Made by a program: the position numbers and the translations under genes. Below, piece after piece: positions 1 to 29,490 of a stretch of DNA of 29,490 nt (its first letter is position 1; each line of letters begins with the position of its first letter). The notes under the pieces were generated by a model. It saw only the letters and a list, made by a program, of their open reading frames with translations, searched no databases and was not told where the DNA came from. This stretch comes from a virus, in the IMG/VR virus record IMGVR_UViG_3300042306_000615, positions 1 to 29,490 of that record; one strand, given 5' to 3'.

Positions 1-6
1 TTTCAT
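1..6 (-). CDS. Start of a gene leaving the left edge (partial)
   Basis: An ATG followed by AAA reads off the left edge on the minus strand. It is preceded by the A/C-rich leader AACAGACCA, the same kind of leader seen before most starts in this window. Only two codons are visible, so nothing can be said about the product. The call rests on the leader and on the continuing minus-strand operon. Confidence 0.3.
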
Positions 7-41
7 TGGTCTGTTTTCTATTGGTTGGAAAGTAATCCCCT

Positions 42-105
42 GCCTCCCGCGTTTGAATTATCCGTGATCCAATCCCGGTCAGAAAAGAAACACGGTGCGG
101 GAGGC
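42..105 (-). repeat. Intergenic inverted repeat / structured leader
   Basis: A perfect 9-bp inverted repeat (GCCTCCCGC at 42-50, GCGGGAGGC at 97-105) encloses a second 5-bp stem (CCGTG at 62-66, CACGG at 91-95). It fills the gap between the stop of the gene at 113 and the next start at the left edge. There is no T-tract on either side, so it is not a classical terminator. It shares the blocks CCCGGTC and GCGGGAGG with the hairpin at 696-749. Confidence 0.6.
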
Positions 106-112
106 GTGGTCG

Positions 113-322
113 TCAGCACTCGCTGGGACCGGGGAGAGTGTATCGCGCCACGTTCTTTCCCGATGGCGTGCGGATGGTTTCGGTGCGGATGTCGTGCCCT
201 TCGCGGCGTAGGTCTAGGACTCGCGCCCCTAGGCGTAGGCAGTTGAAGAGGCTTAGGGCTTGCAGCGCCGTTAGTGACTCGCCGGATTTCAAATGCTCAA
301 GTATGGCTTCGGATTGGCTCAT
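113..322 (-). CDS. Small winged-helix DNA-binding phage protein
   Basis: A 69-residue protein. The pattern 'ILEHLKSGESLTALQALSLF' followed by 'RLGARVLDLRREGHDI' is the typical short helix-turn-helix domain found in phage early operons (HTH_39-like family, recalled from the family pattern). It ends with a basic wing-like segment with ARYTL. This suggests DNA binding or a recombination/regulatory accessory role. The start overlaps the stop of the upstream gene by four bases (ATGA), so it is translationally coupled at the end of the recombination operon. The function is inferred from the fold only. Confidence 0.75.
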   Translation of the reverse strand: MSQSEAILEHLKSGESLTALQALSLFNCLRLGARVLDLRREGHDIRTETIRTPSGKNVARYTLPGPSEC

Positions 323-678
323 GGCTTGGCCTTTCTAAATTCTAGCATTGCGTCTGCCGCCCTCCATGCGGCTCCTGGGAAATCATAACGGCGTCTTCCT
401 TTGTGGATTTTTTCGTTAGTTTCATCGTCATAAGGATCTTCATGCGTTGTCATCCATGACCCATCAATCTCGCTGGTTTTGGTGAAATGCCCGCTGGCAA
501 AGAGTCCTTGTAATGCCATCCCCGCAAACCAGTCGCGGAGGGACATTCCGGCGGATTCGTGATGCACTATGTTGCCGGAAAAGTTCCCGGCGCTGTCGTG
601 TTGTTCCGCGATTATCTCGCCATGCGGGAATGCGCTGCCCCCGTCGTCGGTTGGCTTTGTTTTTATTGGCTGAGTCAT
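319..678 (-). CDS. Conserved phage protein with SAFP and GMSLRDWFAGMAL motifs
   Basis: A 119-residue protein, starting at the ATG at 678. A longer open frame exists to 807, but it would run through the hairpin at 696-749, and codon 1 here has an A-rich leader (GGAAACCAAATACGACA). The motif order 'GGSAFP' then 'GMSLRDWFAGMALQG' then an A-A-D-A-M-L-E segment near the end is widespread in small uncharacterised tailed-phage proteins. No catalytic residues are recognisable. Its stop overlaps the downstream HTH gene by ATGA. Function unknown. Confidence 0.75.
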   Translation of the reverse strand: MTQPIKTKPTDDGGSAFPHGEIIAEQHDSAGNFSGNIVHHESAGMSLRDWFAGMALQGLFASGHFTKTSEIDGSWMTTHEDPYDDETNEKIHKGRRRYDFPGAAWRAADAMLEFRKAKP

Positions 679-695
679 TGTCGTATTTGGTTTCC

Positions 696-749
696 CCCAA
701 CGCCCTCCCGGTCTGAAACCGACCAAGGAAAAGCGCGGGAGGGGTTGGG
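696..749 (-). repeat. Strong 14-bp hairpin between two early genes
   Basis: Bases 696-710 pair with 736-749: 14 base pairs with a single bulged G at 702 (CCCAAC, bulge, CCCTCCCG against CGGGAGGGGTTGGG). It sits directly after the stop of the gene at 753 and just before the start at 678. On the minus strand it is followed by GGAAACC, not a U-run. It may stabilise or process the transcript, or attenuate it. Confidence 0.65.
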
Positions 750-752
750 AGA

Positions 753-998
753 TTAAAGTGCCAACCTGATTGCCTGCGTGATATTGTTTGCCCACACGCC
801 AGCGCAATAATCGCTTTGGCTGTCGTGTTTGTCGTCAAGGGTGCGAACATTGATGCATGTCACTGAATCCTCGCTTCCGTTCTTGAGGAACTCGACAACG
901 TATTTTGTCAGCGGGTGCGATGCGCGGCGGGTGTTGCCGTGTTGGTTTACGGTGAATCCGGCTTTTTCAAGTTTCTTGATGGCGTTTGCGATTGTCAT
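753..998 (-). CDS. Small phage protein of unknown function
   Basis: An 81-residue protein. The start at 998 is chosen because the ATG follows the leader CCGACCAAACCAA, identical to the leader of the gene starting at 4609. A longer frame exists to 1082 but lacks such a leader and would include the promoter at 1041-1069. The N-terminal half (AIKKLEKAGFTVN) looks like a short helix followed by strands, and the C-terminal part is rich in Asp, Asn and Thr. No family is recognised. It appears to have its own promoter. Confidence 0.7.
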   Translation of the reverse strand: MTIANAIKKLEKAGFTVNQHGNTRRASHPLTKYVVEFLKNGSEDSVTCINVRTLDDKHDSQSDYCAGVWANNITQAIRLAL

Positions 999-1040
999 TT
1001 GGTTTGGTCGGTTGGTGCGTTGCGTCGTGCAACTGAGGAG

Positions 1041-1069
1041 AACATACGGGACGCCCTCCCCGGTTGCAA
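1041..1069 (-). promoter_or_regulatory. Candidate sigma70-type promoter for the gene at 753-998
   Basis: On the minus strand, TTGCAA (1064-1069) and TATGTT (1041-1046) are separated by 17 bases. Transcription would start near 1034, about 36 bases before the ATG at 998. Between promoter and gene lies an inverted repeat, GTTGC-N5-GCAAC (about 1017-1031), which could be an operator. Confidence 0.5.
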
Positions 1070-1088
1070 GAAAAACTTTCATTATTTT

Positions 1089-1418
1089 TTAGGGGGCAGG
1101 AGAGGCTTGTTTTGTAGGGGTTCCGGCTTCGATTCGCAGCATGACGGCCAGCATCTCGGCGGCGGAATGCGCGACATGAACCTGCCCTTGCCATGAGCCG
1201 TGGAAGGAAACTTGCGGCTCGGTCAGCTTCCGGTCACTCGGCCTAACATCCGGGTTCTTGACCTCGAAAAGATAGTTGCGCCCGCGCCATCCCACCACGA
1301 GGTCGGGGAAGCCCTCGCCGCATGCGGAGGCGTCGTAAACGCTGGCATCCGGCATTGCGGCTTTGAAGGAGTTGATCGTGGCGAGTTGGTTCGCGTCAAC
1401 TCTGGCGGCGTATTTCAT
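1089..1418 (-). CDS. PD-(D/E)XK nuclease, VRR-NUC-like
   Basis: A 109-residue protein with the compact core of the restriction-like nuclease fold. 'GEGFPDLVVGW' supplies Asp39, 'YLFEVKN' supplies the E-x-K pair Glu52/Lys54, and Gln69 in 'TEPQVSFH' follows as in VRR-NUC and phage resolvase-like nucleases. Such enzymes cut branched or flapped DNA. It is the last gene of the ERF, exonuclease and small-protein operon, with a four-base ATGA overlap to its upstream neighbour, so a role in phage recombination or replication intermediates is likely. The Ala/Pro/Lys-rich tail is probably disordered. A structure-specific substrate is inference. Confidence 0.8.
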   Translation of the reverse strand: MKYAARVDANQLATINSFKAAMPDASVYDASACGEGFPDLVVGWRGRNYLFEVKNPDVRPSDRKLTEPQVSFHGSWQGQVHVAHSAAEMLAVMLRIEAGTPTKQASPAP

Positions 1419-1633
1419 CGAACACCCTCCTCATTCCAAAGCCGGATGTTGAGCGACTTGGCTGCAGCGGTTAGGGCTTCGTCTTCGGTTGCGCCTTTGC
1501 CGATAACGGTCATTCCATGCCTTGCGGCGTAGCGGTTGCCGTTGTCTTCGGTTATTGGCTCAACGGTTAGATGATGGCGCTGCATCCAGCGAAGGCGCGG
1601 CGACGGGGTTTCTGGGATGTCGAATAGGTTCAT
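1415..1633 (-). CDS. Small phage protein in the recombination operon
   Basis: A 72-residue protein, starting at the ATG at 1633, which overlaps the exonuclease stop (ATGA). The sequence contains 'HGMTVIGKGATEDEALTAAA', a pattern that looks like a small alpha/beta domain with an Asp/Glu-led helix. A longer open frame to 1711 is rejected because it lies inside the exonuclease. The function is unknown; position between exonuclease and nuclease suggests an accessory part of the recombination module. Confidence 0.7.
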   Translation of the reverse strand: MNLFDIPETPSPRLRWMQRHHLTVEPITEDNGNRYAARHGMTVIGKGATEDEALTAAAKSLNIRLWNEEGVR

Positions 1634-2274
1634 AGTTTGTCTAGGTGTGGGAAAATGATGGGAAACTCTTCGGCCAGGATGTCGCTGGCGAGTTCTTCCA
1701 GCCTGTCGCAAAATTTGAGAATCCCGGCTTGGAGCTTCTCGGTGTAATCGTCTCGCTCAACGATGACGAGCATATTGTCGATGTGCGGATTGTCGGCATA
1801 GGCGAGGAAATAACACTTATCAGCCCCGGTAACGATCATCTCGCCGTGGCATTGCGCCTTGTGGTCTAACGGCAACCCGCCTTCGATGCGCCATTTCAAG
1901 AACGTATGGAGCGCAGGGCATTTGATTTCCACCGGGCATCCATCGTCCGCGATGGCATCCGGGCTTGCTCCATATCGCCCGCAATCTGACAGGAAAAACC
2001 CGCAATCACGGGCGTTAAGGCCATGCCGGAAGTTAAGCCATGACAAGGCTTGTTTCTCCAGATAGTTACCGCGCTCGGTGTCGGGGCTGCCCTTAAAGTC
2101 TGCCAACCACCCGCAAGCGGCGGCGATGAGTTCGGCGGCGTAGCTATCCGACGTTTTGGAATACTCGCCCTTAGCTGGCGTTACGATCCGGCCAAACTCG
2201 CTGGCGGTCGGCCTGCCCTTTCGGTATCCCCACCATTCCGGCGAGCCTTGCACGCATTGGATTTCGCGGCTCAT
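1630..2274 (-). CDS. YqaJ-type viral exonuclease (lambda exonuclease family)
   Basis: A 214-residue protein that matches the YqaJ/lambda-exonuclease family. 'GSPEWWGYRKGRPTASEFG' is the N-terminal signature. 'GASPDA' gives the metal-binding Asp106, 'VEIKCP' gives the catalytic Glu116/Lys118, and Gln141 with a following His continues the usual helix. These enzymes digest one strand from double-strand ends so that an annealing protein can load. The ERF annealing gene lies directly upstream with an ATGA overlap, the classic partner arrangement (compare exo/bet). Length is normal for the family. Activity is inferred from the intact motif set. Confidence 0.9.
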   Translation of the reverse strand: MSREIQCVQGSPEWWGYRKGRPTASEFGRIVTPAKGEYSKTSDSYAAELIAAACGWLADFKGSPDTERGNYLEKQALSWLNFRHGLNARDCGFFLSDCGRYGASPDAIADDGCPVEIKCPALHTFLKWRIEGGLPLDHKAQCHGEMIVTGADKCYFLAYADNPHIDNMLVIVERDDYTEKLQAGILKFCDRLEELASDILAEEFPIIFPHLDKL

Positions 2275-2957
2275 TTCAACTTGTCGTTGAGGGTTTTAAT
2301 CACCTTGCGGAAGGCGTCGGCAGGGATGTCTGCCGGCGTCTCGACTTGGAGCCATTGCAGCATTTTATCCTTCGTATCCGTCGCCGGGATTTGGGCAAGT
2401 AAGCCCTCAATCTCGGCAATCTGCGCGGCGGTGATGTTCGGCGTTCCGGCAGATCCCCCGTTGTCGTCATGGTCCGAAACGATGAGGTTGAGCGCGGCGG
2501 TTAGGGCGTAGCGTTTTGCGTAGCTGATTGCGCTGCCCATCTTTTGGGTGTCGTTGGCCCGCATCGCGGAATCCACCGGAACGGTCACAGATCGGTTGAA
2601 CGCCCCGCCGTCCTTGTGCATAACGTGGCAGACGGCGGTCAGTTTTCCCGGTTCCGGTGTCTGGGTGTCGAATGAAACCGACAAGCCGTTTGACGCTAGG
2701 GATTCGCGGATTGCCATCATGATGTCGTCAAGACTTGCGAATTGCCCACGGTCTGACTTGCGCCCCTTGAAGGTTGAGGGCGCGGTTGACTGGAAGCTGG
2801 CGAGGGCGGCAGCAAGCGCCTTGTCCGCCTGCTTTGCCTCCCATCGTTCTTGAAGCTGCATGAGCTTCTCCAGCTTGTCGGTGTCGACGGTTGATAGGTC
2901 GGCCCCCAACAAAAGGGACATGGGCGCGGCTTGTGGCGTTGTTAGTTCGGTGCTCAT
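2271..2957 (-). CDS. erf: ERF-family single-strand annealing protein
   Basis: A 228-residue protein. The central part, with 'GRKSDRGQFASLDDIM', 'LSVSFDTQTPEPGKL' and 'KMGSAISYAKRYALTAALNL', is the ERF signature of phage single-strand annealing recombinases. The C-terminal 60 residues form a separate small domain after the Gly/Asp-rich linker 'SDHDDNGGSAG'. ERF proteins form rings on ssDNA and pair complementary strands. The gene overlaps the downstream exonuclease by ATGA. Its ATG has the A/C-rich leader GACCACCAAACCA. Identification is strong; partner specificity is inferred from linkage. Confidence 0.9.
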   Translation of the reverse strand: MSTELTTPQAAPMSLLLGADLSTVDTDKLEKLMQLQERWEAKQADKALAAALASFQSTAPSTFKGRKSDRGQFASLDDIMMAIRESLASNGLSVSFDTQTPEPGKLTAVCHVMHKDGGAFNRSVTVPVDSAMRANDTQKMGSAISYAKRYALTAALNLIVSDHDDNGGSAGTPNITAAQIAEIEGLLAQIPATDTKDKMLQWLQVETPADIPADAFRKVIKTLNDKLK

Positions 2958-3142
2958 TGGTTTGGTGGTCTATATTTCCCCGGCTTGACCGCATGGGGTT
3001 TCGCGGTCGGGTAAACGCGGTGTGCGTACCCGAAAGATTGGTTTACGTCGGCGGTGATTGCCACCTTCCATCGCCGCCATTCGGTAAAGGCGATTTGGGC
3101 GAGCAGGACGGCAAAGCCTAGGATGAGGGTAGCTAGGATCAT
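2954..3142 (-). CDS. Small single-pass membrane protein
   Basis: A 62-residue protein. Residues about 1-20 (MILATLILGFAVLLAQIAF) form one hydrophobic helix; the remainder is basic and aromatic. The start at 3142 shares a TAATG overlap with the upstream stop, and the stop overlaps the ERF start. Membrane-anchored accessory proteins in early operons are common but diverse. Function unknown. Confidence 0.65.
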   Translation of the reverse strand: MILATLILGFAVLLAQIAFTEWRRWKVAITADVNQSFGYAHRVYPTAKPHAVKPGKYRPPNQ

Positions 3143-3360
3143 TAGTCTAAGTCGGTAAAGTATGACCCGAACGGCTTCCCGGCTGGTTTGCAATCCGCGC
3201 AGCAGTCGGTGGCGAAATCACCGTTGGCTTCCAGCACAGCATCTTGCGCGTTGATTAACTCAAACTGCGCGGGGTCGCATAGCTTCTCGCCTTGTAGCTC
3301 CCAAGTCTTTCCGCAAAAACGGCAGCAAAAGTGAAACAGCGGGGTGATGGTCATTTTCAT
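3142..3360 (-). CDS. Small zinc-binding phage protein
   Basis: A 72-residue protein. An N-terminal 'CCRFCGKTWEL' and a later 'CCADCK' give two C-x2-C pairs, the layout of a zinc ribbon. The start at 3360 overlaps the stop of the upstream gene by ATGA. It is one of at least three consecutive Cys-rich proteins in this operon. It could bind DNA, RNA or a host protein; none is indicated by the sequence. Confidence 0.7.
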   Translation of the reverse strand: MKMTITPLFHFCCRFCGKTWELQGEKLCDPAQFELINAQDAVLEANGDFATDCCADCKPAGKPFGSYFTDLD

Positions 3361-3563
3361 GGCTTGGGTTTGTAGGTCGGGCAATGCTCTCCATTATAAT
3401 GCCAGATATAGCATTTATGGAGCGGCGTCACAACATAGCAATCAGGGATTGGAGGCATTTGAGGGAGCGGGCAAGTGCAATTCCCTGCGATTGAGTGGCG
3501 ATTGTTACCTTTGGCGGTTTTTTCCCACTGCGCGAACACGCATGTTTTGCATGACTGTTTCAT
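3357..3563 (-). CDS. Cysteine-rich small phage protein
   Basis: A 68-residue protein with the spaced cysteines 'CKTCVFAQW', 'GNCTCPLP', 'DCYVV', 'HKCYIWHYNGEHC'. The C-terminal 'C-P-x-Y-K-P' ending is a common feature of small zinc-binding phage proteins. It overlaps both neighbours by ATGA. Cys and His density suggests structural zinc. Function unknown. Confidence 0.7.
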   Translation of the reverse strand: MKQSCKTCVFAQWEKTAKGNNRHSIAGNCTCPLPQMPPIPDCYVVTPLHKCYIWHYNGEHCPTYKPKP

Positions 3564-3871
3564 GGCTGGCGTTTTGGTAGGGGCTTTGACCAGATAGAAA
3601 GCCCCTTCGATAGCTGGACAAGGACAACGGGGCGCGGGTGGAAGGTTAGCAAGGCGTCGTAAAGCATGACATGCTGAAACTGCGGGTAATGCGTTGTGAG
3701 TTGCTCATATCCCTGAGCAACCGCTTCACTCCTGCGTAGTCGAGGCACCTTCGCAATATAGGCGGCAGCATCTGGCATGCGTTCGATTGCAGACTTGGCG
3801 AGTCCTTCGATGTTTGATGCGCGGGACATGGCGCGGGCGACAAGCTGGGAGGCTGTTAGGGTGTGGGTCAT
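3560..3871 (-). CDS. Hypothetical phage protein
   Basis: A 103-residue, mostly helical protein (Ala-rich first half, 'SQLVARAMSRASNIEGLAKSA'). A hydrophobic strand-like C-terminal part, 'RPVVLVQLSKGLSIW', follows. No known family is recognised. It is translationally coupled on both sides through ATGA overlaps, so it is almost certainly expressed with the early operon. Confidence 0.65.
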   Translation of the reverse strand: MTHTLTASQLVARAMSRASNIEGLAKSAIERMPDAAAYIAKVPRLRRSEAVAQGYEQLTTHYPQFQHVMLYDALLTFHPRPVVLVQLSKGLSIWSKPLPKRQP

Positions 3872-4050
3872 TTCTCGTGGGATGGGTCGGTTGATTCGCA
3901 GGTGACGCCGTTAGCGCGTAGGATCTCAATTCCGCTGGCGATTCCGTGGGCGCATTCGCTGCAGATGTATTGTTGCTGGCCGTCAACGGTCGCCACAAAC
4001 GGGCTTTGATCGAACGGTTCCTTGCATATGGGGCATTGGTTGGTGGTCAT
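3868..4050 (-). CDS. Small zinc-finger phage protein
   Basis: A 60-residue protein. 'CPICKEPF' near the N-terminus and 'YICSECAHG' at about residues 32-40 form two C-x2-C knuckles, a treble-clef or ribbon-like site. The ATG at 4050 (leader ACCACCA-like) is preferred over the ATG at 4080 because it overlaps the upstream stop by ATGA. A nucleic-acid or protein-binding role is likely but not shown. Confidence 0.7.
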   Translation of the reverse strand: MTTNQCPICKEPFDQSPFVATVDGQQQYICSECAHGIASGIEILRANGVTCESTDPSHEK

Positions 4051-4370
4051 ACGGCTTCGATGTGGAAGAATGGATCGCAAAACAACTGAGTGCGGTTAAA
4101 GTCAAGCGCCCTGCTGTGCCACCAAAAAACACAGCGTTGCCCAACTTCAATTTCCACTCCATCAAACCCGCCCCGTCCAACCCACTCCGTTTTCCCCTCG
4201 GGCAACGGCGGGAGATGCGGCAGCATGTGTTCCGGTATCGGCACAATGCGTTGAGTGGGGTCTTGCGGCTCATTGGCGAGGATGGAGTCGAGTCGGATGA
4301 TTAAGGCGTCAACCCGCGCTTGTAGTTCATCAATGCGGGCGTTTAGTGCGGTGATTTCTTCGAGTGTCAT
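4047..4370 (-). CDS. Coiled-coil small phage protein
   Basis: A 107-residue protein. The start at 4370 has the leader CGACCAA and begins 'MTLEEITALNARIDELQARV', a clear heptad coiled coil to about residue 32. A Pro-rich hinge ('IPEHMLPHLPPLPEG') follows, then a strand-rich C-terminal part. A coiled coil followed by a short globular tail suggests an oligomeric binding protein. No family is recognised. Confidence 0.65.
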   Translation of the reverse strand: MTLEEITALNARIDELQARVDALIIRLDSILANEPQDPTQRIVPIPEHMLPHLPPLPEGKTEWVGRGGFDGVEIEVGQRCVFWWHSRALDFNRTQLFCDPFFHIEAV

Positions 4371-4423
4371 TTGGTCGGGGCGTTGAGGTTGGCCGGGGGT
4401 TGGACCCGGCTTGGGTGGGATGC

Positions 4424-4609
4424 TTAGTAAATGGTGATTGCGAACTCGCTGGTTTTGTTGCCGATTCTGAACCATCCGCCGTTAGGGGTGAGAACGTAGT
4501 CGCTAGCGCCAAGGCTTTCGATGTAGTCGCTGACTGTCATTCCGGTGATGATCTTTCCGCGCTTTTGGTTGCCTTGGCGGAATCCGAATTTGATTGATGA
4601 GGTTTGCAT
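4424..4609 (-). CDS. First gene of the leftward early operon, unknown function
   Basis: A 61-residue protein. The start at 4609 is supported by the leader CTAACCGACCAAACCAA, the same as for the gene starting at 998. An internal ATG (MTVSDYIESLG) could also be used. The second half 'YVLTPNGGWFRIGNKTSEF' is strand-rich. It follows the candidate leftward promoter at 4654-4681, so it would be the first early product. Function unknown. Confidence 0.65.
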   Translation of the reverse strand: MQTSSIKFGFRQGNQKRGKIITGMTVSDYIESLGASDYVLTPNGGWFRIGNKTSEFAITIY

Positions 4610-4653
4610 TTGGTTTGGTCGGTTAGGTTGGCAGCGCGTCGGCTGATGTGAGA

Positions 4654-4681
4654 AAGATACAAAACCCGCCCCGCCCCGCAA
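4654..4681 (-). promoter_or_regulatory. Candidate leftward early promoter
   Basis: TTGCGG (4676-4681) and TATCTT (4654-4659) are spaced by 16 bases on the minus strand, with an A-run directly upstream. Transcription would start near 4647, about 38 bases before the first leftward gene. It faces the rightward promoter at 4755-4782, giving a divergent control region. Confidence 0.5.
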
Positions 4682-4740
4682 GTTTTTTTTGCATTATTCT
4701 CACGGGAAAGCGCAAAGCCTTGTTTTTCAACGGGTTACAA

Positions 4741-4761
4741 CTCGCAAGAATTTGTTGCGAG
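4741..4761. promoter_or_regulatory. Operator-like perfect inverted repeat
   Basis: CTCGCAA (4741-4747) and TTGCGAG (4755-4761) form a perfect 7-bp inverted repeat with a 7-base spacer. The right half covers the -35 element of the rightward promoter. The dyad size suits a dimeric HTH repressor, most simply the product of the adjacent gene at 4789, which would make it autoregulatory (inference). Confidence 0.6.
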
Positions 4762-4782
4762 GGTTGATCGGGATGGTAAGAT
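4755..4782 (+). promoter_or_regulatory. Rightward promoter, probably giving a leaderless mRNA
   Basis: TTGCGA (4755-4760), a 16-base spacer and TAAGAT (4777-4782) lie just before the ATG at 4789. The expected transcription start is at or within a base or two of that ATG, and there is no Shine-Dalgarno sequence, so the message may be leaderless, as is lambda cI made from PRM. Confidence 0.55.
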
Positions 4783-4788
4783 TGGCGC

Positions 4789-4989
4789 ATGACGCAAGCG
4801 CAAATCAAGAAACTGGCGGAAAGGTGGCTGAAAGCATCGCCCCCTACGGGCTGGGGTCGCAGGACTAAAAGCCTGCTGGCGGAAAGTTCAGGCGTTTCCG
4901 TTCCTGAAATCTCCCGGCTGTTAGGGGACAAGGGCAAGCCATCGGCGCGGACGCTGGCGGCGGTTGAGACGTTTTTGATGAGCTTCTAA
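4789..4989 (+). CDS. Cro/XRE-like HTH regulator
   Basis: A 66-residue all-helical protein. Residues about 27-60 ('KSLLAESSGVSVPEISRLLG' then 'KPSARTLAAVETFL') give the XRE-type helix-turn-helix with recognition helix VPEISRLLG. It has the size of a Cro protein and no peptidase or dimerisation tail like CI. It sits beside the 4741-4761 dyad and between divergent promoters, so it probably represses one or both. It is transcribed away from the early operon. No second repressor is visible in the window. Confidence 0.8.
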   Translation: MTQAQIKKLAERWLKASPPTGWGRRTKSLLAESSGVSVPEISRLLGDKGKPSARTLAAVETFLMSF

Positions 4990-4999
4990 CAAACTTTCT

Positions 5000-5062
5000 C
5001 ACCACGGGGTTAACGGGCTTCATGCCCGGTGGCAAGTGTCCCGACTTGCCCGCCCTGTGGTG
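5000..5062 (+). ncRNA. Candidate three-way-junction structured RNA element
   Basis: A closing stem of 10 pairs (5000-5009 with 5053-5062, one G-U) encloses two perfect hairpins: CGGGC-UUCAU-GCCCG (5014-5028) and GGCAAGU-GUCCCG-ACUUGCC (5031-5050). All bases but short linkers are paired. It lies in the intergenic space between the HTH gene and the ORF at 5083. There is no U-tract after it. I recognise no known riboswitch or ribozyme core. It could control expression of the downstream ORF or be a stable small RNA. Confidence 0.55.
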
Positions 5063-5082
5063 GGGATTCTAACTTTAAATAA

Positions 5083-5310
5083 ATGAGCAATCCAACCCCG
5101 AGCCGCTACCGTTGGGCATGGAGGGGCGTCACGTTCGACTTTTACCGCCTATGCCGCATCCTAGGCATTAACGGCGGGCCGCAAGAACATGCGCTCAAAA
5201 AGATCATTCGCGCCGGGAAGTCGATCAAGCCAATCACTCAGGACATTGATGAGGCGATTGATTCGCTTCGACGCTGGAAGGATATGATTGAGGAGGATGC
5301 GCAGGACTAG
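5083..5310 (+). CDS. Conserved phage protein (HALKKIIRAG motif)
   Basis: A 75-residue protein. 'TFDFYRLCRILGI' followed by 'QEHALKKIIRAGKSIKPITQDI' and a helical end 'SLRRWKDMIEEDAQ' matches a small helical protein frequent in tailed phages, without assigned function. It follows the HTH gene and the structured RNA element. No Shine-Dalgarno sequence is present; the leader is AACTTTAAATAA. Its stop shares the palindrome CTAG with the stop of the convergent gene at 5307. Confidence 0.75.
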   Translation: MSNPTPSRYRWAWRGVTFDFYRLCRILGINGGPQEHALKKIIRAGKSIKPITQDIDEAIDSLRRWKDMIEEDAQD

Positions 5311-5555
5311 CCCGTTGGTGGCACATCTTCGTTGTATTCGGTTTCGTAGTATTCGCCGCCGAGCTTGTATCGATTGATGAACTCCTTGTGCTTGGGATTT
5401 TCCCCGTTGGCGTAGTCGTCGATCACTTCCGCTTCGCCTTCCTCCCATTCCATCGCGGTGCATTCCATGATGGCGGTATGTCGGGCATCTTCGGGATTGT
5501 CGGCTTTCACACAGACAGTTTTTCGTGCGGTGATTTCCAGTTCGTAGTATGGCAT
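5307..5555 (-). CDS. Small acidic protein, possibly DpnD/PcfM-like
   Basis: An 82-residue protein. The start at 5555 begins 'MPYYELEITARKTVCVKADN', a strand-loop-strand followed by 'PEDARHTAIMECTAMEWEEG'. This resembles the short DpnD/PcfM-type domain (a strand pair followed by a helix with acidic residues). The C-terminal part is very acidic and Tyr-rich. The longer frame to 5645 lacks a leader motif. Family assignment is tentative and the function unknown. It converges on the gene ending at 5310, with stop codons sharing CTAG. Confidence 0.65.
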   Translation of the reverse strand: MPYYELEITARKTVCVKADNPEDARHTAIMECTAMEWEEGEAEVIDDYANGENPKHKEFINRYKLGGEYYETEYNEDVPPTG

Positions 5556-5811
5556 GTTCGTTTTTGTTTGGTTTTTCCGCGTCCCCCGAACGGCTAACAA
5601 GACGGTCGAGGCAACGGCGGGAAGGTTTCTATTCGAGGCCGGCATGATCCGCGCCGTGCCTCACCTCAGCGTTCTCGGAAAAAAATGCAGAAAACCGAAT
5701 CTTTTTTGTTGCAACATTAAAGATTTTGTGCGATTCTTGCCTTGTCGACAGGGAAAAGCCTGCTGACTCCCTCCGGGGGAAGCCCGGAACGTCAAAACGA
5801 AAGACAGAAAA
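5556..5811. promoter_or_regulatory. Divergent intergenic region with palindrome and hairpin
   Basis: This 256-base gap separates a leftward gene (start 5555) and a rightward gene (start 5812). It holds the perfect palindrome GTTGCAAC (5708-5715); TTGCAA within it could serve as -35 in either direction (weak -10s GATTCT rightward and TCTGCA leftward, each 17 bases away). A hairpin TCCGGG-GGAAG-CCCGGA (5772-5788) lies in the leader of the rightward gene. No ORF in the gap looks coding. Confidence 0.4.
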
Positions 5812-6108
5812 ATGAAAGTTACCATTACCTACCGCCTCGCGACCCGCACCACCAACTGGAGCAAAGTCGCCCTCGAAAACTGGGCTCGCCAAGGCAAGCC
5901 GCGCCTCCGGACGGATGGAACCCCATGCCAGCCCGGCGATGTCGTTAACCGCTTCGAGGAATTTCAGGCCGTCGCCACCGCTGAAGACGGTTCGACGCTC
6001 CGCATGAAGTCTCCGAAGTATCTCCAGAATCAGACGCTGGCCGAGCTTTCCGCTCGCTCCCTCGCCGCCTGGCCAAATTGCCAAATCGAATGGAAGGAGG
6101 CCGCATGA
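5812..6108 (+). CDS. Hypothetical protein of the rightward cassette
   Basis: A 98-residue protein. An N-terminal strand 'KVTITYRLATRTTNWSKVAL', a central 'PGDVVNRFEEFQAVATAEDG' and a helical Ala/Leu-rich end suggest a small alpha/beta protein. No family is recognised. It overlaps the next gene by ATGA, and the two share one terminator, so they form a two-gene unit opposite to the main phage direction. The competing minus-strand frame here (5629-6609) is rejected because its composition and lack of any domain look like a shadow. Confidence 0.65.
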   Translation: MKVTITYRLATRTTNWSKVALENWARQGKPRLRTDGTPCQPGDVVNRFEEFQAVATAEDGSTLRMKSPKYLQNQTLAELSARSLAAWPNCQIEWKEAA

Positions 6109-6461
6109 ACCTACTCGAATCAACGATACCATCCGGAGGGCGGAATCACCTTGACGCCCCCTGCCCAAAGTGCGGGGGGCGGCTCGCCCAATGCGAAGCC
6201 GGGAATGTTCCCGGAGCCGTCGCCTGCGAGGCATGCGGCTGGCAGGGAGAATGGAAGCGAACCAGCAATCCATGGGACATGGATGCGGGCGGCGCGGTCG
6301 CTCATTTCCTGCCTCATCGCGGCCGGCCATGGGGAGCGCGGGAGGGGCAGGTTCGGATGCGCGTCGATCTCGCCGAGAAGGGGCGGTGGACCATCGCCGC
6401 GCGGCGGGCCGGCCAGTCGCTTTCTGAGTGGCTGAGGAAGCTCGCAAACGACGCCAGCTAA
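6105..6461 (+). CDS. Zinc-ribbon protein with ribbon-helix-helix-like tail
   Basis: A 118-residue protein. 'CPKCGGRLAQC' (from about residue 23) and 'VACEACGWQGEW' (about 43-54) make a four-cysteine zinc ribbon. The last 35 residues ('RWTIAARRAGQSLSEWLRKL') resemble the helix pair of ribbon-helix-helix antitoxins and repressors. The start is fixed by a perfect AAGGAGG eight bases upstream, one of the few good Shine-Dalgarno sites in the window. This suggests a DNA-binding regulator; its target is unknown. It might be a host-derived addition, given the G+C-rich codon use. Confidence 0.65.
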   Translation: MNLLESTIPSGGRNHLDAPCPKCGGRLAQCEAGNVPGAVACEACGWQGEWKRTSNPWDMDAGGAVAHFLPHRGRPWGAREGQVRMRVDLAEKGRWTIAARRAGQSLSEWLRKLANDAS

Positions 6462-6490
6462 CCGAGAACAAGACATCGCTCCCAACCATG

Positions 6491-6518
6491 ACCCGCTCCG
6501 AGTTCGGAGCGGGTTTTT
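6491..6518 (+). terminator. Rho-independent terminator of the rightward cassette
   Basis: ACCCGCTCCGA (6491-6501) pairs with TCGGAGCGGGT (6504-6514), followed by TTTTTC. It ends the 5812-6461 unit before the convergent methyltransferase gene. Confidence 0.9.
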
Positions 6519-6572
6519 CGTTAGGATGCGCAGGGCGCGGCGGAGTGGCGTTGTCGGTCATGGTGGGAGGAT

Positions 6573-7352
6573 TTAGGCGTTGTGCAAAGAATCGACGCGC
6601 ATCATGCATCGGAGGATTTCGGCGGCGACTTGTGGCACGATGGCGTTTCCAAGCCCTCGCAGTCTGTCCACCCTTCGGGGTATCCCATCACTCGCTCGGC
6701 AAAGACCGGATGCAGGTAGAGTGGGCATGTCTCGGAGCGGCGTAAGCCTTCCACCATCTTCGCTCCCTTGTAAGCTTTCGATCCTCGGTATCTTGGCCTC
6801 GATGTCCCACGGTATTCCGAGGCGACTATCGTGGGCAGTAATCCATACTCGATCCCGTCGATGGATGGCACCAACGGCACAAGCCGGAATAACGGTCGCA
6901 GTCGCGGCGTAGCCGATGGCATCCAGGTCAGCAAGCACCTCGTCGAGTCCCATGCTGATGTGACCAGCAACATTTTCAGCAAGCACCCAACGGGGTCTTG
7001 CGGCCTCAATAATCCGGCGCATTTCTGGCCAGAGATGGCGAGCATCTTCTTCGCCGCGTCGTTCCCCGGCAGCACTGAAAGGCTGGCAAGGGTATCCGCC
7101 TGTAATAAGGTCGATTGTTCCATAGTTTTTCGGGTCTAGTTGTTTTACGTCCTCGCAGATGGGGACGGTTGGGAAGTTCTTGGCGAGGACTTGCCGCGCC
7201 CATGGGTCTATCTCGCAGAATGCCGCTGTCTTGATTCCGCCTACCATCTGAGCCGCAAGCGCGAATCCGCCGATGCCACTGAACAAATCCAGATGCACAA
7301 CAAGGCGTGGGAGGGCAACGCCGATAACGTCTGTGGCGAGTTCGAGCTTCAT
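6573..7352 (-). CDS. DNA (cytosine-5) methyltransferase
   Basis: A 259-residue enzyme that transfers a methyl group from SAM to C5 of cytosine. Motif I is 'DLFSGIGGF' (22-30), motif IV 'GGYPCQPFSAAGERRG' with catalytic Cys89, motif VI 'AENVAG' (Glu126), motif VIII 'HRRDRVWI' (164-171), and motifs IX/X 'RGLGNAIVPQVA'. The target-recognition region between VIII and IX is only about 50 residues, typical of small phage orphan enzymes; the target site cannot be deduced. No restriction enzyme gene is adjacent, so self-protection against host restriction is likely. The start at 7352 is chosen for the GGAGG about 12 bases upstream. Confidence 0.92.
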   Translation of the reverse strand: MKLELATDVIGVALPRLVVHLDLFSGIGGFALAAQMVGGIKTAAFCEIDPWARQVLAKNFPTVPICEDVKQLDPKNYGTIDLITGGYPCQPFSAAGERRGEEDARHLWPEMRRIIEAARPRWVLAENVAGHISMGLDEVLADLDAIGYAATATVIPACAVGAIHRRDRVWITAHDSRLGIPWDIEAKIPRIESLQGSEDGGRLTPLRDMPTLPASGLCRASDGIPRRVDRLRGLGNAIVPQVAAEILRCMMRVDSLHNA

Positions 7353-7377
7353 TTCCGGCGTGCCTCCACTATTGCGT

Positions 7378-7953
7378 TCACAGCCACCCCTCCGGCAAGA
7401 TGCACATGCTGAAATTAAGCGCCCCAAGGCGGGACATTTCCAAGTCGATCAATGCGTAGTATGCATCCCATTGCCTAGGGGGAACGGTCAGGCACCCTTC
7501 GGAACTTGTCCCGTTGATGCCGCCTCGGTGGTTGTTGTTCGCCGCGCCGTCACGCTTTGATCGGCCTTTCTCGCCGTCACGCTTAACGGGTAAAGCCTCG
7601 CCCATTGTTGCGGGTCTGAATGCGGGATGGCCGCTTTTCTTGCCTCGTTTGTGGTAGCCGCGGCGATAGGGGTAAATCCCCGGCAGGACGGTGGATATGC
7701 CCGTTTTGTAAAGGCTCGGGTCAGAGTTGAAGTTGAAGGAGGTAAACGTGCGGTCAGTGACGATGAAGGCGGCATCGTCATAGAATCCCCGGTCATTGCC
7801 GGGTTTGCCGAACGTGTTGGAATAGTAGCCGGGCGCGACAACTACGGTAACGGGCGCGATTTCCTTACCCTGATCACGGTGGAACTTCCGCATGGCGGAC
7901 AGGACTTTTTCACGCGGGGCTTGAGGGCGGTTGGGCGGGATTATACTGCTCAT
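7378..7953 (-). CDS. Candidate L,D-transpeptidase-fold lysis or wall enzyme
   Basis: A 191-residue protein. The C-terminal part has 'NHRGGINGTSSEGCLTVPP', which resembles the His-x-x-Gly ... Ser-x-Gly-Cys active site of YkuD/L,D-transpeptidase-like and DUF5675-like domains. The middle part, 'ISTVLPGIYPYRRG', also fits the strand that precedes that site. The N-terminal 40 residues are basic and may be disordered. It follows a lipoprotein and lies near a holin candidate in a lysis-type block where no other endolysin is visible, so it could act on peptidoglycan. Start at 7953 by its leader AACCAAAACAACC. Family assignment is moderate. Confidence 0.55.
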   Translation of the reverse strand: MSSIIPPNRPQAPREKVLSAMRKFHRDQGKEIAPVTVVVAPGYYSNTFGKPGNDRGFYDDAAFIVTDRTFTSFNFNSDPSLYKTGISTVLPGIYPYRRGYHKRGKKSGHPAFRPATMGEALPVKRDGEKGRSKRDGAANNNHRGGINGTSSEGCLTVPPRQWDAYYALIDLEMSRLGALNFSMCILPEGWL

Positions 7954-8030
7954 GGTTGTTTTGGTTAGCCACTCCGACCCGCCTAGCAATAAAGAAGCGA
8001 GGCTTTCCCGTTCGGCGGGCCGGAATGAAG

Positions 8031-8186
8031 TTATTTGGCGTCGAGGATTTCGATGGCGCGAAGGACAGATGGGGCGTCAATCATGGCGTCCTTTGAACCG
8101 TCCGCGTTGATGCGGACAGCGCAGGCGTTGAGGATCGGCGCGATGGAGAACAGGGCGGCGAGGTGGATTAGGCGGGGTAGTTTCAT
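8031..8186 (-). CDS. Small lipoprotein (Rz1-like candidate)
   Basis: A 51-residue protein. A basic start (MKLPR) is followed by a hydrophobic stretch and a lipobox, L-N-A-C, with the lipidated Cys at residue 22. The mature part is about 30 residues. Translation overlaps the upstream gene by ATGA (AAATGAAAC). Tiny outer-membrane lipoproteins near lysis genes are typical of o-spanins, but the mature part has no Pro-rich stretch, so other roles (for example superinfection exclusion) are possible. Confidence 0.7.
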   Translation of the reverse strand: MKLPRLIHLAALFSIAPILNACAVRINADGSKDAMIDAPSVLRAIEILDAK

Positions 8187-8362
8187 TTCAGTGTTACGGT
8201 TAGGTTTTCAGATACTTTCAGCGGGAGAATTTCGGCGTTGGATTGGAGGATGGCAGCGACTTCGGGCGACACAATCACGGATACGCCTTTAACCATGGCG
8301 GCGGCTTGGCAAGCGTTGATGATGGCTTGCACCTGATCGGAGTATTTCGGGCGATGGGTCAT
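8183..8362 (-). CDS. Small hypothetical phage protein
   Basis: A 59-residue protein: a helix 'YSDQVQAIINACQAAAM' then strands ('VSVIVSPEVAAIL', 'ENLTVTLK'). It ends in an ATGA overlap with the lipoprotein gene, which strongly supports both frames. No family is recognised. Its place between structural or lysis genes suggests a small accessory protein. Confidence 0.65.
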   Translation of the reverse strand: MTHRPKYSDQVQAIINACQAAAMVKGVSVIVSPEVAAILQSNAEILPLKVSENLTVTLK

Positions 8363-8368
8363 GATTAT

Positions 8369-8695
8369 TCAGTGAAAAGGTAGCTCCATGCGGTGATGTT
8401 CTTCTGAACTGTTGTAAATAGCGACGATAGTTTCTAGGGTCTTCGCATACGTGGCATAAGCTAGCCTGTTGCTGTTTCGCAAATAGTTCATAGCCTCGGC
8501 CATCGCGTTGAGGTCGTTGAGGTAGTCGGGGACATAAACCGCCCGAAAATCTGCGCCCGTGAAGTACTTTTCTATTAGCTTGCCATCAGGATTAAATACG
8601 CGCCAATAGAGATTTGGAAATTCTCGCGTGCCGTAGTTCTCGAAACGCCACCCGCATGCCTCCGCGATGGCAATTCTTTGCGCTTCGGGACTCAC
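8369..8695 (-). CDS. Conserved phage protein (DYLNDLNAMAEA motif), GTG start
   Basis: A 108-residue protein. It begins at the GTG at 8695, which overlaps the upstream stop as GTGA; an upstream in-frame ATG at 8767 lies well inside the previous gene and is rejected. 'IAIAEACGW' followed by 'VPDYLNDLNAMAEAMNYL' is a motif pair seen in many small proteins of phages of varied hosts. There is no assigned function. It forms an operon with the two following Ala/Glu-rich small proteins. Confidence 0.75.
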   Translation of the reverse strand: MSPEAQRIAIAEACGWRFENYGTREFPNLYWRVFNPDGKLIEKYFTGADFRAVYVPDYLNDLNAMAEAMNYLRNSNRLAYATYAKTLETIVAIYNSSEEHHRMELPFH

Positions 8696-9195
8696 TCGGT
8701 CCTCCCTTCTAGGGTGGCGAGGGCGGAATTCAACTTGGCAAGGAACTTGCAATCCTCGCACGGGCAATCAGCATCGACAACCTGCCCGCCGTATCCAGCG
8801 CGGATGTCGAGAGCAACGCCCGCCAGCGCGTCCCGTTGCGCCCGCGCCTCGGCAAGCTCGCGTTCGGATGTTTTATACCAATGGCAAATTTGAGGGAATC
8901 GCCTTAATACTCCAATAATGGAAAGCTGCTCCCAATTTTGCAAGTGAGCGTCTTTCGCGCTTTGAATGCAATCCGGTATTTCTTTCTCGTAGGATTCTAT
9001 CTCGCGCCTGAGCCGTGCGTTCTCGTCCTTCAAAACGCGCTTGTAGGACTTGGCGTGTTTGGTCGTCTCGTTCGCCTCGGCAAGCTCGCGCTCAAGCTGG
9101 CGGGCGAAGTCGGCACAAACCACCTCGTTTGATCCATTAACATCCATGGCCCACCGCTTTTCAGCATCCGTCCTCGGTGTCGGCGTATCACTCAC
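8692..9195 (-). CDS. Coiled-coil conserved phage protein, GTG start
   Basis: A 167-residue protein. The GTG at 9195 has a good AAGGAGGGC Shine-Dalgarno sequence about 9 bases upstream and overlaps the previous gene by 8 bases. The N-terminus 'DTPTPRTDAEKRW' and 'DFARQLERELAEA' are typical of a common phage family. Residues about 40-80 and 115-135 form coiled coils, and a late 'DCPCEDCKFL' could bind a metal. Function unknown. Confidence 0.75.
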   Translation of the reverse strand: MSDTPTPRTDAEKRWAMDVNGSNEVVCADFARQLERELAEANETTKHAKSYKRVLKDENARLRREIESYEKEIPDCIQSAKDAHLQNWEQLSIIGVLRRFPQICHWYKTSERELAEARAQRDALAGVALDIRAGYGGQVVDADCPCEDCKFLAKLNSALATLEGRTE

Positions 9196-9508
9196 CTTGC
9201 CCTCCTTTCGCCTTGGCAATCGCCGCTTTGCCTTTGGCAACCTCTTGCGAGAACCCATTCGTTCCTAGGTCGCTGACTCGCTGGACAAGAGTTTCCAGCG
9301 CCTCCAAAAGCTCGGGGCTTGCGGCGATTAGTCGGGCGTTTGCCTCTCCTCCAACATGGGGCGCGATGCATGCATATCCGATGTTGCCGAAATCATCGCC
9401 CTTGGGCTGATTTGGATCTGTGCGCCAAACCCTGAATGTTGGCGTTTTTTTGCCATTCTTTCCGTTGTTCGCGACAAGCCAAGGCCCCGGTGTGTGTGCT
9501 GCGTTCAT
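9188..9508 (-). CDS. Conserved phage protein (HTPGPW / ANARLIAASPELLEAL)
   Basis: A 106-residue protein. It starts 'MNAAHTPGPWLVANN' and contains 'GGEANARLIAASPELLEALE', a signature of a very common small phage family found in early or late accessory regions. The end is Lys/Ala/Gly rich. The start at 9508 is chosen because all family members start near the HTPGPW motif. There is no biochemical function known to me. Confidence 0.8.
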   Translation of the reverse strand: MNAAHTPGPWLVANNGKNGKKTPTFRVWRTDPNQPKGDDFGNIGYACIAPHVGGEANARLIAASPELLEALETLVQRVSDLGTNGFSQEVAKGKAAIAKAKGGQGE

Positions 9509-9528
9509 TGGTGCGCAACCCCTACCGC

Positions 9529-9963
9529 TTAGGAGATGACCTTGCAAGGAATTTTTTCACAAATCATCCCGCGCCACTGGCAGACCGTTTCCCCGCCGCT
9601 TGGCCCGTAAGCGGCGGAATGGTATTCGTGGGGCTGTGAAACGTGCTTGTCGCCCGGCCCTAGTCGCACAATGCGGCGGTTGCAATCCATGATGAGCGTG
9701 CCGGAAACCTGCGTGATTTCCTCCGCGAAGTCGTGGAAGTGCGCGCCCATTTTTGCAGCGCCGGAGGACATGAAGCGAACCGCTTGTCCTCCTTCAAGCG
9801 GCTCACGCCTCCACCAGACGGGAGCGCCTTCGGAAAGCGGGAACGCCTCCCACCTGTCGCTGGGGAGCGGTAGCTCAATCTTGACCGCACTCGGGCTTTG
9901 CGCGGCATAGAATCCGCAAAGTGCCTTGTCTAGCATCGCGTTTGCTGTATCAATCGCGCCCAT
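9529..9963 (-). CDS. Cupin-domain protein
   Basis: A 144-residue protein. 'HFHDFAEEITQVSG' fits cupin motif 1 (His-x-His, then Glu, then Gly), and 'GPGDKHVSQPHEYHSAAYG' fits motif 2 with two further His residues. The metal site therefore looks complete. Substrate unknown: cupins range from isomerases and dioxygenases to simple binding proteins. It overlaps the upstream membrane protein by 14 bases and sits in the lysis/accessory block. A cupin here is uncommon and may be a host-derived auxiliary gene or a structural decoration. Confidence 0.75.
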   Translation of the reverse strand: MGAIDTANAMLDKALCGFYAAQSPSAVKIELPLPSDRWEAFPLSEGAPVWWRREPLEGGQAVRFMSSGAAKMGAHFHDFAEEITQVSGTLIMDCNRRIVRLGPGDKHVSQPHEYHSAAYGPSGGETVCQWRGMICEKIPCKVIS

Positions 9964-10222
9964 TTTTGAGGCTTGTTAGAATCATTTCGATTTTGTCCAA
10001 GCGGTCTTTCGTTGAGCCGTCCAGCGCAATCACGTCACGCATGGCGGCAACGGTTCTCTCCGCAAGCGAAAGGATAGCGGCGTCCTTCTCTTTTATCGTC
10101 GCCACAAGCCCGTCTACCTGCGCGATAAGGTGGCGAATCCACAAAGCAGCAAGCACTATGGCACCACCCGCCCCGGTGATGGCGGCGAGCAGCTTCTCGA
10201 TTTCAAAGTTGGCCAAGATCAT
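9950..10222 (-). CDS. Membrane-anchored coiled-coil protein (i-spanin or lysis accessory candidate)
   Basis: A 90-residue protein. One hydrophobic segment (residues about 10-30, 'LLAAITGAGGAIVLAALWI') is followed by a long helix with heptads to the end. One membrane helix plus a coiled coil is the usual plan of i-spanins and of some holin-associated proteins. It is preceded by the two-helix holin candidate with an ATGA overlap. The lipoprotein at 8031 could be its outer-membrane partner, but they are not adjacent. Confidence 0.65.
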   Translation of the reverse strand: MILANFEIEKLLAAITGAGGAIVLAALWIRHLIAQVDGLVATIKEKDAAILSLAERTVAAMRDVIALDGSTKDRLDKIEMILTSLKNGRD

Positions 10223-10380
10223 TGCTTGTCGCGCGCAAAGTAGCCAAAGCCCATCATGCCCAGACCCGCCAGAAACGCGTCGAGGGAAAATACGGTTTTC
10301 GGGTCGTTGTCAAAGTGGTCGTTGAGTTCACCCGCAATGAGAGCGAGTCCCGCGAAGAATCCTGTTAGTGTGGTTTTCAT
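10219..10380 (-). CDS. Small two-helix membrane protein, holin candidate
   Basis: A 53-residue protein: 'TTLTGFFAGLALIAGEL' and 'FLAGLGMMGFGYFA' form two short hydrophobic segments separated by an acidic loop (NDHFDNDP). A Lys/Arg-containing tail follows. The size and topology fit a class II-like holin. It overlaps both neighbours by ATGA, supporting the frame. Phage small proteins with a membrane pair after tail genes are usually holins; this is inference. Confidence 0.6.
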   Translation of the reverse strand: MKTTLTGFFAGLALIAGELNDHFDNDPKTVFSLDAFLAGLGMMGFGYFARDKQ

Positions 10381-10649
10381 GGTAATGATTCGGTTTCTGT
10401 CAGAGTGCCATCCGCCAGCAAAGCGGCGAGAGCCGGGGCGATTTGAGGAAGTGTTGAATGCTCATCCGCAAGGGCGATGTAGCAGTTGCCGTCCGCGTCA
10501 GTGATGGCGCTTTCGACGGGCGGCATGCACGTTTCCGTTGTGGCGACTGTCGGGTTTTCCGGGTCGCTGAAATATGGGTAGCCGAACGCCGCGTCGATTT
10601 GAGCGCGGATGGCTTCATAAGCCTGCGGAGATGTGCGGAAGATTCTCAT
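10377..10649 (-). CDS. Small protein between tail-tip gene and holin candidate
   Basis: A 90-residue protein. 'YEAIRAQIDAAFGYP' then 'ADGNCYIALAD' and a helical end. It resembles small tail-fibre chaperone or assembly proteins only in position. No family is recognised. Start at 10649 by the ATGA overlap with the tail-tip gene stop. Confidence 0.65.
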   Translation of the reverse strand: MRIFRTSPQAYEAIRAQIDAAFGYPYFSDPENPTVATTETCMPPVESAITDADGNCYIALADEHSTLPQIAPALAALLADGTLTETESLP

Positions 10650-11413
10650 GGCGTGCCCCATTTGACTTTCAAATAATTCCGAACTTTGTCTTGTTCAGTC
10701 GAATTCAGGATGCGCCCGAAAGCGATTTTTTCGGCCAGCGCGTGATGGGTAAAGTTGGTGGGGGTGGTTGGGTTCAGCCCGCCAATCACGTAGCCCGTCG
10801 CGCCAGCCGGAGTCACGGATTGTGCTTGCGCCAAGCGTGTTCCGCCGTTTTTCCGGAATGCAATCTCGGTGGTCGAGTGTTCGGATGTGATGACATCCCA
10901 ATCACCGACCGTTTGGCTGATCGTTGTCGTTGGAATGTTGGAACCGTTACGGCGAAGCCCCCCCGTCCGGTTTATTTCTCCCGGACGGCCCATGCTAGCC
11001 CGCGTATCCCAGAAATATCGAATGTCTAAATCCGTGAGCAATTTGACGACGCTGAAAACGGTGCATGGAAAGTCGAAAACGGGCGACGTTTTGACTAGGC
11101 GATCGTCCGTGCCATCAAAGATGAGGCACCGTCCGTTGCTCGGTCCCGTGGTGGTGGAAAGCAATGGACGGTTTCCGGATACGGTTTGCGCGAGGATATG
11201 GGCGTTCGCGGATTTATCCACCCAGCGTGCCACGGCTTCACCGTTCGCGGCAGGAACAAATCCGCTGCCTGTATCGCGCAGAACGGTGCCGGCGTCCATC
11301 GCGTCTAACCAAACAGCAAGATTGGCGATTGATGAAGGCGTAAAAGACGGCGCGGGCGAGGTGCCGCGAGTTGTCGATCGCGTGGTTCCGCGAGTTGTTA
11401 GGCGGGTTGTCAT
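10646..11413 (-). CDS. LamG/concanavalin-like tail adhesin
   Basis: A 255-residue protein. After an unusual N-terminus of repeated TTR units (TTRLTTRGTTRSTTRG) comes a jelly-roll pattern: 'LAVWLDAMDAGTVL', 'ARWVDKSANAHILAQ', 'LIFDGTDDRLV', 'FSVVKLLTD', and a closing 'KIAFGRILNSTEQDKVRNYL'. This is characteristic of LamG-like carbohydrate-binding domains in tail-tip and fibre proteins. It is the last structural gene in the late operon before the lysis block, so it is a good candidate for receptor binding. Confidence 0.75.
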   Translation of the reverse strand: MTTRLTTRGTTRSTTRGTSPAPSFTPSSIANLAVWLDAMDAGTVLRDTGSGFVPAANGEAVARWVDKSANAHILAQTVSGNRPLLSTTTGPSNGRCLIFDGTDDRLVKTSPVFDFPCTVFSVVKLLTDLDIRYFWDTRASMGRPGEINRTGGLRRNGSNIPTTTISQTVGDWDVITSEHSTTEIAFRKNGGTRLAQAQSVTPAGATGYVIGGLNPTTPTNFTHHALAEKIAFGRILNSTEQDKVRNYLKVKWGTP

Positions 11414-12381
11414 TCGGGAAGCTCGGTGACGATGGCGGTGATGCTTGGCGTGGTTGACCCAGCGACATTTAGATTGATGGTCGAAAGCATTCCCACGTTT
11501 GTTCCGATGAGTTGCCCTGCGGCGGTGAATGAAATTGCGTTGTCGCCTGAGAAGTCAACGAACGTGCCCGCCGTGCCTCCCGTGAACGCGGATTCGGCAA
11601 GCGGCTCAATCAATCCAGCGCCATCGTATGCGGCCTTCAAAGCCGCTGAGAAGTGAGGTGTGACGATTGCGGAGGTGTTGAGGAGCGCGACGAGTTCGGC
11701 GCTTGTGGTGGTGATTGCGGCGTTTTCCCCACCCCCGGCAAGATTGGTTTCGGCAAGCGCGGTAACGATCCCGCTGCCGTTGTCGCCGGATTTCAACTCG
11801 GCTTCCATGAGCGCGGCGAAAGGCGCGTAAGCGTTGAGGGCGGCGATGAGTTGGCTGGCGGTGGTTGAAATCGCGTCGGCAGCACGGGCAAGCGTGACGC
11901 TGAATTTGAGATAGTCGGTCGTAGCGACGGAAAGCGCCTGCGTGGTTCCGCTTCCGGCAAGTAGCTCGATGCTGTAACTGTTAGCGAGTGATCCGGCGAC
12001 ATTGGCAACAATGCGGATGTCGTTGTGTGATCCCGTCATGCTGGTCGCAAGCTCGGCAGTATCGCCCGCGTTGCATGCGGGGGTAACGATGAAATCCAGC
12101 CCGGTTTGCGTGATTGCGAGAGTCTGGCTTTCGGCAGGGTCACCAATGGCAAAGGTGTAGCTATTGCCGGCGGTTCCGGGGTTCTTGGCGGTGAGGGTGA
12201 AAGCCCCGGTTTCAGTGTCGTCGTCCACGACTTCGGTAGCGGCGACGGGTCCGGCGGTGGCGTATTGAGCTTTGACAGTTCCGCTGCCAAACGTGCCTGA
12301 GACGGCAACGCTAAATTCGCGCCCGAATCCGATTGAGTTGATTGGAAAGTTTCCGTTTCCGGTAATGGTTAGATTGGTCAT
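11410..12381 (-). CDS. Repetitive tail-tip / fibre protein
   Basis: A 323-residue Thr/Ala/Gly-rich beta protein with no known enzyme motif. Two direct repeats are visible: residues about 171-217 and 224-269 share S-T-T-x3-L, A-L-N, L-K-x4-G-x-G-I and L-A-E-x4-G-G positions. A further pair, about 60-80 and 120-142, shares A-x-x-A-N-S-Y-[ST]-[FI]. Such repeats form extended fibre shafts. It lies between other tail proteins with ATGA and near-zero spacing. Confidence 0.7.
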   Translation of the reverse strand: MTNLTITGNGNFPINSIGFGREFSVAVSGTFGSGTVKAQYATAGPVAATEVVDDDTETGAFTLTAKNPGTAGNSYTFAIGDPAESQTLAITQTGLDFIVTPACNAGDTAELATSMTGSHNDIRIVANVAGSLANSYSIELLAGSGTTQALSVATTDYLKFSVTLARAADAISTTASQLIAALNAYAPFAALMEAELKSGDNGSGIVTALAETNLAGGGENAAITTTSAELVALLNTSAIVTPHFSAALKAAYDGAGLIEPLAESAFTGGTAGTFVDFSGDNAISFTAAGQLIGTNVGMLSTINLNVAGSTTPSITAIVTELPE

Positions 12382-12387
12382 GGTCGC

Positions 12388-13281
12388 TTAAAGTTCAAAT
12401 CCGTAAATGATGAGGTCAATGTCTGAAGTGTTTTCTTCAGCGGTAAATGTAAATGATGGCGAGGATTTGTCTCCAAATGCTGTGCCTGCGGTGTCCGTTA
12501 AAAGGTATGTAAATTGACGCGAGGTGTTTGCGTAAATTTCGCCTTTTTCAACATCGTTTCCATCTGTGTAAACGGCTTTCCCTGCCCTTGTAATAAACTC
12601 CACCATTACCTGAAAGTTTGATGGTATTGAATTATTTTGCCAATCATTGCCGGATTCGCTCGTCAGCAAGACGCCGCTTGTCACCACGCCAGTCGTGGTG
12701 TTGGCGCTAGTCGTGGCGGTTGTTATTCCAGTGCATGTCCCGTTATCGAGAGAGATGTTAAGCGTTGCATCACTTGGCGAATTGAATACGGGTGTTCCGT
12801 TAATTGTTTCGTCTGGTTTGGCGGTTAAGCTGATAGCGGTTGATGTCCCGCCAACCGTGTATTTTGCGGAAATTGCTGTATTTGACTGAATCGCCGTCCT
12901 TACCTTGCCAGCCCATGTTGCCGCCGTGTCCGCGCTCAAGACTGCAACGGAAAGCGTAATGGGTGATCCAGCGATGCTAGCTCCCGTGACAACAACCTGA
13001 GCATCGCCGCTCGCTGTGATCGTCCCTTGCGCTGTGGCTGTCTCAACCTGCGCGGTTCCGGCCACCCATGCGTCCGTCCCGGTGGTGTCGCCGGTTGCGA
13101 AATTGATTACAAAATCAGAACCCTCAGCGATGATAGCGCGGACGGAATAACCGATGTTGCACTGTGGGAGGGAAACTTGCTGCAATCCATTCCCAAGCTG
13201 AACATCGTTTTGCACGTTATTTCCCTCGGGTGTGACGTTGGTTCGTGCGCCGTAAAAAGCCGTTGTTTGGGATAGCCTCAC
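12388..13281 (-). CDS. Tail protein with Ig-like/beta-sandwich domain, GTG start
   Basis: A 297-residue beta-rich protein starting at the GTG at 13281. Residues about 85-155 ('GDAQVVVTGASIAGSPITLS', 'TAATWAGKVRTAIQ', 'ISAKYTVGGTSTAISLTAK') match a recurrent domain of phage tail proteins in which a strand pair is followed by a helix. Thr-rich throughout; ends in 'DIDLIIYGFEL'. It is a structural tail-tip or fibre component. The upstream intergenic sequence contains TTTTGACACC. Confidence 0.7.
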   Translation of the reverse strand: MRLSQTTAFYGARTNVTPEGNNVQNDVQLGNGLQQVSLPQCNIGYSVRAIIAEGSDFVINFATGDTTGTDAWVAGTAQVETATAQGTITASGDAQVVVTGASIAGSPITLSVAVLSADTAATWAGKVRTAIQSNTAISAKYTVGGTSTAISLTAKPDETINGTPVFNSPSDATLNISLDNGTCTGITTATTSANTTTGVVTSGVLLTSESGNDWQNNSIPSNFQVMVEFITRAGKAVYTDGNDVEKGEIYANTSRQFTYLLTDTAGTAFGDKSSPSFTFTAEENTSDIDLIIYGFEL

Positions 13282-13308
13282 AGTCTTTGGGCGGTGTCAA
13301 AACAAGCG

Positions 13309-14517
13309 TCAAGTGGGCGCTGTATATCCCGGTCCTGATTCAGTTGAGCCTGCGCTGATTTTTAAGATCAGTTGGTAAACCGCAAGACCCGCCGCCATGT
13401 CATCCGTGAGCTTGATTTTGCCGTTTCTGACATACCACATTCGCGGGCCAGAATCGGCATAAACCGTGACGCCACCATCGCCGTCACCAGCTAGGTTTAC
13501 GCTGAGAAGCTCCACGTTAAAATTGTCTCCAGCTTCCGACTCATCAAGCGAAACGGTAAACGTGCGGTTTCCGGCTCCTGATCGTTCGACAATGATTGGG
13601 GAAACACCTTGCACAATCGGCAAGATGATGTTTTTGGGATCTGGCGGTGCTTCACCCGGTGCTTCTCCGTCGGTGTTCAATCCGTCGTTAAAATTGATTT
13701 CCTCGCCTTCCGCGCCCTCGCTTGAGCCTGACTCTTTGAAGACAAACTTTGCGTCCTTATTGTTGCCCCCAACTTGAATCGTGTCCTCAGCCCCCGTCAC
13801 CTCAATCTGGCGGATGCCCTCAATGCCGCGCAATCGGTAAATCCCCGCGCCGCCGTCATATTCCTTCTCAATCTTCTCCCCGCCCTCGGTTTCGAAAAGC
13901 GGAAGGTCTGCCCAGTGGTCGATATGCTGGCCAGCTACCCCGCCGTTTTTCTTGAGCTTAGTCCCCTCCATCACCGCTAGTTTGTAGTAGTAAAACCCCG
14001 GCTCTCCCTCGCCCTCACCGAACGGGACCTCGTGATGCGTTGATTCTTCGTTGTCGCCACTGACAACCACAAGCACGGGCGGCGGTGGAGGGTCTAGCGG
14101 CGGCTCCTCGGGCTTAATGCCGATGGCTCCGCTGACAAGGGTATGGATCTTGATGTAAATCGCCTGCCCCGGCGCGATTGCGTGCTTTTCCAGCTCCTCG
14201 GTGTCCGCGCCTTCATCATCCTTGGCGAAAATGCCATCCGGGAGGTGATAGATTACCGCATCGCCGCCAGATGGAACGATTCTCTCCAGCACAAATCCCG
14301 GCGTGACTGTCGCGGTGTAGGATTCGCCTTCTTGCTGCAATTTAACATCAAACGGCTTTGATTTGGTTAGTGTTTTTGATGTATTGGAAACAATGATCTT
14401 TCGATCCCTCAATGCCGCCAATGATTTCCGAACCTCAATCGAAAGCCTGCCAATTCCAGCGGGTGAACGCTGGATTGCTGGCATTGGTATCGGCGTAATT
14501 CCGTGGCGCGCTTTCAT
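13309..14517 (-). CDS. Large tail-tip / fibre protein with Pro-rich hinge
   Basis: A 402-residue protein. Beta-rich N-terminal region (about 1-135), then a Pro stretch 'EEPPLDPPPPPVLVV' (about residue 140), then acidic Gly/Glu-rich segments ('GEGEGEPG', 'GAEGEEINF', 'GEAPGEAPPDP') that separate further beta modules. The order globular-hinge-globular suits a tail-tip spike or fibre. No catalytic motif. It overlaps the upstream gene by TAATG. Confidence 0.7.
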   Translation of the reverse strand: MKARHGITPIPMPAIQRSPAGIGRLSIEVRKSLAALRDRKIIVSNTSKTLTKSKPFDVKLQQEGESYTATVTPGFVLERIVPSGGDAVIYHLPDGIFAKDDEGADTEELEKHAIAPGQAIYIKIHTLVSGAIGIKPEEPPLDPPPPPVLVVVSGDNEESTHHEVPFGEGEGEPGFYYYKLAVMEGTKLKKNGGVAGQHIDHWADLPLFETEGGEKIEKEYDGGAGIYRLRGIEGIRQIEVTGAEDTIQVGGNNKDAKFVFKESGSSEGAEGEEINFNDGLNTDGEAPGEAPPDPKNIILPIVQGVSPIIVERSGAGNRTFTVSLDESEAGDNFNVELLSVNLAGDGDGGVTVYADSGPRMWYVRNGKIKLTDDMAAGLAVYQLILKISAGSTESGPGYTAPT

Positions 14518-15362
14518 TAGTCGTATAGGAAAGAATTAAAGCCCTCGCGCTCTGAAAGCGTCCACTCTAGGCTTGTCTGTTTTAGGTCGCCACGTTGCTC
14601 TTGTCCCGCGCCTGTCAGCATCCAGTTGCGTGAACCGCTAGGCGTTGGAGGCCCTCCGCGTGGTGATGAAATCTTGCCTAGCTTGTTGAGCTGCGCGGAT
14701 GTCACGCCATCGCTTCCTTGCGTGGTTTCCGTCCATGTAATCGTTGGAGACAAAAAAGTTATTTCGCCAGCAGCGATTAGCTTTGCAAATTCAATGGCGT
14801 CTCCCGTCAATGTAATGGGACCTTCTGCATCTTCTAACGGAACGAATGAAATCCCCCAAGAAAAGCCTTCTACCAATTCATAATTTCCCACTTGGGTCCA
14901 GTCATATTTGGCCTTCACGTTGCCTTCGATCAATTCCCCAAGCGCGAACTTTTCTGAAGAAGTCAAATCTTGCCATTTAGGGTGTTCGGAAAGCGGCTTT
15001 TCGGAAAGCCTGCCCTCCAGCCTGTAAACCGGGGGCGCATCGTCGCTGATTCCGTCGCCGTCGCCGTATTGAGCGGTAGAGCTTCCCGAAAACTCCACCG
15101 ACACCACAAGGTATCCGCCCTCTTGGAAGTCTAGGGTTTTGCTGGCTACTGTTAGGTAACTCCATTGAGCGCCGATGTTAGGGTCAATCGTGGCAATGCT
15201 GTTGCCCCGTGCGAATTTGTTTCGAATGGTGGAGTTGTTCCAAGATTGAGCAAGCAGCGTGTAGCTGTGGCTTGCCGTTACCCCTCCATTTTCGGATTGC
15301 TTCGGCTGGAATCCGGGCGCGGGGTAAATCTCGTTTATTCTGAGTCCGTGTTGCGTGGCCAT
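14517..15362 (-). CDS. Minor tail protein downstream of the tape measure
   Basis: A 281-residue beta-rich protein. Its position directly after the tape measure (TAATG overlap) is that of distal-tail or tail-hub proteins in siphoviruses. The sequence itself has only mixed polar strands and 'YGDGDGISDDAPP', a possible metal-binding loop. It ends 'EWTLSEREGFNSFLYD', which resembles the closing of a C-terminal domain. The assignment as tail-tip component is positional. Confidence 0.65.
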   Translation of the reverse strand: MATQHGLRINEIYPAPGFQPKQSENGGVTASHSYTLLAQSWNNSTIRNKFARGNSIATIDPNIGAQWSYLTVASKTLDFQEGGYLVVSVEFSGSSTAQYGDGDGISDDAPPVYRLEGRLSEKPLSEHPKWQDLTSSEKFALGELIEGNVKAKYDWTQVGNYELVEGFSWGISFVPLEDAEGPITLTGDAIEFAKLIAAGEITFLSPTITWTETTQGSDGVTSAQLNKLGKISSPRGGPPTPSGSRNWMLTGAGQEQRGDLKQTSLEWTLSEREGFNSFLYD

Positions 15363-16633
15363 TAGTTGGGGAAGGGTTGATCGACTGCGCGGGCGATGAT
15401 TTCAAGCTGCCTGAGCATATCATCCATTTGCCTCGTGTTTCCGGGTGATCCGGGGCGCACTCCAGCGGCAAAGCGTTCTTTGATATATTCCTTAAACTCG
15501 GCATCTGCTATGGTCGCTTCACGCAACTCCCGCGCTGCTTCGGTGATCTCGAAAACGGCAACCTCAAAATTGTCAGAAACCACGCCACGGCTTGCTCCTC
15601 TAATTTCTTTTGCAAAACCAGCACCTCCAAGGTCTTTGTCCACATGTCCATACTCAGCGACTGCATCTGCCATGCTTGCAAGCCCGCCAAGAATCTCCCC
15701 GCCGATTCCTTGGAATGATAGTTTCAGACCTTCTCTTAGAGCCATCCCGATAAGCTCGCCCGTCTTGATGATAAGTTCCAAATCCCCATTGATTGCATTG
15801 ACGATTCCAGCCCCTACCGTTTTGCCTGCGTCCTCGGCAATTTTCTCAACGCTGGAAAGCCCTTGCGTCATTGCATCCGCGCCCGCTTTCACGCCCTCAT
15901 TCAATCCGGTTCCAAATGCGATTTGCAGCGAAAGGATTCCGTCTTTCACCTTGGCGATTTTTCCGGCAGTAGTCTCGCCGCCTTTTTGAATCGCCTGATA
16001 GAAAAGCCCGCCCTCGCTGGTCGCGTCCTTGAATGCCCGCGCAACTTCCGCCGCTGAAATCTTGCCATCCTCCATGCGCTTTTTCAACTCGCCCATGGAT
16101 TCTCCGGTTTTCTTGGAAATCTGTTGGAGCGGGTTAAATCCGGCGTTGACAAATTGCAAGACCTCTTGCCCCATCAGTCGGCCCGCTGCCTGAGTTTGCG
16201 CGAACGCTAGCGCAAGTGATCCAAACCGATCGGAATTACCCATTGAAACATCACCTAGGACGCGAAGTGTATCCATTAGTGTTTCGGCATCGCCACCGAA
16301 TGCTAAAAGCGTTTTTCCTGCATTGGCATAATCGGAAATCGAAAGCGGGGACTTTGCAGCATCCGCCCGCATTTCCGCCAGTAGCTTTTGCGTTACCTCA
16401 CCGGACTTGGTGAGGGTTTCAAATTGCATTGTCAGTTGCTCAAAATCCGATGCGGCGTCCGATGCTCCTTTTGCCAGCCTAACAACACCGTAAGCGCCCG
16501 CAACGCTAGCGGCGACGGCAGCAGTTCCAAAAGCAGCGATGCCAACCGTCAATCCTTTGATGTCACGCTTAACGCCTGACATGGTTTTTTCGAAATGAGA
16601 GGCGTCACCTCGGATTTTAACGGTCAGGCTCAT
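15362..16633 (-). CDS. Tail tape measure protein
   Basis: A 423-residue protein. The N-terminal 'GDASHFEKTMSGVKRDIKGL', the Ala/Gly hydrophobic segments (about 30-55), and a long helical region with 'GNSDRFGSLALAFAQTQAAG' and 'RLMGQEVLQFVNAGFNPLQQ' match the conserved part of tape measure proteins. At the usual 0.15 nm per residue it would set a tail of only about 60 nm, so this is a short-tailed siphovirus or a minimal tape measure. It starts by an ATGA overlap with the end of the GT frameshift product. Confidence 0.9.
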   Translation of the reverse strand: MSLTVKIRGDASHFEKTMSGVKRDIKGLTVGIAAFGTAAVAASVAGAYGVVRLAKGASDAASDFEQLTMQFETLTKSGEVTQKLLAEMRADAAKSPLSISDYANAGKTLLAFGGDAETLMDTLRVLGDVSMGNSDRFGSLALAFAQTQAAGRLMGQEVLQFVNAGFNPLQQISKKTGESMGELKKRMEDGKISAAEVARAFKDATSEGGLFYQAIQKGGETTAGKIAKVKDGILSLQIAFGTGLNEGVKAGADAMTQGLSSVEKIAEDAGKTVGAGIVNAINGDLELIIKTGELIGMALREGLKLSFQGIGGEILGGLASMADAVAEYGHVDKDLGGAGFAKEIRGASRGVVSDNFEVAVFEITEAARELREATIADAEFKEYIKERFAAGVRPGSPGNTRQMDDMLRQLEIIARAVDQPFPN

Positions 16634-17213
16634 TCTAAATTGGCGGCGGTGTCAAGAATCGCCCGCATGCGGTCGGCAAGCGATGGTGCGTCTTTGTCGT
16701 GGATATGATGGCGGCGGAAAACCTTCACGCCACGCCTAACAAGAATGGCGTGGACAAGCTGCGCGGATTGGTCGATTGGTAAGTTCATAATTTCATCCCG
16801 GCTCCATCCGTATTCACTTGCGATGAGGTCAACCTCCCCAGCTATTTCGTCGGCTGGGTCGCCGCCGAATCCTCGGGCTTTCCCGGCGATTCGGGGATTT
16901 CGATTGAGGCGGCTGCGCGGCGGTCAAGAACTCGGCCAAGATAAGCATTAATCGCGGCGAAGTCGTCTTCTGACAAATCCAAGGCGCGGGCGTCACACTC
17001 AATCACGGCGTTTTCACGGCGTAGAATTGCCAACGCTTCGCGGCTTTCCATGCTGGAAATAAGGACATAAGCGCCGATGCTTGTTAGGTCACCCGCCCCC
17101 TCTTGGCTCAGAACGTATTGCGAAATGATGTTCGCCACCCGTCCGCTGAATGGACGCATGGGAACGCCTTCGATGATCGGCGGCTCGTCGGTGAATGCTT
17201 CGTTCTGGTTCAT
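16630..17213 (-). CDS. GT-type tail assembly chaperone made by -1 frameshift
   Basis: When the ribosome slips back one base at 16878-16884, the G reading frame (17213 to 16878) continues in a second frame from 16878 to the stop at 16630, giving about 194 residues (112 shared plus 82). The extension 'EYGWSRDEIMNLPIDQSAQL' with 'VKVFRRHHIH' reads as a well-formed helical domain and has no start of its own. As in lambda, the extended form would bind tape measure and tube proteins during tail assembly. Coordinates cover both frames. Confidence 0.8.
16842..17213 (-). CDS. G-type tail assembly chaperone
   Basis: A 123-residue protein. It starts at the ATG at 17213 (ATGA overlap with the upstream stop). 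The sequence is acidic and helical ('PMRPFSGRVANIISQYVL', 'DLSEDDFAAINAYLGRVL'), ends with a Pro/Thr-rich tail, and lies just before the tape measure, as lambda gpG does. The slippery heptamer for the GT product lies 36 bases before its stop. Confidence 0.75.
   Translation of the reverse strand: MNQNEAFTDEPPIIEGVPMRPFSGRVANIISQYVLSQEGAGDLTSIGAYVLISSMESREALAILRRENAVIECDARALDLSEDDFAAINAYLGRVLDRRAAASIEIPESPGKPEDSAATQPTK
16878..16884 (-). promoter_or_regulatory. Slippery heptamer for -1 ribosomal frameshift
   Basis: On the minus strand the heptamer is GGGAAAG, in the frame G GGA AAG, identical to the lambda G/GT slippery sequence. After slippage the ribosome leaves the G frame, whose stop lies at 16842, and reads to 16630. 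The downstream region is G+C-rich and could form a stimulatory structure. Confidence 0.8.
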
Positions 17214-17908
17214 TTGCGGTATAGGAGTTGATCTAATTGGTTGATTTCGTTCTTGTCGGCGTTGGCTGGAATGACCGCGGTCCGCCCGCGATGCTTCACC
17301 GCCGCCATGCGGTTGCCGGTTGCTTTGATTGCGTCCACCATCAAGCGGTGATTCGTGAACGCGCACCAAAGATGGGCGATGAGCGATTCCGGCATGCGCC
17401 TTTCGAGTTCTTGATCGGGGAGATTCCAAAGCGCAAAATCCGGCGCGGCGGTTTGGTCAAAGCGGAAAAAATAGGCGTCTCCCTTCTTGGCAATGCCGAT
17501 AATTGGATGGCCTAACTGCCCCATGCTGGCGGCCATCTCTGTGCAATTCGTTTCGATGAATGGGCGGTTTGCCGGAAAGCATTTGATCGTCCCTTCCTTG
17601 ATCGACTTCGCAATCTCGCCCTTGCGCACAAACGCGGCTTTGATCCTGACAATCGGCGCGTTGGGATTGGCGGCGGCGTATTCCTGAGAGTCCCACGCCC
17701 GCAAAAGGTCTTTTGTGGATTCGCCCTTTGCGCTGTATTCGCCAAGGTGCCAAGTGATGAGTGATCCCTTGATGCCGTCCCCGACGATGCTTGTTAGGCT
17801 CTTGGCCTTATCGAGAGGGACATCGCACGCCACAAGAGCGGCGGCGGCGCGGGTATTGGTAGTTGCATCACCATGGCTGGTGATGGATGTGTATCTGGTT
17901 TGCTGCAT
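17210..17908 (-). CDS. Conserved-looking late protein of unknown function
   Basis: A 232-residue mixed alpha/beta protein. Between the tail tube candidate and the tail chaperones there is usually no such gene in lambda-like phages. 'GDGIKGSLITWHLGEYSAKG', 'RPFIETNCTEMAASMGQLGH' and 'GNRMAAVKHRGRTAVIPANA' are visible blocks; none is a known catalytic site. The start at 17908 follows the leader CTAACGGAAC. It may be a tail component, a protein assisting tail assembly, or an accessory gene. Confidence 0.65.
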   Translation of the reverse strand: MQQTRYTSITSHGDATTNTRAAAALVACDVPLDKAKSLTSIVGDGIKGSLITWHLGEYSAKGESTKDLLRAWDSQEYAAANPNAPIVRIKAAFVRKGEIAKSIKEGTIKCFPANRPFIETNCTEMAASMGQLGHPIIGIAKKGDAYFFRFDQTAAPDFALWNLPDQELERRMPESLIAHLWCAFTNHRLMVDAIKATGNRMAAVKHRGRTAVIPANADKNEINQLDQLLYRK

Positions 17909-17914
17909 GTTCCG

Positions 17915-18289
17915 TTAGGCTAAGATCGTCGGGCTGTATTTCCAGTTAAGAGCAAGGCGGCGATAGTCGGAAGAAGTGCTAGAACGCGTGATGTCGCGCA
18001 CAATAGTGGTTCCGCCGCTAACCGATCCGATGAGGTGATCCGCTGGCGTGGTGGCGAGTGTCAATGCGCTTGCGAGGGTTCCAGTGAATGGAGAGCCGGA
18101 TGGCAACCATCCATCCATAGATCCTTCGATTCGTTCATCGTAATAAGCCTCACCAATAGTGTCACCAGTGATGTTTTTGCAAGTCGCGGAGTCCTGAGAA
18201 TAGGTCTCAGTGGTCGATTCCAGCAAAAATCCGGTTTGTTGGTTGGCGATTCCGAAAACGCCTGCGGAGGTTCCAAAAGAGGTGGCCAT
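17915..18289 (-). CDS. Tail tube (major tail) protein candidate
   Basis: A 124-residue beta-rich protein, Thr/Ser/Gly-rich, with 'YYDERIEGSMDGWLPSGSPF' and a final 'DYRRLALNWKYSPTILA'. Its place after the tail terminator and before the tail chaperones and tape measure is that of a tube protein. The length is small for the class (commonly 150-250), so the call is positional plus composition. The upstream leader contains TTTGACAC. Confidence 0.55.
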   Translation of the reverse strand: MATSFGTSAGVFGIANQQTGFLLESTTETYSQDSATCKNITGDTIGEAYYDERIEGSMDGWLPSGSPFTGTLASALTLATTPADHLIGSVSGGTTIVRDITRSSTSSDYRRLALNWKYSPTILA

Positions 18290-18306
18290 ACGCTATTCGG
18301 CGCGTG

Positions 18307-18711
18307 TCAAACCCGCGCAACCCATGACTCAGCCGTAAAGGTGGTTTCCATCACCGATCCATCCCATTCCGTAGTTGCGCCGTGGTAATCCCAGAAGTCC
18401 ATCCTGATTCCCTCATCAAGTAATGCCTTGATTTCGCTCGGGTCATTCAAGGCGGTTTCGATGCGGTCAACCCATTCATCCACGTTGGCCTCGGCTTCAT
18501 CGCCGGCATGGCATCGCAAGGTGATTTCGACTTGGCACTTTTGAACGCCTTGTAATTCGACGCTGTGACGTTCTGCCCCGGCGATTTCCACGGCGATGCA
18601 CGGAAGTTGAATTTGCTCGCGCTGGGTCGCGTCGGAAACCGTGATGTCCTCATCCGGTTTGAAGATTTCAAGATGGGCGATGATGGCTTTTTTTAAGCGG
18701 CTTGTTGTCAT
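18307..18711 (-). CDS. Tail terminator-like protein
   Basis: A 134-residue alpha/beta protein. The N-terminal helix 'LKKAIIAHLEIFKPDED' is followed by strands ('LPCIAVEIAGAERHSVEL', 'CQVEITLRCHAGDEAE'), then a helix 'DEWVDRIETALNDP' and strands to the end. This matches the plan of gpU/tail-terminator folds, and the gene sits just before the tail tube candidate. Stop and start overlap its upstream neighbour by ATGA. Confidence 0.6.
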   Translation of the reverse strand: MTTSRLKKAIIAHLEIFKPDEDITVSDATQREQIQLPCIAVEIAGAERHSVELQGVQKCQVEITLRCHAGDEAEANVDEWVDRIETALNDPSEIKALLDEGIRMDFWDYHGATTEWDGSVMETTFTAESWVARV

Positions 18712-19391
18712 TGGTTTAGTTGTTTCGTCTTCTTTTTGATGATCGTCTCCATCCGTTTGTAACCATTGATCATCCCTTGTTTCAGTGCTTTCTTGATTGC
18801 CGAATCAGGCTGAATTGCGCGGATGTATGGCGTCTTATTGATCAGCGCGATGGTGAACCTGATTCCTGATCCGATGAACGCGACATCGCCCCATGAGTTG
18901 CCGACATGCCGGGAAATCCATTTCGGAATGCCGGAAAGATTGCCCATTTTCAGTTTGTTTCCGGCAGTCACCCATGCGGCTTTTGCTCTTCCCGCTTTTT
19001 TCACCGCTTTCCGTTTGTATTCCTCTTTTTGCCCCATCGTGATGAGGTCAAGCCATGGTTTTCCGCGTTCTTTTCGGAATTGCCGATAGGGGACTTTTCC
19101 ATTTTTTCTCGCCGCCAAGTGCGCTTTTGAAATGCTGGACGTTGCTGGGAAAGCGCCAAGATTGACGCCAAGATAAACGGCATCCACCTGCCTGCCGATG
19201 GATTTTTCTAGGCTTGCACCTTTCGCAGGGCTTAACCCGAAAGGTTGCACGGTGTTGGCCAGTCTTCGCGCCGATGATTTTCCAATTTCCCGCACGCCCT
19301 CCTCAAATCCTTGCTTGGTCAATTCAGCGTAACGCTCAATCGTCCTCCTCATCCTCGCTTGGCTGGCGCGGTCTAGTTCGATTTTAACCAT
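18708..19391 (-). CDS. Neck / tail-completion protein (HK97 gp10 or lambda gpZ-like)
   Basis: A 227-residue basic protein. A helical start ('QARMRRTIERYAELTKQGFE'), a Lys/Arg-rich centre and a compact C-terminal segment with 'IGSGIRFTIALINKTPYIRA' resemble the tail-completion proteins that connect head and tail. It is followed by a tail terminator and preceded (on the minus strand) by the inverted ligase gene, from whose start it is separated by only two bases. Assignment is by order and composition. Confidence 0.6.
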   Translation of the reverse strand: MVKIELDRASQARMRRTIERYAELTKQGFEEGVREIGKSSARRLANTVQPFGLSPAKGASLEKSIGRQVDAVYLGVNLGAFPATSSISKAHLAARKNGKVPYRQFRKERGKPWLDLITMGQKEEYKRKAVKKAGRAKAAWVTAGNKLKMGNLSGIPKWISRHVGNSWGDVAFIGSGIRFTIALINKTPYIRAIQPDSAIKKALKQGMINGYKRMETIIKKKTKQLNQ

Positions 19392-19393
19392 GG

Positions 19394-19954
19394 ATGCAAA
19401 TTTATCTTGCGTTGTTGGTAGGTCGCTGGCAAGTTCTCCCCGTGTTCGCGCTTCTCAAAGACTGGCAAGGTTCCGATCCGACCGGGTGGTTGATGTCGGA
19501 GAAGCTGGACGGCTGGCGGGTCATGTGGGATGGCGCTGCATTCGTTACCCGCGAGGGCAACACGCTGGATGCGCCTGAGTGGTTTACGGCGGGTCTTCCT
19601 CCGGTCGCACTGGATGGTGAGTTGTTCGCGGGGCGCGTCGGCTTCAACACGATTCAAGGGCTCATGCGCGACGGATGGCACGGGTTGACCTTCCAAGTCT
19701 TCGACGCCCCCGGCGCTGGTGCTTTTCGCGCTCGTGCCGCTTACCTCAAAGCAATCGGGCTTCCCGCCCATGTCGCCATTGTCCCACAAGTTCGGTGCAA
19801 GGGCGTGCATCACCTGATTGAGTTTGCGGATAGCGTCGTGGTGGCCGGCGGTGAAGGCGCGGTCATTCGCGACCCGCGTTCCAAGTGGCAAGCTGGACGT
19901 TCCGGCGATATCCTCCGCTGGGTGCCTCAAAATCCGGCGTTGAATCGGCGTTGA
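19394..19954 (+). CDS. Minimal ATP-dependent DNA ligase (adenylation domain only)
   Basis: A 186-residue protein on the strand opposite to all its neighbours. Motif I is 'SEKLDGWR' with the adenylated Lys37; the following 'MWDGAAFVTREGN' matches small LigE-like ligases. Motif III is 'LDGELFAGR' (Glu76), motif IIIa 'FQVFDAP' (101-106), and motif IV 'EGAVIRDP' (Glu154). Motif V, usually L-K-x-K, reads L-R-W-V (174-177), so both lysines are missing, and there is no OB-fold domain. Self-adenylation is plausible; strand sealing is uncertain. A TAA lies directly upstream in frame, so the ATG at 19394 is the first possible start. Confidence 0.85.
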   Translation: MQIYLALLVGRWQVLPVFALLKDWQGSDPTGWLMSEKLDGWRVMWDGAAFVTREGNTLDAPEWFTAGLPPVALDGELFAGRVGFNTIQGLMRDGWHGLTFQVFDAPGAGAFRARAAYLKAIGLPAHVAIVPQVRCKGVHHLIEFADSVVVAGGEGAVIRDPRSKWQAGRSGDILRWVPQNPALNRR

Positions 19955-19956
19955 AA

Positions 19957-20274
19957 TCATCGTGCCTCATTGGTTGCCGCCAGCGCAAAATGCACGGCGA
20001 TGTTGCCAACGGTAATGTCCGCGATTCGGTAGTTGCGCCCGGAAATGACGCACCGTTTTTCGAGCAGTGAATACGGGCTAGTTACGTCGCTGGGTTGCGC
20101 TGTCACCGTAGCTTGGATGTCGCCCTCCAAACCGCCAAGCGCCCCTTCCTGCCCCTCACGCGCATCATTGAAGACCACCGCGAAGGACTGCCCCGCGCAT
20201 GTCATGGTAACGGTGCCGAATGTCGCATCCAGCTCGTCATTGCCGCCTAAAAGGAAATTGTCCAAAGCCCCCAT
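19957..20274 (-). CDS. Head-tail connector / joining protein candidate
   Basis: A 105-residue beta-rich protein. 'FGTVTMTCAGQSFAVVFNDA', 'DIQATVTAQPSDV' and 'ISGRNYRIADITVGNIAVHF' give an alternating strand pattern like lambda gpFII and other head-tail stoppers. It lies between head genes and tail-completion genes. Its stop sits two bases beyond the stop of the inverted ligase. The assignment is positional and fold-like, not from a motif. Confidence 0.6.
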   Translation of the reverse strand: MGALDNFLLGGNDELDATFGTVTMTCAGQSFAVVFNDAREGQEGALGGLEGDIQATVTAQPSDVTSPYSLLEKRCVISGRNYRIADITVGNIAVHFALAATNEAR

Positions 20275-20306
20275 GCAATATGGGTGGGGTCAAAACCCGC
20301 GTTGCG

Positions 20307-20564
20307 CTAAGGATGGAAATCGCCGTGAAGAAACCCAGAGCAGTTTCGCGGCTTAACAAATCCAACCTCTCCAGCGTATTTGTGCTGCCCTATTTTTCTT
20401 GCTTTGCCGGCCCTTTGGTTTTTGAAAACCTGTTCCGCCAAGCCGATCAATCGACTTAGCTCTTTATTGAACATCTCATCCCAAATCAATGACGGGTTTT
20501 GGTCGCATGCGTTGTCTGCATATTTTGCAGCCCTTCTTCTTTCTCCCGGAAATGACCTGTTCAT
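20307..20564 (-). CDS. Orphan small basic protein behind its own promoter (moron candidate)
   Basis: An 85-residue basic protein. The sequence 'GERRRAAKYADNACDQNPSL', then 'ELSRLIGLAEQVFKNQRAG', then 'CSGFLHGDFHP' shows Arg/Lys-rich helices and no known motif. A strong terminator lies directly upstream (20613-20651) and a -35/-10 pair (20587-20614) follows, so it appears to be an independent transcription unit inside the connector block. The codon and base use is A-richer than its neighbours, hinting at separate origin. Function unknown. Confidence 0.5.
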   Translation of the reverse strand: MNRSFPGERRRAAKYADNACDQNPSLIWDEMFNKELSRLIGLAEQVFKNQRAGKARKIGQHKYAGEVGFVKPRNCSGFLHGDFHP

Positions 20565-20586
20565 GATGATTTCTTGTGTCGGGCTG

Positions 20587-20614
20587 TTTTTACCTAATAC
20601 TTGGCATCGGTCAA
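20587..20614 (-). promoter_or_regulatory. Candidate promoter of the orphan gene
   Basis: TTGACC (20609-20614), a 16-base spacer and TAAAAA (20587-20592) on the minus strand. Transcription would begin near 20580, 16 bases before the ATG at 20564. The -35 box overlaps the T-tract of the terminator. Confidence 0.5.
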
Positions 20615-20651
20615 AACAAAACCGCCGCCCGGTTTCCCAGACGGCGGCTTT
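20613..20651 (-). terminator. Rho-independent terminator after the capsid gene pair
   Basis: On the minus strand AAAGCCGCCG pairs (one G-U) with CGGCGGTTTT, with a loop of about 13 bases, then TTTTGTTTT. It follows the gene ending at 20676 and would end the terminase-to-capsid transcript. Confidence 0.8.
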
Positions 20652-20675
20652 GCCAATGAATACGACGCAAGAAAG

Positions 20676-21041
20676 TTAGACGATGATCCCGAGTTCCGCA
20701 AGTTTTTCCTTGGCCTCCTTCACCTCGGCCTTCCGCCCGTCGCCAGCGGCGAGGGCTTTGAGGGCTTCGATGTCGGGAGCGTCCGCTTCGCCCGATTGCT
20801 CGGGTTCGTCGGCTGGCTCGGTTGGCGCTTCCGGTTCCTGGGCTGGCGCGGCTGGGGATTCCCGGCCCTCTTTGAAGGTTTTGCGCTTTGACCTGCCAAC
20901 GGCAGATTCAAATACCTCCAAAACGTCAAACCCATCGCCGTTAGACAGCTTGAACTTGCTGCGGATGGTTCGCGGGTCGCCCTCTTCGATGAGTTGGCGC
21001 TTCCCGTTTTTGGTTCCGATGTATAGTGCGACTTGTGCCAT
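20676..21041 (-). CDS. Small protein next to the major capsid gene
   Basis: A 121-residue protein. An N-terminal domain 'VALYIGTKNGKRQLIEEG' with 'GFDVLEVFESAVGRSKRKTF' is followed by a Pro/Ala/Glu linker (about 62-90) and a final helix ('AEVKEAKEKLAELGII'). The architecture, a short domain plus flexible linker and helix, is seen in head-decoration or head-completion proteins, some resembling lambda gpFI, but no family is recognised. Confidence 0.65.
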   Translation of the reverse strand: MAQVALYIGTKNGKRQLIEEGDPRTIRSKFKLSNGDGFDVLEVFESAVGRSKRKTFKEGRESPAAPAQEPEAPTEPADEPEQSGEADAPDIEALKALAAGDGRKAEVKEAKEKLAELGIIV

Positions 21042-21089
21042 GATGGTTCTGGTTGGGGCGGCGGATGTTTCACCGCCGCCCGGTTAGAG

Positions 21090-21992
21090 TTAGGCGGAAA
21101 CAAGGCGCTTGAGTCCAGCGGCGATACCAACGGTTTTGCCATAAATGGCCTCCATGACCATCCGGCGGGTTCCGCTGTTTTCGTCATACCAATCGCGCAA
21201 GCCAAGGGTGATTCCGCCTTCACCGACGATAGGCTCGGCGCGGGTGTATTTGTGGCCGGATTGCGGGGCGTTGTAGCGGAAGGCGGCGAGGATTGCGGCG
21301 GGGTCGCAAGCGAATCCAACGAGGTTTTCCGAGTTGGCGGGGATGATGTTGGACTTGATGACCCGGAAGCCGTGAAGCATCGGGACATCACCGGACATGA
21401 TAGCGTTATAGCCGTAACCGGAAGTATCCTTGATCGCGCCGGATTTGCGAAGGGCGGCGATGTAGCCGTTAGACAGCATCAACACGCGGTTTTCTTCGGG
21501 GATGTCGGCGTCATCGCAAGCCTTGGCGATGTCGGCAACGTCGTCCTCGTCGAACGTCGAAGCGGCTCCGGTAAAGGCGGCGGCTCCGTAGTTGGTATTC
21601 GTAACAAGCCCCAGAATGTCCTGCATGATGGACTTGGCGAGGGCGTTGCCCTTGCGGAATCCGAAAAGCTCGATAGAGATGCCGGAAGCGCGGGCGACCT
21701 CAACATCGTCTAGGCTCCACGAAACGTATTTCGGCGTCCCAAGTTCGATGTCAACCTTGTCAGCGTCACAATCTTGGATGGTGTAAGCACCACCAATGGA
21801 TTTGGTCTGCACCGCGTCGATTGCGGTAGCGTCACGAATCACTTTGATGGTGTCGCCGGGACGGGCTGCGTCTGCGGAGAAGGAAGTGCTGAGCGCGGCA
21901 AGCGGCGCGATAACCGAGGTATACCCCCGGATGAAGTTGCGGGCAATGATTTCGTCATTTACCCCGTTGGATGCGAAGTCGGCGTTGGCCAT
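21090..21992 (-). CDS. Major capsid protein (HK97 fold)
   Basis: A 300-residue protein. 'EIIARNFIRGYTSVIAPLAA' starts the N-arm, 'RPGDTIKVIRDATAIDAV' resembles the P22/coat-type strand, 'VARASGISIELFGFRKGNAL' and 'NTNYGAAAFTGAAS' follow, then 'ENRVLMLSNGYIAALRKSG' and 'GDVPMLHGFRVIKSN'. Spacing and length suit a major capsid protein without an N-terminal delta domain. Upstream lie a coiled-coil scaffold candidate, protease and portal in the usual order, and a leader with tandem CTAAC units precedes its ATG. Confidence 0.85.
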   Translation of the reverse strand: MANADFASNGVNDEIIARNFIRGYTSVIAPLAALSTSFSADAARPGDTIKVIRDATAIDAVQTKSIGGAYTIQDCDADKVDIELGTPKYVSWSLDDVEVARASGISIELFGFRKGNALAKSIMQDILGLVTNTNYGAAAFTGAASTFDEDDVADIAKACDDADIPEENRVLMLSNGYIAALRKSGAIKDTSGYGYNAIMSGDVPMLHGFRVIKSNIIPANSENLVGFACDPAAILAAFRYNAPQSGHKYTRAEPIVGEGGITLGLRDWYDENSGTRRMVMEAIYGKTVGIAAGLKRLVSA

Positions 21993-22030
21993 GGTAGTAG
22001 TTAGTTAGGAGTGGAGTTTGTGGTGATTGG

Positions 22031-22483
22031 TTATTTTCCGGCGCGGATTGCTTCCTCATTCTCATTCCAGAATTTGGAGGCGGCGACGGGATCGGCGGAT
22101 TGAAGTTCGCGGTATTGCTCGAAAAGCGTTTTGCCGTTATTGTCGATTTTCGCTTCGGCGGTAGCCACAGGCGCGGGATGCCCGGTTGCCGCAAGCTGGC
22201 GGGATGCTTCGATGCTGATTTTCTCAGCGGTCAAAGTTGCCTTTTCGGTTAGGTCGGCATTTGCGGTTTCAAGCTCCTCAACTCTTTGGTCGAGGCTCGT
22301 CACCTGCTCTTCCAGGTCAATAATGCGGGCGGATTGCGGGGCGGATTCAGCGGAAGCATCCGAAACATCCTTGCGGAGTTGTTCGATGGTTTGATCCTTG
22401 GATTGCGACTCGCTTTCAAGCTCGGCAATGCGGCTTTCGAGTGACTGAATTTTTTCCCGTGCTTGGCGTTGAGTAAAGATCAT
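22031..22483 (-). CDS. Coiled-coil scaffold-like protein
   Basis: A 150-residue protein starting at 22483. Residues about 8-100 are an uninterrupted heptad coiled coil ('REKIQSLESRIAELESESQS', 'LEEQVTSLDQRVEELETANA'). The C-terminal part 'LFEQYRELQSADPVAASKFW' forms a separate helix pair. A separate scaffold between protease and capsid is normal in HK97-like heads, so scaffolding is a sound inference. The leader ends AAAGAAAGAAAAGCC. Confidence 0.7.
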   Translation of the reverse strand: MIFTQRQAREKIQSLESRIAELESESQSKDQTIEQLRKDVSDASAESAPQSARIIDLEEQVTSLDQRVEELETANADLTEKATLTAEKISIEASRQLAATGHPAPVATAEAKIDNNGKTLFEQYRELQSADPVAASKFWNENEEAIRAGK

Positions 22484-22508
22484 GGCTTTTCTTTCTTTGT
22501 TGGTGGTG

Positions 22509-23354
22509 TCAAATTGCGAGTTGTTTAAGGGCTTCTGCGGCGTCCTCCGCATCGCCGATTCCGTCAATGAGTCCGAGGCTTTCGGCCCTCTCGCCTTCAT
22601 ACCACCCCGCCCGGAAAACCTCATCGTCCACTTGCGGGCGATTGGCTTTGACTGAATCGCGGAATTGCTTCCCGGCGGCGTCGATTGATTCTTGCAAAAA
22701 GGCAAGTTGCGTTTCGTTAGGCTCAAGGTGAAAAGTAGATTTCAGGTCCGCGCCTTCGCTGGTCAAAGCCTTAAACTCGATTCCCATTTCCTTCCAAAAC
22801 TCAGTGCAATCGGCCCATGAAAGGATCGTGCCGATATTGCCAACGCTAGCGGATGGTGTGGCGATAATGAAGTTGGTTGAGGCGCTCAGCTTATACGCTG
22901 CGGAACATGAAAGCCCTTGGCAGAATGAAGCTGTGGGAACGGCGAGGTTTTGGATGAAGCTGGCAGCTTCGACATTGCCCGCGACAGTTCCACCGGGGGA
23001 ATTGACGTGGTAGAGAATGGCCTTGGCTCCTGAATCGACAAGCGCGTTGGTTTCTGAAATGATGGTTTCATATTTGGTGGCGAGTCCGAGCTTCTCATAA
23101 ATGCGGGCGATTGACTCCATCAAAGCGCCTTTGATTTCAACATGGCCGATTCCGTTGGCGTCCACATACGCGGCTTTGCGCATTGGGTAATAATCCTCGC
23201 GCCAATCTTCGCCCTTTTGCTCAGGCTTATCTTCTTTCGCCTCCAAAGCGGCAAGAGCAAAGTCAGCAACCATATCGGGGCGGATCATCCAAAGCTGCCC
23301 GCGCAACGATGAAAGCATGCGAAGCTGGGAGATGTTAGGCGTTAGAGTTTTCAT
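22509..23354 (-). CDS. S49-family head maturation protease
   Basis: A 281-residue protein of the SppA/lambda gpC class. 'ILYHVNSPGGTVAGNVEAAS' is the ClpP-like SPGG segment, 'GLSCSAAYKLSAS' carries the nucleophile Ser region, 'ATPSASVGNIGTIL' follows, and the later 'IEFKALTSEGADLKSTFH' contains lysines expected near the general base. It cleaves scaffold or capsid N-arms during head maturation. The start overlaps the portal stop by 20 bases. The C-terminal extension found in lambda gpC is absent; the scaffold is a separate gene here. Confidence 0.85.
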   Translation of the reverse strand: MKTLTPNISQLRMLSSLRGQLWMIRPDMVADFALAALEAKEDKPEQKGEDWREDYYPMRKAAYVDANGIGHVEIKGALMESIARIYEKLGLATKYETIISETNALVDSGAKAILYHVNSPGGTVAGNVEAASFIQNLAVPTASFCQGLSCSAAYKLSASTNFIIATPSASVGNIGTILSWADCTEFWKEMGIEFKALTSEGADLKSTFHLEPNETQLAFLQESIDAAGKQFRDSVKANRPQVDDEVFRAGWYEGERAESLGLIDGIGDAEDAAEALKQLAI

Positions 23355-24798
23355 CGTTTGAAGTGGTTTCGGTGGTTTGCTGCTCGTTTGGCGTGAACAT
23401 CACAAGCTCACGCGGGTTGATTTCAACGCCGTATTTGTCTTTCATTTCTTGGATCAGGATCATGCGTTGCGCTGCTTCTTCCGCTTTGGCGCGCATGACG
23501 TCTTTATACTCGCGCCCCATTGCGGCGGTGATGTCGCCACCGCTCTTGAATCCCATTTTATAAGACTCAACCAACTCCTTCATCACCCGCCCATCGTCAA
23601 TCGTGAGCTTTGCGGGTTTTGAAAACCCCCATCGCCACCAATCGGAAGACGCGGGAAGTTCTTGGCGTTTTTGTTGGACTGCAACGGCGTAGGAAATGAG
23701 ACGTTTGGCGGCGTATTCCAAAATGTCCTGCCTGTCCTCAACGGCGCGTTGAGCTTTGCCAAGGTCCGACCTTTCGGCGGTTCCTTGTCCGGTCGCCTTC
23801 CATGACATCGAGTAAGGCCAGTTAATTCCGGCCAGCGCGGAACGAATGATCCGATCTTGGAAATTCTCCCACACTTCGCCGGGGCGGTCGCTCTTAAGCG
23901 TTTCAATTTTTCCGCCGCTGTTAGCCCGAAAATACCGAATGCTTCCACCGTCGAGCTTTTCGATGGTCATGCCCTTTCCGGTTGCTACGTCGCCGATCAA
24001 ATCGTTAGACGGATCATCCAGATCAGGCCCGCCGTTTTCGTTGTATTCGATGATGCCGATACTCGAAAGCATCATTTGCGCCATGCGCTCCCACTCGTGG
24101 GATTGCGCCATGTCGCGGAGGTCGTTGAGGGCATGGGTGAAAGCTGGCAACCCGCGCCCCTGCTCCTGCCATTGCGGGTCATACAAATGGATCATGTTCG
24201 CCGCCTGAATCCACTCCTTGCCCTTTCCGTCGTCATCAACCAGGCGATACCACAGTGGCGCTCCTTGTGGGTTGTAAACAACGCCATCACGCAACATTCC
24301 GCCCTTGGTTTTGCCTTCCGTCTCATCCGATCCGGTGGCGATTTGATGCGCTGGAATGTGTTGGTAACGAGGGTATCCGTCGTCTGTTTTTGTTAGAAGA
24401 ATAAATGCCTCTCCGTCTCGATCAATAGCGACTGATGCGAGGAAAAGCGAAGTAACAAAATCATTCATTCCGCCGCGAACGTCACCGATTCCATACCACT
24501 GGTTCACAAGCCAATCCTTTGCTTGCGCGCCAAACTCGGTATCCGATCCAAGGAAATCCGGCTGCCACGCCCTGCCAACGGAATACATGGCCTTCTGGTC
24601 AATCGCGCCCCGTGCGACTCCGATGTTGATATACATGCGGCGACTTGCCGAAAGCAGCGTTTTTCGATCATAACTCGGGATGAGCTTGTCGATGTTCCGC
24701 AGTTGGACGGGCTCCCACGGGCGGCTTCCATTATACCGCTCGGCAGACCTCGCCGCCTTGTATTGGTAAGGACTTCCGAACTCGTTTAGAATCGCCAT
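23335..24798 (-). CDS. Portal protein, lambda gpB type
   Basis: A 487-residue protein. 'RMYINIGVARGAIDQKAMYS' and 'ASVAIDRDGEAFILL' are lambda-portal-like; 'HIPAHQIATG', 'GVVYNPQGAPLWYRL' and 'IHLYDPQWQEQGRGLPAFTH' are conserved features of that family, as is 'GINWPYSMSW'. It forms the dodecameric DNA gate at the head vertex. The ATG at 24798 follows a TTG that could also serve; the leader contains TTTTGACACCCGCC. The family is confident, exact start less so. Confidence 0.9.
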   Translation of the reverse strand: MAILNEFGSPYQYKAARSAERYNGSRPWEPVQLRNIDKLIPSYDRKTLLSASRRMYINIGVARGAIDQKAMYSVGRAWQPDFLGSDTEFGAQAKDWLVNQWYGIGDVRGGMNDFVTSLFLASVAIDRDGEAFILLTKTDDGYPRYQHIPAHQIATGSDETEGKTKGGMLRDGVVYNPQGAPLWYRLVDDDGKGKEWIQAANMIHLYDPQWQEQGRGLPAFTHALNDLRDMAQSHEWERMAQMMLSSIGIIEYNENGGPDLDDPSNDLIGDVATGKGMTIEKLDGGSIRYFRANSGGKIETLKSDRPGEVWENFQDRIIRSALAGINWPYSMSWKATGQGTAERSDLGKAQRAVEDRQDILEYAAKRLISYAVAVQQKRQELPASSDWWRWGFSKPAKLTIDDGRVMKELVESYKMGFKSGGDITAAMGREYKDVMRAKAEEAAQRMILIQEMKDKYGVEINPRELVMFTPNEQQTTETTSNDENSNA

Positions 24799-24813
24799 CA
24801 ACCTTGGCGGGTG

Positions 24814-25095
24814 TCAAAAGTAAGCGCGTGATCGAGCGCCGGGGAAGAATCCGGCAACAAGGGCGCTTTTCGCGTAATCCAGCACCTCGATGCGTTCCAT
24901 TGGGTTCTGAACGATCATCTTTTGCATTTGCACGCCGTTCTTGCTGCCGCTCATAATGGCGTCGAGCTTGCCGCTGGCGCTGAATCCATCCTCAACCGCC
25001 GCATCAAACCATGTGGTGATTTGCGCTGTCCGCTCGGCATTGCCAAACGCCCACTTGAAAAGCATTCGCGCCTGATCCCGTTTGTTTGCCGCCAT
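24814..25095 (-). CDS. gpW-like connector protein
   Basis: A 93-residue helical protein ending 'DYAKSALVAGFFPGARSRAY'. In lambda-like phages the gene between terminase large subunit and portal encodes gpW, a small connector protein that finishes the head. The helix-turn-helix arrangement and the A-R-x-R-A-Y ending fit. Its leader contains TTTGACACCCGCC. The assignment is mainly positional. Confidence 0.65.
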   Translation of the reverse strand: MAANKRDQARMLFKWAFGNAERTAQITTWFDAAVEDGFSASGKLDAIMSGSKNGVQMQKMIVQNPMERIEVLDYAKSALVAGFFPGARSRAYF

Positions 25096-25117
25096 GCTTT
25101 GTGGCGGGTGTCAAAGG

Positions 25118-26857
25118 TCACTTCACTTCGGTGGCGCTTACAAACACTCTGCGGATATGGGCCATGACCGCTTGCTCAACCTCGCAGTCCCATAAATGGT
25201 TTGGCCTCCCTTTTTTAATTGGCTCCCACCTCCAAATTCCCGGCGATGTCTCCCTTTTCTGCTCCGATTGCATGTGAGCGTGATAGTTTTTCGAAACATC
25301 AACCGGCACTCCGAACTTTCCTGACTGCATCAAAGCACAAAGGAAATCTTTCGCCAAAAGGTTTGAAAATCCCACAAATTTGTATGTTTTGAATTTTGAA
25401 TCTTCACTTTTTCTGTAATCAGAAAACATCCTCCTAAAGTTTCTCCCGTTTATATTTTTGACATATCCATCTCGCGTGTCTTCGCCCCTGAGAAGGACCC
25501 ATGTATTTGTATCTCCTGGCTTTGCCGCCCTCATTGCCTCTTCCGCCGCTTCTCCGGGTCTATAACCGCAGTCGACTGCAACATTCCAGTTTTCCACGCC
25601 ATATCGTTCTTGCAGGTATCGAATGTTGTCCCACGTCTCAACCCTGCCCTCCCAAAGTAGCCGTGATTCGCCACCAACCTGCCATGCCCTGATTACGCAC
25701 CAAAAGTGCGTTCCTTGGACGTCAACCGTTAGAAACCTTTTGTGCTCTAGCTCCCATTTCAATCCTTCGTGGTATTCTTTTTTTGAATACGCCTCGCCCG
25801 ATATACTTAAAACAGGACTTTCGCTCGGCTTCTTCCAGAATTGCGCGAACCGCTGGCAAATGATGTTTTCCAGTTTCTCAAGTTGCCCGCTCTTTTTGTC
25901 TTCGTTGGCGATGAGCCACTCCTTCACCATGTCGCACCATGAGTAACGCCAGACGGTCATAAACGACGCTCGCAAGGTCATGCGTCCGGGGATGAACTTC
26001 CCACCATCCCACACGGGCTTGCACTTTGCCCATTGTCTGCGGTTGTATTCGGTGTCTTGGAATTGTTCGCCGCAATGAGGGCATTTAAGGCGGACGGTTT
26101 CGTAAATTGCCACCCAATCGAGTTCTTCGTTGGCGTCGATGATCTTTTCAAACTGGTAGTTGCTCCAATCGAACACGCTGCCCATTTTGCATTTCGGGCA
26201 TTCGTGTTCTAGGTCGTGCCACTTTCCAGCTTTGGCGTGGTTATGCCATTGACCGTCTTCGTCACCGCCTTGGGAAAGCATCAAGTTCTTGCGGTTCCAC
26301 CGCCCGTGATGGCGTTTTAGCAGGTAGTCGATCATCCCGTCATCCCACCGCCAGACCTCATCTCCGACGGTGTAAACCATGGATTTTTCTTGAAGCGCGG
26401 TCTTGTTAGCAGGCCCGGCAAAAAAGTTCATGTGCCGGAAAATCACTTGATCTTTTTTCCAGTTACTCCGCTCTGCCCCGGTTGGGATGTGGAGCTTGGT
26501 TAGCGGGCTTGTCTGCCATACTTTCCGCATTCGGCTTTCCATCCAATCTTGAACCGTGTCCCCGGTTTGCCCGACCACCATCATGTCGCCATGATCGACG
26601 GCGACGGCGCGGACGCCTAGTCCTTCAATGATAGCGGTTTTCCCGAATCCAACGCAGGCAACCACGGCGATTTCTTTTACCTCTGGGTCTTCCAGCCAGT
26701 CCCAAATGATCGCGTGCGCGGGAACGGCGTCGAGTGAGTATCTTGCTCCTTCTGGCGAGTTGGGGAGATAAACATGTTCGCACACCCAATCACGCCACGG
26801 CTCTTCTGGGGGCGGCTTAACGCCCCGGCAGAATCCAGCGATGAGGGGGGATGTCAT
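25118..26857 (-). CDS. Terminase large subunit, GpA type
   Basis: A 579-residue protein. A variant Walker A is 'CVGFGKTA' (68-75), a Walker B-like 'YTVGDEVWRWDD' follows, then zinc-binding C-x2-C pairs ('CPKC' and 'CPHC'). The nuclease part has 'LTVDVQGTHFWCVIRAW' and 'NVAVDCGYRPGEAA', supplying acidic metal ligands. It cuts and pumps DNA into proheads, in company with the small subunit. The frame is tightly coupled to the gene at 26854. Confidence 0.9.
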   Translation of the reverse strand: MTSPLIAGFCRGVKPPPEEPWRDWVCEHVYLPNSPEGARYSLDAVPAHAIIWDWLEDPEVKEIAVVACVGFGKTAIIEGLGVRAVAVDHGDMMVVGQTGDTVQDWMESRMRKVWQTSPLTKLHIPTGAERSNWKKDQVIFRHMNFFAGPANKTALQEKSMVYTVGDEVWRWDDGMIDYLLKRHHGRWNRKNLMLSQGGDEDGQWHNHAKAGKWHDLEHECPKCKMGSVFDWSNYQFEKIIDANEELDWVAIYETVRLKCPHCGEQFQDTEYNRRQWAKCKPVWDGGKFIPGRMTLRASFMTVWRYSWCDMVKEWLIANEDKKSGQLEKLENIICQRFAQFWKKPSESPVLSISGEAYSKKEYHEGLKWELEHKRFLTVDVQGTHFWCVIRAWQVGGESRLLWEGRVETWDNIRYLQERYGVENWNVAVDCGYRPGEAAEEAMRAAKPGDTNTWVLLRGEDTRDGYVKNINGRNFRRMFSDYRKSEDSKFKTYKFVGFSNLLAKDFLCALMQSGKFGVPVDVSKNYHAHMQSEQKRETSPGIWRWEPIKKGRPNHLWDCEVEQAVMAHIRRVFVSATEVK

Positions 26858-27060
26858 TCTGACTTGGTGCGATGAAACAAGTATCCGGCTGATGATTTTT
26901 CAACGTAGTAAAGCTCATCGCGGCGCTTTACTTTGGCGAAATCAACAGGGCTTACAATGATTTGGTCCGCGTCCGCAAGTTCGCCGTCTCGCCAGATGGC
27001 CAAAAGCTCCTCTTGCGTTGGCACTCCGAAAACAAAGGCTTTTCCGTATATTGTGGGCAT
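26854..27060 (-). CDS. Small protein between terminase subunits
   Basis: A 68-residue protein starting at 27060 and overlapping the terminase large subunit by ATGA. 'YGKAFVFGVPTQEELLAIWR' then 'RRDELYYVEKSSAGYLFH' suggest a small alpha/beta fold. The longer frame to 27270 is rejected because it lies within the small subunit gene. Function unknown; a terminase accessory is possible. Confidence 0.65.
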   Translation of the reverse strand: MPTIYGKAFVFGVPTQEELLAIWRDGELADADQIIVSPVDFAKVKRRDELYYVEKSSAGYLFHRTKSE

Positions 27061-27064
27061 GGTT

Positions 27065-27568
27065 TTACTCGGTTGGTATCTGGATTCTGGATTCGTATTG
27101 GGAAAGCTCCGTTCGCTTGTCGCGGGCGTATCGGGCGACGATCTTTTTGATCTCGCCGGCGGTTCTTCCGGCGCAAAGCGGGGCAAGGTCATCCGGCATG
27201 CGGGAAAAGATGCTGGCGACGGCGATTCCCACTTGCACACCGTCCTTGTCCATTTCGTGAGACGGGACAAACTCGCCGCGCTGGACGGATAGCTTGTGCT
27301 CGATCATGTCGGCCTCGCCTTTCAGCTTGCGGAGTTTGGCTGCTTTTTCGTCTTCGTTGGCGTCTCGGGTTTCGTGGACGCGAGCCGCTCTTTCTCGAAC
27401 CGCCGCCTCATCGTCGAGGTTGATCCCTTCTTCCTTTTCCCACCGCCACAAGGTCGGCACGCTTACCCCTACCCGATGGGCTAGCTCTTTGCGGGTGATG
27501 TCGCCTTTCGGTTGCCCGCCTTGTTTGAGCTTGGCGGGTTTGTCGGATGGTTTTTGCTTGGCGCTCAT
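27065..27568 (-). CDS. Terminase small subunit, Nu1-like
   Basis: A 167-residue protein. 'ITRKELAHRVGVSVPTLWRW' (residues about 24-43) is a winged HTH as in gpNu1; helices with many charged residues (about 55-95) follow, and an amphipathic tail (about 125-160) could bind the large subunit. It recognises cos or pac DNA. The start at 27568 is chosen over 27640 since the latter would run through the probable binding-site region. Confidence 0.8.
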   Translation of the reverse strand: MSAKQKPSDKPAKLKQGGQPKGDITRKELAHRVGVSVPTLWRWEKEEGINLDDEAAVRERAARVHETRDANEDEKAAKLRKLKGEADMIEHKLSVQRGEFVPSHEMDKDGVQVGIAVASIFSRMPDDLAPLCAGRTAGEIKKIVARYARDKRTELSQYESRIQIPTE

Positions 27569-27752
27569 GGCTTGTTGCAATCCGTTTGCGTTAATGGGCT
27601 GAAAAAAGTTGTCGCAGGATTTTATCGGGGTGAGGCGCAACCGCGAGGATGCAAAAATCTAACAGATTTCTTACACGGGGCGTGCAATTGTAACCTGATT
27701 GCATTAGCGCCATCCTTCTTGCAATTTTGTTGCATTTGCAATCGCTTTGCGT
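27569..27752. other. Intergenic region before the terminase genes; cos/pac candidate
   Basis: No ORF here looks coding. The region has an inverted repeat AAATCT-AAC-AGATTT (27655-27669), and repeated TTGCAA/TTGCAT-type boxes: TGCAATTGTAA (27683-27693) and three within 27719-27741. A site bound by the small terminase subunit is usually located here in lambda-like phages. Confidence 0.4.
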
Positions 27753-28265
27753 TCACGCCTCGCCCTCCCCCTCAAGTTTTCGCCACAACTCAACCAGCGG
27801 CCTCAGCTGATCCGCAACCGCCTCACGCTCCTCTTGTGCCCATTGATCCAGCGGCCTCTCCCGTTGCAGCTGGTCAAAATATCCGCGTGTGCTTCCGATC
27901 CACCCGATCCACTTCGGCTGCGCGAACCCCGTGCTTGGCTTGGCTGCCATCGCGTTGACCTCGATGATCTCCAGCTGAATCATCGCCCTATGATCCAGCT
28001 TGTGCTCGATCCGGTTGCTGTGGGTGTGAAAAAGGCTGAGGTAGGCCCTAGCCCGTTCGTGCGTTAGGTTCGGCACGTTGTCGCGCAACCATGCCAGCAA
28101 CTTGCCCGGCCCCGCGTCGATCTGGTCGAGGTATTGCCCGCATTGGATAGCCGCCTCCATCGCCTTGCCAGCGGCGTCCTTGGCGGTTGTGGCGTGTGCT
28201 TCCGCGATTTGGTGGAGGCGTTGCACCTCACCCGCGATTGCTGTTTTGAGTTCTTGATTGCTCAT
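27753..28265 (-). CDS. DUF3102-like helical protein
   Basis: A 170-residue protein. The pattern 'AAGKAMEAAIQCGQYLDQID' then 'KLLAWLRDNVPNLTHERARA' matches the DUF3102-type helical domain found in phages and plasmids: an Ala-rich helix leading to W-L and R-A-x-x-Y. A basic, Trp-rich C-terminal region follows. It is the first gene behind the promoter at 28311-28341. The function is not known; a DNA-related role is suspected from other members' contexts. Confidence 0.7.
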   Translation of the reverse strand: MSNQELKTAIAGEVQRLHQIAEAHATTAKDAAGKAMEAAIQCGQYLDQIDAGPGKLLAWLRDNVPNLTHERARAYLSLFHTHSNRIEHKLDHRAMIQLEIIEVNAMAAKPSTGFAQPKWIGWIGSTRGYFDQLQRERPLDQWAQEEREAVADQLRPLVELWRKLEGEGEA

Positions 28266-28309
28266 GGCTTTGTCTGGTTGATCGTCGTCTTGCTTGATTC
28301 TCCGGTTCT

Positions 28310-28369
28310 CATTTTAGCGGTTGGCGGTTCCGTTAGGTCAAGCCTATTTTTCAAGGCTTTGATTCTTAG
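28310..28369 (-). repeat. 60-bp promoter/operator repeat, copy A
   Basis: Shares ordered blocks with 29231-29290: cattttagc, then a 14-base gttaggtcaagcct, then aaggc and ttgat, at identical spacing. The inverted repeat AAGCCT-N8-AGGCTT (28340-28359) lies over the -35 box and the stop codon of the gene at 28344. Confidence 0.75.
28311..28341 (-). promoter_or_regulatory. Promoter Pa (TTGACC-N19-TAAAAT)
   Basis: TTGACC at 28336-28341 and TAAAAT at 28311-28316 on the minus strand with a 19-base spacer. Transcription would start near 28304 and read the DUF3102-like gene and terminase genes. The spacing and both boxes are the same in copy Pb at 29232-29262. Confidence 0.6.
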
Positions 28370-28739
28370 ATTGTTGCTCATTGATCTTGCCGTTCCTCGC
28401 GTTCTTCGCCGTCTCAACCGCATCTTCCGATTTCATGTATCCGCTTGGCGGCAGGCTGCAATCTTCGCAGAATTGGCGGGCTTTATAGCTGAGGAGGGCG
28501 CGGGAACATCCTAGCTTTGCGGCAATGTCGGCCATTGACCTACCTGCACAGAATGAAGCGCCAACGGCAAAACCAACGCCCCACTTGTCGGCATTGTCAG
28601 GCTGTCGTTCTAGGGCGGCTGAAATGAGCGGAATGAAGCGCCTCATCATTTCCCTGAAAGCGGCTGGCATTGTGCGTGAAAATTCCGCCAGCGTCATATC
28701 GGCAATCTGATCTTCTAGGTCAGACCAATCTTGTGTCAT
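28344..28739 (-). CDS. HTH regulator upstream of the late genes
   Basis: A 131-residue protein. Residues about 73-100 ('SMADIAAKLGCSRALLSYKA') are a typical HTH of the resolvase/sigma-like kind; the N-terminal half is helical with 'FREMMRRFIPLISAALERQP'. The start at 28739 is chosen because it lies four bases from the perfect palindrome at 28744-28755, while upstream codons to 28886 look non-coding. It could activate late transcription or be a terminase-like DNA-binding protein. Confidence 0.7.
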   Translation of the reverse strand: MTQDWSDLEDQIADMTLAEFSRTMPAAFREMMRRFIPLISAALERQPDNADKWGVGFAVGASFCAGRSMADIAAKLGCSRALLSYKARQFCEDCSLPPSGYMKSEDAVETAKNARNGKINEQQSKNQSLEK

Positions 28740-28743
28740 GCAC

Positions 28744-28755
28744 TTGCAATTGCAA
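28744..28755. promoter_or_regulatory. Perfect 12-bp palindrome, operator candidate
   Basis: TTGCAATTGCAA sits four bases from the start of the HTH gene. A TTGACA lies a little upstream (28769-28774), with no good -10. Autoregulation by the HTH protein is a simple explanation, not shown. Confidence 0.45.
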
Positions 28756-28800
28756 ATCCGTTGCGTTTTGTCAAATGCCAAAAATAAGGCCTCGCACCTG

Positions 28801-28968
28801 CTACCGGTCGCCAATGCCCTCACTGCGGAGGCTGGAATGTGGCGACTGTTTCCGGGGCTTCCCGGCTGTGGCTGAAAGTGGCGCATCGCCCGCCGCTTTA
28901 TCCTCGGTTTCTGCGGTTAGCAATTCCGCATAGAGGGCGACGGGGTCAACGGAGGGCGTCTTACCAAT
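28801..28968 (-). pseudogene. ORF without a normal start codon, possible gene remnant
   Basis: A 55-codon open frame reads 'GKTPSVDPVALYAELLTAET' and 'LSATAGKPRKQSPHSSLRSE', with protein-like composition. No ATG, GTG or TTG occurs at its 5' end; upstream in frame is TAG at 28975-28977. It may use ATT at 28968, or be the 3' end of a broken gene whose 5' part was lost when the tRNA-like sequence arrived. Confidence 0.3.
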
Positions 28969-28970
28969 AA

Positions 28971-29031
28971 ACGACTAGCCGGAATTGAACCGGATTACCC
29001 AAGGCTTGATGCCGATTGGCTACGGCTGAAA
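28971..29031 (-). other. tRNA-like fragment with T-arm
   Basis: On the minus strand CCGG-TTCAATT-CCGG (28979-28993) is a T-arm hairpin with a TTCRANN loop, followed by CTAGTCGTT. Upstream is TA-GCC-AATC-GGC, which resembles a D-arm with position 8-9 bases. No anticodon arm or matching acceptor is found, so it is not a complete tRNA. It may be a remnant or a tRNA-derived attachment site. Confidence 0.35.
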
Positions 29032-29032
29032 T

Positions 29033-29094
29033 TGGTTAGCAACCTAGAATCCCGTGAATCCAAATCACGTAATCTACCATTGATCTAGCTGCTG
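29033..29094 (-). tRNA. tRNA-like gene lacking a T-arm, anticodon UGG
   Basis: The 62-base element folds as acceptor (CAGCAGC with GTTGCTA, 6 of 7 pairs including a G-U), bases 8-9 TA, D-arm GATC-AATGGTA-GATT, and anticodon arm CGTGA-TTTGGAT-TCACG. Then nine bases GGATTCTAG replace variable loop and T-arm, and A plus an encoded CCA end the molecule. UGG would be proline. The other two arms and CCA are regular, but the missing T-arm makes function in a bacterium uncertain. Confidence 0.5.
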
Positions 29095-29098
29095 TTGT

Positions 29099-29117
29099 TT
29101 GCCGAATCGCTCGGCAA
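29099..29117 (-). repeat. Hairpin directly before the tRNA-like gene
   Basis: TTGCCGA (29099-29105) pairs perfectly with TCGGCAA (29111-29117) over a 5-base loop. It ends five bases before the tRNA-like 5' end and lacks a T-tract, so a processing or protective role fits better than termination. Confidence 0.6.
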
Positions 29118-29230
29118 GGAAAAGTTGCAAGAATCACTGGGGTTGTCAACAGGAAAAGAGGAGAGAGTCAGTCAGTTGGATTCGGCTTCATGGTTTGGTG
29201 GCTCCGCGTCGTGCTGGCTTCTTCGCTCTT

Positions 29231-29290
29231 CATTTTAGCAACCTTACCCCGTGTTAGGTCAAGCCTTTTCGGTAAGGCGTTGATAATCAG
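29231..29290 (-). repeat. 60-bp promoter/operator repeat, copy B
   Basis: Second copy of the element at 28310-28369, with the same block order and length. The inverted repeat here is GCCTT (29263-29267) with AAGGC (29274-29278). It begins at the stop codon of the ssDNA-binding protein gene, as copy A does at the HTH gene. Confidence 0.75.
29232..29262 (-). promoter_or_regulatory. Promoter Pb (TTGACC-N19-TAAAAT)
   Basis: TTGACC (29257-29262) and TAAAAT (29232-29237) with a 19-base spacer. Transcription from about 29225 would carry a 130-base leader with a tiny ORF (MKPNPTD, 29168-29191), the 29099-29117 hairpin and the tRNA-like element. No coding gene is directly next to it. Confidence 0.6.
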
Positions 29291-29490
29291 AACGGGATGT
29301 CCGACGAATCGTCATTGTCAAAATCCTCCCTGTGCTTCGGCTGTGCCGCTGGTTTCGCCGCTGGTGCCTGCCGCGTCTCCAACCATTTCCCATTGCCGCA
29401 ATACGGCGCTTTCTCGCCTGCTTGTCGGCGTTCCTTGCCTAGGTCCTGCTTGGCGCTGGCGATGTTTCCGTATTGGTCCGGCTCGTCGTT
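29287..29490 (-). CDS. Single-strand DNA-binding protein, C-terminal part (partial)
   Basis: The last 67 codons of a gene whose start lies beyond the right edge. The end 'REDFDNDDSSDIPF' is the acidic tip typical of SSB proteins and phage ssDNA-binding proteins (D-D-x-I-P-F), which binds replication partners. A linker 'QAPAAKPAAQPKHR' precedes it. The N-terminal OB-fold is not in the window, so the family (SSB or DUF669-like) cannot be decided. Confidence 0.7.
   Translation of the reverse strand, partial: NDEPDQYGNIASAKQDLGKERRQAGEKAPYCGNGKWLETRQAPAAKPAAQPKHREDFDNDDSSDIPF

Follow-up and report, generated by a model that had tools for sequence, protein, structure and literature searches.

ATP-dependent DNA ligases are described as needing an adenylation domain, an OB domain and two motif V lysines. 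The window analysed here, a whole viral record of 29,490 bases, carries in its head-tail block a ligase-type gene whose product has neither the OB domain nor the lysines. The question it raises is whether this protein is a broken ligase or a conserved enzyme and, if the latter, which reaction it may carry out.

Gene order at the locus and start of the ligase gene

The head-tail block of the window follows the lambda order on the minus strand, with genes for the terminase large subunit (25118-26857), portal (23335-24801), protease (22509-23354), capsid (21090-21992), an FII-like protein of 105 aa (19957-20274; weak match to Phage_attach, lambda FII-like, PF05354), a gp10/Z-like protein of 227 aa (18708-19391) and the tape measure (15362-16633). 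The gp10/Z-like gene was named from the lambda Z / HK97 gp10 position, and a family match for it was not found. The FII-like gene forms the left border, in transcription order, of an insertion slot, and between it and the gp10-like gene lies an open reading frame of 186 codons on the plus strand (19394-19954). The preliminary description placed this gene on the strand opposite to its neighbours, as it is, both flanking genes being on the minus strand. It also gave 2 bases between the stops and 2 between the starts: the first spacing is exact, but the divergent starts are 50 bases apart once the ligase is begun at GTG 19442. Elsewhere in the window, genes for a YqaJ-type exonuclease and an Erf-type annealing protein lie side by side (1630-2957, minus strand), as a phage recombination pair.

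Translation of the ligase probably does not begin at ATG 19394. A start at GTG 19442, giving a product of 170 aa (19442..19954, plus strand), is probable because relatives align to the window ligase from there and the 16 codons upstream are unconstrained. The position of the window's ATG is a GTG in the relative L002, and between these two sequences the 16 extra codons carry three non-synonymous and one synonymous changes, against seven and 28 in the rest of the ligase. This open in-frame stretch (19394..19441, plus strand), whose length is not conserved, is probably a divergent intergenic or promoter region. An antisense frame of 195 codons (19373..19960, minus strand) was rejected as a gene from its codon changes, with a dN/dS of 1.76 in its own frame against 0.07 in the ligase frame; it begins at the ATGA that is the gp10-like gene start in four relatives with an empty slot (L207, L211-L213).

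A Lig E adenylation fold that ends after motif V

The window ligase matches the Lig E structure 8u6x (E 2.3e-32), with 4d05 and 6gdr also matched, and PHROG 114, ATP-dependent DNA ligase (E 1.5e-23), which backs the initial reading of an ATP-ligase adenylation domain; its match to Pfam PF01068 (E 1.8e-5) is just below that model's cut-off. Identity to Lig E across the adenylation domain is 28-37%. An AlphaFold2 model built on an 85-row alignment (mean pLDDT 94) superseded a poor earlier model built on 13 close relatives (pLDDT 67), and its residues 1-166 superpose on residues 4-180 of Psy-Lig (4d05) with a VIA Z of 24.0, followed by 23.8 to 8u6x and 22.4 to 6gdr. The structure comparison proposed at the outset, against LigE and RNA-ligase families, therefore returned the Lig E fold (Z 22-24), and the top structural matches are all DNA ligases, not RNA ligases, to which a structural relation may nevertheless exist. 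As modelled, the window protein is the whole adenylation domain fold and no more. In Lig E the domain boundary falls directly after the first motif V lysine (PMC6144786); the corresponding residue in the window protein is Arg159, with 11 residues left after it. An RNA-ligase-specific C-terminal domain is absent from the window protein, which has nothing beyond motif V but a 9-residue end. Most bacterial Lig E proteins have a periplasmic leader peptide. None was seen here, as relatives begin 3-6 residues ahead of LLRDY and the 16-codon extension of the window is unconstrained.

The catalytic motifs that belong to the adenylation domain are in place, all on the plus strand and in the 170-aa numbering: motif I (K-L-D-G-W-R, with the AMP-accepting Lys21; 19499..19519), motif III (L-D-G-E-L, Glu60; 19610..19624) and motif IV (G-G-E-G-A-V-I-R, Glu138 and Arg143; 19847..19870). 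Arg37 (19550..19552) takes the place of Psy-Lig Lys41, which touches a sulfate ion in the active site, and is invariant among proteins that share the motif V form of the window, hereafter the RWV group. That form, R-W-V-P-Q replacing K-x-K (19916..19930), is likewise invariant in the group, Arg159 corresponding to Psy-Lig Lys173 and Val161 to Lys175. The sequence reads D-I-L-R-W-V, so the change from L-K-x-K to L-R-W-V first noticed at this locus is real. Lys21, Asp23, Gly24 and Arg26 are the same in 22/22 RWV rows and 60/60 other rows of the alignment, and these four together with Arg37, Glu60, Phe87, Glu138, Arg143 and Arg153 are present in 22/22 RWV rows and nearly invariant in OB-bearing relatives too. 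Motifs I, III, IIIa and IV thus retain their AMP-pocket residues, whereas positions 159 and 161 separate the two sets completely: Arg/Val in 22/22 RWV rows, Lys/Lys in all 58 OB-bearing rows readable at both positions (two further rows are gapped there). Ten more residues are invariant in the RWV group only (W25, N69, Q72, H110, W160, P162, Q163, P165, N168 and R169).

The loss of the OB-fold domain, also claimed from the start, holds as well: there is no match to PF14743, the OB domain with motif VI, anywhere in the window record, and 9 residues remain after motif V. Across the RWV group the proteins stop 9-23 residues after motif V and lack the OB contacts G-K-G-K-F and F-x-I-G-S-G-F. A separately encoded OB domain nearby was rejected, as a PF14743 search of 29 records returned only the OB-bearing ligases of L040 and L047, which served as controls and were recovered, and one weak match with internal stops; a divergent OB-fold protein may have escaped this search. 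A second ligase in the same genome was rejected likewise, with one ligase per record, the records being fragments.

The RWV form is a conserved group

A census from three viral-contig scans and one bacterial-genome scan yielded 28 sequences of the RWV form in which motif V could be read: that of the window, 26 from further viral contigs and one from a contig of a metagenome-assembled genome (MAG; L075). All 28 read R-W-V-P-Q, which answers the initial query whether relatives keep the same residues, and the pentapeptide is invariant down to about 52% identity to the window. Values of dN/dS are usually 0.07-0.17 (0.07 between the window and L002, a median of 0.09 in the L004 group) and highest, at 0.33-0.34, in pairs with L022. 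Judged from these sequence comparisons, the RWV form appears conserved strongly enough that a useful role must persist.

Full-length relatives do occupy the same place. L040 and L047/L286 carry an OB-bearing, K-x-K ligase in the same slot, inverted as in the window (225 aa in L040 and L047, about 36-42% identical to the window's), and the structural genes place L040 close to the window, among its nearest phages (terminase 67%, capsid 62%); in L032 and its kin an OB-bearing ligase lies on the far side of the FII-like gene. The preliminary description took such a homologue to mean that the window's copy is simply truncated. The homologues exist, but that conclusion does not stand, because 28 sequences conserve the short form under purifying selection; the same conservation and low dN/dS rule against a truncation or pseudogene private to the window.

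In a tree of the adenylation domain, all RWV rows fall in a set of 27 with L033, L051, L040 and L047 (support 97/89). The tree weakly nests the OB-bearing L040 and L047 among the RWV rows, and a single RWV clade is not rejected (AU p 0.30). Three relatives without an OB domain keep K-x-K: L033 (K-V-K; 5992-6522), L058 (K-L-K; 1201-1713) and L290 (K-L-K; 1501-2055). The first sits between an FII-like gene and the next structural gene, the second near a primase-like gene and the third beside a tyrosine integrase.

Other members of the family vary in different ways. L051, a 40-kb viral contig, encodes an OB-bearing Lig E-like protein (5995-6693) with a degenerate active site (SEKFDGWGVGW, ALRCEIW) that has lost the motif I arginine and the motif III Asp-Gly and, by its sequence, is a possible pseudoenzyme. 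In L089 an OB-bearing bacterial Lig E-like protein has, by pattern match, K-V-V as motif V, the second lysine being lost. The RWV ligase of L075 (7995-8519) is flanked on one side by RecN- and DUF2851-like genes of chromosomal type and on the other by an unassigned HTH-like gene, on a contig of 62% GC from a MAG labelled Akkermansia muciniphila; the contig is perhaps a prophage edge or a stray. Given that GC content and the lack of a further RWV-type match among 388 genomes of the MAG's phylum, Akkermansia is no more than a candidate host. Two other genomes of that phylum gave matches, of which L288 and L290 keep K-x-K (L289 was not in the comparison).

The ligase gene is an optional insert

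We compared 81 phages that share the FII-like neighbour, namely 80 viral contigs found via that gene and the window. An RWV ligase is present in 28, an OB-bearing ligase in six and none in 47; the ligase gene is an accessory insert in this group of uncultured tailed phages. Empty sites are clean in L240-L242, where TTTTGACT and then the gp10-like gene come immediately after the stop codon of the FII-like gene. Their kin with an occupied slot (L222, L223, L229, L234-L237, L239 and L247) have an inserted unit that consists of an A-run, GTCTTTACA, 17 bases, a TAnAAA-like hexamer and then the ligase to its stop.

This TTTACA-17-TAnAAA arrangement is conserved upstream of the ligase in the same-strand group, and its promoter-like score against shuffles reaches p 0.00-0.03 in the better members, though it is not above shuffles in all. 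Neither a sigma-70 promoter nor a TTTACA-17-TAnAAA-like match was found in the window itself, and a clear terminator was not seen on the ligase strand. Between the two hexamers most of the occupied kin have an imperfect to perfect dyad, for example GTAGGCAAAGCCTAC or CTAGGCAAAGCCTAG. It lies at about 3310-3370 in L222, L223, L229, L234, L235, L237 and L239, and its outer base pair switches between G-C and C-G from contig to contig, as would be expected of an operator.

L207 and L211-L213 are close kin of the window (87-92% DNA identity in the FII-like gene) with an empty slot, and their gp10-like allele differs from that of the window, its ATG overlapping the stop of the FII-like gene. Mapped on the gp10-like tree, ligase presence requires six changes; the FII-like tree, which is shorter and less resolved, requires 17, so the ligase and the gp10-like gene appear to travel together; physical linkage alone could be the cause. 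Orientation has changed at least twice within the RWV group. "Inverted", as the gene was first called, is accurate for the window and fails as a defining trait, since about half of the contigs have the gene in the same direction as its neighbours.

A proposed mechanism and its alternatives

By analogy with characterised ligases, we propose that the protein may be a working adenylyltransferase that joins nucleic-acid ends, charges itself poorly from ATP and needs pre-adenylated ends or a partner, a reading to which we give an even chance. AMP would go onto Lys21, and ends bearing a 5′-phosphate and a 3′-hydroxyl would be joined. Self-charging from ATP would be weak, as the protein lacks the elements that assist step 1, namely motif VI and the motif V lysines. 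The first of these lysines holds the alpha-phosphate of AMP, and the two together stabilise the step-2 intermediate (PMC6144786; PMC4220977). Motif VI, which lies on the OB domain, assists step 1 (PMC6698739); it is needed there and dispensable in step 3 (PMC3514331). In truncated T4 Rnl2 and MthRnl K246A, step 1 is crippled and pre-adenylated ends are still joined, and the active archaeal ligase PAB1020 has a natural Val at the second motif V position (PMC3514331); these precedents for a weak step 1 beside a retained step 3 come from RNA ligases rather than from Lig E.

In the window protein Arg159 may stand in for the first motif V lysine. The main action would be on ends that are already adenylated, either sealing them by step 3 or recovering AMP from those that have stalled. 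A pure step-3 enzyme is argued against, since the nucleophilic lysine is not needed for that step (MthRnl K97A keeps it), yet Lys21 is invariant; either step 1 or a reversal of step 2 must therefore be important. Alternatively, a phage or host partner might give the clamp in trans, as do the OB-fold proteins on which kinetoplastid RNA-editing ligases rely (PMC4599027).

A possible, though doubtful, variant is that the protein is either an adenylation-only offshoot with a new nucleotidyl-transfer role or one half of a split ligase clamped in trans by a phage protein, possibly the gp10/Z-like head-tail protein that is inherited with it. Taken separately, an adenylation-only enzyme is unlikely in our estimate. 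It would move AMP from ATP or from adenylated ends to a protein, a small molecule or an RNA end, for example as the product of a moron that modifies the host or counters its defence, and it would explain the loss of the DNA-clamping OB domain and motif V lysines from a protein that retains its lysine-AMP pocket. The residues invariant in this group only suggest a shifted function, and an accessory gene with promoter-like sequence of its own in one subgroup is moron-like. Against a departure from nucleic-acid ends, the group retains Arg37, an adenylation-domain residue opposite the end-phosphate site, and its domain is no less basic than that of OB-bearing relatives (mean net charge +2.3 versus +0.4).

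We consider it rather improbable that the protein is a self-sufficient minimal ligase, in which the domain alone would bind DNA and seal nicks, with Arg159 replacing the first lysine and the WVPQ-P-NR tail replacing linker contacts. Lig E needs four lysine/serine contacts of its OB domain for DNA binding (PMC6144786) and step 1 needs motif VI (PMC3514331), which weigh against it, although the domains of T7 ligase singly bind double-stranded DNA (PMC6144786) and Val occupies the second motif V position of an archaeal RNA ligase that is active (PMC3514331). The OB-less relatives that keep K-x-K (L033, L058 and L290) occur independently, so OB loss is tolerated more than once, and the Erf annealing protein and YqaJ exonuclease of the window would yield products that need sealing.

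Repair of RNA ends, for instance of a tRNA cut by a host defence nuclease, is very improbable: RNA ligases do without the DNA-ligase OB domain, some have a non-lysine at the second motif V position and an optional gene would suit counter-defence, but sequence and fold are specifically those of Lig E, with DNA ligases making up all the best structural matches, and neither a kinase nor a phosphatase partner was seen in the window. A decaying or truncated pseudogene is hardly credible, for despite the lost OB domain and K-x-K, and the OB-bearing ligases in the same slot of L040 and L047, RWVPQ and the catalytic residues are invariant in 28 sequences with dN/dS usually 0.07-0.17.

Comparison with known systems

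In a published survey, Lig E and the other minimal ligases all consist of adenylation and OB domains (PMC8455567), but that survey was limited to proteins of 250-370 aa and would therefore have missed the RWV group. Our literature searches found no match for an OB-less DNA ligase or a ligase moron. A natural, widespread and constrained group lacking both the OB domain and the lysines would comprise the smallest known ligase-type proteins; it lets the need for OB domain and motif V in each ligation step be tested directly, and bears on whether nature pairs adenylation domains with partners or with other AMP transfers. A further use of such enzymes could be as ATP-independent ligases, a kind now engineered by hand.

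The closest likeness is to Lig E (4d05, 6gdr, 8u6x), with which the phage protein shares the adenylation fold and the form of motifs I, III, IIIa and IV. It differs in having no OB domain or motif VI, R-W-V for K-x-K and no leader peptide, and in being phage-borne; with two defining features absent, the OB domain and K-x-K, it is not a Lig E ligase. The OB-bearing ligases of L040, L047/L286 and L032 have the same neighbours, in or next to the same slot, and differ in keeping both features.

Kinetoplastid RNA-editing ligases have an intact motif V. In the pairs TbREL1/KREPA2 and TbREL2/KREPA1 the catalytic domain likewise lacks an OB domain of its own and a partner brings the OB-fold (PMC4599027). 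These ligases have a helical C-terminal domain. T4 RNA ligase 2 (1-249) and its K227Q form, and MthRnl K246A, resemble the phage protein in having the adenylation domain alone, a lost motif V lysine, or both (PMC3514331). They belong to another family, act on RNA and are laboratory-made, whereas in the phage protein the loss of the C-terminal domain and of the motif V lysines is combined naturally.
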